DNA from: an uncultured SAR86 cluster bacterium
Lineage (GTDB): Bacteria; Pseudomonadota; Gammaproteobacteria; Magnimaribacterales; D2472
DNA: 64,000 bases
Assembly: GCA_905181595.1 (NCBI GenBank)
Contig: CAJIYI010000001.1
Coordinates: 1,021,938-1,085,937, forward strand
Direction of reading: 5' to 3'
This document shows, one piece after another, positions 1-64,000 of this stretch (positions are counted from its first letter, which is position 1; the number at the start of each line of letters is the position of its first letter). The notes beneath the pieces were generated by a model. The model saw nothing but the letters and a program-made list of their open reading frames with translations, was not told the DNA's origin and searched no databases. The position numbers were made by a program, and so were the translations under genes.

Positions 1-1
1 A

Positions 2-1705
2 GTGGAGAATGTTCAATGGCCGACCCCTGTAACGATACCGTATCCACCTTTAATGACATTTGGGTATGAGGGTGATGTTGTTTTTCCATTCAAAGTTTTT
101 CGCTCTCTTGACTCTCCACTTGAAAAGATAAGTCTAGAGTTTGATTTTTTAATTTGTGCAGATATTTGCATCCCTGAAAGCGCATCTTTAACCCTAGATT
201 TATCTTCAGCTCCTCCTAGCCTTCTTTTAAATAAAGCGGTAACAAATCTACCAACAAACTTTATTCAAACAAACAGTTCAAGCGATCAAGAAACCTTGAA
301 AGTAACCTTTCAATCCTCTGAAGAAATTAAGAGCGCGTATCTTTTTCCCAAGCAAGATAATGTGTTTGTCTACACACCCTCTCAAAAACTGGTCAAGTTA
401 AACGACGACACCTATGAGATTAGTGTTCCACTCTTAAGCTCAGATATAAACTTCTTTTCAGGTATTTTAAGTTTAAACGGAGAAGGGTTTCAGATAGAGG
501 AAAATCTTCAATCTGTTTCTAGCATGTCCTTATGGCAGGCCATTCTATTTGCCTTAATTGGTGGGTTGATATTGAACTTGATGCCCTGCGTTTTCCCAGT
601 AATTTCTTTAAAAGTATTGAGTTTTGTTTCTATGGGTGGAGACGATCATGCAAAAATTAGAACTCATGCCCTCTCATTTGCGGGAGGTGTTATGTCTACG
701 TTTATATCAATTGCAACGGCCTTACTTATTATTCGATCAAGTGGGTCTATGATTGGTTGGGGTTACCAATTGCAATCCCCTATCGTCGTAGGAATTTTAA
801 CCCTTATCATGCTTGGAATTGGCTTAGTGCTTTTGACTAATATTAATTTTGCTGCTGGATTAACTACCTTAGGCTCAAGTGTCCAATCAAGAAATGATTA
901 TTCTGGCTCTTTCTTTACGGGTGTTCTGGCTGTGGTCGTAGCATCACCTTGTACAGCTCCATTTATGGGTGCAGCAATTGGTTATGCTTTATTGCAACCA
1001 TCTTTCGCAACTTTACCAATATTCATAGCTCTTGGCCTTGGCTTTGCAGGGCCCTATTTAATCCTTGCTTTGAAACCTCAATGGATAAGCGCGCTCCCAA
1101 AACCTGGCGCTTGGATGGAAACCCTTAAACAATTTTTTGCATTTCCAATGATTGCCACAGCTTTGTGGCTAATGTGGGTTTTTATGGTGCAAACATCAGG
1201 AGATGCGTTAATTTTGTTACTAATTTTAAGCTTAATACTTGGTGCGGCGGTTTGGATGATTGCAACATTTAAAGGGAGATGGAAATGGATTGGCATGATC
1301 ATGACTGTCATTACAGCCTTTCAGATCTTTAATAACCTTCCAGCCTCTTCAAATGAGATGAGGGTAGATGCATCTGCAGAAAAATGGAGCCTTGAGATTG
1401 AGTCAGAAATGCAATCTCAAAATCAAGCCTATCTAATAAATTTTACAGCAGCATGGTGCATTACCTGCCAGACAAATGAAAAGACTGCGCTTGCAAGAGA
1501 AAAAGTAAAAGAATACTTAGCAGAAGAAAATATTACTTACGTTAAAGCAGATTGGACAAATCGGAATGAAGAAATTGCAATTGGCTTGGCAAAATACGAG
1601 AGAACTGGAATTCCTCTGTACATTTTTTGGAAACCAGGCATGCGTGGTTCTAAAATTTTACCAGCCGTTCTAACGGAAGATTCATTAATAAAGTCAATGC
1701 AATGA
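2..1705 (+). CDS. DsbD-like thiol:disulfide interchange protein (transmembrane domain plus C-terminal thioredoxin domain), 5' end cut by window edge
   Basis: Multi-TM region with LNLMPCVFPVISLK and ASPCTAPFMG motifs, C-terminal thioredoxin CITC (FTAAWCITCQ); ORF open at window start. Confidence 0.9.
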   Translation: MENVQWPTPVTIPYPPLMTFGYEGDVVFPFKVFRSLDSPLEKISLEFDFLICADICIPESASLTLDLSSAPPSLLLNKAVTNLPTNFIQTNSSSDQETLKVTFQSSEEIKSAYLFPKQDNVFVYTPSQKLVKLNDDTYEISVPLLSSDINFFSGILSLNGEGFQIEENLQSVSSMSLWQAILFALIGGLILNLMPCVFPVISLKVLSFVSMGGDDHAKIRTHALSFAGGVMSTFISIATALLIIRSSGSMIGWGYQLQSPIVVGILTLIMLGIGLVLLTNINFAAGLTTLGSSVQSRNDYSGSFFTGVLAVVVASPCTAPFMGAAIGYALLQPSFATLPIFIALGLGFAGPYLILALKPQWISALPKPGAWMETLKQFFAFPMIATALWLMWVFMVQTSGDALILLLILSLILGAAVWMIATFKGRWKWIGMIMTVITAFQIFNNLPASSNEMRVDASAEKWSLEIESEMQSQNQAYLINFTAAWCITCQTNEKTALAREKVKEYLAEENITYVKADWTNRNEEIAIGLAKYERTGIPLYIFWKPGMRGSKILPAVLTEDSLIKSMQ

Positions 1706-2334
1706 AACTTTACATAAACCTCATAGCCTCTTTTTTGATTGCAAGTATAAGCTTTGCAGGTGACATTGAATTACAGAACCCCTCAACAAATCAAAAGGCC
1801 CCAGATTTCTCTGGCATTAATAGTTATGGAGAAATGATTAGACTGTCTGATTTTATCGGCAAACCGGTCATATTAGAATGGACTAATCATGAGTGCCCCT
1901 ATGTAGCAAGGCATTACAACGAAAATAACATGCAAGCTGTGCAAAAAATTGCTCAGGATCAGGAAATCATCTGGCTCAGTATTATCTCTTCAACGCCTGG
2001 AGATCAAGGGCACGTTAGTCCAAGCAAAGCCAATGAGCTAACTGTTGCTAGAGGCGCATATCCATCTCATGTGTTGCTAGATGAATCAGGGGAAATTGGT
2101 ATGCTCTATGGCGCCAAAACTACCCCACACATGTTTATGATTGATGCGAATGGGGTACTGCGATACAAAGGGGCAATTGATGACATAGGAAGAGGCATGC
2201 AATTTTTTGATGCTTCATTTTCAAAAGCAGTGAATTATGTCAGTTCTCAGCTTCCAAAGCTGATTACTCAAAAAGCCTTAGGTATAGATTCCACTGTGGC
2301 ATATGGCTGCAGTGTTAAGTACAACTATGACTAA
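1702..2334 (+). CDS. Redoxin/AhpC-TSA-like thioredoxin-fold protein with signal peptide
   Basis: Signal peptide; EWTNHECPYVARHYN and TTPHMFMIDANGVLRYKGAIDD motifs; 4-nt overlap with the DsbD-like gene. Confidence 0.8.
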   Translation: MKLYINLIASFLIASISFAGDIELQNPSTNQKAPDFSGINSYGEMIRLSDFIGKPVILEWTNHECPYVARHYNENNMQAVQKIAQDQEIIWLSIISSTPGDQGHVSPSKANELTVARGAYPSHVLLDESGEIGMLYGAKTTPHMFMIDANGVLRYKGAIDDIGRGMQFFDASFSKAVNYVSSQLPKLITQKALGIDSTVAYGCSVKYNYD

Positions 2335-2390
2335 TTAATGTATTTTCAATAAAGTCTGATATAACATAGGTCTCAAAACACTGTTTTAAA

Positions 2391-3095
2391 ATGAATTATC
2401 CAGCATTTGAAGTATTTGGAACTCAGCACCTTTTGTCGCTGTTGATTTGTTTAGTAGCAATTATTGGTTTTCCAAAATTGTTTCAAAATCAAGTGAGCTC
2501 TCGCAAGATTTTAGGTGGCAAGATCGTTGCTGGCTTAATGATCTTGCACATGATTACGCAGCCGATTTATGATATTTTTCTGTTTAAGCTGCCATGGAAA
2601 GAAGAGTTTCCTTTGCATATGTGCGATATGTCATCCATAGCTTTAATCATTTTTTTGCTAAACGAGAAAGCGCCCAAAATTTTATTTCATTGCGCGTACT
2701 TTTGGGGAGTCTGTGGCGCAACAATGGCTTTGGCTACACCAGATTTAGATTATGGATTTCCACATGGGGAGTACTCACCATTTTTTTGGGGTCATAGTTT
2801 GATATTAATGGCAGTGGCGTATGTCATTATGGTGAAGAGAGAACGTCCGTATTTATCAGACATTCCAAAAGTTATTGGAGTGACTCTAGGGCTGTTAGTA
2901 ATTGTGTATTTCATAAATCTTATCATTGGTCCGCCAGCCAACTATTGGTATCTTCTTGAAAGACCTGTTGATGGAACCTTGCTGGACTATTTCCCTGATC
3001 CGCCCTTCCATCTTATTGGAACAATTCCTTTGGCTGCATTCTTATTTTACGTTGCCTACCTTCCATTTTTTGTAAGAGATAAACTCTCTAAGTAA
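2391..3095 (+). CDS. TIGR02206/YwaF-like integral membrane protein
   Basis: Multi-TM ORF with LPLHMCDMSSI-like motif. Confidence 0.6.
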   Translation: MNYPAFEVFGTQHLLSLLICLVAIIGFPKLFQNQVSSRKILGGKIVAGLMILHMITQPIYDIFLFKLPWKEEFPLHMCDMSSIALIIFLLNEKAPKILFHCAYFWGVCGATMALATPDLDYGFPHGEYSPFFWGHSLILMAVAYVIMVKRERPYLSDIPKVIGVTLGLLVIVYFINLIIGPPANYWYLLERPVDGTLLDYFPDPPFHLIGTIPLAAFLFYVAYLPFFVRDKLSK

Positions 3096-3106
3096 GGGCA
3101 ACAATA

Positions 3107-4093
3107 ATGAAACTGGAACCTAATACCTGGTTTGATGAGGTTGTAAAAACTTATCATATTATTGCTCCGCACATACATCACACTCAAGTAGTTACTTGCC
3201 CTGATTTAAATGAAGAGCTGGGTGGGAAGTTTCTCTTTAAACCTGAATCCCTTCAGATTACCGGCTCATTTAAGGTTAGAGGTGCTCTTTCGGCGATCTC
3301 TCGACTTTCAAAAGATGAGCTCAAAAGAGGCGTTATTGCCTACTCATCTGGCAACCATGCCCAAGGTGTTGCTCATGCAGCAAAGGTTTTTAATACTCCG
3401 GCAACGGTTCTTATGCCTACCGATGCTCCTTCAAGAAAAGTTGCAAATGCTCGCGAACTTGGAGCTGAAGTCATTTTTTATAATCGTCGAACAGAAAGCA
3501 GAGAAGAAATGAGCGCAGAAATAGCCAAAGAAAGAAATCTTGTGCTGATCAACCCATACGATGCGTTAGAGACAATCTATGGCCAAGGCACTGCCGCTTA
3601 TGAAGTGATTCATGATGTTAACAACCCAAAGCTTGATAATGCCATTATTTGTGCTGGCGGAGGTGGCTTAACTGCTGGGTCATGCATCTCAATCAAACAT
3701 ATCAATCCCGAGTGCAATGTCTTTACTGCTGAACCAGAAGAGTGGAACGATCATGAGCAGTCGTTTGAACAAAATACCCGCATTGCCGTGGATGTAAATC
3801 GAGGCGGCTTATGTGACGGTATCATGACCCCAACTCCCGGAGAGATACCTTTTGCTATCAATCAACATTTTGGTGTTAAAGGTCTTTCTGCTTCAGATGA
3901 AATGGTCTGCAATGCCATGAAATTTGCCTTTGATCGGCTCAATTTAAAACTAGAGCCTAGTGGAGCTATTGCCTTGGCATGCTTGCTAGAGAATAAAGAG
4001 AAATTCAAGAATTCAAGAACGTTAATAATGCTGTCTGGCGGAAACGTTGACGAGGAGACATTTATCAACTGTCTTGCTAGGGCTAATCCTTAG
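3107..4093 (+). CDS. Threonine/serine dehydratase-like PLP enzyme
   Basis: PLP lysine motif GSFKVRGA, SSGNHAQGVA, CAGGGGLTAG. Confidence 0.88.
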   Translation: MKLEPNTWFDEVVKTYHIIAPHIHHTQVVTCPDLNEELGGKFLFKPESLQITGSFKVRGALSAISRLSKDELKRGVIAYSSGNHAQGVAHAAKVFNTPATVLMPTDAPSRKVANARELGAEVIFYNRRTESREEMSAEIAKERNLVLINPYDALETIYGQGTAAYEVIHDVNNPKLDNAIICAGGGGLTAGSCISIKHINPECNVFTAEPEEWNDHEQSFEQNTRIAVDVNRGGLCDGIMTPTPGEIPFAINQHFGVKGLSASDEMVCNAMKFAFDRLNLKLEPSGAIALACLLENKEKFKNSRTLIMLSGGNVDEETFINCLARANP

Positions 4094-4817
4094 AGTCTTC
4101 TTCTGAGTTGACTAGATTGTCAATTCCAGAGCCTCCCATCATGACATCTACGATAACGCCAATGACCATATTTAAAAGGATCACTGCATTGATAATGATA
4201 AACGAGACAAAGAATACCCAAGCAAAAGGATAAACCTCAATAACTTCGCCCATGATCGCAGCCCAATCATCATAAGTTGCTATTTGGACCAGGGTAATTA
4301 AAGCTAGACCAATATTTCCCCAGTGAGCTGGGTCAATAGGGCCAAAGAACATTGTTCCAATAGCGCCCCACACATACATAAAAATAAACATCAACAAGGC
4401 TATAAAACCAACTCTTGGAATAGTTTTTGCAAGTGAATCAATAATATGACGAAATGCAGGAACAACTGTGATGATTCGCAGTACTCGAATAATTCGCAAT
4501 AACCTTGCAACAAATACACTTTCTACATTATTAATAGGTACAAGTGAGATAGTAACAATCAAGAAATCAAAAATATTCCAGCCATCTGAAAAAAATTTGA
4601 TCAATGAACGCTCTGAGATCATTCTAATAATAATTTCAATAACAAAAAATACGGTAATACCGTAATTAAAGATGTCGATATAAAACGTGTATTGAGGGGG
4701 TATATCGTAAGAAGTGACTCCAGCATAAACTGCAGAAGCTAAAATAACAGAGATAACAATACCGCTGAATAATTTACTGTTTCTTATTCGAAGAAAAAAA
4801 TTAACAAAACGATTCAT
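4083..4817 (-). CDS. Bacterial voltage-gated ion channel (NaChBac-like, 6TM)
   Basis: S4 arginine repeat ARLLRIIRVLRII; pore loop TLVQIATYDDWAAIM; S6 with NMVIGVIVDVM. Confidence 0.88.
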   Translation of the reverse strand: MNRFVNFFLRIRNSKLFSGIVISVILASAVYAGVTSYDIPPQYTFYIDIFNYGITVFFVIEIIIRMISERSLIKFFSDGWNIFDFLIVTISLVPINNVESVFVARLLRIIRVLRIITVVPAFRHIIDSLAKTIPRVGFIALLMFIFMYVWGAIGTMFFGPIDPAHWGNIGLALITLVQIATYDDWAAIMGEVIEVYPFAWVFFVSFIIINAVILLNMVIGVIVDVMMGGSGIDNLVNSEEDSKD

Positions 4818-4920
4818 AGCCCAATAATAAAGATAAGTGTTTTATTTACAACCTTTCAGCTATTTCAATCAATAAAACTTGTTTGCTTTATAATAGAATC
4901 TGTTAAAAAATAGAGACTAT

Positions 4921-6087
4921 ATGGACGGATTAACACAAATAATTACTAATGTCTGGAATGAAGGTTTTTTAGGCATAGGGGTAACCGAAATTATTGTTTC
5001 GATGTTAATTTTTGTTGCCGGAGCATTAACCAGGGCAATACTGCTTGGTAGAGTTTTAAAATGGCTTGAGGGTTTAACTGCTAGCACTGAATCTGAGGTG
5101 GACGATGTATTACTCGAAGCATTAAAAAAACCTTTGGGCTATGTACCAATGACTATAGCTCTATATTTAATAGCCTTATACTTACCTTTGGCAGGCGTTG
5201 CTGAGTTATTTGCTACCAATCTTATAAAAGCTTTGATTGCTTTTACAATCTTTAGCACACTGGCAAATAGCGTTCCTCCAATCTTTCAAGCTTTTACATC
5301 AACAGCAGTTTTAACTAAATCAATGACTATGTGGCTAGAGCGCGCAGCCAGGATGATTATTTGGGTTATTGGTGCCGGTATTATTTTGGATATTTTTGGT
5401 ATTCAAATCGGTCCTTTGGTTGCAGGCTTGGGTCTATTTTCAGTTGCAGTAGCATTGGGAGCTCAAGATCTATTTAAAAATTTAATCTCTGGAATTTTAA
5501 TTATTGGAGAAAATAGATTTCAACCTGGAGACAGAATAGAAGTACCTGGGCAGCTTCATGGCATGGTTGAAGATATTGGCTTTAGATCAACTCTAATTAG
5601 GATGTTCGACACATCCCCCATGCTGGTTCCCAATAAAGACTTATCAGACGTCAAAGTTATTAATCATGGAAACATGGAGTTTAGGAGGATTAGCTGGACT
5701 CTTAATTTGACCTACTCAACAACACAAAAACAGTTGGCAAAAATCTGTGAAGCCATTACCCAGTATATTGATGCCTCTGATCAATTCATTGTGAATCCTG
5801 GTCAAGAATCGTTCGCTAGAACCGAAGAATTAGCAGCAAGCTCAATAGATGTAAGAGTACTTTGTTATACAAAGCCAATTGGGTTTACTGATTTTTCTAA
5901 AGTAAAACAAGATCTTATTTTTGAAATTATTAAATTGGTTAGAGCTAACGGATCAGAGTTTGCCTTTCCATCATCATCAATATATATGGAAAATACAGAT
6001 CCGATTGATCCTGCGGAATACTCCACTGATGGTCTTGCACCTCAAAAAATATCTCATGACTCTGCTCCCGATCAAGGTAATGATTAA
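4921..6087 (+). CDS. MscS-family mechanosensitive ion channel
   Basis: TM region followed by MscS beta domain (GLGLFSVAVALGAQDLFKNLISGILIIGENRFQPGDRIEV). Confidence 0.9.
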   Translation: MDGLTQIITNVWNEGFLGIGVTEIIVSMLIFVAGALTRAILLGRVLKWLEGLTASTESEVDDVLLEALKKPLGYVPMTIALYLIALYLPLAGVAELFATNLIKALIAFTIFSTLANSVPPIFQAFTSTAVLTKSMTMWLERAARMIIWVIGAGIILDIFGIQIGPLVAGLGLFSVAVALGAQDLFKNLISGILIIGENRFQPGDRIEVPGQLHGMVEDIGFRSTLIRMFDTSPMLVPNKDLSDVKVINHGNMEFRRISWTLNLTYSTTQKQLAKICEAITQYIDASDQFIVNPGQESFARTEELAASSIDVRVLCYTKPIGFTDFSKVKQDLIFEIIKLVRANGSEFAFPSSSIYMENTDPIDPAEYSTDGLAPQKISHDSAPDQGND

Positions 6088-6143
6088 ACAAATTTAATGG
6101 CTAAATGGCTGTTAAATAAATCTAAAGTGAGTGGATAATATAA

Positions 6144-7910
6144 ATGAGTGATCAAGCGATTTTAGCAACAACTTTAGTTATCCTAATGGGTCTGCTCATT
6201 TGGGGCAAATGGCGTTATGACGCTGTAACATTGATTTGTCTTGCCGCATTGGTATTGCTTGGAATAGTTCCAGCCAATGATGCATTTTCAGGGTTTGGTC
6301 ATCCAGCAGTCGTTACAGTAGCCTTGGTGCTATTGATTTCTCGAGGCCTACAAGAGGCAGGAATGGTTAGTTTGGCCGGTAATCTTATTTCTAGATATAC
6401 CTTAAGTGAAAATCAATATCTTGTTGTAATAATGGTGATAGCAGCCTTTTTATCATCTTTTATGAATAACATTGGTGCTATGGCTTTATTGCTGCCAATC
6501 ACGCTTTCGGTTTGCCAAAAGATGGATTGGAACCCGTCAAAGTTTCTTATGCCACTTGCTTTCGCGAGTATTTTAGGTGGAATGAATACTGTCATAGGAA
6601 CTCCTCCAAACATTATTATTGCGCAGTACAGACAAGAATATACGGGTGCTGCCTTTAACTTTTTTGATTACTCTTTTGTTGGCCTGGCAGTTAGTGTTGT
6701 CGGAATTTTGTTTATTGCTTTGATTGGATACAGGTTCGTTACGGTTCGTGAAAATGATGAAGACACAACGCGTTTAATTGATCTTAAAAACTATCTATTT
6801 GAAGTAAAAGTTAGAGACGATAGCAATGCGATTGGAATGAGGTTATCTGAGATCAAGAAAATTTCCGGTCCAGAAACAGAGGTTCTGGGAGTGGTAAATG
6901 AAACCGGTGGGGTCTCAAGAGTGTCAATGGCAAAAAAAATTCAACCCGGTCAAGTATTGGTGATTAAAACTTCGCCCGATGACATAGCTTCTATTCAAGA
7001 ACGATTAGGGTTTGAAATTGCAGAGAATTTAAACACAATTCAAGAATCAGATTTAGCTGAGATCGAAGTAATGGTAACTGCCGGCTCTAGATTGATTGGT
7101 CGCAAGCATGAATTCCTTAAGCGTCTTGCCTCAGATGATCTTGCATTACTAGGCTTATGGAGACGAGGAGCAAAGTTTAGAACTCGACTGGCTAAAGAAG
7201 CATTCAAAGTTGGAGATGTTTTGCTGCTTGGAGTTCGCACAATTGATGATGAGGGTGTTAAAGAAAGAATTAAGCATTTAGGGTTAATGCCTCTCATGGA
7301 AAGAGATTTGCAAACCATCCCAAGTAGAAGTCGACTGTTAAAAAGTCTAATATTTTTTACCGCAGCAATTGCCCTGACCGCCTTCAATGTGATGAACATA
7401 GTTGTTGCTTTCTTATTATGCGTAATTGCCTTTATCTCTATCAAAGTCCTCAATGGAAATTTATATAGGAATATTGAATGGCCTGTTGTGGTCATGCTCG
7501 CGGCAATGATTCCTGTGGGACAAGCCCTAGAAACATCAGGTATTTCCTTAAACATCGCTAACTTTATCTCTACCACCACTCATGGGATGGATTTACCTTG
7601 GTTGATCTTAATGATTCTAGTTATCACGATGTTCGTATCAGATATCGTAAACAATGCAGCGACAGCGGTTATCATGGCTCCTATTGCAGCTAATCTAGCA
7701 TTGCAGGTTGGACAGCCAGTAGAGCCGTTTTTGATGGCAGTGGCTGTAGGTGCAAGTTGCGCATTCCTCTCACCAATTGGTCATCAATGTAATACTTTGG
7801 TTATGGCTCCTGGAAACTATAAGTTTGGAGATTACTGGCGTCTTGGATTGCCACTAGAATGCGTGATCGTCGCCATATCGATACCTATGATTTTATTTGT
7901 GTGGACTTAA
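6144..7910 (+). CDS. SLC13/DASS-family permease with TrkA-C domains
   Basis: 12-TM architecture with central RCK-C-type repeats; NNIGAMALLLPI and NNAATAVIMAPIA motifs. Confidence 0.87.
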   Translation: MSDQAILATTLVILMGLLIWGKWRYDAVTLICLAALVLLGIVPANDAFSGFGHPAVVTVALVLLISRGLQEAGMVSLAGNLISRYTLSENQYLVVIMVIAAFLSSFMNNIGAMALLLPITLSVCQKMDWNPSKFLMPLAFASILGGMNTVIGTPPNIIIAQYRQEYTGAAFNFFDYSFVGLAVSVVGILFIALIGYRFVTVRENDEDTTRLIDLKNYLFEVKVRDDSNAIGMRLSEIKKISGPETEVLGVVNETGGVSRVSMAKKIQPGQVLVIKTSPDDIASIQERLGFEIAENLNTIQESDLAEIEVMVTAGSRLIGRKHEFLKRLASDDLALLGLWRRGAKFRTRLAKEAFKVGDVLLLGVRTIDDEGVKERIKHLGLMPLMERDLQTIPSRSRLLKSLIFFTAAIALTAFNVMNIVVAFLLCVIAFISIKVLNGNLYRNIEWPVVVMLAAMIPVGQALETSGISLNIANFISTTTHGMDLPWLILMILVITMFVSDIVNNAATAVIMAPIAANLALQVGQPVEPFLMAVAVGASCAFLSPIGHQCNTLVMAPGNYKFGDYWRLGLPLECVIVAISIPMILFVWT

Positions 7911-7922
7911 ATTTTTAAGTTG

Positions 7923-8651
7923 TTAAACAATCTTAGAAATTAAGTTGCTTAATTCAACAGGATCTTCAAAAAATGAGAAATGCCCTACCTCATTCATTGT
8001 GTAAGTATTGCTTGGAACTATAGCCGTAAAATTTTCTACAGCCTTTAAGTCAACTAACCTGTCTTTGCTGCCTAAGATTATTGAAATAGGCATTCCAAAG
8101 TTTTTTAAATCATTGAAATCTAATTGATAGTTATTGCATGCCTCTAGGTCGTCAAGCATCACGAGATCATCTCCCTCAGAAAAAGCATTTTTTAGACCAA
8201 GAAGTCTTCTATACAGACCATATTTAATAATAAAGTCAGCAGCATGCCCATTACCTGCTTTGGCTTTAGCAAGCAGTGCATCAGCCACTCTTGTAGGATA
8301 AATACTGTTAACCAGAATTAATGATTTAGCTGGAAAGTTATGCTTCGACACCATGTCCAAAGCAACCAACCCACCCATGCTGTGTCCACATAGAGATAGA
8401 TCTCTAAGATCATAGGTTTCCAAAGCATCAATCAAAAACTGACTGTAGGATTCAATGCTATTGCTTGAGGACCCTTTTGAGTCGCCGTGACCAGGCAGAT
8501 CAATTATTAAAGGCTTGTTATATTCAGACTCAGGTAATCTTATGGCTCTAACCAATCGGTGATCCATGCCCGCGCCCGCGATGAAAAGAATAGATTTTTT
8601 GTTCTGATCAATTGATTCAAAATTATGAAAGTATGTTTCTGAATTTTTCAT
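7923..8651 (-). CDS. Alpha/beta-fold hydrolase
   Basis: Nucleophile elbow GHSMGG, DLPGHGDS, terminal GHFSFFE histidine. Confidence 0.85.
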   Translation of the reverse strand: MKNSETYFHNFESIDQNKKSILFIAGAGMDHRLVRAIRLPESEYNKPLIIDLPGHGDSKGSSSNSIESYSQFLIDALETYDLRDLSLCGHSMGGLVALDMVSKHNFPAKSLILVNSIYPTRVADALLAKAKAGNGHAADFIIKYGLYRRLLGLKNAFSEGDDLVMLDDLEACNNYQLDFNDLKNFGMPISIILGSKDRLVDLKAVENFTAIVPSNTYTMNEVGHFSFFEDPVELSNLISKIV

Positions 8652-8713
8652 TGGCTTAATTTATTTTAATTCACACTGATGATCAAGTGACATCAAGTGA
8701 AACTTTTAAAATT

Positions 8714-8792
8714 TGGTAGACCCGAATGGACTCGAACCATCGACCTCCGCAATGTCAATGCGGCGCTCTAACCAAAACTGAGCTACGGGTCT
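8714..8792 (-). tRNA. tRNA-Val (GAC)
   Basis: Reverse strand folds as cloverleaf: acceptor AGACCCG/CGGGTCT, anticodon arm CCGCA-TTGACAT-TGCGG, T-arm GGTTCGAGTCC, encoded CCA. Confidence 0.93.
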
Positions 8793-8818
8793 AAATATCA
8801 AATTATTATACAGCTTAG

Positions 8819-10228
8819 TTAATCTGTGGAGGCAGATCTTTGCGTAAGAAATTCTTTTGTTTCCTCGAGAATATTTTGAGTTTCTTCTGGATGATCTTTG
8901 TCTAAAAGCTTCTCTAATTCAGCCATCACCTTATCCATTGAGCCCCAAGGGCCCTCTTCATTAAGACGTTGGTTAATTAGTGCTTGGTAGCGCCCTGTCA
9001 TGTCTTCAGGAGCCTCTTGAGGATAGAACTGGCAGATAAGCCTCTCTGCAAACAATCGATGTCTCTCGTCAGTAATATTCCTACAAATCTTAATCCTCTC
9101 TTCGGCTGAATCAATTCTATGAAAGTCAGCCATAAGCTCTTTATCTTGCTTGGATGGAAAACCGCCAGCATAAATCATCTGCTCAATGTGCTCATACTCA
9201 TTGTTCCAATTATCAATCTTGTCTGCCATAGCCTGGCTCACTAGCGTTTGAAATTCAGTGTTTGCTCTTACCTGCTCTGCCCTCTTCTCTAAAATAGCAA
9301 AATCCATATCAAAGATATCTTTGTTGTCTATCATGCTGCTTGGACAAATAGGAATGGTTTTATTAATACCGTACTTTTTAAAAGGTCCTGATTTACCAGG
9401 TTTTTGAACTAATGAGTATATTTCTTGAGTATCCATTTCAAAAATTTCATCTGGATCAAAGCTTAAATCAAAAAACATTAAATCGTTAGGTGCTTTACTC
9501 CCGCATGGCACAACTGGATATTTAAATATCTCGCGTCTAAAGACCTCGCCCAATCCAAGAAATCCAGGTTGCTGAACAGCAGCCTGCACTCCGGGTTTTG
9601 TAGAGATGCTTAGAAAGAAATCAATTAATTCTGGTTTTTTGGCATTAATTTTCTCTAAGAGACTAATCATTAATTTGCAGTCTGCTATCGCATCATGCGC
9701 GTCACCAATCTCTATGCCATTTGCCTCAGCGATGTCTGCCTGTTTTAGACTCACTCCAGGACCGCCGTTAAATAAAGGGATATTCAACACATCGGGTGCA
9801 AATGCTGCAACATTATTCATCATTAGCAAGATATCTAGCCTTCCGTTTCCATTGGTATTCGTTAAATAAGATTCAAATAGATTCCAATAGAACTGTCTGC
9901 GAACGAGCTCTTCATCGTATGCCATGCCATTAAAGGTAATAAAGACTGCTGGCTCATCGATCGTCCATTGGCGCCACTGCCTATTAAGATCTCTCATCAA
10001 TTCGTAATGAGAAATATTCGAATGGAAAAGATTGGTCTTTTTATTGGTTACCATTGCCATAGGATGAGGGATCGCCCATGGCAGAGGCGCACATCCTAAA
10101 TTCTGCTCATGCAAAATTTCTAAGCTGCGGCTCGTTTGAATTGAACCGCATTGAAGAATTTGAGAGAAGTCTTTTAAGAGCCCTGTTGTTTCAGTGTCAT
10201 AAAAAATTAAGTTAGAGCTAACGGACAC
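8819..10228 (-). CDS. sbcB: Exodeoxyribonuclease I
   Basis: DEDD exonuclease motif FYDTETTG, FNGMAYDEELVRRQFYW, GDAHDAIADC; length and C-terminal domain typical of ExoI. Confidence 0.9.
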   Translation of the reverse strand: MSVSSNLIFYDTETTGLLKDFSQILQCGSIQTSRSLEILHEQNLGCAPLPWAIPHPMAMVTNKKTNLFHSNISHYELMRDLNRQWRQWTIDEPAVFITFNGMAYDEELVRRQFYWNLFESYLTNTNGNGRLDILLMMNNVAAFAPDVLNIPLFNGGPGVSLKQADIAEANGIEIGDAHDAIADCKLMISLLEKINAKKPELIDFFLSISTKPGVQAAVQQPGFLGLGEVFRREIFKYPVVPCGSKAPNDLMFFDLSFDPDEIFEMDTQEIYSLVQKPGKSGPFKKYGINKTIPICPSSMIDNKDIFDMDFAILEKRAEQVRANTEFQTLVSQAMADKIDNWNNEYEHIEQMIYAGGFPSKQDKELMADFHRIDSAEERIKICRNITDERHRLFAERLICQFYPQEAPEDMTGRYQALINQRLNEEGPWGSMDKVMAELEKLLDKDHPEETQNILEETKEFLTQRSASTD

Positions 10229-11469
10229 TAGTTAGGACTGGGATATTTTCCAAGCTCATGTCTTGCAACAGCTCTTCTATGAACCTCATCCGGGCCGTCT
10301 GCTAATCTTAGAGTTCTCATTCCAGCATAGAATCTTGCAAGCGGGAATACTTGAGAAACTCCGGCTCCTCCATGCATTTGAATTGCTCTGTCGATAACAT
10401 CACAGACAATATTTGGAACAATAACTTTAATCTGAGCAATTTCACTTGCAGCAACTTTATTGCCTACAGTATCCATCATATGAGCTGCTTGAAGTGTTAA
10501 AAGCCTTGCCATGTTTAATTCAATTCTTGAATTTGCAATGATATCCATGTTGCCGCCTAACTGAGAAAGAGGCTTACCAAAAGCCACCCTGCTTTGAGAT
10601 CTTTCACACATCATCTGTAAAGCTCTTTCGCCCAAGCCAACCGCTCTCATGCAATGATGAATTCTTCCAGGCCCAAGACGACCCTGAGCAATTTCAAAAC
10701 CTCTGCCTTCGCCAAGAATCATATTGCTCTTTGGAACACGCACATTAGTAAACTTAAGATGGGCATGGCCATGTGGGGCATCGTCCCAACCAAACACTTC
10801 CATCATTTTACGAGTCTCTATTCCCTCAGCATCTGTAGGCACTAAAATTTGTGAATGTCTTTTGTGCCTTGGTGCATCTGGATCTTGGTCTGTAACACAC
10901 ATAAAAATAATAACTTTACATCTTGGATCTCCTGCTCCAGAAGTCCACCATTTTTCTCCATTGATTACATACTCATCGCCATCAAGCACCGCTGTTGCAG
11001 CCATGTTCGTTGCATCAGAAGAAGCGACACCTGGTTCTGTCATTCCAAATGCAGATCTGATCTCACCAGAAAGCAAGGGCTTAAGCCACTGATCTTTCTG
11101 CTCTTCAGTTCCATATCTTTCCAGCACTTCCATGTTTCCAGTATCTGGAGCAGAGCAATTAAAAACTTCTGAAGAAATTCCAACTGCACCCATTTTCTCT
11201 GCGAGATGAGAGTATTCAAAATTGGTTAGGCCAGTTCCAAAGTCACCTTCATATCCAGGCAAAAAGAAGTTCCATAAGCCCTCAGCCTTAGCCTTAGCTT
11301 TCATCTCTTCCATAATAGGAGGAACACACCATCTGCCGCCCTCTTCCACTTGCTGCTGATACAAAGATTCATTTGGTTTAATTTCTGTGTCAATAAAATT
11401 AGATACTCTATCTAAAAATGCTTGAGTCTCTGGCTTTAGTTCTTTCATGGTAGCTCCTGTTATTAGCAA
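10228..11469 (-). CDS. Acyl-CoA dehydrogenase family protein
   Basis: [34 protein letters not shown] motifs. Confidence 0.9.
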
Positions 11470-11574
11470 ATATTATCTGCTACTATAAGTTCTGTGAATG
11501 TTATATATTAAGTCTTTTTGGCTCTCTTATATGATAGCCACTTAAGATAATCAAATCTATAGGATAGAGAAAAT

Positions 11575-12486
11575 ATGAAGATTAGTTCATTTGATTTAAA
11601 TTTATTTGTAATAATGAATTCAATTTATACAGAGGGTAGTTTGACGAAAGCTGCTGAAGTAGTAGGCATTACCCAGCCTGCTGTATCCAATGCTTTATCT
11701 CGATTAAGAGAAAAATTTGATGATGAGCTTTTTGTAAGAACTGGTAGCGGAATGGTGCCAACGCAAAAGACTGAAAACATTATCAAGGACATTCAAAATG
11801 CTCTGCAACTCATGCAAAAAAGTGTAAATGAACCTGATGAATTTAACCCTGAGACAAGTGAAAGAACATTTAGAATATCTTTAGGAGATATCAATGAAGG
11901 CCGCATATTAGCTATTTTGATGAACAAAATAGGTAAATTAGCTCCGCATGTAAAAATTGAAAGTTACTATTCAGCTAGAGATCAAGTACCTCATGCCCTC
12001 GCGACCAACGAGCTAAGTTTTGCAGTAGATCCATTTATACCTAATTCTAAAGACACTAATTCTATGAAAGTCTTTTCTGACAAATTTGTTGTTGCTCATC
12101 GAGCCAATCATGAAGTAAGCAAGGTTGAAAATCTAAACTTGGAAGAGATGCTTAAACTAAAATATATCAATATCTCAAATAGGAAGCGAGGCGCTTCTGT
12201 TGTAGAGATGGAAATGCAGAAAATGCAACTGCAGCCAGAAATGGCCTTGAGAGCTCAGCATTATCTAGTTACCCCAGAAATAGTAAGATCTTCTGATTTA
12301 TGTCTACTGTGCGCTGAGACCTTTGCCAAAAAACATGGTTTAAGCTACGTTGAGTTACCGTTTAAGGTGCCGGCTTTAGAGCAATACTTAATTTGGCATA
12401 ACAGCGACGATAATGATGGATCGCATGTATGGATGAGAAATCTTATTGCTGAATCCTTTAAGGAAGTTGGTTTAACTAGCTCTTAA
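11575..12486 (+). CDS. LysR-family transcriptional regulator
   Basis: N-terminal wHTH GSLTKAAEVVGITQPAVSNALSRLRE; divergent from the acyl-CoA dehydrogenase. Confidence 0.9.
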   Translation: MKISSFDLNLFVIMNSIYTEGSLTKAAEVVGITQPAVSNALSRLREKFDDELFVRTGSGMVPTQKTENIIKDIQNALQLMQKSVNEPDEFNPETSERTFRISLGDINEGRILAILMNKIGKLAPHVKIESYYSARDQVPHALATNELSFAVDPFIPNSKDTNSMKVFSDKFVVAHRANHEVSKVENLNLEEMLKLKYINISNRKRGASVVEMEMQKMQLQPEMALRAQHYLVTPEIVRSSDLCLLCAETFAKKHGLSYVELPFKVPALEQYLIWHNSDDNDGSHVWMRNLIAESFKEVGLTSS

Positions 12487-13094
12487 TTGCCTCGCCATAA
12501 TACTGAAAAGCTGCAATCTTTGGTCCTTTAATATATTTCTTTTTCAATGATTTAAATTGAAATCCACCTGCTTTGATCAAAGCTTCAATATCTCTATTTA
12601 AATTACAACCACCCCCAATCTTTTTCCATCCCGGTGTTAAACGATGCTGCCATTTTTGAATATTTTTCTCAGGTGCTAAGCCGTGCTCCATAAAAAATAA
12701 CGAGCCTTCAGGCTTCATCAGTCTTCGTGCCTCTGCCAAAGCTTTTAAGGGATCGGGAATGGTGCAAAGACTATAGCCAATTACGACACAATCAAAAGTG
12801 CTGGATGGCAGATCTATTGATTCTGCGCTTGATTCAATGAAAGAGATTTTTGAGTTATATTGAGATGATCTTGATCTAGCCATTGCAACCGAAGAAACCG
12901 CAGGATCAACTCCTATAATTTCCTCCACCTTATCAAAATTATAATGGTCAAAATTGAGGCCAGACCCTATTCCTATTTCAAGAACTCTTCCATGAGCCAT
13001 GGGAACAATCTGCGAGCGTTTATTTTGGAAAGCCCTCCATTCCGCAACAAAAATCTAATAACTTAGGAAGAAAGTATTCTTCATAGAGGCTCAT
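12476..13094 (-). CDS. Class I SAM-dependent methyltransferase, reading frame interrupted by an apparent 1-nt indel near 13023-13026
   Basis: ORF 12476..13000 starts inside the conserved block (VPMAHGRVLEIGIGSGLNFDHY); the missing N-terminus MSLYEEYFLPKLLDFCCGMEGFP lies in another frame from an ATG at 13094 overlapping the SDR stop (ATGA). Confidence 0.8.
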
Positions 13095-13894
13095 GACTGA
13101 CTTAAATCATGACCAGCAGTTCCAACCAATCCTCCGTCTGATGGAATAACTGCGCCCACAGTATAGGCGCCAGCTCTAGAGCATAAGAATAGAACAAGAC
13201 CTGCCATATCTTCAGGTGAGCCAATGCGTTTTCTTGGGTTTCTAGATTCTATCAGCGAGTAGTCATGATTGACCGCAGCACCCAGCATCATGGACTCATA
13301 TGGCCCAGGAGCAATAGCGTTAACTAAAATATTGTCTCCTACCAATTTTTTGGCCAGAACACGTGTTAGATGATGAACTGCAGCTTTTGAAGTTCCATAG
13401 GCATAACTCTCTAGCGCCGGAACATTCAAGCCATCAATCGAGCCAATATTTATAACCCTTGCAGGGTCTTCATTTGAAGCTTTAATGGCTAGCATTGGTG
13501 TCAGTTTTTGCGTCAGGTAAAAAATACTTTTTACATTTAAATCCATAACTTTATCCCAGCCCTTTTCAGAATACTCTGCATATGGCTCCCCCCAAGAGGC
13601 GCCTGCATTATTTATTAAAAAATCAATGTGCTCTTCTTTTGATTTCATAAAAGCAGCAAACTCTTCCATTCCATCCATGGTGCTTAGGTCACAGGGAACT
13701 GGAATGCATTCAGCCTGATAGGTTTCGGATAACTCACTGGCTTTTTCTATCAGAGCAGCTTCTTTTCTTGCTGTAATGTAAACCTTTACTCCATTTGCCA
13801 AGAAACCTGCAGCTATCATTTCTCCAATTCCTCTTGAGCCACCCGTTACTACTGCTACCTTTCCAGAAACATTAAATAACTCGTTAATTTTCAT
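13091..13894 (-). CDS. SDR-family oxidoreductase
   Basis: TGGSRGIG cofactor motif, NNAG, YGTSKAAV active site. Confidence 0.92.
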   Translation of the reverse strand: MKINELFNVSGKVAVVTGGSRGIGEMIAAGFLANGVKVYITARKEAALIEKASELSETYQAECIPVPCDLSTMDGMEEFAAFMKSKEEHIDFLINNAGASWGEPYAEYSEKGWDKVMDLNVKSIFYLTQKLTPMLAIKASNEDPARVINIGSIDGLNVPALESYAYGTSKAAVHHLTRVLAKKLVGDNILVNAIAPGPYESMMLGAAVNHDYSLIESRNPRKRIGSPEDMAGLVLFLCSRAGAYTVGAVIPSDGGLVGTAGHDLSQS

Positions 13895-13977
13895 ATCACA
13901 ATCCTTAGTATTAATTTATTAATCATATTCGCTTGAAATCAATATGAATTCAATACCATTGGCTTTAAAATAGACAT

Positions 13978-14919
13978 ATGGAATTAGCTACCAATATTTC
14001 TCTGTTGCTTCTTGGAATTTCAATTCTAGTTTGGGGGGCAAATAAATTTGTTGATCACGCATCAGTTATTGCCAAGCATATGGGTATTAGTGATTTAGTA
14101 ATTGGGTTAACCTTAATAGCATTTGGAACCTCTGCTCCTGAAATATTTGTTGGTATATCGAGCATTGTTAATCAAAATGAAGAAATTGCCCTTGGGACTG
14201 CCATTGGATCAAATATTTCAAATATTGCCTTAATTTTTGGGGTCTCATGCTTGTACCTCACCGGGCCCTCCAAAACTCAACTGTGGAATTTCGTGCCTTT
14301 TGGGTTGTCAGTAATCTTGCTCGGGCTAACTCTCGTGGATGGTGAAATTTCTTTTAACGAAAGCATGGGTTTTGTCGGCATATTAATGATTTTTATGTTT
14401 GTTTTATTTAAAACAGATGGTTTGGCAGAAGAAGACTCGTTAGATTCAAGTGAATTTGGCCACAGCCTATTTGTCTCTTTAATTGGTCTGGTGGCCTTGA
14501 TTGCCGGTGCAAATATTGCAGTGATTTATGCAGAAAATACTGCTCTATTGCTTGGTGTTCCCCAGTTAATCATTGGACTTACTATTATTGCACTTGGAAC
14601 CAGCCTTCCAGAGCTAGCTGCAACCATAGTTGCTCTTAAAAAAGGCAAACATCAAATGGTTGTAGGTAATATTATCGGCTCCAACGTATTCAATTTAGTG
14701 TTTATTATTCCTATGATTGGGTTCTTTGGATCTGTGGAGCTCAGCCCAATGGTGATGCAAAGAGACTTTTATATTTTGTTAGCCCTAAGCATGGTCTTTA
14801 TTTTATTGGCTGTTGTTTTGACCAAGCTTCAATTTAGAAAGAATATATTTTCAATTTCTGGAGTGGTGCTAATCGCCAGCTACGTTCTCTATATTAGTAC
14901 TCTTTCTGGGATTATATAA
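13978..14919 (+). CDS. Calcium/sodium antiporter (CaCA family)
   Basis: Two alpha repeats: GTSAPEIFVGISSI...GSNISNIALIFG and GTSLPELAATIVALKKG...GSNVFNLVFI. Confidence 0.9.
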   Translation: MELATNISLLLLGISILVWGANKFVDHASVIAKHMGISDLVIGLTLIAFGTSAPEIFVGISSIVNQNEEIALGTAIGSNISNIALIFGVSCLYLTGPSKTQLWNFVPFGLSVILLGLTLVDGEISFNESMGFVGILMIFMFVLFKTDGLAEEDSLDSSEFGHSLFVSLIGLVALIAGANIAVIYAENTALLLGVPQLIIGLTIIALGTSLPELAATIVALKKGKHQMVVGNIIGSNVFNLVFIIPMIGFFGSVELSPMVMQRDFYILLALSMVFILLAVVLTKLQFRKNIFSISGVVLIASYVLYISTLSGII

Positions 14920-15326
14920 AAGCCTTAAGTACAAATAACAACTTAGAGATAAAATAAAAGTTATCACTTCAAAAATAAAGAATGTATTTAAGTATGTTGG
15001 TGTTGAGGGAATAAGGGCAAAAAGGAATCTTCCTAAGCTATGCTCAAAGTTAAAAAAGCAAGAAGTGAAAAAGCATACGCGGCTATCCCTCTGCTAAATA
15101 AACCCAAAAAGCAAAGCAAGCCAACGACCATGTTGATGCCGCCATATAAACCTGCAACTTCAGAATACCCAATTTCGCTTGATACCGTTAAACCAACCGC
15201 ATTCATATAAGAAGGAATCTCAGAAAGATCCAGCGCATCTTTAACAGGATCAATGATAGCCCAGGCACCAATACCAAAGTATAAAATTGCATAACCCAAT
15301 AAAAAAATTCTTATAATCCAAATCAT
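14869..15326 (-). CDS. DUF4345-like small membrane protein, frame interrupted by an apparent 1-nt indel at the A6/T6 run 15052-15057
   Basis: ORF 15033..15326 covers the N-terminal part; adding one T restores FFNFEHSLGRFLFALIPSTPTYLNTFFIFEVITFILSLSCYLYLRLLYNPRK to a stop at 14869. Confidence 0.5.
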
Positions 15327-15336
15327 ATTTATACCC

Positions 15337-15750
15337 TTAAAAAAATTCTTTTTTTCTTTCGTTGTGAGCCTTTCGCACTATAACAAGCATAAACATTGTT
15401 CCCAATAACATTATTATTGGATCAAAGGACATTGGGACAAAGGTTAAGAAGCCTATAATTTGAGCTAAAACAAGTGAGACCAACGCAACGTAAACTGGCC
15501 AAAGTGCTGAGGTAGGATTCTTCCCAGCAAAATACCTGTATATAAAATAAATCAGGGTGAGAAAAAAGCTAGGTATGAGCACACGGGCTCTGTACTCTGT
15601 CAGTTGATCAAAATTAAATTCTGTTACTTGAATAGGAATTGGAAATTGATCATAGAAGAAAATCGCAATAAAAGCATGCAATCCTAAGTATGCAGCAACA
15701 ATAACTAAGCAAAATTTTAAAAGTCTGTTCATTACGTTATTAGGATACAC
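15337..15750 (-). CDS. Small multi-TM membrane protein of unknown function
   Basis: 137-aa hydrophobic ORF. Confidence 0.55.
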   Translation of the reverse strand: MYPNNVMNRLLKFCLVIVAAYLGLHAFIAIFFYDQFPIPIQVTEFNFDQLTEYRARVLIPSFFLTLIYFIYRYFAGKNPTSALWPVYVALVSLVLAQIIGFLTFVPMSFDPIIMLLGTMFMLVIVRKAHNERKKEFF

Positions 15751-15793
15751 TTTTAATCTTAATAGTAACTAGACCTGTATAAAAATCTTACAT

Positions 15794-16235
15794 ATGAAAA
15801 ATTTATTAACAGCTAAAGATATCCTTCAGGAGCCTCATCCTAAACCGTTTAAATACCAAAATCTTGATGTCCAATTCTTAAAAAAATTTATAATAAATGT
15901 GACGCAAGAAAGCAAGCAGCCTATTATAATTTTTGGAGCAAATTGGTGCCCTGATGCTCGATTGCTAGAAGCAGTTCTTCAGTTGCCAAGCGTTCAAAAT
16001 TTTCTTGAATCCTAAATGCGCTATCTTGAATGTAGATGTTGGGGATTATGAGATCAATACAGAGTTATTTAAGTTTTTTGATCCTGAAATAGAAACTGGC
16101 ATACCTAGAGTATTTATTTTAGATATTAATGGAGAGACCATAAATATAGATTCAAACGATAGGATGCGGACTGCAAGGCAGCAATCTCCTCAGGAAATCT
16201 TTGATTATTTTCAGGAATTTATTAAAGCAGATTAA
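15794..16235 (+). CDS. Thioredoxin-like protein split by an apparent 1-nt indel at the T4 run 16000-16003
   Basis: ORF1 carries FGANWCPDARLLEAVL, ORF2 (frame +1) carries NPKCAILNVDVGDYEIN...GIPRVFILDINGE; removing one T joins them. Confidence 0.75.
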
Positions 16236-17004
16236 TAACGAAAATGTTTAATCTTATCGCGACTTTGACCTATGTTAGTCATAGCCTGAATCCCTATATC
16301 CAAATGTTGATCTGCCCACTTAGAGGTAACTGCCTTATCTGAGGCCTCTGTCTTAACCCCATCAGGAGTTACAGGTACATCAGATACCAGCAACAATGCA
16401 CCGCGAGGAATTTCATTGTAATGGCCAACAATAAAAATAGTTGCTACCTCCATATCTATTCCGATCGCAGTAGTCTTTTTAAGCTTCTTTAAAAATGATT
16501 TATCGTGCTCCCAGACCCTTCTGTTAGTTGTATAAATAACACCGTTCTATAATCAGTGCCTGCGTCGAGAATCTTGTCTGAGACAAATTTATGCAGCTTA
16601 AATGAAGGTAAAGCTGGAACTTCTGGAGGGAAATAATCATTTGAAGTTCCATCGCCTCTGATGGCAGCAATTGGCAAAATAAGATTACCAATTTCTGAGG
16701 TCTCTTTAAGCCCACCGCATTTACCAAGAAATAATACTCCCTTAGGGTTTCGAGCAACCAACAAATCCATAATTGTTGCTGCATTAGGAGAGCCTATTCC
16801 AAAATTAATAATGCTCAAGCCATCAGCATTGGTGCAAGACGACATAGGCTTATTTTCACCTTGAATGTCAGCATTAAATCTTTCAGCAAATTGTTCTACA
16901 TAATTTTGAAAATTTGTAAGGAGTATGTAGTCTCCAAAATCATCAACAGGCATACCTGTATACCTTGGCAGCCAGTCTTTGGCTATGTCATATTTATTAT
17001 CCAT
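16232..17004 (-). CDS. AMP nucleosidase-like protein, frame interrupted by an apparent 1-nt deletion near 16542
   Basis: N-terminal ORF up to DYRT, C-terminal ORF with MEVATIFIVGHYNEIPRGALLLVSDVPVTPDGVKTEASD; adding one G restores DYRTGVIYTTNRRVWEHDKSFLKKLKKTTAIGIDMEVAT. Confidence 0.82.
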
Positions 17005-17041
17005 GGTCCATTATAAACCATAGATTACAAAGTAATGCAGT

Positions 17042-19122
17042 TTACTGCTCGGCTGCCTCTGAGATACCAGTTAAAACTGCTTGAGACTTAATGTATTCAT
17101 GAATTTGTGAGGCTTGCTCTGTTGTTATGACGTCTTTGAAAGAAGCCATTCCACTCCCATGAACTCCACCAAGGACGCTACCTAAAAATGAAGCATTGGA
17201 TTGCGCATCTAGCATTCTTAAATCAGGAAGAACTCCTCCTCCAATAGCATCCAATCCATGACAAACCCCGCAATGCTGATAATACTCATACTCTCCTCGA
17301 GCAATAGTGAGTGCATCAGAGTTCATCTCAACTAACGTAGGATTCATCTGTACTATTGTTTTAACAGGCTTTTCTAACTTGTCGCCACCCATTTTGAAAA
17401 CCATCATTCTTCCATCCCTTTCAGGATTCTCATTGGCTGCTTCGAAACCACCCATTAAAGCATAAACACCACCATATCCCACTTGAACAGCAACATACTG
17501 TTCATTATCTATTTTGTAGGTAATTGGAGGAGCAACAATTCCTTGACCGGTATCCATGCTCCACAATAAATCCCCACTATCTGCAGCATAAGCTACAAAT
17601 CTACCATCTGAAGTTCCTTGAAATACCAAATTACCATCGGTTGATAGGACGCCTCCACTCCAAGGTCTTTTGTATTGGGCTCTCCAAACTTCTCTTTGTG
17701 CTATCGGATCCCATGCAAGCAAATAACCTAGGGTTGCTGAGTCGACCATAGCAAGCTCATCTGGATCTTTTGGCAAATACGTCATTTCATTAATTTGAGC
17801 TGTATTCCAAGTCCTTGGGTTGTATTCAAACTCTTTATCAGTTGAATAGATAAATAATGTTTCTTGAGCAGGAATATACACAAGGCCTGTTTTGGGGCTG
17901 TATGACATTGGATGCCAGTTATGACCACCTAGAGGACCTGGAGTTGTTAGTGCTGGTTGAGACTTATGATTGGTTTCTTGAATCTCTACCGGTCTACCAG
18001 TATCTGGGTCTACATGAGATGCCCAATTCATTGGAACAAAATTATTGGCAGAGATAAATTCTCCTGATGTTCTATCTATGACATAAAAGAAACCATTTTT
18101 TGGAGCCTGCATGATAACTTTTCTTAATGCTCCATCAATCTCTATATCAGCAAGAATCATATGTTGCGTGGCAGTATAGTCCCAGCTATCGCCTGGCGTG
18201 GTTTGGTAATGCCATACATACTCTCCATCATCTGGATTAATCGCAACTATTGATGATAGGTAAAGATTATCTCCTCCACCTGGGCTTCGAACGTATCTAT
18301 TCCAAGGTGAACCATTTCCTGTGCCTATGTAAAGAAGGTTTAACTCAGGGTCATATGCCATTGAGTCCCAGACAGTTCCCCCTCCACCAACTTCCCACCA
18401 TTTACCTCCAGACCAAGTTTCAGCTGCTTTGGCTAAGGCCTCAGATTCAAATGGCTCATCAGGGTTTCCCGGAACAGTAAAGAATCTCCACAACATGGAT
18501 CCATCTTGAACGTCATAGGCAGAGATATAACCTCGAACGCCATACTCACCACCTCCATTACCAATAATGATTTTTCCATCAATGATTCTTGGGGCACCGG
18601 TGATGGTGTAGGGTTTAGATTTATCAATGGTTAGAACATCCCAGTTCACTTCGCCTGAATTTTTATTTAAAGAAATTAATCGACCGTCTATGGTGGCAAT
18701 GATAACCTGATCTTCCCAAACTGCGACGCCACGATTCACAACATCACAACAAGCATTTCGGGCCCAAGCTTTATCTGCTTGAGGGTCAAAAGACCAAATT
18801 TTCTCTCCTGTGATCGGATTTAGAGCAAAAACTACGCTCCAAGGCGCTGAAATAAACATCATTCCATCAACAACGATTGGAGTTGTCTCATGGCCTCTGT
18901 TTGTGCCTGTTTCAAATGACCACGCAAGACCTAAGCCTGCAACATTAGAATCATTAATATCTTTTAAAGGGCTAAAGCGAGATTCATCATAAGTTCTTCC
19001 GTGCAATAGCCATGATTCATTTTCCGAATCTGCATTGAGAACTCTCTGAAAATAGCTATTTTCTTGAGAGCAGCTAGAAGAAAATAGGAAACAGCAATTA
19101 TTGATATAAGTAAATATTTCAT
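17042..19122 (-). CDS. PQQ-dependent quinohemoprotein dehydrogenase with C-terminal cytochrome c domain; N-terminus displaced by an apparent 1-nt indel at 19089-19091
   Basis: PQQ beta-propeller repeats, CGVCHGLDAIGGG haem motif; frame repair gives MKYLLISIIAVFLFSSSCSQENSYFQRVLNADSENESWLLHGRTYDESRFSPL with a lipobox-like SSSC. Confidence 0.85.
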
Positions 19123-19278
19123 AAGACTAATATAACAAAGCCCAGCTAGGAGAAGAAGGCGTAAATTTCTATAACTTAAAATAATTTTTTTCATCAATTC
19201 AGGATCATTAGCTACTACTGAAGCAATTGATTTTATCGACTATATTTTAATTAAATTATTAAGCTATAATTTGCTTGC

Positions 19279-19986
19279 ATGGATAAATTTTCTTACCTTT
19301 CTCAGGACCACCTTGAGCAGTTAAATCAAAATGGGGTAATAATCCTGCCTAACCTTATCCCTGAAAATATAATTGATGAAATTAAAAAGGACACTTTGCC
19401 TTGGTTCAAAAAAACAAGTTTTAATAATCGATACTCTTCCCTAATCATTGGAAGCAATCAATGGATAGAACATGTCGGCCTATGTAGCTTAAAGGCTCTG
19501 CAGGTTGCATTAGATAAAAATTTAATTAATTTTTTAAATAATTACTTTGGATCTTATCCATCAATTGGGTCGCTATCAGTACAAAAAAAAATATTTGCAG
19601 AAAAAGGTATTCCTCTTCATAGTGATTTAGGTGATGGTTTGGCTATGTTCATTTATCTTACTGGACCAGATAAAAAATATGGTGCTACTGAGTTCATTAA
19701 GAAATCGCATCTTACTGAGATTAAAAGAAACTTTACAGCTCAAAATAAGGTTAATGATGCTACATATATTGATTTAGAAAAATCTCCATTCTCTTCTAAA
19801 GATATCCTAGAAACACATGGCGGAGTAGGAACAGCCGTTATCTTTCAACGATCTATCTGGCATCAATTACCAAAATTCTCTCACGCTGGAAGAGAAATTC
19901 TTATGGTTGATTATTTCAAGAAATTTTCTCCTGCAAAGGATCATTTAATTAAAAAAAGTAAAGAGAACAAAGATGAACGATTTTAA
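19279..19986 (+). CDS. Phytanoyl-CoA dioxygenase (PhyH)-like protein
   Basis: LNQNGVIILPNLI start, HSD iron motif (PLHSDLGDG), distal H in IWHQLPKFSHAGREILMVDYF. Confidence 0.65.
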   Translation: MDKFSYLSQDHLEQLNQNGVIILPNLIPENIIDEIKKDTLPWFKKTSFNNRYSSLIIGSNQWIEHVGLCSLKALQVALDKNLINFLNNYFGSYPSIGSLSVQKKIFAEKGIPLHSDLGDGLAMFIYLTGPDKKYGATEFIKKSHLTEIKRNFTAQNKVNDATYIDLEKSPFSSKDILETHGGVGTAVIFQRSIWHQLPKFSHAGREILMVDYFKKFSPAKDHLIKKSKENKDERF

Positions 19987-20079
19987 GCAACAAATGCCGC
20001 AATTTGATATCGATCCTAAGAAGATTGGTAAATATGTAGCGATGGGAGTAGTAGGACTAGTTTTGGTTGTATTATTCAA
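19973..20079 (+). pseudogene. 5' fragment of a membrane protein gene (possibly SPFH/HflK-like), truncated at ~20079
   Basis: MNDFKQQMPQFDIDPKKIGKYVAMGVVGLVLVVLF with one TM helix, then reading into the antisense of a different truncated gene. Confidence 0.4.
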
Positions 20080-20241
20080 CCATTCCATCAGGAACTTTTT
20101 GACCTTTAAAAGAAGTTCCTTTTATATAACTACCATATTTTGGGTCGTTAAAATTCCAACCTGTTAAGGAAGATTTATTATTGTTAGTTGAGTTACAACT
20201 AACTAATAAAATCAAACTAAGTAAAAACAGTGGGTGGTCAT
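20077..20241 (-). pseudogene. 5' fragment of a GldJ/SUMF1-type lipoprotein gene, truncated at ~20077
   Basis: Signal plus lipobox LFLLSLILLVSC followed by SLTGWNFNDPKYGSYIKGTSFKGQKVPDGMV, then abruptly lost. Confidence 0.45.
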
Positions 20242-20268
20242 AATTATATTTTACACCAAAAAAATATT

Positions 20269-20353
20269 TGGTAGGGATGGAGGGAGTCGAACCCCCACGC
20301 CTTTCGGCACTTGGTTCTAAGCCAAGCATGTCTACCAGTTCCATCACATCCCC
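20269..20353 (-). tRNA. tRNA-Leu (UAG)
   Basis: Reverse strand: long variable arm, anticodon arm CTTGG-CTTAGAA-CCAAG, T-arm GGGGGTTCGACTCCC, encoded CCA. Confidence 0.93.
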
Positions 20354-20418
20354 GTAAAGAAAAAGAATTATATTACAGAATTCAGAAATGTTAAGTAGTT
20401 TTATTGATATGGGAATTT

Positions 20419-20805
20419 TTAGAAATATGGAATCTCATTCTTTCTTTTTCTGTGAGCCATTAATAAGACTATCATTAAGAAAATTTCTCCAAGAAGTACA
20501 CAGAGACCAAATACATTAAAGCCTTCATAGAAAAAGCTCACCAATCTACCAAGTGCAATAAAACCCATAATGTATGCAATAACTACAGCAATTGAGAGAG
20601 AGTTATAAGAGAACGTAAATCTAACCAAAAGATATGAATAAGCAATAAATGAACCGGCAAATAAGGACCTAAACTCTGATGCAGTCTCAGGGTTTGTTGC
20701 AAGAACAGGAATGAATCCTAAATCAGATAAATCAGGTTTAAACATTACGTAACAACCAATTACAAACAAACAAAGGGCTGAAAATAAAATAGAAATCTTT
20801 AGCAT
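20419..20805 (-). CDS. DUF4345-like membrane protein
   Basis: Four-TM ORF with NPETASEFRSLFAGSFIA and GFIALGRLVSF. Confidence 0.55.
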   Translation of the reverse strand: MLKISILFSALCLFVIGCYVMFKPDLSDLGFIPVLATNPETASEFRSLFAGSFIAYSYLLVRFTFSYNSLSIAVVIAYIMGFIALGRLVSFFYEGFNVFGLCVLLGEIFLMIVLLMAHRKRKNEIPYF

Positions 20806-21018
20806 TTAGAGGACTCCTAGAACAAAAAGAGCCAGAAAGAATGCAACAACTCCCATAGCCAACCAAAAATAAAGCTCTTTGGTATTGCCAAATCTGTAGG
20901 CATTGATTGCAAGCCCCCAGCAATACAAAGGTGCAAGGGTAATAATGATTGAGCTAATAAGAATGGCGATTGGAATAAATGCCAAAACTAAAAATAACTG
21001 TAGAGCTAATTTATTCAT
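20806..21018 (-). CDS. Small membrane protein, unknown
   Basis: 70-aa, two TM helices, immediately upstream of the DUF4345-like gene. Confidence 0.45.
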   Translation of the reverse strand: MNKLALQLFLVLAFIPIAILISSIIITLAPLYCWGLAINAYRFGNTKELYFWLAMGVVAFFLALFVLGVL

Positions 21019-21059
21019 GATTATAGGGGAACATATTTATCCTAGGCCTGTCAAACTGA

Positions 21060-22874
21060 CTATGTTGTTTCAAGCCAGATTGGAGAAGTCCAAGCTCGTT
21101 CTTGAATAACTTTGGGTATTGATGCATCTGAGTCTGCCTCGCAATATTCTGGATTTTGTAAGCAAAGATTGTGAGACCATCGACAAGATTTATTCGCTAC
21201 TACTCTAACGTAATAGTAAGCATTTTCAGAGCTATTAAAATTAGGATCATTCCACACACTGCACATGGCCTTCTCTCCAGATCCAGTAACTTCACAGTTA
21301 GCAATATCTAGTTTGGATTGAGCATTAGTCACACCAACATCATGAACGGTGGTGAGGAGCTCACCATTTCTAACAACACCTTTAACAACTTGAAGTTTTT
21401 CAATAAATTGATCTTTGATAGAACTATCAGCACTTGCGGAAATAAAAATTGATGGCTGGGAAAGAGAATCTGAGGCAATCGTTCCACCCATTGGCGTTGC
21501 GTTAGCGTAAGCATAAGAAATATTATCAGGGTTTTTGCACAAGTTTTTATCTAGGTTATCGCCAACAAAAAAACGAACAATAAAGCGTGGGCCAGATGTT
21601 CCGTAAACTTCTTTGCGCTGAAAGGCATCAAAAATAGCGCTCCTAGAATTCTCTTCTGCCCAAGCCACAGCTAAGCCTCCAGGATTAAACTCAATATCAT
21701 CTGGTAAGCCCTCAGGGATTGATGATCTAAAAGATTTGCCGGCACCACCATGACCTTGAAATGAACTTTCATCAACAGCGCCCGGTGTTCCTAAGTGAGT
21801 GTCAGTACTGGCAATGACCCCAAACTTTAAAGGATTAATTGACTGTCTGTCTTGAGATAACAAGCCTTTACCCAATGCCTCTCTCACAAAACTAGAGTCA
21901 GGCGATGAGGAAAGATCATTCTGAAATTTTGAACGAAAGTCTTTGTAGGGAAGTTGCTCGAAATTACACAAGGGATCATTGAGATCAACATTGCACTCAG
22001 AACTTCCTTTGTGCTGAAAGATTTCTACCAGCGGCTCTTTTGTGCTTTGGATTAATATCTCATCTTGATCAGGCTCTTCAAACATATAACCATTGCTTAA
22101 GTTTGAATTGTGAGGAATCACCACATAGTCGCAGTTCTCAGAACAGGTTTGATCTAAAAGATTCCATAGCCCCTTTCTAGTTGGGGCTTCATAAAAACTT
22201 ACTGGCTCCATCGGTACATTTGAATTATTAAAAATAATATTGCGATGAAGGTTATTGCCTGAGTATGCTGCGCCAGTCCATTCATATCCTACAAAAGAAG
22301 TGAACTTACAATTGCTCGTTCTGTCATAGTGTTTCTCTGCAGCCTGAATGGTTTCTTGCCATGGAGCTTGAGCAGCGTCTAAGCAGAATTCTCTTGATTC
22401 ACCACAAAACCCTAAAGGTTTTCTCATGCTGGCTTTAGCGTTCATATAAAAGTAAGACAATTTGGGGAAATTGCGATATGCCTTGCACTGCAAGCTGCTA
22501 TATTTTGATGACTTGTTATCTACACACATCCTTACTTCACCAAGAAGTTCTGCATGATCTGTCACGGCAGCAAAATCTAAAGGCTTGTTCAGTCTAGATC
22601 TGCGTGAACTGGTCCCATCGGGGCTATAGGGTTGAAGATACAAAGATTGGCCCTTTGCATACCTATATGCGTCATCTGGAGTATTAAGTGTGCCTTGTGT
22701 ATTCGCATCTAGTGAGAGAGCTGTATGAACATGCAAATCTCCAAAAAGAGGTATGCGATTTTGTACGTGGACATCGCATGGTATTCTATCTTCAGCTAGG
22801 TATGACTCCCTCTCATTAGAATCAATAAATTGCGATGAAAAGGTAAAGCAAAGTAAAAAAAATATTTTTTTCAT
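21060..22874 (-). CDS. DUF3604 domain-containing protein
   Basis: FGDLHVHTALSLDANTQGTLNTPDDAYRYAKG, DFAAVTDHAELLGE, IASTDTHLGTPG motifs. Confidence 0.9.
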   Translation of the reverse strand: MKKIFFLLCFTFSSQFIDSNERESYLAEDRIPCDVHVQNRIPLFGDLHVHTALSLDANTQGTLNTPDDAYRYAKGQSLYLQPYSPDGTSSRRSRLNKPLDFAAVTDHAELLGEVRMCVDNKSSKYSSLQCKAYRNFPKLSYFYMNAKASMRKPLGFCGESREFCLDAAQAPWQETIQAAEKHYDRTSNCKFTSFVGYEWTGAAYSGNNLHRNIIFNNSNVPMEPVSFYEAPTRKGLWNLLDQTCSENCDYVVIPHNSNLSNGYMFEEPDQDEILIQSTKEPLVEIFQHKGSSECNVDLNDPLCNFEQLPYKDFRSKFQNDLSSSPDSSFVREALGKGLLSQDRQSINPLKFGVIASTDTHLGTPGAVDESSFQGHGGAGKSFRSSIPEGLPDDIEFNPGGLAVAWAEENSRSAIFDAFQRKEVYGTSGPRFIVRFFVGDNLDKNLCKNPDNISYAYANATPMGGTIASDSLSQPSIFISASADSSIKDQFIEKLQVVKGVVRNGELLTTVHDVGVTNAQSKLDIANCEVTGSGEKAMCSVWNDPNFNSSENAYYYVRVVANKSCRWSHNLCLQNPEYCEADSDASIPKVIQERAWTSPIWLETT

Positions 22875-22890
22875 GTTAAATAGATGTCTA

Positions 22891-22919
22891 AAAAAAACGG
22901 CAACCTAAGTTGCCGTTTT
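22891..22919 (-). terminator. Rho-independent terminator
   Basis: AAAACGGCAAC-CTAA-GTTGCCGTTTT hairpin flanked by A/T tracts, between the TonB receptor stop and the DUF3604 gene. Confidence 0.75.
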
Positions 22920-22945
22920 AATATAAGTCTTAATAGACCAACTTA

Positions 22946-25430
22946 TTAAAAGTTGTATACGAGCTGAGCTCCCATTTGTCTGCCCATATTAGTGTTACCT
23001 GCATAGAACTTAGAAGCTAAGCCACTGCCACCAGGTAATGCGTAATCAGAGTAGTACCCTTGAATGTTTGATAGATCAACATCATCTGTAATATTTTTTA
23101 CAAAGAAGCTGGCATCCCAAACATCATCGGCAGATCTCCACCCAACAATGATATTAGCAAGGTACAACGCTTTGATTTTAACGTCTGAATTAATAGCACT
23201 AGTTCGCTCATCTCTCCAACTCACGTTGTATCGAGTGTATCTTTCACCGCCCCAATAAGATGGAACAGTATTATCTAAGTAGAAGTTTAATGATGACTCA
23301 GCAGCGTCACTTACTGGTGTGCCGCTAACATCTTGAGTAGCAGCTGCAAAACCAGTGTATGCAGGATTATTTGCATAACCGATAGAACCAGCAGCGTACT
23401 CACTGTCATTAGATGAATAGCTTCCACCTAAGACTGTGTTTTCATTTACAACGTATGCGTATTCAATGTCTATACCTGAAACTTCAGCATCGTTATTAGT
23501 AAAAATACCGCCTTGTACTTGAGTCACATTACCGGCGCCGGCAGCTGTGTATTCTCTAGCAGAAACGTTGTCCCATTTAGATTGGAAATTATCAATTGTG
23601 TAATCAAAGTAAGCAGCATTTATTCTTAATCTGCCATCCATGAATGTTCCTTTCATACCAATCTCAGTCATATCACTTTCTTCTTCAACAAAAGTTAATA
23701 AAGATGGATTAACAGCAATAGGAGAGATTGTGAGTCCTGGGCTTCTAAAGCCAGACTCAGTAGTTACATAAAGCAACATATCTTCATTGATGTAATGACC
23801 AATTTTAAAACTTCCTGTAGTTGAATCAACGTTAGAGTTTTGATCTGCAGCAGCTATTCTTGGAATAGTTAGACCGCCGCCTAGAGCAGCTGGCAAGAAG
23901 AGCAGTTAATGGAAGGTATAGGTTTTGCGCTCTATAACCAACGAGCTCTTGTTCTCTGAAACCAAATTGAACAAAAGTTTTATCAGTTAGATTGTATTTA
24001 AAGTTTGCAAAATAAGCCTCTGTTTTGTTGTCCAAAGGAATTTCCATACAAGTTAAAACCCAGCTCTTAGCTGCCATTGAACCTGGAGCAGCTCTTGCAG
24101 CTCTACAGGCTTGGTTTGGAGTTTTATAATCAAACCCAACGGCTGGTGTGAACATCGCAGGTGCAACTTCAGTAATACTAAAGGAGCGATCTAAATCAGC
24201 AGTTGTAAAGGTCTGAGAGTCTCTTGAGAAGAAACCAATTGTGTATTCAAGCTTGTCGCTGTCTTGATTTGAAATTCTCATTTCAACAGTCTCGATACCT
24301 GTATTAGTTCTAACTTCTTGAGGATAACCATACACATAAGCTCCTGCATAATCTCTATCAATAAGGCCCATGGCATCGTTTTGAGAGTTAGAGAATCTTA
24401 AAGCAAGTGCATGACTGCCCATATCATAATCAATCATTAGGTTATGAATCTCAGCGCTGTTATTTTGTCTTGGGTTTTGAAAATGCAAAGCTACTCCATC
24501 AGTGGCCTTTAGACCACCAGCAGGAATATCGTTGTACGTAGGTCTATTTAAGTAAGCTAACTGAGCTGCTGAACCGGCTGGTGCAAAACCAAGAGATTCA
24601 AACAAAGCTATTTGAGAAACATAACCATTGACCACTTGCTCATATGAAGGAGTTCCATTGGAACCTGCAACAGGTTGAGGGTAAATAGAATCTGTTTCAC
24701 TGTTTTGATACTTAAATCTAACACTCAGTTCATCTGAAGGCTGCCATGAAAGACTTATGCGACCTGAATCAAAACTATGATTTTCATTAACTTGAGTTCT
24801 AATGTTTCGAATTTCATTTCCATCACTTGTGTTCCTTAGACCTGCAACCCTAATTGAAAGAGTATCAGTTAAATGAAGATCGCTAGCTGCTTCAACCATT
24901 GAAGTCATGTTATCGGCCCACATTGTCTTAACGTAGCCATTTTTCTCGCCACTTCCCACTTGAGCAGATCGAGTATAAATTTGAATTGCTCCAGCTGTGC
25001 TAACAACTCCCTGCAAAGTACCTTGAGAACCTTTTAGTATTTCTACACGCTCGGTATCGTACATTTGAGAAAATACGTCTTGAGCTCTAAGAGGAACCTC
25101 ATCGATGTATCCCTGGATAGGTTGATCGTTTCCGCCATCTGGATCAAGTTTTTGACCACGCATAATAATGGTCGCCCTTCTTGGATCAATTTTAGTAAAT
25201 TCAACGCCTGAAACAACCTGAGCTAATTCACTCAAATCTCTAATCTGATAATCATCAAGAGTGCTTCCTGATACTGCGTTAACAGTCTGAGCAATGTCCT
25301 GTACATTCTCTTCTTTCTTAGTTGCTGTAACAACAACCTCTTCTAGAACTAACTCAGCATCTTGCGCATAAGAATAATTCGGGATTGCAACAAAAGTCAC
25401 AACAGTTAATAGGCTTAATAGTCTCTTCAT
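22946..25430 (-). CDS. TonB-dependent receptor, frame interrupted by an apparent 1-nt indel at ~23893-23905
   Basis: Signal peptide, VVVTATKKEENVQDIAQTVNAVSGSTLDD plug domain, C-terminal beta-barrel ending in aromatic F; two overlapping ORFs in different frames. Confidence 0.88.
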
Positions 25431-25516
25431 GGTTCCCCCCCATAATTGAAGAATGTTTTTATGAAAATATACCTGCTTTTTGCTCAAACCCCAAACTTTT
25501 TACTTAAAAGTAAATT

Positions 25517-26146
25517 TTATTGGTTGGCTGTATTAATGCTTGATACCTGCAATTGTAACTCTTGCATCAACTCATTATTTTGTTTTCTGTAAGAATCAAA
25601 GGCCTGAACTGTTTCCTCTAAAAGCAAAAGGTTCCTATTGAGCTCAAGTAATTTAGCCTCTGTGGTGCTATTGCTTTGATTTAATTGAGTAATTTTTTTG
25701 GCAGCCTGATTTAATTGTTTTAGTTGCGCATCAATTTTTTGAATATTTTTTTGATCGTTGGTTTGTGTGATCGCAATATCTTTTAATAATTTTGATTGCT
25801 TGGACATGTCTAGGGTAAGTTTTGAAATATTCGCTTTATTTCTTTTGTTGCTAAGATCCCATAACTTTCTAATCTCTTTGTCCAGGAATTGCAATTGAGT
25901 ATTAATATCACTTAAAAATTCAGTGGAGGTAGAATCTGCAAGTTGCAATTGCTCCTCGAGAATCGCAAGTCTTGATTCAACAAGCTCATTGATTTGATTT
26001 GATGAACGTGACATTTCACTCACCCAAAGAGACAAAACAAGAATACCGCAAAGCAATAAAACGAATACAACTCCAAGAAATAAACCGCTAGAATTTTTAT
26101 TTCCCATGGTTTGCTCTTCTTTGGATGCTGAAATTTTAATGGCCAT
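25517..26146 (-). CDS. Single-TM coiled-coil protein of unknown function
   Basis: N-terminal TM helix followed by long heptad-rich Q/N/L region. Confidence 0.6.
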   Translation of the reverse strand: MAIKISASKEEQTMGNKNSSGLFLGVVFVLLLCGILVLSLWVSEMSRSSNQINELVESRLAILEEQLQLADSTSTEFLSDINTQLQFLDKEIRKLWDLSNKRNKANISKLTLDMSKQSKLLKDIAITQTNDQKNIQKIDAQLKQLNQAAKKITQLNQSNSTTEAKLLELNRNLLLLEETVQAFDSYRKQNNELMQELQLQVSSINTANQ

Positions 26147-26243
26147 TGTAAGAAATAATTAGCTGGTTAAATTGTATTTAATAATATGTTCTAATATGTG
26201 AACTTTAATTATAAGCCTTAACTTAAAACAATTTAATACTATT

Positions 26244-27365
26244 ATGAATTTAGATTTCTCAGACGACCAAAAATACCTTCAAGAAGAAGCAAGAAAATTT
26301 TTTGAAAAAGAAGGTGGGCTTGGCAATGCTCGAAATGTTATGGATCAGTCTCAAGATGCGGATCATGAATTGTGGAATAAGATCGTTGAGCTTGGCTGGA
26401 CAGCCATTAGAGTTCCCGAAGCATATGAGGGGCTTGGGCTTGGTCACCTTGAATTATGTGTCGTAGCAGAAGAGCTAGGAAGATCTCTTGCACCAGTTCC
26501 ATTTGCATCATCGGTCTACTTTTTTACTGAAGCGCTAATTAAATACGCAAGCGAGGACACTAAGAAAGAATTACTTCCAAAATTAGTTACTGGAGAGGTG
26601 GTAGGGACCTACGGAATTGCGGAAGACTCTCATCAAGCCACTGAGGCAAACATTCAAGTAAATGCTTCGGCTGATAAACTTAATGGCACTAAAATTGCAG
26701 TGCCTGATGCTGGGATGGCATCGCACATGATTGTGGTTGCTAAATCATCTCAAGGAATAGAGTTAAGGCTTGTAGATCTGCAGGACTCCTCTATCATCGT
26801 CACGCCTCAAAAAAATATAGATACTTCTAAGTCATTTTATAAAGTTGAATTCAACAACACTCCTTCAACTCTTCTTGGCCAATCTGGCGAGGGTTGGAAT
26901 TATATTCAGCATCTTCTAGATCAAGCAGCAGTCTTGTTTGCGTTTGAGCAAGTTGGTGGCTCCCAAGCCGCTCTAGATATGGCTAAAGCTTACTCGTTAG
27001 AACGATTTGCTTTTGGGCGACAAATTGGATCTTATCAGGCTATCAAACATAAGCTTGCTGATATGTACATTGCTATTACCCTAGCAAAATCAAACTGCTA
27101 TTACGGTGCTTGGGCATTATCCTCTGAATCTTCTGAACTTTCTCTGGCTGCAGCAACAGCTAGGGTAAGTGCAACAAAAGCTTTTCAATTATGTTCTAAG
27201 GAGAATATTCAAACTCACGGCGGTAATGGGTTTACCTGGGAATATGATTGCCACCTATTCTACAAGCGCTCAAAGGTTCTTTCTGTGCTTTTAGGATCAG
27301 AGGCTACATGGAAAGAGAAGCTAGTACAAAATTTAGAAAAAACAAACACATTAGTAAAGGAGTAA
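26244..27365 (+). CDS. Acyl-CoA dehydrogenase family protein
   Basis: ACAD fold motifs; RFAFGRQIGSYQAIKHKLADM, QTHGGNGFTWEYDCHLFYKR. Confidence 0.9.
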   Translation: MNLDFSDDQKYLQEEARKFFEKEGGLGNARNVMDQSQDADHELWNKIVELGWTAIRVPEAYEGLGLGHLELCVVAEELGRSLAPVPFASSVYFFTEALIKYASEDTKKELLPKLVTGEVVGTYGIAEDSHQATEANIQVNASADKLNGTKIAVPDAGMASHMIVVAKSSQGIELRLVDLQDSSIIVTPQKNIDTSKSFYKVEFNNTPSTLLGQSGEGWNYIQHLLDQAAVLFAFEQVGGSQAALDMAKAYSLERFAFGRQIGSYQAIKHKLADMYIAITLAKSNCYYGAWALSSESSELSLAAATARVSATKAFQLCSKENIQTHGGNGFTWEYDCHLFYKRSKVLSVLLGSEATWKEKLVQNLEKTNTLVKE

Positions 27366-27368
27366 TTT

Positions 27369-28601
27369 ATGGATTTTAACGACACACCAGAACAAGCAAA
27401 ATTTAGGGCTACATGCAGAGAATGGTTGGAGGCTAATGCGCAACTTAAAGCAGATAAGGTGCATATGAATGTGGAATCTTCTCTTGAAAATCACTTAAAA
27501 ACTGCGAAAGAATGGCAGCAAAAAAAATATGATGCAGGTTGGGCGATGCTGCATTGGCCAAAAGAATTTGGTGGCATTGAGGCTTCCCCAATTGAAAGAA
27601 TTATTTGGGGCCAAGAAGAAGCAAAATTTAATGTGCCGGGTGGAATTTTTGAAATTGGTCTTGGTATGTGCGGTCCTGTGATGATGCAGTACTCAACTGA
27701 GGAGCAAAAAAATCGATATCTTGCACCTATGGCCCAAGGAAAAGAAATTTGGTGTCAGCTTTTTTCAGAGCCAGCAGCTGGATCAGACGTAGCCGGTTTA
27801 AGAAGCAAGGCAGAGAAAGATGGAGATGATTGGATTATAAATGGTCAAAAAGTTTGGACCTCAGGAGCTCACTATTCAGATTTTGGTATTTTAGTGGTCA
27901 GGCATGATCCTGATTTGGCTAAGCATAAAGGTCTAACTTTCTTCTTTGTCGACATGAAGTCACCGGGAATAACTGTGAAGCCGATTAAGCAGATCACCGG
28001 TCAGTCTGGCAGTGGCTCTGGTTTTAATGAGGTCTATTTTGATGATGTCAGGATACCTGACTCTCAAAGGCTTGGAGAAATTGGAGATGGCTGGAAAGTT
28101 GCGATCACAACCTTAATGAATGAGAGACTTGCTGTAGGCGATGCTCGTGGAGCTGATATAGAAGAAGCTTTAACTCTTTCTAAGACCAAAGATGATGCTG
28201 GCGAGACATTAATTAAAAATGATGCTGTTAGAGAAAGATTGGCAGACTGGTTCTGTGATGCGAATGGCTTGAAATATACTAAATTTAGAACAATTTCAGC
28301 TTTATCTAAAGGCGAGGCACCTGGACCAGAGGCTTCTATTACAAAAATTGTTAGTGCCAACAAACTTCAATCAATTGGAAACTTTGGCATTGATTCAGGG
28401 GATATGGCTGGGATGCTTATCGACGATGACAGTGGCATGAGTTCTTTCCAAGGAGCATGGCTAGGCGCTCCTGGGTTGAGAATTGCAGGTGGAACAGATG
28501 AGATTCTTCGCAATGTTATTGCTGAAAGAGTTCTTGGGCTTCCTCAAGATCCCAGAGCTGATAAAGGCTTAGCGTTTAAAGATATACCAACTAAGGCGTA
28601 A
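27369..28601 (+). CDS. Acyl-CoA dehydrogenase family protein
   Basis: CQLFSEPAAGSDVAGL, INGQKVWTSGAHYSDFGIL; 3-nt spacing from the preceding ACAD, likely heteromeric partner. Confidence 0.92.
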   Translation: MDFNDTPEQAKFRATCREWLEANAQLKADKVHMNVESSLENHLKTAKEWQQKKYDAGWAMLHWPKEFGGIEASPIERIIWGQEEAKFNVPGGIFEIGLGMCGPVMMQYSTEEQKNRYLAPMAQGKEIWCQLFSEPAAGSDVAGLRSKAEKDGDDWIINGQKVWTSGAHYSDFGILVVRHDPDLAKHKGLTFFFVDMKSPGITVKPIKQITGQSGSGSGFNEVYFDDVRIPDSQRLGEIGDGWKVAITTLMNERLAVGDARGADIEEALTLSKTKDDAGETLIKNDAVRERLADWFCDANGLKYTKFRTISALSKGEAPGPEASITKIVSANKLQSIGNFGIDSGDMAGMLIDDDSGMSSFQGAWLGAPGLRIAGGTDEILRNVIAERVLGLPQDPRADKGLAFKDIPTKA

Positions 28602-30309
28602 ACTTAGAAAGTAATTGAATAAACTCAACATTCTTATTAACTGTTAGTTCTTGACTTGCAATTGCAGTCACAGGATTTTTTAGCCCAGCTAAAATCTGCT
28701 TAAATGTGTCTTCTGAAGTGCTGATTTGAAGATCGCATTCATCAGGAGTTTGATTGGTTATCTGAGCAATTTTATTTCTTATTGTAATGGTTATGATAGC
28801 TCCAGATGAAAAAGTAAAACATGCATTAGTAACTTCCAATGCTGTAACCTTTGAAGGATTAAGTCGAACACTTAACACCTCAAAAAACATATCAATTGGA
28901 ACCTCTTTTAACATGCTTGCTTTGGGTCTAACGTCTAGATTCTTGTCTTCTCCATCTCTTAATATTTGCGCCTCACTTAAAAAGTAATTCCTTTTATTTG
29001 GATTTGAAGACATTCTGCCAATAAAATAAGCTGCTTTAGCCCTTAAAGCCTTAACTTCTTTGGTTTTGTACTTTTGTGCAATCAACAGATCAGATAGCTC
29101 AAGTGCCCATTGCATTTCTTCATTAGTTACTGCCTTTTCTAGCTGCTGAAAAAGATTATCGGAACCGCCGATCATTTCGGACATAAGTTCAGCTTTTTTG
29201 GAGATTGAAGTGGGATCAAGTTCAGAAATATTACCTGAGAACCAGCCCAGGTAACCATTAAAGATACTTCTAACCGACCATCTCACTGTGCCATAAAACT
29301 CATTAAAAAATGGAGATGAAACAATATTTTGTGGGAGACTTATTTGCTCAATGATCTCCTCAGGGTAAAAACCTAAATTCATTAGTCTGATAGTTTGATC
29401 ATGCACAAACTGAATTCCATCTCTATATAGGGTTAGAACATCTAGCACATCTGAGCCTGATAAAGGACGGGTATGGCTGGGATATAAATGCTTTGGTTGA
29501 AATGAAATCATATGATCTAAACTATTAACCCAGGCACTGACATCTCTGTGTGAAGTGCCTCTAATGGTATAAAGGTTTGGAAAAGTTTTATAAATATTGT
29601 CGCCGGGAAATAATGCCTGAAACTCAGGAAGCCAAACAAATATTTGATCATCTGTTTCACCTGGAGCATGGTAAAACTCAAAGGCAATGCCGCTAAGTGT
29701 TATTTTTAATTCGTCTTTAAATGTTAGGGTGGGCTTCACGTAACCAGGAGCACTTTTTCCAGCACTGAGAAATGGACCTATTCCCACATTAACTACCTCT
29801 GATTCTGGTAATTGAGTGCCGAACATTTTTGAAGAGCGAGATGAGATGATGGGATTTAAAATACCAAAAAGTTTCTCAACTGCTTTTGCTGTTGAGTCAT
29901 GAGCAATAATTAAAGGTGCATCTAATTGCTGGTTAACAAAGTAACTTGCGCCCAAAGTGTGATCTGCATGATTGTGGGTATAAATAATTGCAGAGATTGG
30001 ATTGCTGTTAATTGCTTGAAACTTTGCATACACTTTTTCTGCTTGATACACACTGTCAGTAGAGTCGATAATAATATTGCCTTTATCGCCCTCAACCATA
30101 TAAGAGTTAGCTATTCCAAAACCAACCGCTGCATGAATACCATTTTCATATGAATAAATATTTTGTGTAAATTCTTTGGAGTGTTCGTATAGATTTTGTA
30201 CCAACAAATCATCATCGTTAGGCTCAACAGCTAGTGGCTCTGTTTTTGAGCAGGAGATAAAAAGACCACCTATAATAAATAGATAAAAAAAATTTAAAAA
30301 TAATTTCAT
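28591..30309 (-). CDS. Alkyl/aryl-sulfatase-like metallo-beta-lactamase-fold lipoprotein (SdsA1/BDS1 type)
   Basis: Lipobox LFISC; THNHADHTLGA zinc motif; alkyl-sulfatase dimerisation and SCP2-like C-terminus. Confidence 0.88.
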   Translation of the reverse strand: MKLFLNFFYLFIIGGLFISCSKTEPLAVEPNDDDLLVQNLYEHSKEFTQNIYSYENGIHAAVGFGIANSYMVEGDKGNIIIDSTDSVYQAEKVYAKFQAINSNPISAIIYTHNHADHTLGASYFVNQQLDAPLIIAHDSTAKAVEKLFGILNPIISSRSSKMFGTQLPESEVVNVGIGPFLSAGKSAPGYVKPTLTFKDELKITLSGIAFEFYHAPGETDDQIFVWLPEFQALFPGDNIYKTFPNLYTIRGTSHRDVSAWVNSLDHMISFQPKHLYPSHTRPLSGSDVLDVLTLYRDGIQFVHDQTIRLMNLGFYPEEIIEQISLPQNIVSSPFFNEFYGTVRWSVRSIFNGYLGWFSGNISELDPTSISKKAELMSEMIGGSDNLFQQLEKAVTNEEMQWALELSDLLIAQKYKTKEVKALRAKAAYFIGRMSSNPNKRNYFLSEAQILRDGEDKNLDVRPKASMLKEVPIDMFFEVLSVRLNPSKVTALEVTNACFTFSSGAIITITIRNKIAQITNQTPDECDLQISTSEDTFKQILAGLKNPVTAIASQELTVNKNVEFIQLLSKFTP

Positions 30310-30321
30310 GAGCTTCTCCTA

Positions 30322-32154
30322 ATGCCGATACATCATAGCGTTTTTAACAATCCATTTGAAACTAAACGGCAAGAGATCGATTGGATTGATGGTTTGCCAT
30401 ACTCTCCTAGCTATGACGATAGATTTTTTCAAGCCGATGCAATTAAAGAAATTAAAGATGTTTTTATAACTCCCAATAATCTTGAGGATCGATTCAAAGA
30501 ATCTGAAAAACTTAGCATTGGGGAATTGGGCTTTGGATTTGGTTTAAATTTTTTTGTCACTGCAATGATTTGGAATCAATCTAAATGCAAGTCCTCTTCT
30601 GAAGTCTTAAATTATGTTTCCATCGAAGAGGCCTTGCCGTCGAAAGAAGAAATCTCTAAAGTGCTGAAGAATTTTCCAGAACTTTGTGAAATTGGTAACT
30701 ATTTTTTAAGTCAATATTTACCCATACACAATGACATGCAAAGAATAGAGTTACCTGAATTAAATATTCGGCTCACACTTATTCAAAATAATGCAGAACT
30801 TGCTTTGCAGAACCTTCTGGGATTTTCAAACAACCTAATAGATGCCTGGTATTTAGATGGGTTTGATCCAGCGAAGAATCAGGCTATGTGGAATAGCTCA
30901 GTTAGCCAGCTTGTTGCTTTATTATCTTCGAATCAGGCAACCTTTGGGACTTTTACATCAGCGGGATTCGTAAAAAGAAACTTCACAAAATTTGGTTACG
31001 ACGTCTCTAAGGTTAAGGGGTTTGGCAATAAAAGACATAAACTCATTGGAAAAATTTTACCTAGAAAGCATGCTCAAAACTCCTCTTCTAGTGCACTATT
31101 AAAGATTGCCATAATCGGCTCAGGCATTGCTGGCAGTAGCGCCGCTCATGCTGCTGCGAATCATGGAATGCAAGTCGATGTATATGAGTATGGCCAAGAA
31201 GCTGCATGCGGCACTTCAAGCAATCCAGTTGCAGCCATGTATCCTAGATTTTCTGCAAACAATAGTTCCTATGCTCACTTGATTGCTCAAAGCTACTTTT
31301 TTGCCGATCGTCTTTACTCGAAATTTCAAAATGAATACAAAAGAACTGGGCTGCTTTTCTCGCATTTTAATGAATACCAAGAAGATTGGCTGCAACAAAT
31401 GATAGAGCTAGATAGAAAGGATATTTTTCAACAGTTCACTGAGGCTGAAATGAAAAAAGAATTTAAATTAGAATCTAAGGGCTTAAAAGTTTTGCAAGGT
31501 GGGTATCTTTTTCCTCAAGCACTTTGCCAAGCTTTGCTTAGACATGAAAAGATTAAAATTTATACAGAGCATTGCTTTGAAAATACCTATGAAAATAATT
31601 CCAAAATATCTTTAAATTTTTTAAATCAAAAAAATAATAATCAATACGATGCAGTTGTAATTGCAAGCGGCGCAGGATTATTGAATGTAATGCCGAGTTT
31701 AAAAATTTCAAAGGGTCAGCTTGTAGGTTTAAAAAATAGTCGAGATATTGCTTGTTCACTTCCAATTAATTCCGAGGGATATATCTTGCCCTCTATTGAT
31801 GGCGTGACATGGATTGGCTCCACTCATCAAAAAGATTTTCAAGATCTTCTCCCCTCTTCTGAAGCAACCAATGATTTAATTTCACGAACAGAGAGAAATT
31901 TTAAAGTTAATTTAGGGTCTGTTGATGGGGCATTAACGGAGGCGCGACTCAGGCTAGGTAGCAAAGACAGACTGCCCATTGCAGGTAAAATATCTAATGA
32001 TCAAAATATCTATGCTATCGGCGCTTTGGGCAGTCGTGGATTTAGCTTAGCACCATTGATGGGAGAGCTCATCGCCTCTCAAATAAGTCAGTCCCCAAAC
32101 CCGGTTTCTACTGGAATTGCCTTATCAATCGATCCAATGAGATTTATAGATTAA
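30322..32154 (+). CDS. mnmC: Bifunctional tRNA mnm5s2U methyltransferase/FAD oxidoreductase
   Basis: N-terminal methyltransferase (LGFGFGLNFFVT, WYLDGFDPAKNQAMW), C-terminal FAD domain (IAIIGSGIAGSSAAHAAA). Confidence 0.92.
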   Translation: MPIHHSVFNNPFETKRQEIDWIDGLPYSPSYDDRFFQADAIKEIKDVFITPNNLEDRFKESEKLSIGELGFGFGLNFFVTAMIWNQSKCKSSSEVLNYVSIEEALPSKEEISKVLKNFPELCEIGNYFLSQYLPIHNDMQRIELPELNIRLTLIQNNAELALQNLLGFSNNLIDAWYLDGFDPAKNQAMWNSSVSQLVALLSSNQATFGTFTSAGFVKRNFTKFGYDVSKVKGFGNKRHKLIGKILPRKHAQNSSSSALLKIAIIGSGIAGSSAAHAAANHGMQVDVYEYGQEAACGTSSNPVAAMYPRFSANNSSYAHLIAQSYFFADRLYSKFQNEYKRTGLLFSHFNEYQEDWLQQMIELDRKDIFQQFTEAEMKKEFKLESKGLKVLQGGYLFPQALCQALLRHEKIKIYTEHCFENTYENNSKISLNFLNQKNNNQYDAVVIASGAGLLNVMPSLKISKGQLVGLKNSRDIACSLPINSEGYILPSIDGVTWIGSTHQKDFQDLLPSSEATNDLISRTERNFKVNLGSVDGALTEARLRLGSKDRLPIAGKISNDQNIYAIGALGSRGFSLAPLMGELIASQISQSPNPVSTGIALSIDPMRFID

Positions 32155-32701
32155 CCAGAAGATTTTCTATCAATAACTCTGCTGAAGGCATATCTACTGG
32201 AGCAAAACTTGATCCCTTTCTCCATTTTGTTAAACCAGTCCATAAAGTTTTATCTTGATCAACATCTTTGATAGAGATTCGTAAATAAAACTCGGGTACG
32301 GTATTAATGCGGTCAGTGTCATATAAGTATGATCTATGAATTGGATAGCCGTAGTAACGGAAATCATCAACTTTAATTTTATCTTTACTATCAACACTAA
32401 GCTCAATAATAATTGGGGCATCTAAAGAAGATTGATGTCCGGTACCCTCAAGATAGTTTGTAACTGCCTCACCCAGATTTTCGATCAAAATAGGGTCCAT
32501 CTCAACTGGTAAATTATCCCGATTTAAAGATACTGAAAATTTAGTCTCGCCTTCAAGTTGAAAATTATCTCTGCTGTTTAATTCTATAAATGGTGAAGAA
32601 GTACAGGCCGAAAAGAAAAATAATATACCGGCAATAAATGGATACATTTTATATGTCATTTGTAATAGTAATCTGTTGTTAATATGTCTAATATAATGCA
32701 T
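32144..32701 (-). CDS. Putative lipoprotein of unknown function
   Basis: Signal/lipobox FFSACTSS, 185 aa. Confidence 0.5.
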   Translation of the reverse strand: MHYIRHINNRLLLQMTYKMYPFIAGILFFFSACTSSPFIELNSRDNFQLEGETKFSVSLNRDNLPVEMDPILIENLGEAVTNYLEGTGHQSSLDAPIIIELSVDSKDKIKVDDFRYYGYPIHRSYLYDTDRINTVPEFYLRISIKDVDQDKTLWTGLTKWRKGSSFAPVDMPSAELLIENLLVNL

Positions 32702-32720
32702 TTACTTTCCATGAAAAGCT

Positions 32721-35561
32721 ATGTTTGAATTAAAAGAATCCAAAGAAATTGAATTACTAAATGTGAATGCACAGATTTATCAGCATTCTAAATTTAATAC
32801 TCAACACATTCATTTAGATTCTCCTAATGATGAGAAAGTATTTATGGTTGCATTTCGCACCATCCCAGAAGATTCGACTGGCGTAGCCCATATTTTGGAA
32901 CATACCTCTTTGTGCGGTTCTGAGAAATATCCAGTTCGCGATCCTTTCTTTATGATGATCAGGAGATCATTAAATTCATTTATGAATGCTTTTACCTCAA
33001 GTGATTGGACGGCTTATCCATTTGCGACTCAAAATAATAAAGATTTTCAGAATTTACTTGATGTTTATGTAGATTCAGCTTTCTTTCCTAAATTAGATCC
33101 ATTGGATTTCTCTCAGGAAGGCCACAGATTAGAGCTTGACTCCAATCAAAATCTTGAGATAAAGGGTGTGGTTTTCAATGAGATGAAAGGTGCTATGAGC
33201 TCGCCAACAGACCAATTATGGCACGGGATGTCAAAACATCTTTTTGAAGAAACTACCTATCATCACAATAGCGGTGGAGATCCAGAAAAGATTATTGATT
33301 TAACGCATGAGGATTTAGTTGCTTTCCATCAAAAACACTATCATCCAAGTAATGCAACTTTTTTTACATTTGGTAATGTTGTAATTGATGAAATTCATGA
33401 TCATTTAGAACGGAATGTATTTGAGAAATTTACTCCAGCTTCGCAAAAGCTAATTATTCAACCCGCTAAAATATTTACAGCTCCAGTGAGTGCTCAAGGC
33501 ACCTATCAACCCCTACCAGGCGATGAAGATAATCATCATGTAGTTATAAGCTGGCTGATCGGAAACAGTCATGAGCCACTAAATTTATTAGAAAAGTATT
33601 TTATGTCAAATATTTTGCTTGATAATTCATCCTCCCCTTTAAGAAAAGCTTTAGAGCAGAGCGATCTTGGGAAATCCCCTTCCCCATTTCTTGGCATTGA
33701 GCCGAGCAATAAAGAAATTGTCTTTATGGCAGGTTTAGAAGGCGTTGCTGCTGATCAAGCAAAAAATGTTGAAGAATTGATTCTTTCAACGCTGCAGGAT
33801 TTAGTCAAAAATGGTGTTCCCAAAGAATTAATTTCTTCTGCACTGCATCAGCTTGAAATTGGTCAAAGAGAGATATCTGGTGGCGGAATGCCATACGGGT
33901 TGCAATTAATGCTTGGATGCATGAATGCATGTATTCATTATGATAATCCAATATCGATGCTAGATTTAGATGAAAACTTTACCAAGCTCAAAGAAAAAAT
34001 TAGCAAAGAAGGTTACATAGAAGGCCTAATTGAATCTGCTTTGCTTACGAACTCTCATCGATTAACTTACGAGCTGAAGCCGGATTCAAGATTTAATGAC
34101 AACCTTGAGGAGTATTTCTCTTCTACACTAAAAGAAAAGGAAGAAACTCTTACAGATTTAGATAAAAATAAGATTAATAAGCTTGCTGATGATCTAAAAG
34201 CGAGACAAGAGGCAGATGATGATGCCAGCCTTCTTCCAAAGGTCACCATAGAAGATATTCCTCTTAAAAGAGAGTATTCACAATCAAATGCATTAGTTGG
34301 CAACAGATCAATTTATGAAGTTGGAACAAATGGGCTGGTTTATTCAGATTTTCTGTTTCCGTGCAGTAGCTTAACTAATGAAGAATTATTATTTTCATCT
34401 TTATATACATTTATTATTACTGAAGTTGGTATCCAAGATAAATCATATGAAGAAATTCAAGCTCACCAATCAAAAATCAGTGGCGGTATAAGCGCAGCAA
34501 TAAAACTTCAAACCAAAGAATCTTCAGAGCCAGGAACATTATTTTTGAGCATTGCCTCAAAATGTCTCGAAGAAAATTTTAATGCCATGGAAGAGTTGAT
34601 ATTCAATACCATAAAATCTGTGAGATTCGATGAAGAGAAGAGAGTATTAGATTTATTGAATATCTTTGTTGCTAGAAATGATGAATCATTGAATCAAAAT
34701 GGTCATTATCTGGCAATGAATTCAGCAGCCAGCTCATTAAATACTTTAGCAACTACTTCTTTTCATCTATCGGGCTTACAGATGATTCACCGCACCAAAG
34801 AATTAATTTCAAAGATTCAGCTAGACGGAGATGCCAGCTATATTATTAATATTCTTCAAAATATTCATGGCAAAGTCTCTAGCAAACCACACAAAATTTT
34901 TACTGCTTGCTCAAAAGATGCCTTAAAAAATAAATTAGAAGAGTTTGAAGCATCTCAATCGAAGCAAGAACAGCAGTTGATTGATGCGACTAAGTCTCAA
35001 ATAGCTTGGATCACAGGCTCTCAAGTCTGCTACTGCGCTCAAGCTTTTGCAGGGGTGGCAAGAGAGCACCCTGATTCTGCAGCTTTGTCTGTCCTAGCAA
35101 CCGTTTTAAGAAATGGATTCCTTCATACTGCAATTAGAGAAAAAGGTGGTGCCTATGGTGCTGGTGCCTCAAATGATAATGCTACTAATACATTTAAATT
35201 ATTTTCATATCGAGATCCTAAATGCAAAGAAACGTTTCAGGCCTTTGAAGATGCAATTTCATGGGCTAAAACCTCAATTAATGAGCAGCATTTGGAAGAA
35301 GCTATTTTGGGCGTTGTCTCTTCGATAGATAAACCGTTGTCTCCGGTTGGTGAAGCAAAAAATGATTTTAACTTCAATCTAGAGGACATCAACATAGACG
35401 ATCGCCTAGCCTTTAGACAAAGGATTATAAATTGTTCAATAGAGGATCTAGTCAGGGTAAATGAAAAATATCTTACCAAAGAGTCTAAAAGATCAATTTT
35501 GGCCGGCGAAAGTTTTAAAGATCAGGCCAAGGAATTAAAGCTAGAGATATTAGAGGTTTAG
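32721..35561 (+). CDS. M16C insulinase-family peptidase (PreP-like)
   Basis: Zinc motif HILEHTSLCGS, KGVVFNEMKGAMSSP, 946-aa length. Confidence 0.92.
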   Translation: MFELKESKEIELLNVNAQIYQHSKFNTQHIHLDSPNDEKVFMVAFRTIPEDSTGVAHILEHTSLCGSEKYPVRDPFFMMIRRSLNSFMNAFTSSDWTAYPFATQNNKDFQNLLDVYVDSAFFPKLDPLDFSQEGHRLELDSNQNLEIKGVVFNEMKGAMSSPTDQLWHGMSKHLFEETTYHHNSGGDPEKIIDLTHEDLVAFHQKHYHPSNATFFTFGNVVIDEIHDHLERNVFEKFTPASQKLIIQPAKIFTAPVSAQGTYQPLPGDEDNHHVVISWLIGNSHEPLNLLEKYFMSNILLDNSSSPLRKALEQSDLGKSPSPFLGIEPSNKEIVFMAGLEGVAADQAKNVEELILSTLQDLVKNGVPKELISSALHQLEIGQREISGGGMPYGLQLMLGCMNACIHYDNPISMLDLDENFTKLKEKISKEGYIEGLIESALLTNSHRLTYELKPDSRFNDNLEEYFSSTLKEKEETLTDLDKNKINKLADDLKARQEADDDASLLPKVTIEDIPLKREYSQSNALVGNRSIYEVGTNGLVYSDFLFPCSSLTNEELLFSSLYTFIITEVGIQDKSYEEIQAHQSKISGGISAAIKLQTKESSEPGTLFLSIASKCLEENFNAMEELIFNTIKSVRFDEEKRVLDLLNIFVARNDESLNQNGHYLAMNSAASSLNTLATTSFHLSGLQMIHRTKELISKIQLDGDASYIINILQNIHGKVSSKPHKIFTACSKDALKNKLEEFEASQSKQEQQLIDATKSQIAWITGSQVCYCAQAFAGVAREHPDSAALSVLATVLRNGFLHTAIREKGGAYGAGASNDNATNTFKLFSYRDPKCKETFQAFEDAISWAKTSINEQHLEEAILGVVSSIDKPLSPVGEAKNDFNFNLEDINIDDRLAFRQRIINCSIEDLVRVNEKYLTKESKRSILAGESFKDQAKELKLEILEV

Positions 35562-35562
35562 C

Positions 35563-38911
<3,349 letters not shown>

Positions 38912-38915
<4 letters not shown>

Positions 38916-41899
38916 GAAGCGGCTAATTTGAGCGCTTCCTTAACATCAACGGACACAACCCTTGAAACGCCTGCTTCCTGCATAGTGACACCCATTAAGT
39001 GATCGCTTTTTTCCATAGAAATCTTGTTATGAGTAATAAAAATAAATTGAACTCTATCCGACATTTCCTCAACCATGGCAACAAATCTAGTAGCATTTAA
39101 ATCATCTAATGGAGCATCAACTTCATCAAGCAAGCAAAAAGGTGCAGGGTTTAATTCAAACAAGGCAAATACTAATGATAATGCTGTCATTGCCTTTTCA
39201 CCTCCAGAGAGCTGAGAAATTGTTGCATTCTTTTTCCCAGGTGGCTGAGCTGTCAATGTAATGCCAGAATTGAGAGAATCGCCTTCGAGTAATTCTAAAG
39301 AAGCCTTTCCGCCACCAAATAATTTAGGGAAAATCTCCTGTATTTTAGAATTTACTGCATTAAAACTTTCGTCAAACTTTAATTTGGATTCTGCGTCTAT
39401 TTTCTTGATAGCGCCCTGCAGTTTTTCAAGGGCCTCATTTAAATCTTCTAGCTGAGCGTTTAGCTCTTCCATGCGCTGAGACTCCTCTGCAATTTCATCG
39501 GGTGCAGCTAAGTTAATAGCGCCAAGTGAAATAATCTTGGCTTGAACGCCTGCAAGGGACTGCTCAAGATTAGAAATATCCATACCCTTAAACTCTTCAG
39601 GGTTGATATCTCCTATGGCAATGCCTGCTCTTGTAAGTGCTTGCGAAGCATTATCAAGGTTAACCTCAAAGGTTCTGAAATCTAACTTTAAATTATTTGA
39701 CTGTTCCTCAAGAGCCCTAAGATCTAATGCAGCTATAGACTTCTTGTTCTCAGTTTCTCGAATAGACTCATCCACCTTAGATTGCTTTTGTCGAATGGTA
39801 TTTAATTCACCCTCAGCAGAGGCGCTTTTTTGAATTAAGATGGCTAGCTCTTGATCAGCTTCATTTTTTTTAAGCTCAGTTTGTTGAAGTAACTCTGTGA
39901 GGTTATTTTGCCTAGAAAGATACTCATCTGGTGCTGCCAAGTTAATGGATGAAAGGGCTGAAATGCTGCTTTGAATTTCTGCAAGAGAACTCTCTAGGTT
40001 CGCTAGATCAAGTGAAGCAAAGTCCGATGGATTGATTTCTGAAATTTTAACCTCAGCTTTTTCTAAAATAATAGATGCATTTTCTAGATTAACCTCAAAG
40101 GTTCTAAGATCTAGTTTTAAATTATTTTTCTGAGATTCCAGAGATCTTAACTCAATTGATGAGCCTGATTTCAACTCCTCAGATTTTCTGATCAACTCAT
40201 TAACTTCCGATTTCTTGCTTTTATAACTATCGAGACTCCCTTCTGATTCCACCTTCTTGGCTGAAAATAATACTAACTCTTTTTCAATCTGAGATTTCTT
40301 TTCTGCTGTTTGAAGAAGTGTTTCCTCGAGTCTATTTTGCCGCTGCAAATATTCATCAGTCATACTTTTAGATTGGTCAGAGGCAATCTTTAGGATGCTG
40401 GTAAGCGCTGCTTTTAACTCCAAGGCTTTAGACTTAATAGAATCACCATTTGAACCAAGATTGCCAAGAGATTCTAAAATGTTATCAAGCAAGTTCATTG
40501 CTTTTTCTTTAGGGCTTAAATTTTCTTGATTTGACTCTTTTTCAAGCGCAGCTTGATAGCTTGCTTTTGCTCTCTCTAAATCACTTAGTGACTGAGCTTC
40601 TAATTTCTCTAAATTTTGAAGGTTGGCTTCTTGTCTGGCAATATCAGTGCTGATTGAAGAAAAAGTACTCTGGGCTTCATCAAAACTTGCAGAAAGCGAA
40701 GCGTGATCATTTTTAATTTTCTCAATGGTTCCTTGATGTTTTTGAACCTCGTCTGATTTAAGTAGGATACTTGATTCAAGATCATTAATTTGAATTTCTA
40801 GTTTCTGCTTTTGCTCATTGGCTTGTAGGGCTTTAAGGATAGCAATATTTAGTTTAAGTTCATTTTCTTTTGGGTTTAATGTGTCGAATGATGACTCTTT
40901 CTCAATAGCCCTAGAATAACTTTCCTTAGCGGTTGCGAGGTCAGCTTTTGTTTGTGACTCTGTCTTGTTTAAATTTTGAATATTAGCTTCGTATCTAGCT
41001 ATGTCTGCTCCAATCGAATAAAAGTTTTTTTGCGCTATCTCAAAGGCCGATAAAACTGATGAGTGCTCAGTTCGAATTTGATCAATCGTTGATTGTTGAG
41101 TCTCGACCTCAGCTGACTTTACAGTAATTTGATTTGCCAAAGAGGATATCTGTGATGACAGCTTATCTTTTTGTGCCTTAGCGCTAAGACTATTTAAGAT
41201 AGATATATTTAACTTTAAATCCCTCTCTTCAACCTGAAATTTCTTATATTTTTCAGCAGCATTAGCCTGATTTTGCAGTCTATTTATCAATCGTTTAATT
41301 TCATCTCTGATGTCCAAGACTCTTGATAAATTTTCTTTTGTTTTTTTGATTCGCTGCTCTGTTTCTTTTCTTCGTTCTTTGTATTTTGAAATGCCAGCAG
41401 CTTCCTCTATAAAGGTTCTCATCTCCTCAGGTTTGGCGCTAACAATTTTGGATACCATCCCTTGCTCAATAATTGCATAACTTCTTGGCCCGAGACCTGT
41501 TCCTAAAAAAATGTCTTGAACATCTTTGCGTCTGCATGAGGTATTGTTAATAGAGTAGTTAGATTGTCCATCTCTGGTCATCAATCTCTTGATGGAAATT
41601 TCATTATATTTTGCGTATTCCCCACCTAATTTGCCCATTGAGTTATCAAATGATAATTCAATGCTGCATTGACCTGAGGGCTTTCTTAAATCTGAACCAT
41701 TGAAGATGACATCTGACATAGAGTCACCTCTTAAATTTTTAGCTGAAAGTTCGCCTAAAACCCATCTCACAGCATCAATGACATTTGATTTACCGCATCC
41801 ATTGGGACCAACAACAGCGACCATATTTGTGGGGAAAGATATCCTCGTGGGGTCCACGAAACTTTTGAATCCAGCCAGTTTAATGTGTTTGAGCTGCAT
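38912..41899 (-). CDS. smc: Chromosome segregation SMC protein, atypical (no recognisable hinge; duplicated arms)
   Basis: Walker A GPNGCGKSN, signature LSGGEKAMTALSLVFALF, Walker B CLLDEVDAPLDDLN; 995 aa. Confidence 0.93.
39500..40357 (-). repeat. Two tandem 143-aa repeats in the SMC C-terminal coiled-coil arm
   Basis: Residues 515-657 and 658-800: DEYLQRQNRLEETLLQT/DEYLSRQNNLTELLQQT, NNLKLDLRTFEVNLENAS/NNLKLDFRTFEVNLDNAS, SINLAAP/AINLAAP. Confidence 0.93.
40499..41218 (-). repeat. Two tandem 120-aa repeats in the SMC N-terminal coiled-coil arm
   Basis: Residues 228-347 and 348-467 align without gaps: LKLNISILNSL.../LKLNIAILKAL..., GADIARYEANIQNLNK/TDIARQEANLQNLEK, SYSRAIEKESSFDTLNPKENE/SYQAALEKESNQENLSPKEKA. 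Confidence 0.93.
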
Positions 41900-41925
41900 T
41901 AAATTTATCCTTTTCCCATTTTAAA

Positions 41926-42780
41926 CTATTGTTCCTTTTTTAACCATTCGTTAGCATAAATAAATACTTGTTCTTCGTTATTTTCAGAGTACTTCAAATC
42001 AAGCGTCTTAAATATATGAAACGTATTTTTTGAGCAAAAAACAACTAGTTCTAGTTGAATAATCTCCTGATATAAAAAAGCTGACGGAAGATCAAAACCT
42101 TTGACCTGTGCATCAGATTTATCAAGCAATAAGGTCTGGGAAAAATCTGGTGATAAAAAATCTTTTGCCGCGATATTAACATCTGGACCGTTTGGAATAG
42201 TAACAACAGCGGTAAGTTTTTTAGCGTTACAACTGGCTGGCTCAGCAGTAACCAATAAAAGTTTTGCATCTCCAATTAAAGGATATTTTGCATCTCTGAG
42301 ATCTGAAAGTAAGCTGTATATAGAAACTTTAAAGCTTTGATCTTGAAAGCTCGTATTTAAGATTCCTATAATGCTTTCAGAAGAATTAAAAGATTTCATA
42401 TCTAAGGATTTATAAAAAATCTCAACTCCTAGTAAAAAAGAATCTTCTGTGGAATTCATTGTCGAAATAAACTCATTTAGAGCTACATCTGAAACCTTGA
42501 GATCATCTTGAAGCATCTTATATATCTGATCAGATTGATGTGCATTTGCCCATTGACCAAACAAAGGTTTTAAAGAAGTGTGATTTAAAGAAAATGCTCC
42601 TAACAATAGAATTGTCAAAAGAAAAATAAGGGGCTTCTGAGGCGAAACTGGACTCAGCAAATAGCTAATAATAGGCAGTGAGCATAAAAATAAGACCGCT
42701 AGGAGTATCAACATTAAAGCCTTCTGTTTGATAGAAAAATTAGCATTAAAATTCCTAAAAAAATAAATGGTCCAAACCAT
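41926..42780 (-). CDS. CcmI-like cytochrome c biogenesis protein (divergent)
   Basis: Position after ccmH in the ccm operon; N-terminal TM, C-terminal region with GDAKLLLVTAEPA and GFDLPSAFLYQEI. Confidence 0.6.
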   Translation of the reverse strand: MVWTIYFFRNFNANFSIKQKALMLILLAVLFLCSLPIISYLLSPVSPQKPLIFLLTILLLGAFSLNHTSLKPLFGQWANAHQSDQIYKMLQDDLKVSDVALNEFISTMNSTEDSFLLGVEIFYKSLDMKSFNSSESIIGILNTSFQDQSFKVSIYSLLSDLRDAKYPLIGDAKLLLVTAEPASCNAKKLTAVVTIPNGPDVNIAAKDFLSPDFSQTLLLDKSDAQVKGFDLPSAFLYQEIIQLELVVFCSKNTFHIFKTLDLKYSENNEEQVFIYANEWLKKEQ

Positions 42781-43094
42781 AATAAATAATTGGCACCTTC
42801 GAATGCTGGCTTATAGTCAGAAGAGGCTCCAAACCTATCGGTGACATAAGCTTTAATTTCTTTATCTGTAGATCCAGCAAGAATTAATTCATATACCTTT
42901 TGCTTTAAATCTCTAGATACTGGCACATCAGAGCTGGCAATGCTTCCACTGGTGCATTTAGGACATCTTATTTCAGATATCAAAGAATAAAACCTTTTCT
43001 CTTCAACAGAGTTATCAAATTCATAGATCGCATCGGCTGTAAGACAGTTAGCGAAAAAAATACAGCCAAAAAGTGCTATGGCAAGTAATTTCAT
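42714..43094 (-). CDS. ccmH: Cytochrome c biogenesis protein CcmH
   Basis: RCPKC motif, YVTDRFG, C-terminal TM. Confidence 0.9.
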   Translation of the reverse strand: MKLLAIALFGCIFFANCLTADAIYEFDNSVEEKRFYSLISEIRCPKCTSGSIASSDVPVSRDLKQKVYELILAGSTDKEIKAYVTDRFGASSDYKPAFEGANYLLWFGPFIFLGILMLIFLSNRRL

Positions 43095-43615
43095 TGATTA
43101 CCCATGGTGGCTGCGTTAATTAAAGGAACAAGAGTGGATTGCCATTTTTCTTGATTAAGCTCCCCTTGAATATGGCCAATAATTTGCTGATTAAATATTA
43201 AAAAAGTTTCCGGAGCTCCGGTGACTCCTAGATCAAATGCAAGATCGCCTCTTGGATCATAAATTGAAAATATATATGGGTCTCCTCTCTTCTCAAGCCA
43301 CTGCTCAGCTTTCACCTGAGAATCTTTATAGTTTAAGCCTATGAGTGTAATTTCATTTTTCGATAGCTGCGTTAAAAAGGGATGTTCGACCAGACAAGTA
43401 ATGCACCAACTAGCCCAAACATTCAGCAAACTAATTCCATTAAATGCAGCCAAATCAATCTCACGATCTTCTAGGTCCTGAAGATCAAATTGAGGAAATT
43501 CTTTTGGCTCGAAATACACCAAAGCATCATCCTGATCAGTAACTAAAATCGTACCGTAAGTGATCAAAACTATTAATGGCAACAAAATAATTAAGGATCT
43601 ATAGATTGCACTCAT
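43091..43615 (-). CDS. ccmG: Thiol:disulfide interchange protein CcmG/DsbE
   Basis: NVWASWCITCLVEHP, GVTGAPETFLI. Confidence 0.9.
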   Translation of the reverse strand: MSAIYRSLIILLPLIVLITYGTILVTDQDDALVYFEPKEFPQFDLQDLEDREIDLAAFNGISLLNVWASWCITCLVEHPFLTQLSKNEITLIGLNYKDSQVKAEQWLEKRGDPYIFSIYDPRGDLAFDLGVTGAPETFLIFNQQIIGHIQGELNQEKWQSTLVPLINAATMGNQ

Positions 43616-45510
43616 AAAATTTTCTTTTTAAATATTGTCATTAGAATTCCAATTACCATTAAAGCAGAAGAGAACCAAATCCACTTTATAAAATAATTAA
43701 TCTGCAAGCTAAAGGTCCAGCTACCATCATCTAACTGATCACCTATTGTGAGGTAAGTGTCTTTTAAAACTGTAGCGTGGATAGCTGTCTCTGATGTAAT
43801 CTGTCCTCTTGCAAAGTACTTTCTTTTTTCAGGATTGAGAAAAATAGGCTGTCCATCATGAACAATGAATATTTCTGCCGAAACAACATCATGATTTGAG
43901 GCTTTTATATTTTGTAGATCTAAAAATTTAAATTCTGAGATTGAATTATTAATAAACTGTTGCTCGCCAAGAAACAAATTTATATTTTTTTGATAACTTA
44001 AGATGCTATTCATTGACACAGCAAAGAATAGAAGACCCAGGCCTAAATGAGCAACAAAACTACCTTTATTAATATATGTCTTATTTTTTAAGGATATGAC
44101 GCCTTTCAAAAGATAGCTAATTATTATCAGTAAGCCGGAGTAAATGCCTATGTAGGCAAGTAATGAGAAAATTTGCACAAAATACCAAATGAAATACAAA
44201 ATTAGGCTTGATATAACAAAAGTAGGTGTTACTGCGATCAATAGTGTTCGGGCTTGCATACCCCTCTGCCACAATGCTTCCAATGAAATCATAATAAAAA
44301 TAGATGTCAGAAGAATTAATGGCGCAAAAATAGTATTGTAATAAGGAGGACCTATGCTCACCTTATCTCCATTGATAAATTCAAGAATTAAAGGGTATGT
44401 AACACCTAAAAAGATTGAAAAAATAGCAGTTAACATCAAGATATTATTCATAGATAAAAATGACTCTTTAGAGCCAGTCACTATTAATTTTGATGACTGC
44501 ATATTTGGAAGCCTGTATGCAAATATTCCAAGGGAGATAAGAGTTATAAAACCAGAAAACCCTAATAGATATAAACCTCGCTGTGGATCATTTGCAAATG
44601 AGTGGACGCTATCAATAATTCCTGAGCGCACTATAAATGCACCGAATAAACTTAAAGCAAATATTAAAATACCTAAAAACAAAGTCCATGTTTTTAAAAT
44701 ATTAGATTTTGAGGAAGCAAAGAGTGAATGCATAAAAGCTGTTGCTGCAAGCCATGGCATCAGGGCAACATTCTCAACTGGATCCCAGAACCAATATCCT
44801 CCCCAGCCAAGCTCATAATAAGCCCACCAACTTCCGAGGGTAATCCCTACAGTTAAAAAAATCCAAGCAATCAAAGACCAATTTTTAATATCTTTCTCCC
44901 ATGGGTAATGAATATCGCCATGAAAAAGATAGGCTGTAATAAAACTGAAAGATATGACAAACCCTACATAGCCCAAGTACAGCAAAGGCGGATGAATTGC
45001 CAGCGCAGGATCTTGAAGTACTGGATTTATATCTGCACCCTCCAAAACACCAAAAGGTAAAATTCTTTCAAAAGGATTGGATGTTATTAAAAGAAATAGT
45101 AAAAAACCTAGAATAATAATAGTGAGCATCAACATAGTTCCTTTCTTTAACTGGTGCTGAAAGGAAAGAGACTTTATAAACAATGTGCTCCAAAGAGTTA
45201 AAAAAACTATCCATAGGAACATTGACCCCTCATGAGCGCTCCATATTGAAGTGATCTTATAGAATATGGGCAGTTGTGAATTTGAATGATTTGCAATATA
45301 GCTAATGGAAAAATCATCAGTAATTGCAAGATAAATATAAAGTCCAAAAGAAATAAAAATTAATAAGCATGACTGATGAAATAATTTATAAGACAGAATA
45401 TCTTGATTCGCATGTCTGCCTGCTGAGTAAAAAAAGGCATTAAAGATTAAGACCAAAATAAGGCCCAAGGCAGATGCTAATGCTAGAAAATGAGCTATTT
45501 CTCCTATCAT
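43612..45510 (-). CDS. ccmF: Cytochrome c-type biogenesis protein CcmF
   Basis: HPPLLYLGYVGF, GWGGYWFWDPVENVALMPWL tryptophan-rich haem motif. Confidence 0.95.
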   Translation of the reverse strand: MIGEIAHFLALASALGLILVLIFNAFFYSAGRHANQDILSYKLFHQSCLLIFISFGLYIYLAITDDFSISYIANHSNSQLPIFYKITSIWSAHEGSMFLWIVFLTLWSTLFIKSLSFQHQLKKGTMLMLTIIILGFLLFLLITSNPFERILPFGVLEGADINPVLQDPALAIHPPLLYLGYVGFVISFSFITAYLFHGDIHYPWEKDIKNWSLIAWIFLTVGITLGSWWAYYELGWGGYWFWDPVENVALMPWLAATAFMHSLFASSKSNILKTWTLFLGILIFALSLFGAFIVRSGIIDSVHSFANDPQRGLYLLGFSGFITLISLGIFAYRLPNMQSSKLIVTGSKESFLSMNNILMLTAIFSIFLGVTYPLILEFINGDKVSIGPPYYNTIFAPLILLTSIFIMISLEALWQRGMQARTLLIAVTPTFVISSLILYFIWYFVQIFSLLAYIGIYSGLLIIISYLLKGVISLKNKTYINKGSFVAHLGLGLLFFAVSMNSILSYQKNINLFLGEQQFINNSISEFKFLDLQNIKASNHDVVSAEIFIVHDGQPIFLNPEKRKYFARGQITSETAIHATVLKDTYLTIGDQLDDGSWTFSLQINYFIKWIWFSSALMVIGILMTIFKKKIL

Positions 45511-45917
45511 TTGGGCTCCTGTCTTGCTAGCTCTGGAGGCATGTAGTTCTCGTCATGCTTAGCAAATATCTGCTCTGCAACAAACAACCCATCTGAGTAA
45601 TATCCCAAAGCAACAACCCCAGAGTTTTCTTTAAATAGATCTGGAGCAACCCCCTCAAAAGAAACAGGTACCTTGGCTTCAAAATCTGTTACTACAAAAA
45701 AAATTGTAGTTCCTTCACGCTGGATTGAACCTATCTCAACCATTCCTCCAAGTTTGATGCGATATCCTGGTTTGATTTCTGCTGCCAGCATTTCAGAAGG
45801 CGAGTAAAAAAGATCGAGCTTCGAATTCAGTGAAAATAAAACTAGTGAGGTCCCTAGAGCAGACAGAAGAATAATAATAAAAAATTTCTGAAGTCTTTTT
45901 TTTCTATTCCGAAGCAT
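45507..45917 (-). CDS. ccmE: Cytochrome c haem chaperone CcmE
   Basis: Haem-binding HDENYMPPE motif. Confidence 0.93.
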   Translation of the reverse strand: MLRNRKKRLQKFFIIILLSALGTSLVLFSLNSKLDLFYSPSEMLAAEIKPGYRIKLGGMVEIGSIQREGTTIFFVVTDFEAKVPVSFEGVAPDLFKENSGVVALGYYSDGLFVAEQIFAKHDENYMPPELARQEPK

Positions 45918-46074
45918 TTTCTAATTTTCTCTTAAAGACATTTAACTTACGACGAACAATCAAAAAACTTCCTGCAATTAATGCAAAGGTAACCAAATAA
46001 ACAGTCCATACATATATTCCATGGCCGTCCATTGTTAAGAAATCATGAAAATCTGTAAAAGAAAAATTAAACAT
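45904..46074 (-). CDS. ccmD: Haem exporter protein CcmD (56 aa, below the ORF-track cutoff)
   Basis: Manual translation: MFNFSFTDFHDFLTMDGHGIYVWTVYLVTFALIAGSFLIVRRKLNVFKRKLENASE; typical MDGHGxYVW, overlaps ccmC and ccmE. Confidence 0.92.
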   Translation of the reverse strand: MFNFSFTDFHDFLTMDGHGIYVWTVYLVTFALIAGSFLIVRRKLNVFKRKLENASE

Positions 46075-46798
46075 GTGACTGCACCCACTTTTTATTCTTC
46101 TCTCTAGTCAAAATATAAAGCTTACTCACGAGAATACCCAGAGCGATCATAGTTAATGCCATGCCAAAGATTGAAATAGTTAAAGGGTAAAGCATGGATG
46201 GATCAATAGAAGCTCCATCTGAAATAGAGATAGATGCAGGTTGATGAAGCGTAGACCACCAATCTACTGATTTTTTGATGATGGGAATATTAACAACCCC
46301 GACCACCACTAAAATAGACATTAAGCGATCTGCTTTTTCAGCATTGGAGAATGAGCTGTGTAGAGTGATAATTCCTAAATACATAATAAACAAAATCAAA
46401 GTAGATGTTATTCTTGCATCCCATTGCCACCAGGTTCCCCAGGTAGGTATTCCCCATATAGAGCCAGAAAATAGAGCTATAAAAGTAATCAGCACTCCAA
46501 CTGGAGCAGCTGATTTAATAAGATAAGCCGCTAACTTTACTCTCCACACAAGATGCATCAATGCGCAAATAGACATAAAAAAATAAATCAATTGGGCCAT
46601 TATTGAGGCCGGGACATGGAGAAAAATGATTCGATATGAGTTACCTTGAATGGCATCCTCTGGAGCAAATGCTAAACCCCATATCCATCCCATTGCAAGG
46701 CATGAAAAGCCTAAAAACATGACATAAGGAAAAAAGAGCGCAGTAACCTCGACAAAACTTTTTGGCGAAGAGAATCTATGGATGAATGATGTAAGCAC
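46067..46798 (-). CDS. ccmC: Haem exporter permease CcmC
   Basis: WGIPTWGTWWQWDARITS tryptophan-rich motif. Confidence 0.95.
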   Translation of the reverse strand: MLTSFIHRFSSPKSFVEVTALFFPYVMFLGFSCLAMGWIWGLAFAPEDAIQGNSYRIIFLHVPASIMAQLIYFFMSICALMHLVWRVKLAAYLIKSAAPVGVLITFIALFSGSIWGIPTWGTWWQWDARITSTLILFIMYLGIITLHSSFSNAEKADRLMSILVVVGVVNIPIIKKSVDWWSTLHQPASISISDGASIDPSMLYPLTISIFGMALTMIALGILVSKLYILTREKNKKWVQSHV

Positions 46799-46823
46799 AG
46801 AGAATATTATAAACTGAAGTCAC

Positions 46824-47483
46824 TCATTCGAGATGAGTTTTTAGGGTAGCAGAGATAATAATAGGCATTAATGCTGTAACTATTAAAGCTACTCCTGCCA
46901 TCAATACTGAGACCTCAAAAAAGCCTTGTCCATATTGCACTGTTCTGACTCCTCGACCCAAAAGAACAATGGCCGGAAGCGCTAAAGGTAAGCTTGCTAC
47001 CACTCCAAGCATTGAACCCTTGTTAATTGATAAAGCGCTTCCAAAAGCAAATACATTAAATAAAATTAATGTTGAGATAGACAGGATAACGAAAATTTTT
47101 GGAGCCTCTGCAAGAGAAACTCCATTAGCAAATGAAAATATAGAGCCAATAAGCGCCATAGGAATTCCAATAAACAAAACATGAACAAGTATTTTGGCGA
47201 GTGTAATTTTATAAAAATCTTTTTCTTCTAGGTGAATCTGCTCAAGCGAACCATCTTCGTAATCTTCAGAAAAAATTGACTCTGTTGCTAAAAAAGAAAT
47301 CATTAAAAGAGAAACTACAATAACTGAAAAATAGAATTTATTTAAATCGTATTGAGAAATATCAATGCTCAAAGGAAATGCAATTAAAACCAAAATCATG
47401 ATCAGCAATGGTCCCAACCAAGCTCTTAACTTATGTCTTAGTTTAAAAGCTTCTAAAGAAAAAAAATTAATCATCTGTTTCAC
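46824..47483 (-). CDS. ccmB: Haem exporter permease CcmB
   Basis: Position and TM profile; ESIFSEDYEDGSLEQI. Confidence 0.9.
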   Translation of the reverse strand: MKQMINFFSLEAFKLRHKLRAWLGPLLIMILVLIAFPLSIDISQYDLNKFYFSVIVVSLLMISFLATESIFSEDYEDGSLEQIHLEEKDFYKITLAKILVHVLFIGIPMALIGSIFSFANGVSLAEAPKIFVILSISTLILFNVFAFGSALSINKGSMLGVVASLPLALPAIVLLGRGVRTVQYGQGFFEVSVLMAGVALIVTALMPIIISATLKTHLE

Positions 47484-48054
47484 CCGAAAGAACTAACTCA
47501 CTGCATAAGATATTGGGCTCAATGTGAGAGGTAAGAATAAGGCTAGTGTCTGAGGCTAATTTTTTTTGCAAGAATTCATTTAATAAATCTCTCGATGCAT
47601 TATCTAAGCCAACAAATGGCTCATCTAAAACAATTAAATCAGATTGACTCGCAAAAATTCTAATTAAAGCTAATTTTTTTTGCTGCCCAAAAGATAGATT
47701 AGCGGTTAATTCATCCTGCACCTTATTTAATCCAAGGGTATTCATCCATTTCATAGCATTCTGCAAAGCAGATGATCTAAACATTAATTCTAAATTCTGC
47801 ATTGGGGTTAAATAATGCTTGATCGCATTTTTATGACCAAGGTATGAAACTTGAAGATTAGGTTTGCAATACTCAACTCCTCCTTTGCTAGGTGAAGTAA
47901 GCCCTAAGATTATTCTTAACAAGGTGCTCTTCCCCGATCCATTGCCACCTTTAATATGGAGACCAGAGCCAGAATTTAATGAGAATGTAAGATTATGAAA
48001 TAACCTTTTTTCATTAATGGAATATCCTAAATTATCCGCAGTAACTAATTGCAT
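47467..48054 (-). CDS. ccmA: Haem exporter ATP-binding protein CcmA
   Basis: Walker A GGNGSGKST, LSFGQQKKLALIR, LDEPFVGLD. Confidence 0.93.
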   Translation of the reverse strand: MQLVTADNLGYSINEKRLFHNLTFSLNSGSGLHIKGGNGSGKSTLLRIILGLTSPSKGGVEYCKPNLQVSYLGHKNAIKHYLTPMQNLELMFRSSALQNAMKWMNTLGLNKVQDELTANLSFGQQKKLALIRIFASQSDLIVLDEPFVGLDNASRDLLNEFLQKKLASDTSLILTSHIEPNILCSELVLSGETDD

Positions 48055-48058
48055 AAAA

Positions 48059-48574
48059 TTAATTTAATATAGATTTTCCTCTTATTGTAAGTGATGGAAG
48101 TGGGTTTTGTGGGTCGAGCCTAAGATAAAAACGTTTTGCGAGCTCTGCAAATGGATTAACACTAATATCTCCAATGCCACCCACTGAGAAATATAAAGAT
48201 TTAGAGAAGAAAATTCCCTGCTCTATTTGCGGCACTTTATTTAAAAGAGTATTAATCTTTCCAACACTCTGGAGAGCGCCTTTAAATTTGTTTCCAAAAT
48301 GATACCAACCCCAAAACTGATAATCGGATCGGGCAAAATGAAGCAATTGAGACCTAGCAATTTTTCTAGGAAAAGCTCCTACCGGAATCAGGGAGATGAC
48401 TTTAGAGTCTAATGCTGCAATTTTTGAATCTAAAATTGAAGGTAATTCTGATAAAGAAGGAAAGGGACAGAGTATGCATTCTGTCCCATCTTCAATTTGA
48501 TAAGATTTAATCTTTGAGAGCCTGTCCTGAGACCCGACTACAATATAGCTAACATCTGGGATTGGTTCGATCAT
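48059..48574 (-). CDS. Hypothetical protein, weak resemblance to family-2 glycosyltransferase (TIGR04283-like) C-terminal region
   Basis: QFWGWYHFGNKFKGALQSV...IEQGIFFSKSLYFSVGGIGDI pattern only. Confidence 0.35.
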   Translation of the reverse strand: MIEPIPDVSYIVVGSQDRLSKIKSYQIEDGTECILCPFPSLSELPSILDSKIAALDSKVISLIPVGAFPRKIARSQLLHFARSDYQFWGWYHFGNKFKGALQSVGKINTLLNKVPQIEQGIFFSKSLYFSVGGIGDISVNPFAELAKRFYLRLDPQNPLPSLTIRGKSILN

Positions 48575-48584
48575 CCCCTGAGGA

Positions 48585-49878
48585 CTAACTTGCCTTAGCT
48601 AATGCTTGCTCTATGTCTGCAATGATGTCATCAATATGTTCAATCCCAATAGAAAGTCTTACATATCCTGGGCCTACGCCAGCTGCCAAGAGCTCTGACT
48701 CATTGAGTTGAGAATGGGTTGTGCTAGCAGGATGGATGGCTAAACTCCTTGCATCACCAATATTAGCAACGTGATATAACAACTCTAAAGAATTGATGAA
48801 TTTTTTTCCAGCCTCAATGCCGCCTTTAATTTCAAAACCTTGAAGACCTCCATTGCCACCGGATAGATATTTTTCAGCTCTCTCTTTTGGCTGGCCTGTT
48901 GCAATGCCTGGATAAGAAACTCGTTCGACCATTGGGTGGTTTTGGAGAAATTCTGCAACTTTTTGGCCGTTAGATGAATGCTCTCTGATTCTTAGATTAA
49001 GAGTCTCAAGGCCTTGAATAAACATAAAAGCATTAAAAGGACTCATGCAACTGCCTAGATCTCTTAAAAGAGTGGTTCTTGCCTTTAATATATATGCAAT
49101 TGGTCCCATTGCCTTAACAGCATCAACCCAGACCAAGCCGTTATAAGATGGATCTGGGGTATTCAATGCAGGCTGTCTCTCAGGATGAGCCTCCCAATCA
49201 AAATTACCACCATCAATAATAATTCCACCAATTGAGGTTCCATGACCTCCAATATATTTAGTAGTTGAATGGACGGTTATTGCAGCACCGTGATCAAATG
49301 GCTTGCATATTATAGGAGCCGCAGTGTTGTCTAAAATTAATGGTATGCCTAAAGGCCTCCCAATTTCTGCCACTTCTGAAATTGGAAAAACTTCAAAACT
49401 AGGATTCGGTAAAACCTCTCCGTAATAAGCGCGAGTCTTTTCATCTGTAGCATTAGCAAAGTTCTGAGGGTCCGATGGATCAACAAATCTTACTTCAATG
49501 CCCATATCAGAAAAAACATTTTTAAATAGATTATAAGTTCCGCCATAAAGATGAGAAGAGGCAACAATATTATCTCCATGTTCTTGCAAGATTTTGCACA
49601 GCAATAGTAGAAGCAGACTGACCAGAAGCTACTGATAAGGCTGCAACTCCTCCCTCTAGAGCAGCGATTCTTTCTTCAAAGACTGCATTAGTAGGATTCA
49701 TGATTCTTGTATAGATATTACCGAGTTCTCCTAGCGCAAAAAGGTTTGCTGCATGATCAGCATCATCAAACTGATAGCTTGAGGTCATGTGAATAGGTAC
49801 TGTTACAGAGTTAGTAGTTTCATCTTTTCTCCAACCAGTATGCAAAGCAATGGTTGCAGGATTTTTATAGTCAGTCAT
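48585..49878 (-). CDS. O-acetylhomoserine (thiol)-lyase family PLP enzyme, frame interrupted by an apparent 1-nt indel at the T4 run 49592-49595
   Basis: N-terminal ORF ..[13 protein letters not shown]-terminal ORF ..[35 protein letters not shown]; removing one A rejoins as [23 protein letters not shown]. Confidence 0.88.
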
Positions 49879-49977
49879 ATTATTTCCTTAAATGTTTTTA
49901 AAGTATGCATAGTTTAAAACATATCTACCTTTTTTCCCAAAGGTAAAGGGGTTAAAAGCCTAATTTCGCTCAAGCAT

Positions 49978-50010
49978 AACTATTTTTGTAGCTAAGCTAC
50001 TAAAATAGTT
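49978..50010. promoter_or_regulatory. 33-nt near-perfect palindrome in a divergent intergenic region
   Basis: AACTATTTTTGTAGCTAAGCTACTAAAATAGTT; arms differ at one position. Confidence 0.5.
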
Positions 50011-50108
50011 AGCTTTAAGTACTATTTTTATAGTATTTGTTAAATTTATTGACTTTTTTAATGAAATAAATTTCAATCCACTACAAGTTAATTATTTTAT
50101 AAAATATC

Positions 50109-50507
50109 ATGGCTAAAAAATATGTAAATTTCAGAGTTGGTGGAAGCCCACAAAAGGTAAACGAAGACTACTCAGTCTGGACAAACGATCTTCTTGGCAA
50201 AGTCATTGCAAGTAAGACTGTTATTCAGCCAGGCAGATCAACCGTTGGTCATAAGTTAGTTGAATCCGATGTTGTTTATATTATTGTAAATGGTCGTGGA
50301 ACCATGGAAGTAATTGAATACATGAACTCAATGGAAGGCCACGGCAAAGATCCTAGCCAAGGAATCGAACATCAAGACTCATACGTATTAAGTCAGGGAG
50401 ATGTCATTCTTGTGCAATCGGGTGATTTTGTGAAAGTAGCCAATGATTCTGATCATGATCAGTTAACTTACATGAGAGTATTTGATAGAGAAGGCTGGAG
50501 ACAATAA
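50109..50507 (+). CDS. Cupin-domain protein
   Basis: Cupin-like GRSTVGHKLVESDVVYIIVNGRGTMEV...GDVILVQSGDFVKVANDSD. Confidence 0.72.
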   Translation: MAKKYVNFRVGGSPQKVNEDYSVWTNDLLGKVIASKTVIQPGRSTVGHKLVESDVVYIIVNGRGTMEVIEYMNSMEGHGKDPSQGIEHQDSYVLSQGDVILVQSGDFVKVANDSDHDQLTYMRVFDREGWRQ

Positions 50508-50509
50508 TT

Positions 50510-52453
50510 TTAAGAAGGCAAGGAAGAACTATCAACCAATAAGTTCAGAGCTTCTTCTACTGAGTAGGTATCAGTTTTATTCTCACTAAGGTTTCTGATT
50601 GAAACAGTATTCGAAGCCATCTCCTCTTTTCCAATTACAGCCATCAAGGGCACTTTTGCAGTACTGTGTTCTCTAATTTTATATCCAATTTTTTCATTTC
50701 TTAAATCTAATTCTGCTCTTAGATTAAGGGCATCACATTGAGCCTTGAGACTAGAGGCATAGTCAGACACTTCATCGGTTACGGTCATAAACACGATTTG
50801 GGTTGGAGCTAACCAAAGAGGTAACTTGCCAGCGTAGTTCTCAATAAGAACGCCTAAAAATCTCTCAAAAGATCCTAGGATTGCTCGATGCATCATTACA
50901 GGCCTATGTTTTGTTCCATCCTCGCCAACGTACTCTGCATCCAAACGCTCAGGAAGATTAAAATCAGCTTGAAAAGTTCCACACTGCCACTCTCGACCAA
51001 TTGCATCAGTCAAAACAAAATCTAGTTTGGGACCATAAAATGCACCGCCGCCCTCTTCGACTGAATAAGGAAGATCTAGTTTTTTAATAGCTGCTTCAAG
51101 AGCATTCTCTGCTTTGTCCCATACTTCATCAGACCCTACTCTTACTTCAGGGCGCGTAGACAATTTAATATCAAAAGTATCAAAACCTAAATCAGTATAA
51201 ATATTTGAAAGCAGCGCAATAAAAGATGCAGTCTCAGATTCAATCTGATCCTCTGTACAAAAAATATGTCCATCGTCTTGTGTAAACCCTCTAACTCGCA
51301 TCAATCCGTGCATAGTTCCTGATGCTTCGTATCTATGACAAGCACCAAACTCCGCTAAACGGATGGGTAAATCTCGATAAGATTTTAAGCCATGATTATA
51401 AACCTGAACATGACATGGGCAATTCATTGGCTTAAGAGCATTTACTCTTTTTTCATTGGCATGCTCTTCGTCAATCTCAGTAATGAACATGTTTTCGCGA
51501 TACTTATCCCAGTGGCCGGAAGCCTCCCAAAGTTTTCTATCTACTACCAAGGGGGTATTAATCTCATCGTAACCGTTGGCAATCTGCTTTTTGCGGATGT
51601 AGTTTTGGAGAGCAATATAAATTGACCAGCCCTTTGGATGCCAAAACACCATGCCTGGTGCCTCTTCTTGCATATGGAAGAGATCCATTTGTTTTGCCAG
51701 CTTGCGATGATCTCTTTTTTCAGCCTCTTCTAGAAGAGTTAAGTATTTATTAAGGTCTTTATCGTTTTTCCATGCTGTGCCATAGACTCTTGTGAGCATT
51801 TCATTGTTTGAATCGCCCTTCCAATATGCGCCGGAAATTTTTGTTAGCTTGAAAGAACCTACTTTATCGAGGCTAGGTAAATGAGGGCCTCTGCAAAGAT
51901 CAATAAACCCACTATCACCCTGGTTGTAGATTTGAAAATCTGAATCTTGACCTGAGTCTTCAATAATTTTAACTTTATAAGACTCATCCAAATCAGCAAA
52001 ACCTTTGATAGCATCATTTTTGGAGTGGATAGTTTTTTTAATCAGATCTTTTGATGCGACTATTTTCTCCATTTCTTTTTCAATCTTAGGCAAATCATCA
52101 ATCGAAACGGTTTGATCGCATAAAAAGTCGTAGTAAAAACCATCGTCAATTGTGGGACCAATGGCTAACTTGGCACTGGGATATAGATTTTTTATTGCTC
52201 TAGCTAAAACCTGAGCAGCGACTGTATGGCGCATGATTTCAAGACCTTCATCTGAGTCAACGGTAAAGATAGAAATATCTGAATCTTGATTCACAATATC
52301 ACTCAAATCTCTCTGCTCGCCATTCACACTGAAGGCAATGGCAGCTTTGGCTAACCCAGCTCCAATCATACTTGCAATTTCAAGACCGCTGATACCAACA
52401 GGAGCCTGCTTCTGAGATCCATCAGGAAGTGTGATTGTAATTTCTGTGCTCAT
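50510..52453 (-). CDS. thrS: Threonine--tRNA ligase
   Basis: TGS domain, LKPMNCPCHVQVY, class II motifs, C-terminal anticodon-binding domain. Confidence 0.96.
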   Translation of the reverse strand: MSTEITITLPDGSQKQAPVGISGLEIASMIGAGLAKAAIAFSVNGEQRDLSDIVNQDSDISIFTVDSDEGLEIMRHTVAAQVLARAIKNLYPSAKLAIGPTIDDGFYYDFLCDQTVSIDDLPKIEKEMEKIVASKDLIKKTIHSKNDAIKGFADLDESYKVKIIEDSGQDSDFQIYNQGDSGFIDLCRGPHLPSLDKVGSFKLTKISGAYWKGDSNNEMLTRVYGTAWKNDKDLNKYLTLLEEAEKRDHRKLAKQMDLFHMQEEAPGMVFWHPKGWSIYIALQNYIRKKQIANGYDEINTPLVVDRKLWEASGHWDKYRENMFITEIDEEHANEKRVNALKPMNCPCHVQVYNHGLKSYRDLPIRLAEFGACHRYEASGTMHGLMRVRGFTQDDGHIFCTEDQIESETASFIALLSNIYTDLGFDTFDIKLSTRPEVRVGSDEVWDKAENALEAAIKKLDLPYSVEEGGGAFYGPKLDFVLTDAIGREWQCGTFQADFNLPERLDAEYVGEDGTKHRPVMMHRAILGSFERFLGVLIENYAGKLPLWLAPTQIVFMTVTDEVSDYASSLKAQCDALNLRAELDLRNEKIGYKIREHSTAKVPLMAVIGKEEMASNTVSIRNLSENKTDTYSVEEALNLLVDSSSLPS

Positions 52454-52583
52454 GGTAATAGTCCTTGCGACCTATTCTAATATTTTTAACTCCAAAGGTA
52501 TATTTATAGTAGAACTTTTCATTAAATGACCTTTAATTTAATATGGAGAAAGTTATTAAGTGTTAATATTCTAGGAGTTCATT

Positions 52584-52877
52584 ATGTCAGTCAGCGTTTT
52601 ACTTAGCGGCACACTAAAAGATGGTTTGGTAGAGCAATTTACAGAAATTTGTTCAGAGGCTTTTCACGTTACCCGTGCATTTGATGGGTGTCAAAATATC
52701 AATCTAACATTGCATGTTGAAGATCCTCATAGGTTTGTCTTAACAGAAGTTTGGGACTCAAAAGAACACTATGAGAAATATGCAGCTTTTAGGGTAGAGG
52801 ATGGAACTGTTGCTGCTATTGGTAACATGTGTGCTGATGGCCCAAATATAGATATATTTGACATAACAGACGCATAG
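52584..52877 (+). CDS. Antibiotic biosynthesis monooxygenase (ABM)-like small protein
   Basis: TLHVEDPHRFVLTEVWDSKEHYEKY. Confidence 0.7.
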   Translation: MSVSVLLSGTLKDGLVEQFTEICSEAFHVTRAFDGCQNINLTLHVEDPHRFVLTEVWDSKEHYEKYAAFRVEDGTVAAIGNMCADGPNIDIFDITDA

Positions 52878-52888
52878 ATTAACTTTAA

Positions 52889-52963
52889 GCCTTCTTAGTT
52901 AAATGGATATAACAGATCCCTCCTAAGGATTAGTTGCAGGTTCGATTCCTGCAGAGGGCACCA
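52889..52963 (+). tRNA. tRNA-Arg (CCU)
   Basis: Acceptor GCCTTCT/AGAGGGC, anticodon arm GATCC-CTCCTAA-GGATT, T-arm GCAGGTTCGATTCCTGC, encoded CCA. Confidence 0.93.
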
Positions 52964-52987
52964 TTCTTTTGAAGGCATTAGAAATGG

Positions 52988-53281
52988 TTAAAAACAATCC
53001 AGTGCATCTAAAGCCATATGAATGATCAAACCAACTCCAATTAATCTAGTTTTAGGATAAAAACTCATCGTTAGGTATAAAGCTATAAACCAATACTGAT
53101 GCAAAGGATGGAAGCCTATGCTGCATCGGCTTGCATCATAAATGGGAGTGGCTAACAAATGGTCTAAATCAACCAGCATGGTTGCCATCATAACTAAATA
53201 AGACAGCTTCCAATTCTCTCTAAAAAATAAAAAAGCAATCAATAAAGGAGCCAAGAAATGCAAAGCTAGGTGAGACATCAT
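52988..53281 (-). CDS. DUF6122-like membrane protein
   Basis: MMATMLVDLDHLLATPIYDASRCSIGFHPLHQYW. Confidence 0.7.
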   Translation of the reverse strand: MMSHLALHFLAPLLIAFLFFRENWKLSYLVMMATMLVDLDHLLATPIYDASRCSIGFHPLHQYWFIALYLTMSFYPKTRLIGVGLIIHMALDALDCF

Positions 53282-53307
53282 TTTGCTATTTTTCCATATT
53301 AAAAATT

Positions 53308-53323
53308 TTATTCCTACTCAATA
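53308..53323 (-). repeat. guaA-3'-end-like att core, copy 1
   Basis: TTATTCCTACTCAATA; reverse complement TATTGAGTAGGAATAA. Confidence 0.55.
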
Positions 53324-53391
53324 TTGGTGATATCTTGCAACGCACTAATTAATATTTACACTGCTAACATCAATCAAGAAATATAGCTAAA

Positions 53392-53977
53392 GTGATGATG
53401 CAAAATTCAGTGCCGAAAAGACGACTGCAACGTCCAGCTAAAGATCAAAACCGCCTTATCAATACATTTACTCAAGTGTTGGCTCGTCATTTTTTAACTA
53501 TGGCCGTTATAGCAGGAATTTGTATTTTTATATCGATTGAGTCATTTGCAAATAGCATCTATTTGAAACCACTGACATCTTCTCCGAGTTTTTTATTTTT
53601 TTATCCTGACTGCTGTATCGTTGTTTTTTATTTTCTTCTATTTAAAGAGAGGGCATAAAATTGAATGGATTCATGTAGCTTGGTTAACTTACCTGCTGTT
53701 TATTTCTGTAGTTGAGGAATTTGCTTTCAGGATGATGTTACCTATTCTGTTGAGCGGCACATTTGGCATGATGTCTGCCGTATTATTTAGTAACTTTCTC
53801 TTCGCATTCATTCATTATGTGACACTGCGCTGGAAGTTAATAAATTGTGTTGTTGCTTTTATAGGCGGTCTGGGATTTAGCAGGCTTTTAGTCAGCACTG
53901 AAGATATAGCGATTCTTATTTTGGTCCATTACTTTTTCACTTTTCTTAATACCCCTCTTCCACCAGAGCGAAGATAA
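53392..53977 (+). CDS. CPBP-family intramembrane protease-like protein, frame interrupted by an apparent 1-nt indel in the T7 run 53596-53602
   Basis: EEFAFRMMLPILL, SNFLFAFIHYVTLRW, HYFFTFLNTPLPPERR; removing one T restores SFLFFILTAVSLFFIFFYLKRGHK. Confidence 0.7.
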
Positions 53978-54048
53978 TTTAGAGAAGGGTGAGCGGTACG
54001 CTAGAGGATTCGCTATAATTCGATTTCTACAAAAAACTTGGTGAAATA

Positions 54049-54675
54049 ATGAAGGATAACTATAGAACTATGTGCGCACTCATTGCATGGGTGGTGTTAT
54101 CTCTTAGATTTGTCGATATGTTAATCATCGGTGAGTACAGCAGTATTGCTGAAACATTGTTTGTCTATTTTGGGTATTTTACAGTTTGGGCTAACATCCT
54201 TGTTGCGCTTGCTTTTACGGCACCATTGCTTAATCCTGATAGAAAGTTGTCTAATTTTTTCATGCGTCCTGGGGTTCGTGCAGCCCTAGCATCTTATATT
54301 CTTATGGTGTCCGTTGTTTACCATGTGATGATCGTGCCTTATTGGAATCCCCAAGGTTTCACTTGGTTGACCGCCACAGGCTTGAATACAGTCATGCCCA
54401 TTCTCTATATTATCGATTGGTTATTCTTTGCTGAAAAGCGACCAATTTTCTATAAACACCTTCCCTATTGGCTTATATTTCCTGCCGTGTATGGAGCGAC
54501 ATCAATCGTCCGGGGGTTATTAACCAATGTTTACCCTTATCCATTTTTGAACGTAGCTGACCTAGGCATTGGAAATGTATTATTAAATATGTCCGGGTTA
54601 GTTGCAGTTTTTGCGGTGGTTGGCCCTATTTTTATCGCGGTAGGACATCTTATTTCTGATAGAACTAAAGCCTAG
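54049..54675 (+). CDS. Pr6Pr-family membrane protein
   Basis: Six-TM ORF; YFGYFTVWANILVAL, VYPYPFLNV. Confidence 0.75.
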   Translation: MKDNYRTMCALIAWVVLSLRFVDMLIIGEYSSIAETLFVYFGYFTVWANILVALAFTAPLLNPDRKLSNFFMRPGVRAALASYILMVSVVYHVMIVPYWNPQGFTWLTATGLNTVMPILYIIDWLFFAEKRPIFYKHLPYWLIFPAVYGATSIVRGLLTNVYPYPFLNVADLGIGNVLLNMSGLVAVFAVVGPIFIAVGHLISDRTKA

Positions 54676-54705
54676 GTAAAAGTGTGTTTCGAATTTCAAC
54701 GACTC

Positions 54706-56370
54706 TTAGTGTTCTACTTTCAGCGGCACTTTAGGGTCTAAGCCAAGCGCTTCCTTCTCTGCTTTGACCATAGCCCGCACGTCTGCCAAAAGGGCTTTCG
54801 CGTCATAGACAATGCCATCTTTAATTGTCCAGCGTACGCCACCAACTCGCTCGACTCGCTGAGTTTCTTCGTTCAGTTTAGGCACGCCTGTTCCATAAAG
54901 AGATTTGAGGTTGTGTAGCGGGTTTTCGTCAACAATAATCATGTCGGCTTTTTTACCAACCTGTATTGTGCCAATATCTTGATCTTGTCCGAGTACTTGG
55001 GCACCAATTTTAGTGGCGGCCCGAATCACCTCAAGAGGATGGAACCCGGCTTCTTGGAGCAGTTCTAGTTCTTGAATATAACCAAAGCCATAGAGACTAT
55101 AAATATAGCCAGTGTCACTGCCTACTACCACTTTACCGCCTCGATTTTTATATTCATTTACAAATTGCATCCACAGTTTGTAATTGTGCTTCCATTCAAG
55201 TTCATCTTCGGTGGTCCAGTTAAAAAAGAAAGATCCATGCTTCTCTCTGCTAGCACGATAGAAGTCCCATAATCCAGGGGCGGTATATTCGTAGTGCCAC
55301 TCAGCGGTATAGGCGCGCATGAAATCGCGACTTGCTAGATAAATGGTGAAGGTTGGGCTTAAGCAAAAATCGCGTTCTAGTAAAGTTTCCATAACCTGAT
55401 TCCAGCGCTCTGTGCCTGGCCCTGCAGCCTGCTTCCATAATCTCCCGGCCTGCGCAAAACGTTGCTGTTCATTGCTGTAAATATAATCTGATGGATAGTC
55501 TTGAATTACCTTATCCGTAAACAGAGCTTCCGGTAAGCCGTACCAATGTTCCATGCAATCTAAGCCGCGACTGGAGGTATCCAAGACATTTGCGTGAGCT
55601 ACATTTAACTGAGCGTGATGCATTGTGGTGTTGAGCTCTAATTTTTCAGCTTCTTCTAGTGCGGCCCATAAAATCTCTTCGGGTGCCCCCATAAACTTAA
55701 TGCCGTCTGCACCAATACGTTTGAGATGCTGGACGCGCTCACGGGCGTCATTAGCGGTGTTGATTGGCGCTAGTTTTACTCCCCCATCCACAGGCATAGC
55801 AAAATAGGGGAATGCAGTAATGCGGGGGGCGGTGATAGCATTTTCATTGCTCAGTTCCTTTAAGGCTAGAAGCCGACTCTCGCCGGTCATTCCAAAAACC
55901 TCTCTGGTGCTTGTAACACCATGGCCAAGCCATAGTTTAAAGATATAGTCCGCAGACACTTGCTGATTCTCATCAGGAGAATGAATGTGAGTATGAGAGT
56001 CAATAAATCCTGGCAATAAATATTTACCATGAGCGTCAATTTCTCGAACATTTTTATTAACTGACACATTTAGTTTAGGGCGACTTTTAGGGTCTATAAC
56101 AAGACCGGGAGCTCCTACTGTTCTTATCTCGACGATTCGGTCATTCTCAACGGTCACATCCACCGGTCCAGTGGCTGGGGCGCCTGTCCCATCGATGAGG
56201 TAGGCACCTCGAATGATGAGCTGATCATACTGTCCTTGGCCATGCTGACGTTTCGGTATGCTGTCTTTGATATTTGAAAACAAAGAATCTACTTCAGCGG
56301 TCATAACCGTCAAGGGAGCAGTGGCACAAACTAGACTGACTAGGAGTGGCATGAAGTATCTATTGGTCAT
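54706..56370 (-). CDS. Secreted amidohydrolase family protein
   Basis: LLPGFIDSHTHIH, GVTSTREVFGM, VVGSDTGY, KKADMIIVDENPL; likely start is the internal ATG after AAGGACGAACTT. Confidence 0.88.
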   Translation of the reverse strand: MTNRYFMPLLVSLVCATAPLTVMTAEVDSLFSNIKDSIPKRQHGQGQYDQLIIRGAYLIDGTGAPATGPVDVTVENDRIVEIRTVGAPGLVIDPKSRPKLNVSVNKNVREIDAHGKYLLPGFIDSHTHIHSPDENQQVSADYIFKLWLGHGVTSTREVFGMTGESRLLALKELSNENAITAPRITAFPYFAMPVDGGVKLAPINTANDARERVQHLKRIGADGIKFMGAPEEILWAALEEAEKLELNTTMHHAQLNVAHANVLDTSSRGLDCMEHWYGLPEALFTDKVIQDYPSDYIYSNEQQRFAQAGRLWKQAAGPGTERWNQVMETLLERDFCLSPTFTIYLASRDFMRAYTAEWHYEYTAPGLWDFYRASREKHGSFFFNWTTEDELEWKHNYKLWMQFVNEYKNRGGKVVVGSDTGYIYSLYGFGYIQELELLQEAGFHPLEVIRAATKIGAQVLGQDQDIGTIQVGKKADMIIVDENPLHNLKSLYGTGVPKLNEETQRVERVGGVRWTIKDGIVYDAKALLADVRAMVKAEKEALGLDPKVPLKVEH

Positions 56371-56414
56371 AAGTTCGTCCTTTTTATTTTTTTCAACATA
56401 GCTTTTTCCCTTTA

Positions 56415-56430
56415 TTATTCCCACTCAATA
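56415..56430 (-). repeat. guaA-3'-end-like att core, copy 2
   Basis: TTATTCCCACTCAATA; reverse strand reads ...ATT GAG TGG GAA TAA (IEWE*). Confidence 0.65.
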
Positions 56431-56431
56431 A

Positions 56432-57073
56432 TTACTTTGATTGTGCGTGATTGTATAGTTTTGGTATGAAGTGTTCACTCTCTCCTGATTCTTCAATATT
56501 ATGCTGCATCCAAGCTCTTATTTTTTTCTCGTGCATAACAGTTTTTGTTGCTATCCAGGTTACCAATTTCCCAATGACTGGAACCTCACATTTAATCGTC
56601 ATTTCTGTCCTAAATTTAACACCCTCCTCAACTTCTTTGTAAGAATGTATTAACTCTCCAACTTTTATACCCAATTTTTTAAAATCAAAATTATATTCTT
56701 CATTATCAAACCTTGAAATTAATGCATCTTCTTCAATTGAATAACCACCAAATGTTTCCTTTATGCTTATCACTGAACCCGGTAAAACTCTTCCTTGTGG
56801 ACTGAGTAATTTTTTCTTCCAGAATACTTTTATATGATCATGAGGGTGCCAGAGTCGATAAACTGCTACTTCTAATCCATTAAAATCTTGCCCATTAAAA
56901 GTTGTAGTATTATCAATATTTTCAAACCACCATCTAAGATGTTTCACCTTTACATTTTTCATAACGTCATGATTAATAGTGGCTTTTATTCCACCACCAG
57001 ACATCTTTTCAATAGATGTTTGAGCAGACTCAAAAGACTTCATTAAACCAAAAAAACCTATTTTTCTTTTCAT
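56432..57073 (-). CDS. DAPG hydrolase (PhlG)-like protein
   Basis: HLRWWFENID, YRLWHPHDHIK, WMQHNIEESGESEHFIPKLY; start assigned to ATGAAAAGA. Confidence 0.75.
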   Translation of the reverse strand: MKRKIGFFGLMKSFESAQTSIEKMSGGGIKATINHDVMKNVKVKHLRWWFENIDNTTTFNGQDFNGLEVAVYRLWHPHDHIKVFWKKKLLSPQGRVLPGSVISIKETFGGYSIEEDALISRFDNEEYNFDFKKLGIKVGELIHSYKEVEEGVKFRTEMTIKCEVPVIGKLVTWIATKTVMHEKKIRAWMQHNIEESGESEHFIPKLYNHAQSK

Positions 57074-57074
57074 C

Positions 57075-57090
57075 TCATTCCCACTCAGTA
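57075..57090 (-). repeat. guaA-3'-end-like att core, copy 3
   Basis: TCATTCCCACTCAGTA; reverse strand reads YYASSKPSATTEWE*, close to the GuaA C-terminus SKPPATIEWE*. Confidence 0.65.
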
Positions 57091-57139
57091 GTAGCTGATG
57101 GTTTGCTAGAAGCATAATATTTCATCCAAAATATTCCCT

Positions 57140-58114
57140 TCACTCTGAGTAAAGGTTTTTTATTGGTTGACCATTTTGAATATTCTTAATATTTTGAAAA
57201 AATAATTCGAATGCTCTGATTAGGGATTTTAGTGAGTGAGCTGAATCATGAGCCGAAATAAAGCAATTCTTAGCCGTCCAAAGCAAAGAGGAATTCTCAA
57301 GGGGCTCATTCTTTGTTGTATCCAATGCAGCCGCAGAAATTTCTTCACTATTCAATGCGTCTGCAAGGTCTGGCTCATTAATTGCAGTGCCCCGACCTAC
57401 GTTGATTAACATAGCTGAGTTATTAAGTTTTTTTAGGACGTCTGCATTAATGACGTCTCTAGTTTGAGCGCTATCGGGTAAAGCAAGTACTAAATAATCG
57501 GTTAAAGGGAGCAATTCTTCAAACTGATCCAACCCCAAAACCTCGTCAGCATATTCATCATCTACTGGATTACGCTTGATCCCAGTTACCCTCATGCCAA
57601 AAGCTTTGCCTAACTTAGCTACTTGTTTGCCAATGCCTCCATAGCCCAGAACCACCAAGGTTTTATCTGTAAGCTCACCATCTCCAGCTATTGGAGCCCA
57701 GTGCTTAGATTGTTGAAAATCAATGTGCTGATCTATTCTCTTATTCCATCTTAATATTTGCGAAAAAACATAATGGGCAATTGGAATTGCATAAACACTG
57801 CTTGCATTAGCAATTTGAATATTTTCTATTTTTAAAACAGCTTGAAGTATTGAAGAATCCATTCCAGCAAACCCACTTTGAATAAATTTCATTCGTTTAG
57901 ATAAGGTCAATAAAGCATCGTGAATTTCTGGGTGATCCCTAGCTGCAAATAAGAATTGATAGCACATAAATAAAGCATCTGATTCAGGAACAGCTTCCCA
58001 AGCTGGATCCCTGGAATCCAGAGGATTGAGTGCAATAATTTCCATTGAAGGATCAAAGGCAAGTAGCTCAGATCTGTATAACTTATTGTTATCTTCAGAT
58101 ATGACGATTCTCAT
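57140..58114 (-). CDS. D-2-hydroxyacid dehydrogenase family protein
   Basis: VLGYGGIGKQVAKLGKAFGM, LALPDSAQTRDVIN, INVGRGTAINE; true start ATG overlaps the upstream ligase stop (ATGA). Confidence 0.87.
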   Translation of the reverse strand: MRIVISEDNNKLYRSELLAFDPSMEIIALNPLDSRDPAWEAVPESDALFMCYQFLFAARDHPEIHDALLTLSKRMKFIQSGFAGMDSSILQAVLKIENIQIANASSVYAIPIAHYVFSQILRWNKRIDQHIDFQQSKHWAPIAGDGELTDKTLVVLGYGGIGKQVAKLGKAFGMRVTGIKRNPVDDEYADEVLGLDQFEELLPLTDYLVLALPDSAQTRDVINADVLKKLNNSAMLINVGRGTAINEPDLADALNSEEISAAALDTTKNEPLENSSLLWTAKNCFISAHDSAHSLKSLIRAFELFFQNIKNIQNGQPIKNLYSE

Positions 58115-59673
58115 GACCCATCCTTTAATACATATTTCATCACTTTCCCGGCAGCATTTGTGGGCAAATCTTGCGTAAACTCTATTTCTCTGGGGACTTT
58201 GTAATTTGCCATATTGTCTTTGCACCACTTTATAAGAGTATCAGCATCCAAGCTTTGACTAGGCTTTAAAACAATAAAAGCTTTGGCAACTTCTCCCATG
58301 CGATCGTCTGCAATGCCGATGACCGCTGCTTGAGAAATTGCAGGATGATCACAAAGAATATTTTCTATCTCAGCGGGGTATGCATTGAAGCCGCCCACAA
58401 TGAACATGTCTTTGCTCCTGTCTGTAATCTTGATATAGCCACGCTCATCCAGAATGCCAATGTCACCTGTATGCAGCCATCCTTCTTCATCTATAGCCTC
58501 TTTGGTGGCCTCTGGGTTATTGAAGTAGCCACTGGTAACGTTATAGCCTCTAACAAGAATTTCACCAGGATCGCCCGCTGAGGCTGGATTTCCATCAGCA
58601 TCAACACATTTCACTTCAACACCATCAATTGCACAGCCAGAAGTGGTGGCTATGGTTTCATAATCATCCTTAGGCGTACACATAGTCACAACACCTGTGC
58701 TTTCTGTAAGTCCATAGGCGGTAATCACTGTCTCAAAACCAAGCTGTTCTTTCATATCTTTAATTAATTGAACAGGGATAGAGGCTGCACCAGTGACGCC
58801 GAGACGCAAAGAAGAAATATCAACCTTTGATAGATTCTCGCTTGCCAGAATAGATTGATAAAGCGTTGGGGGTCCCGGCAGCATAGATATCTTTTTTTCG
58901 TGAATCATTTCAATAATTTTTTCTGCATCAAAAACTGCGCATGGATAAGCAGTTGCACCCTTCATAATAGAAGCTAGCCAACCAGCCTTGTACCCAAAGG
59001 TATGAAAAAATGGATTTACTATTAAGTACTTATCATCTTGATTAAGTCCTACGTAGGTAGACCAGTAATCAAATACTCTAATATTTTGGCCATGAGTAGA
59101 AATAACACCTTTAGGCTTTCCGGTGGTCCCAGAAGTAAAGATGATGTCTGCAATATCACCCTCTTCAACAAGTGGAAGATCGATAGCCAACCCAGAAACC
59201 ATTAAAGATTTTAAATTAGAGGCATTGGGAGATTCAGTCTCATCTAACGCAATCTGTTTTTGAAGATGCGGTAATGCTTCCTCTGACAAAAGACCAAAAT
59301 AATCTACACCAAGAAAATCATTAACGCTGAAAAGAATTTTTGCCTCAGAGTTATTAAGGATGTACGCAGCCTCTTTGCCCTTCATACGAGTATTGATTGG
59401 AACAATTACTGCTCCTGCTTTATGGGTGGCAATTGCTGCTAAAACCCATTCGTTCATGTTGGGAGCCCAAATTGCAATTCTATCCCCCTTATCTACACCA
59501 ATATTAATTAAATTTTTGGCTATCTCAGTTGATTGAGCGTCTAACTCAGCATAAGTAATGCTTTGTTGCTCTGTTACCAAGGCATATTTGTCTCCATACT
59601 CATGTGCCTGCAATTTAATTAATTCTGGAATGGTGAGTTTTGGCAATGTATTCAATCTAGTATCCTTGCCCAT
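58111..59673 (-). CDS. AMP-dependent acyl-CoA synthetase/ligase
   Basis: IIFTSGTTGKPKGV, YGLTESTG, GWLHTGDIG, TNAAGKVMKYVL. Confidence 0.92.
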   Translation of the reverse strand: MGKDTRLNTLPKLTIPELIKLQAHEYGDKYALVTEQQSITYAELDAQSTEIAKNLINIGVDKGDRIAIWAPNMNEWVLAAIATHKAGAVIVPINTRMKGKEAAYILNNSEAKILFSVNDFLGVDYFGLLSEEALPHLQKQIALDETESPNASNLKSLMVSGLAIDLPLVEEGDIADIIFTSGTTGKPKGVISTHGQNIRVFDYWSTYVGLNQDDKYLIVNPFFHTFGYKAGWLASIMKGATAYPCAVFDAEKIIEMIHEKKISMLPGPPTLYQSILASENLSKVDISSLRLGVTGAASIPVQLIKDMKEQLGFETVITAYGLTESTGVVTMCTPKDDYETIATTSGCAIDGVEVKCVDADGNPASAGDPGEILVRGYNVTSGYFNNPEATKEAIDEEGWLHTGDIGILDERGYIKITDRSKDMFIVGGFNAYPAEIENILCDHPAISQAAVIGIADDRMGEVAKAFIVLKPSQSLDADTLIKWCKDNMANYKVPREIEFTQDLPTNAAGKVMKYVLKDGS

Positions 59674-60107
59674 CGATAGTCATATTTATAATATTTTAAA
59701 CCAATAGATGATTCCGAGAACCTTACCCCTGGCAATGAAGAAATATCTTCATATAGAACTTTGGAGAGCTTGGTAACGTCTTCGGCAAGAATGAAAGCCA
59801 TAAGATCATGGCGCCCAATTAAGGTTGAAACAAATCTAACTTCTTTCATTTTAGATAAAGCTTTTGCTACAGAGTCTTTTGAACGCGTTTCAACATCCAA
59901 ACCAACAAATGCTACAGAAGGATTTTCCATTCTATTAATGTTATTGATAACAGAAATTTTAATGATCTTATTTTCTATTAACTTTTGAATTCTGTTGCGA
60001 ACAGTTCCCTCGGTCACACCAATTACTTTTGCCATTTGATTATTAGACATTCGAGCATCGGCACCCAAGAGTTGAATAATTTTTTTATCTGTTTGATCAA
60101 GCTTCAT
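59652..60107 (-). CDS. Lrp/AsnC-family transcriptional regulator
   Basis: LDQTDKKIIQLLGADARMSNNQMAKVIGVTEGTVRNRIQKL. Confidence 0.87.
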   Translation of the reverse strand: MKLDQTDKKIIQLLGADARMSNNQMAKVIGVTEGTVRNRIQKLIENKIIKISVINNINRMENPSVAFVGLDVETRSKDSVAKALSKMKEVRFVSTLIGRHDLMAFILAEDVTKLSKVLYEDISSLPGVRFSESSIGLKYYKYDYRWARILD

Positions 60108-60564
60108 TTGCAAAGGGAGTCCAATCAGTTTCAAACTTATAAACATTAGATGCTATCGCTGGAGAGATACTCTTTATTCCTGTTATAGAAGGCAACGTTT
60201 CATCTAAAAATACTTTTGTTTCTTGTAAGGTTTGAGTAGCGCAAAGGATTTCTATGTCCTGAATCCCGCTCACAACATTTACACTAAAAACTTCGTTTAA
60301 TTGGGATAGAATCTCAGCGACTTCCTCTAATTTTTCACCATGGACTCTTATTCCAATAGGTAGGAGATGTTCAAAGCCACACTTTTCAAAGTCTGCAATT
60401 GCAATAATCTTACAAAAGCCTCCTTCTATGATTTTTGTTAGTCTCTTGCTAACAGTTACTTCGTTAACAGATAACTGCTCAGCAATGAACTTAGCAGGAG
60501 CCCGTCCATCGCTTTCTAAAATTTGAAGGATTTTATGATCTAAATCATCTAAGGAAATTTTCAC
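60097..60564 (-). CDS. Lrp/AsnC-family transcriptional regulator
   Basis: LDDLDHKILQILESDGRAPAKFIAEQLSVNEVTVSKRLTKI. Confidence 0.87.
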   Translation of the reverse strand: MKISLDDLDHKILQILESDGRAPAKFIAEQLSVNEVTVSKRLTKIIEGGFCKIIAIADFEKCGFEHLLPIGIRVHGEKLEEVAEILSQLNEVFSVNVVSGIQDIEILCATQTLQETKVFLDETLPSITGIKSISPAIASNVYKFETDWTPFANEA

Positions 60565-60588
60565 CAGAGTAGCTTCGGGAGAGAAGAA

Positions 60589-61434
60589 TTAAAATTCTCT
60601 TTTTGCTAAATCAAGCCCAGTTGGAACATCGTCTCTGTTTACAAGAAATTGCCCGTACCATTTTCGTAATTTATGTAAGGGTCCGTCGCCATCACAAACA
60701 ACAGGATCAGGAATATAAATTTTATTTTCCCAAATTGCGACATCTTGACCGAAAGCATAATTATTAGCATCTACGTATCCTTGAATAAATGCTGCTTCAT
60801 CCTCAGCTGACATTCCTGGAACTTTTTTGACCATCACACCAAAATTAATTTGAAAGGAAGTTAATGTTAACGGGATATGAGTAACTGCCAGTCTACTTTC
60901 TACCTTATTCCCATCATGTATCGCGCTCATATAAGTGGTCATATAAGCCGGTCCTTCGTATGTTGCTTGAGAGAATAAATCTCTTCCAAGAATTGGGCTA
61001 TCAGCAGTCATTTCCTGAGTGTAAGTATGATCTTTCGCTTCATTCCAGAATCCCTCAAAAGGCGCCTGATGAACCGGACCAAAGTGACCCTTATCAGCCA
61101 TATTGTCTATAAGTTCTCTGCAGTTATTTTTAACTAGAAAGCTAGCCATGCCATAATCAGACCATTCATCCGAGTAGCATTCTTCAATTTTTTTAGGCAA
61201 AAAGTCTGGTTCTTTTTTCTCAGCATCATGCCAAACCATAACCATTTGATTGATCTCAAGGATAGGCCATTCATCTGTATCACCTAAATCTATCTTTATA
61301 GAGCCATCTTCAAGCCTTTGAACTTGGATTTTTCTGTCAAAGCCGTAAATAGTATTTGTTTCTCCAATTGGAAAATCTCTTTGATGGCCAAGCACAAACC
61401 AACCTCTTGGAAATCTATCTGGTAAATCATTCAT
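60589..61434 (-). CDS. KshA-like aromatic-ring/steroid hydroxylase catalytic subunit lacking its own Rieske cluster site
   Basis: FPRGWFVLGHQRDFPIGETNTIYGFDRKIQV start and NCRELIDNMADKGHFGPVHQ non-haem iron motif, no CxH...CxxH. Confidence 0.8.
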   Translation of the reverse strand: MNDLPDRFPRGWFVLGHQRDFPIGETNTIYGFDRKIQVQRLEDGSIKIDLGDTDEWPILEINQMVMVWHDAEKKEPDFLPKKIEECYSDEWSDYGMASFLVKNNCRELIDNMADKGHFGPVHQAPFEGFWNEAKDHTYTQEMTADSPILGRDLFSQATYEGPAYMTTYMSAIHDGNKVESRLAVTHIPLTLTSFQINFGVMVKKVPGMSAEDEAAFIQGYVDANNYAFGQDVAIWENKIYIPDPVVCDGDGPLHKLRKWYGQFLVNRDDVPTGLDLAKREF

Positions 61435-61445
61435 ACGGTCTCTCC

Positions 61446-61883
61446 TTATTTAAATCTTTGTCCATTTGGATCAGATGGGCTAGCGTTCTTATCAAACCAT
61501 GCATATATTTCCCCATCCATTTCATCAATCTCCCATGCACGAGTTAGTGCCTTCGGAGGTATTCTTTTAGCATATGGAATCTCATCACAATGACCTTCTC
61601 CGGCCCAACGCCAGGCATGAAATGGACATCTAATGCTATTACCTTCAACCTCTCCACATGCAAGTGAGGCGCCCATATGCTTACAATATAAATCTAAGCC
61701 CCTTAATACAGAGTCTTCACCACGCCACACTACTATTTGAGTTGGAAAATTATCAACCTGAAGAGCTTCTTTGGTACTAATTTGATCGCTTTGTGCAATC
61801 TTATACCACCCAGAAACCAAGTCACTTACGCTTGGATCTCTTTGCTCTGGAAGCTCAGGTGCGATTAGCTCTTGATCAGTCAA
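61446..61883 (-). CDS. Stand-alone Rieske [2Fe-2S] domain protein
   Basis: YCKHMGASLACGEVEGNSIRCPFHAWRWAGEGHCDEIPYAKRIPPKA. Confidence 0.9.
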   Translation of the reverse strand: MTDQELIAPELPEQRDPSVSDLVSGWYKIAQSDQISTKEALQVDNFPTQIVVWRGEDSVLRGLDLYCKHMGASLACGEVEGNSIRCPFHAWRWAGEGHCDEIPYAKRIPPKALTRAWEIDEMDGEIYAWFDKNASPSDPNGQRFK

Positions 61884-61999
61884 AATTTCTCCGTATGTTT
61901 CTTATTTCTTTATTTACTATTATATAAATTATTAAATTAATCAACGAGTATCAGGTTGATTATTTTTGTCAATTTAATCTTTGATTTTGTAGAATCTTA

Positions 62000-62869
62000 T
62001 CAAATAGAAGATATTATTTCTTCGGCTGCCTTTAATTGATTAATATCCTTAGAAGTTGGAACCAAAAGCACATCTGTTGCCCCAGCATCTTTGATCTCTA
62101 GTAAAAATTCTTTTAAGTCTCTTTCAGTTCCAGCTAAGCCTGCAGTCTTTGAAAGTTCAGCGGCTAAATCTTCTCCCATCCAACCTAAATATCTATTAAG
62201 GTGAATTTTAATATCTTGTCTAGAATTTTGACCCAAACCAAACCAAAAACTAGTGACAAGTCTAGGAGATTTTTTGGAATCTGCAAAAGCGTTTACGACT
62301 CTATTGAAAGAATCTTTGATTTCTTCTATGTCAGCATTGAAAGAAAAGCCAGCCAAACCGTCTGAATAATCTGCTGCCATCTCCATGGCTTTTGGTCCGA
62401 CAGCACCCGCAAGAATCTCAGGACCTTTCGCCGAAAAAAGTTCTGGCCCTAATTCTGAATGAATATCTTTAGACCAAATAGACTGCATAGTTTTTACTTT
62501 TTCAGCAAGCAATCTCCATCTCCTATGTGACCAATTAGCACCTATGGCTTCATAGTCTTCCTCTCTTCCACCTACGCCAACCCCTAAAGTAAACCGTCCT
62601 TCAGAAAGCATATCAATTGTTGCAAATTGTTTGGCGCTCAGCACAGGATCATGCATTGTGAGAACAGATATAGTTGCAATAATTTCTACCCTATTTGTCC
62701 ATGCAGCTACAGCACTTAAGGTAGAAATAAATTCAGGATTTGAAAAAAGAATTCTTTCTCCTAGTGCAATATGCGACCAAGGCCCTTGATCAATTTGTTT
62801 AGTCCATGCTTCTAAATCTTTGCGAGTTAAGCCTGGCTCCATGACCGGGAGGGTCATGCCTATTTTCAT
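62000..62869 (-). CDS. LLM-class flavin-dependent oxidoreductase
   Basis: [53 protein letters not shown]. Confidence 0.88.
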
Positions 62870-63885
62870 GATTCAGATTTCTTTTTGATTAGATCTAAAG
62901 CCACATCAACAATCATGTCTTCTTGACCGCCAACCATTTTTCTTTTTCCAAGCTCAACTAAGATTTCTCTTGTATCTAGATCATAAGTTTCAGCTGCTGA
63001 TTCTGCATGCCTTAAAAATGAAGAATAAACTCCAGCATAGCCAAGAGTGAGCGTTTCACGATCAACTCTCACTGGCCTATCTTGCAGGGGCCTTACCAGC
63101 TCTTCTGCAGCATCCATTAATTTGAATAAATCAGTTCCATGAGACCACCCCAAGCGATCAATGGCTGCAATAAAGACCTCTAAAGGTGCATTTCCAGCCC
63201 CAGCGCCCATTCCAGCTAAACTGGCATCAACACGATCAGCTCCATTCTCAACAGCAACTATTGAGTTAGCTACGCCCAAGGAGAGATTATGATGCGCATG
63301 CATGCCTGTTTGAGTTTCTGGTTTTAGTTCTTGTTTAAAAGCTTGAAATCTTTCTGCCACATCCGTCATGCTCAAAGCACCACCGGAATCCACAACATAA
63401 ACACATTCTGCTCCATAGGACTCCATTAGCTTTGCCTGGGCTGCTAAGTTGGATGGGGAGGTCATATGAGACATCATTAAAAATCCAATAGTATCCATGC
63501 CCAACTCTCTCGCAAACTCAATGTGCTGCCTAGAGACATCTGCTTCAGTGCAATGTGTTGCTACGCGAACAGACCTAACTCCTAAGTCCCAAGCCCATTT
63601 TAAATCCTCTTTAATTGCTATGCCTGGCAAAATCAAAGTAGTTAATTTTGCGTGCTGAAGATTCTCTGCAACTGCCCCAATCCATTCTTGATCAGTGTGA
63701 GCTCCAAAGCCGTAATTAAATGAAGATCCAGACAACCCATCTCCGTGAGCAACTTCAATTGCATCAACTTTAGCCTCGTCAAGAGCTTTGGCTATTTCGA
63801 CTACATGATCAAGACCATATTGATGTCGTATGGCATGCATTCCATCTCTCAAAGTTACATCTTGTATGTATATTTTTTTTGTCAT
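62866..63885 (-). CDS. 4-hydroxy-2-oxovalerate aldolase-like protein
   Basis: [50 protein letters not shown]. Confidence 0.93.
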
Positions 63886-64000
63886 GAGCTTAGTTTAATT
63901 AATTCTTCTGCTGTGCCCATTGCCGCGGAGGTCATAATATCTAAATTGCCAGCGTATTTTGGAAGGTAATGGCCTGCCCCCTCTACTTCAAGAAAAATAG
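63882..64000 (-). CDS. Acetaldehyde dehydrogenase (acetylating), C-terminal fragment cut by window edge
   Basis: Manual translation: [42 protein letters not shown] overlap with the aldolase. Confidence 0.85.

Follow-up and report, generated by a model that had tools for sequence, protein, structure and literature searches.

Rieske oxygenases by definition hold both of their metal centres in one chain, and electron delivery and catalysis are hard to separate in them. The question raised by the present locus is whether two neighbouring genes of a marine bacterium, one for a Rieske-only protein (rsk) and one for a catalytic subunit free of the cluster (cat), make up such an oxygenase divided between two chains. 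The DNA analysed here (the window, 64,000 nucleotides) belongs to a genome of 1.41 Mb (label G000) that is 87.6% complete and whose relatives are SAR86-cluster marine Gammaproteobacteria. SAR86 is an abundant surface-ocean clade for which steroid degradation has been inferred earlier (PMC4810484; PMC11582366), and the split pair bears on how this proposed degradation works (PMC11582366). The latter paper lists kshA in a few genomes with the Rieske split unmentioned, and no description of the split was found in the literature on SAR86 and Rieske proteins. When annotated by the KshA_C domain alone, cat is labelled an ordinary KshA and the split is overlooked.

The rsk-cat locus and its neighbours

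The gene rsk (61446-61883, minus strand) encodes a stand-alone Rieske [2Fe-2S] protein of the KshA-oxygenase type with 145 amino acid residues; its TTG start is preceded by GGAG, and the relatives have mostly ATG or TTG at the same position. Downstream of it lies cat (60589-61434, minus strand), encoding a cluster-free KshA-type catalytic subunit of 281 residues. The initial annotation was right in placing the two genes side by side, but the 12 nt that it gave for the gap are in fact 11 nt from the rsk stop to the cat ATG, and the two ORFs are in different frames. On the other side of rsk is a conserved neighbour, an LLM-class (luciferase-like) flavin monooxygenase (62000-62869, minus strand; PF00296, E 4.4e-31), which adjoins rsk in every locus extending that far and is only distantly related to solved structures (best E 1.8e-10). 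It is followed by an HsaF-like 4-hydroxy-2-oxovalerate aldolase (62866-63885, minus strand; TIGR03217, 590 bits, above the cut-off). Beyond the window the operon runs on with hsaG, hsaE, hsaD, a P450, a thiolase, ipdA/B-like and hsaC-like genes (locus L049), several of which score below curated cut-offs and are named by similarity. On the cat side there are two Lrp/AsnC-family regulators (60097-60564 and 59652-60146, both minus strand; Pfam HTH_AsnC and AsnC_trans_reg), kept in most loci, and a further conserved neighbour, a FadD3-family acyl-CoA ligase (58111-59673, minus strand; NF005801, 704.9 bits, above the cut-off). The gene order HsaG-HsaF-LLM-rsk-cat-Lrp-Lrp-FadD3 is kept in most loci.

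Elsewhere in the window, a TonB-dependent receptor (22946-25487, minus strand) is apparently broken into two overlapping ORFs, 23832-25487 for the plug and the first part of the barrel and 22946-23896 for the remainder, apparently by a frameshift, a pseudogene or a sequencing error. In addition, an SMC-type ATPase of 995 residues (38912-41899, minus strand) matches SMC_N over residues 3-979, with no match to the SMC hinge domain in Pfam at E 0.01. In the protein sequence its coiled-coil region seems to contain internal repeats, and a search of the DNA gave no direct repeat.

Anatomy of the two proteins

The profile searches proposed in the initial annotation put PF00355 in rsk and KshA_C (PF19298) in cat. 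The former gene had been read as a Rieske domain only with intact ligands, and indeed rsk matches PF00355 alone in the Pfam profile search (E 1.4e-20), with the cluster ligands C67-x-H69 ... C86-x2-H89 at 61617-61685 (minus strand). The CxH/CxxH pattern is present in 28 of the 29 distinct rsk proteins, and C67, H69, C86 and H89 are invariant in the rsk alignment (A2). The best PDB matches of rsk are KshA Rieske domains, with an E value of 2e-31 against about 1e-3 for Rieske ferredoxins (CarAc), by which an ordinary Rieske ferredoxin is ruled out. Rieske ferredoxins of the BphF/CarAc type pass electrons to an oxygenase and, as parts of three-component oxygenases, are small stand-alone Rieske proteins like rsk; the difference is that rsk is closer to the Rieske domains of oxygenases and that its partner cat has no Rieske centre. 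The AlphaFold2 model of rsk, built on a 20-sequence alignment, has a pLDDT of 91 and KshA structures as its top Foldseek matches, with strands at 25-31, 39-43, 50-54 and 60-64, then the cluster lobe, then strands at 119-122 and 125-130. As a separate observation, the rsk proteins of L024-L027, L030 and L031 (one genus; about 132-135 residues) are without the usual last Rieske strand, YAWFD being replaced with MVMLQKA or similar, and they keep the cluster ligands where these are readable.

The neighbouring gene had been described as KshA-like, with the cluster-binding lobe deleted and the iron domain kept, and this description holds in each part. PF19298 is the sole match of cat above cut-off (E 2.4e-57, 194.8 bits against a cut-off of 23.3), and no Rieske model was matched in the Pfam profile search. 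When aligned to KshA (4qdc; E 1.2e-43), cat residues 5-44 correspond to 25-64 and 51-276 to 118-354, leaving KshA residues 65-117, which include all four cluster ligands, without a counterpart. Compared with the fused sister L125, 54 residues are reduced to 7 (net 47 lost), and these make up the cluster-binding lobe exactly. The junction (61276-61296, minus strand) is cat 47-53, KIDLGDT, standing in place of the 54-residue lobe. No CxH...CxxH pair was found in the 31 cat sequences searched, so the cryptic Rieske motif that the initial annotation had considered as counter-evidence is absent from them.

The basal lobe of the former Rieske domain is retained in cat residues 1-70 (61225-61434, minus strand) as six strands, at 11-17, 26-31, 34-40, 46-49, 58-61 and 64-69 of the AlphaFold2 model (20-sequence alignment), which match the basal strands of rsk. 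The block-mean pLDDT is about 83-94 for residues 11-70, and the top Foldseek matches of the model are KshA structures. Judging from the two models, the deletion in cat follows a structural boundary, with the basal barrel kept and the cluster-binding lobe lost. The catalytic half is modelled poorly (pLDDT below 50 for residues 104-133 and 238-281), thus nothing is drawn from it here. In the sequence, the bridging Asp D114 and the iron ligands H117 and H122 (D-x2-H-x4-H; 61069-61095, minus strand) are conserved in all readable sequences among the 31, and the third mononuclear-iron ligand D231 (60742-60744, minus strand) is found in 30 of the 30 sequences that reach it. They are the equivalents of D178, H181, H186 and D304 in the KshA of Mycobacterium tuberculosis (PMC4064121).

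Conservation and ancestry of the pair

A contig scan with one genome per species found 28 independent SAR86 loci that encode cat with 77-91% identity, drawn from MAGs, single-cell genomes and the finished chromosome CP097973.1. In all 27 loci extending far enough, rsk is upstream of cat, which rules out chance; the order never varies and the interval ranges from -17 to +22 nt. The search for the adjacent pair in other genomes, suggested in the initial annotation, was productive: of the 204 SAR86-order genomes, 29 by our own table count carry the split cat as a separate ORF within the same operon. They represent five genera and two families, and the identity goes down to 53%. Both genes are under strong purifying selection, the median dN/dS being 0.045 for cat and 0.089 for rsk.

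Phylogenies built from the catalytic and the Rieske parts are congruent: in each, 100% of the bootstrap trees, as counted against the two fused groups, unite the split genes in a single clade. In both trees this clade adjoins the SAR86 fused KshA (L089, L107-L111) together with L121/L125, which come from genome G363 of another gammaproteobacterial family. As judged from these phylogenies, both halves descend from one fused KshA-type ancestor. The earlier view that the two proteins are complementary accords with their co-location, conservation and common origin. A fusion above 50% identity was not found in the 204 genomes of the order, in 369 genomes sampled from the class or in the one-genome-per-species contig scan; for the order containing the nearest fused homologue, the scan covered two genomes. 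The closest fused proteins are paralogues at 40-50% identity, and a close homologue with one continuous ORF, named in the initial annotation as the sign of an assembly or annotation error, did not appear. The nearest family within the same genomes is the SAR86 fused KshA (L089, L107-L111), with about 40% identity to cat over the catalytic domain. By similarity it is a genuine KshA (E 1e-100 to KshA in the PDB), and it is located between hsaA and kstD; unlike the split pair, it is one chain encoded in a kstD-kshA-hsaA cluster. The split and fused forms coexist in G073, G075, G077, G078, G147 and G163, with the fused copy beside kstD and hsaA (the contig of G163 stops too early for hsaA to be seen).

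The split is real, conserved and old. Since the N-terminal edge of the Rieske domain is present in both products, the simplest history would be that a fused KshA-type gene gave rise to two tandem copies that underwent reciprocal loss afterwards, whereby one copy would have lost the catalytic domain and become rsk, and the other would have lost the cluster-binding lobe alone and become cat.

A putative two-chain oxygenase and its known parallels

We consider it likely that rsk and cat together make up a Rieske non-heme iron oxygenase of KshA descent that consists of two chains and has its electrons delivered in trans, as the initial annotation had implied, the complex, its activity and its substrate being proposed from the features above. 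This reading is favoured by the complementary centres, the full ligand sets, the invariable pairing, the congruent trees and the purifying selection, as well as by the fact that rsk is of the oxygenase type and not of the Rieske-ferredoxin type. The electron route in KshA leads from the Rieske cluster in one subunit through a conserved Asp, which is D178 in the M. tuberculosis enzyme, to the iron in the adjacent subunit (PMC4064121). That cat has retained the equivalent residue, D114, despite having no Rieske centre speaks for electrons arriving from a Rieske centre in a different chain. In the proposed scheme, the two genes would be transcribed together and their products would probably assemble; rsk would be reduced by a flavoprotein reductase, a ferredoxin or both, and would dock beside cat, from where the electrons would travel through D114 to the mononuclear iron held by H117, H122 and D231, at which O2 would be activated. 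Because cat retains the basal lobe, rsk cannot take the native place of a Rieske domain without a changed quaternary structure: its own basal lobe would collide with that of cat if the latter stays put and the cluster lobe is in its native position. The collision implies either a quaternary structure unlike the standard alpha-3 ring or docking of rsk from outside.

As for the reductase, searches of G000 with Fer2, FAD_binding_6 and Pyr_redox_2 gave NqrF, one ferredoxin and a Reductase_C flavoprotein as candidates. In this 87.6% complete genome Fer2 occurs only in NqrF and the one ferredoxin, and FAD_binding_6 only in NqrF; no KshB-like reductase (FAD plus plant-type 2Fe-2S) was found in it, an absence that is provisional at this completeness. 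No partner reductase was found within the operon, and the Reductase_C-type ferredoxin reductase (G000:C1:521829), which lies outside it as does the ferredoxin, is the candidate for reducing rsk.

The PF00355 search of G000 returned four proteins, namely rsk, a full-length oxygenase (P2), a degenerate one (P3) and a putative bc1-type protein, named by its size and profile position; the same set is present in G089 (CP097973.1), a genome in a single contig. P3 (L051:1914-2930; G000:C1 about 939.9-940.9 kb) is a full-length KshA-like protein with orthologues L132-L150. Among the 22 SAR86-order genomes in which its cluster lobe is covered, the Rieske motif is degenerate in 8 (CGYSGINL..., CGYSG...CPKxG and similar, or CAFNG... 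in L146) and 14 keep CPHLG...CPFH. Three potential ligands are left in L133, L143 and L144, and fewer in L051, L137, L138, L149 and L146. Between degenerate and intact forms the lobe is 43% identical and the catalytic part 87%. Parsimony counts five changes for the ligand loss on the catalytic tree, of which well-supported branches force two, and this recurrence suggests a broader tendency among genomes of this small size. Members far apart from one another also share the altered lobe, as though it had been swapped as a unit. A match of the rsk type is present in 7 of the 8 genomes with a degenerate P3, the eighth (G068) being 63% complete; this would fit an action of rsk on P3 in trans, but since the genomes with an intact P3 carry rsk too, the co-occurrence does not discriminate. 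That rsk serves as a shared trans donor for both cat and P3 in genomes like G000 and G089 is a tentative and rather doubtful idea, for which P2 is an alternative donor to P3. If it were true, one small Rieske protein would supply several cluster-free catalytic subunits.

P2 also enters an unlikely account of the pair itself, in which the electrons of cat would come from a different Rieske donor, such as P2 within mixed trimers, and rsk would act as a general carrier or serve other proteins. The Rieske domain of P2 in G000 is intact, Rieske oxygenases do transfer electrons between subunits (PMC4064121), and the ligand loss in P3 makes some use of a Rieske centre in trans plausible. However, the rsk and cat genes invariably lie next to each other with rsk first, and they share their ancestor with each other rather than with P2. 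P2 is only about 27% identical to cat, and in the incomplete genome G058, a carrier of the pair, the PF00355 search did not find it. Still less probable is that cat is no longer an oxygenase and now acts as a substrate-binding or regulatory protein, or as an iron protein independent of Rieske centres, rsk being retained for some other purpose. Without its cluster lobe, cat does lack an internal electron source, and helix-grip (START-like) folds can bind ligands without catalysis, but every readable cat sequence has kept the iron ligands together with the bridging Asp, and within the protein dN/dS is lowest in the catalytic part (0.076, compared with 0.23 in residues 1-70). Finally, the 11-nt spacing and the different frames might suggest a normal KshA gene that only looks split, through misassembly, a frameshift or pseudogene formation. 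This can be dismissed, for the architecture recurs in the 28 loci, the finished chromosome and a deep second clade (the second family at 53% identity), the Rieske N-terminal edge occurs in both proteins so that simple frame repair yields no single KshA, and dN/dS is far below 1.

For the two-chain oxygenase, the KshA lineage and the operon content point to a steroid-type substrate. This would probably be a 3-ketosteroid or one of the ring intermediates related to it, with the hydroxylation preceding a meta-cleavage of the HsaC/D/E/F/G type. A homologue of KstD, 47% identical to SAR86 KstD, is encoded in G000, and no fused KshA was found in this genome in the search of the 204 order genomes (G000 being 87.6% complete), so that the split pair is, by sequence comparison, the closest KshA-lineage enzyme within this genome. 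No HsaA-like protein was found among its PF08028 (Acyl-CoA_dh_2) matches at the same completeness, and the LLM flavoprotein next to rsk is a candidate for the missing HsaA-type hydroxylation step. Where split and fused forms coexist, the pair may hydroxylate a position other than 9-alpha, because the fused KshA there adjoins kstD and hsaA.

Among known systems, KshA (PF19298; PDB 2zyl, 4qck, 4qdc, 4qdf) is the closest solved relative of both halves in sequence and fold. It shares with cat the KshA_C domain, the 2-His-1-carboxylate iron ligands and the bridging Asp, whereas its Rieske centre is in the same chain and its reductase is KshB; in SAR86 there are two chains. The initial annotation had stated that both centres normally lie in one chain, which is correct as a rule, yet rare exceptions are known in NdmC (PMC4408171) and the Micromonas chlorophyllide a oxygenase (PMC9615114), and these are the two known parallels for the split. 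In the 7-methylxanthine N7-demethylase NdmC/NdmD/NdmE, NdmC is without a Rieske cluster and the Rieske domain is on the reductase NdmD (PMC4408171). NdmC and cat are thus alike as catalytic non-heme iron subunits whose Rieske centre is on another protein, but the Rieske domain of NdmD is fused to the reductase and the GST-like NdmE is required, whereas rsk is stand-alone with PF00355 alone, a scan of the ten nearest genes gave none of the GST-like kind, and the SAR86 pair is of the KshA lineage. The chlorophyllide a oxygenase of Micromonas pusilla (MpCAO) consists of two chains, makes its product in vitro with the foreign reductase VanB, and is suggested to be a trimer of dimers (PMC9615114); it is a precedent for a two-chain enzyme that works. 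Its Rieske-only and mononuclear-iron-only chains are complementary as in the SAR86 pair, although it belongs to a eukaryotic alga and to a different oxygenase family. The SAR86 split is an event independent of both. As a natural bacterial pair from which the cluster lobe has been cut out cleanly, with the basal lobe and the bridging Asp kept, it would allow the concentration, mutants and redox potential of rsk to be varied independently of cat. What sets it apart from NdmC/NdmD and MpCAO is its other lineage and a stand-alone Rieske protein encoded in a bacterial operon.
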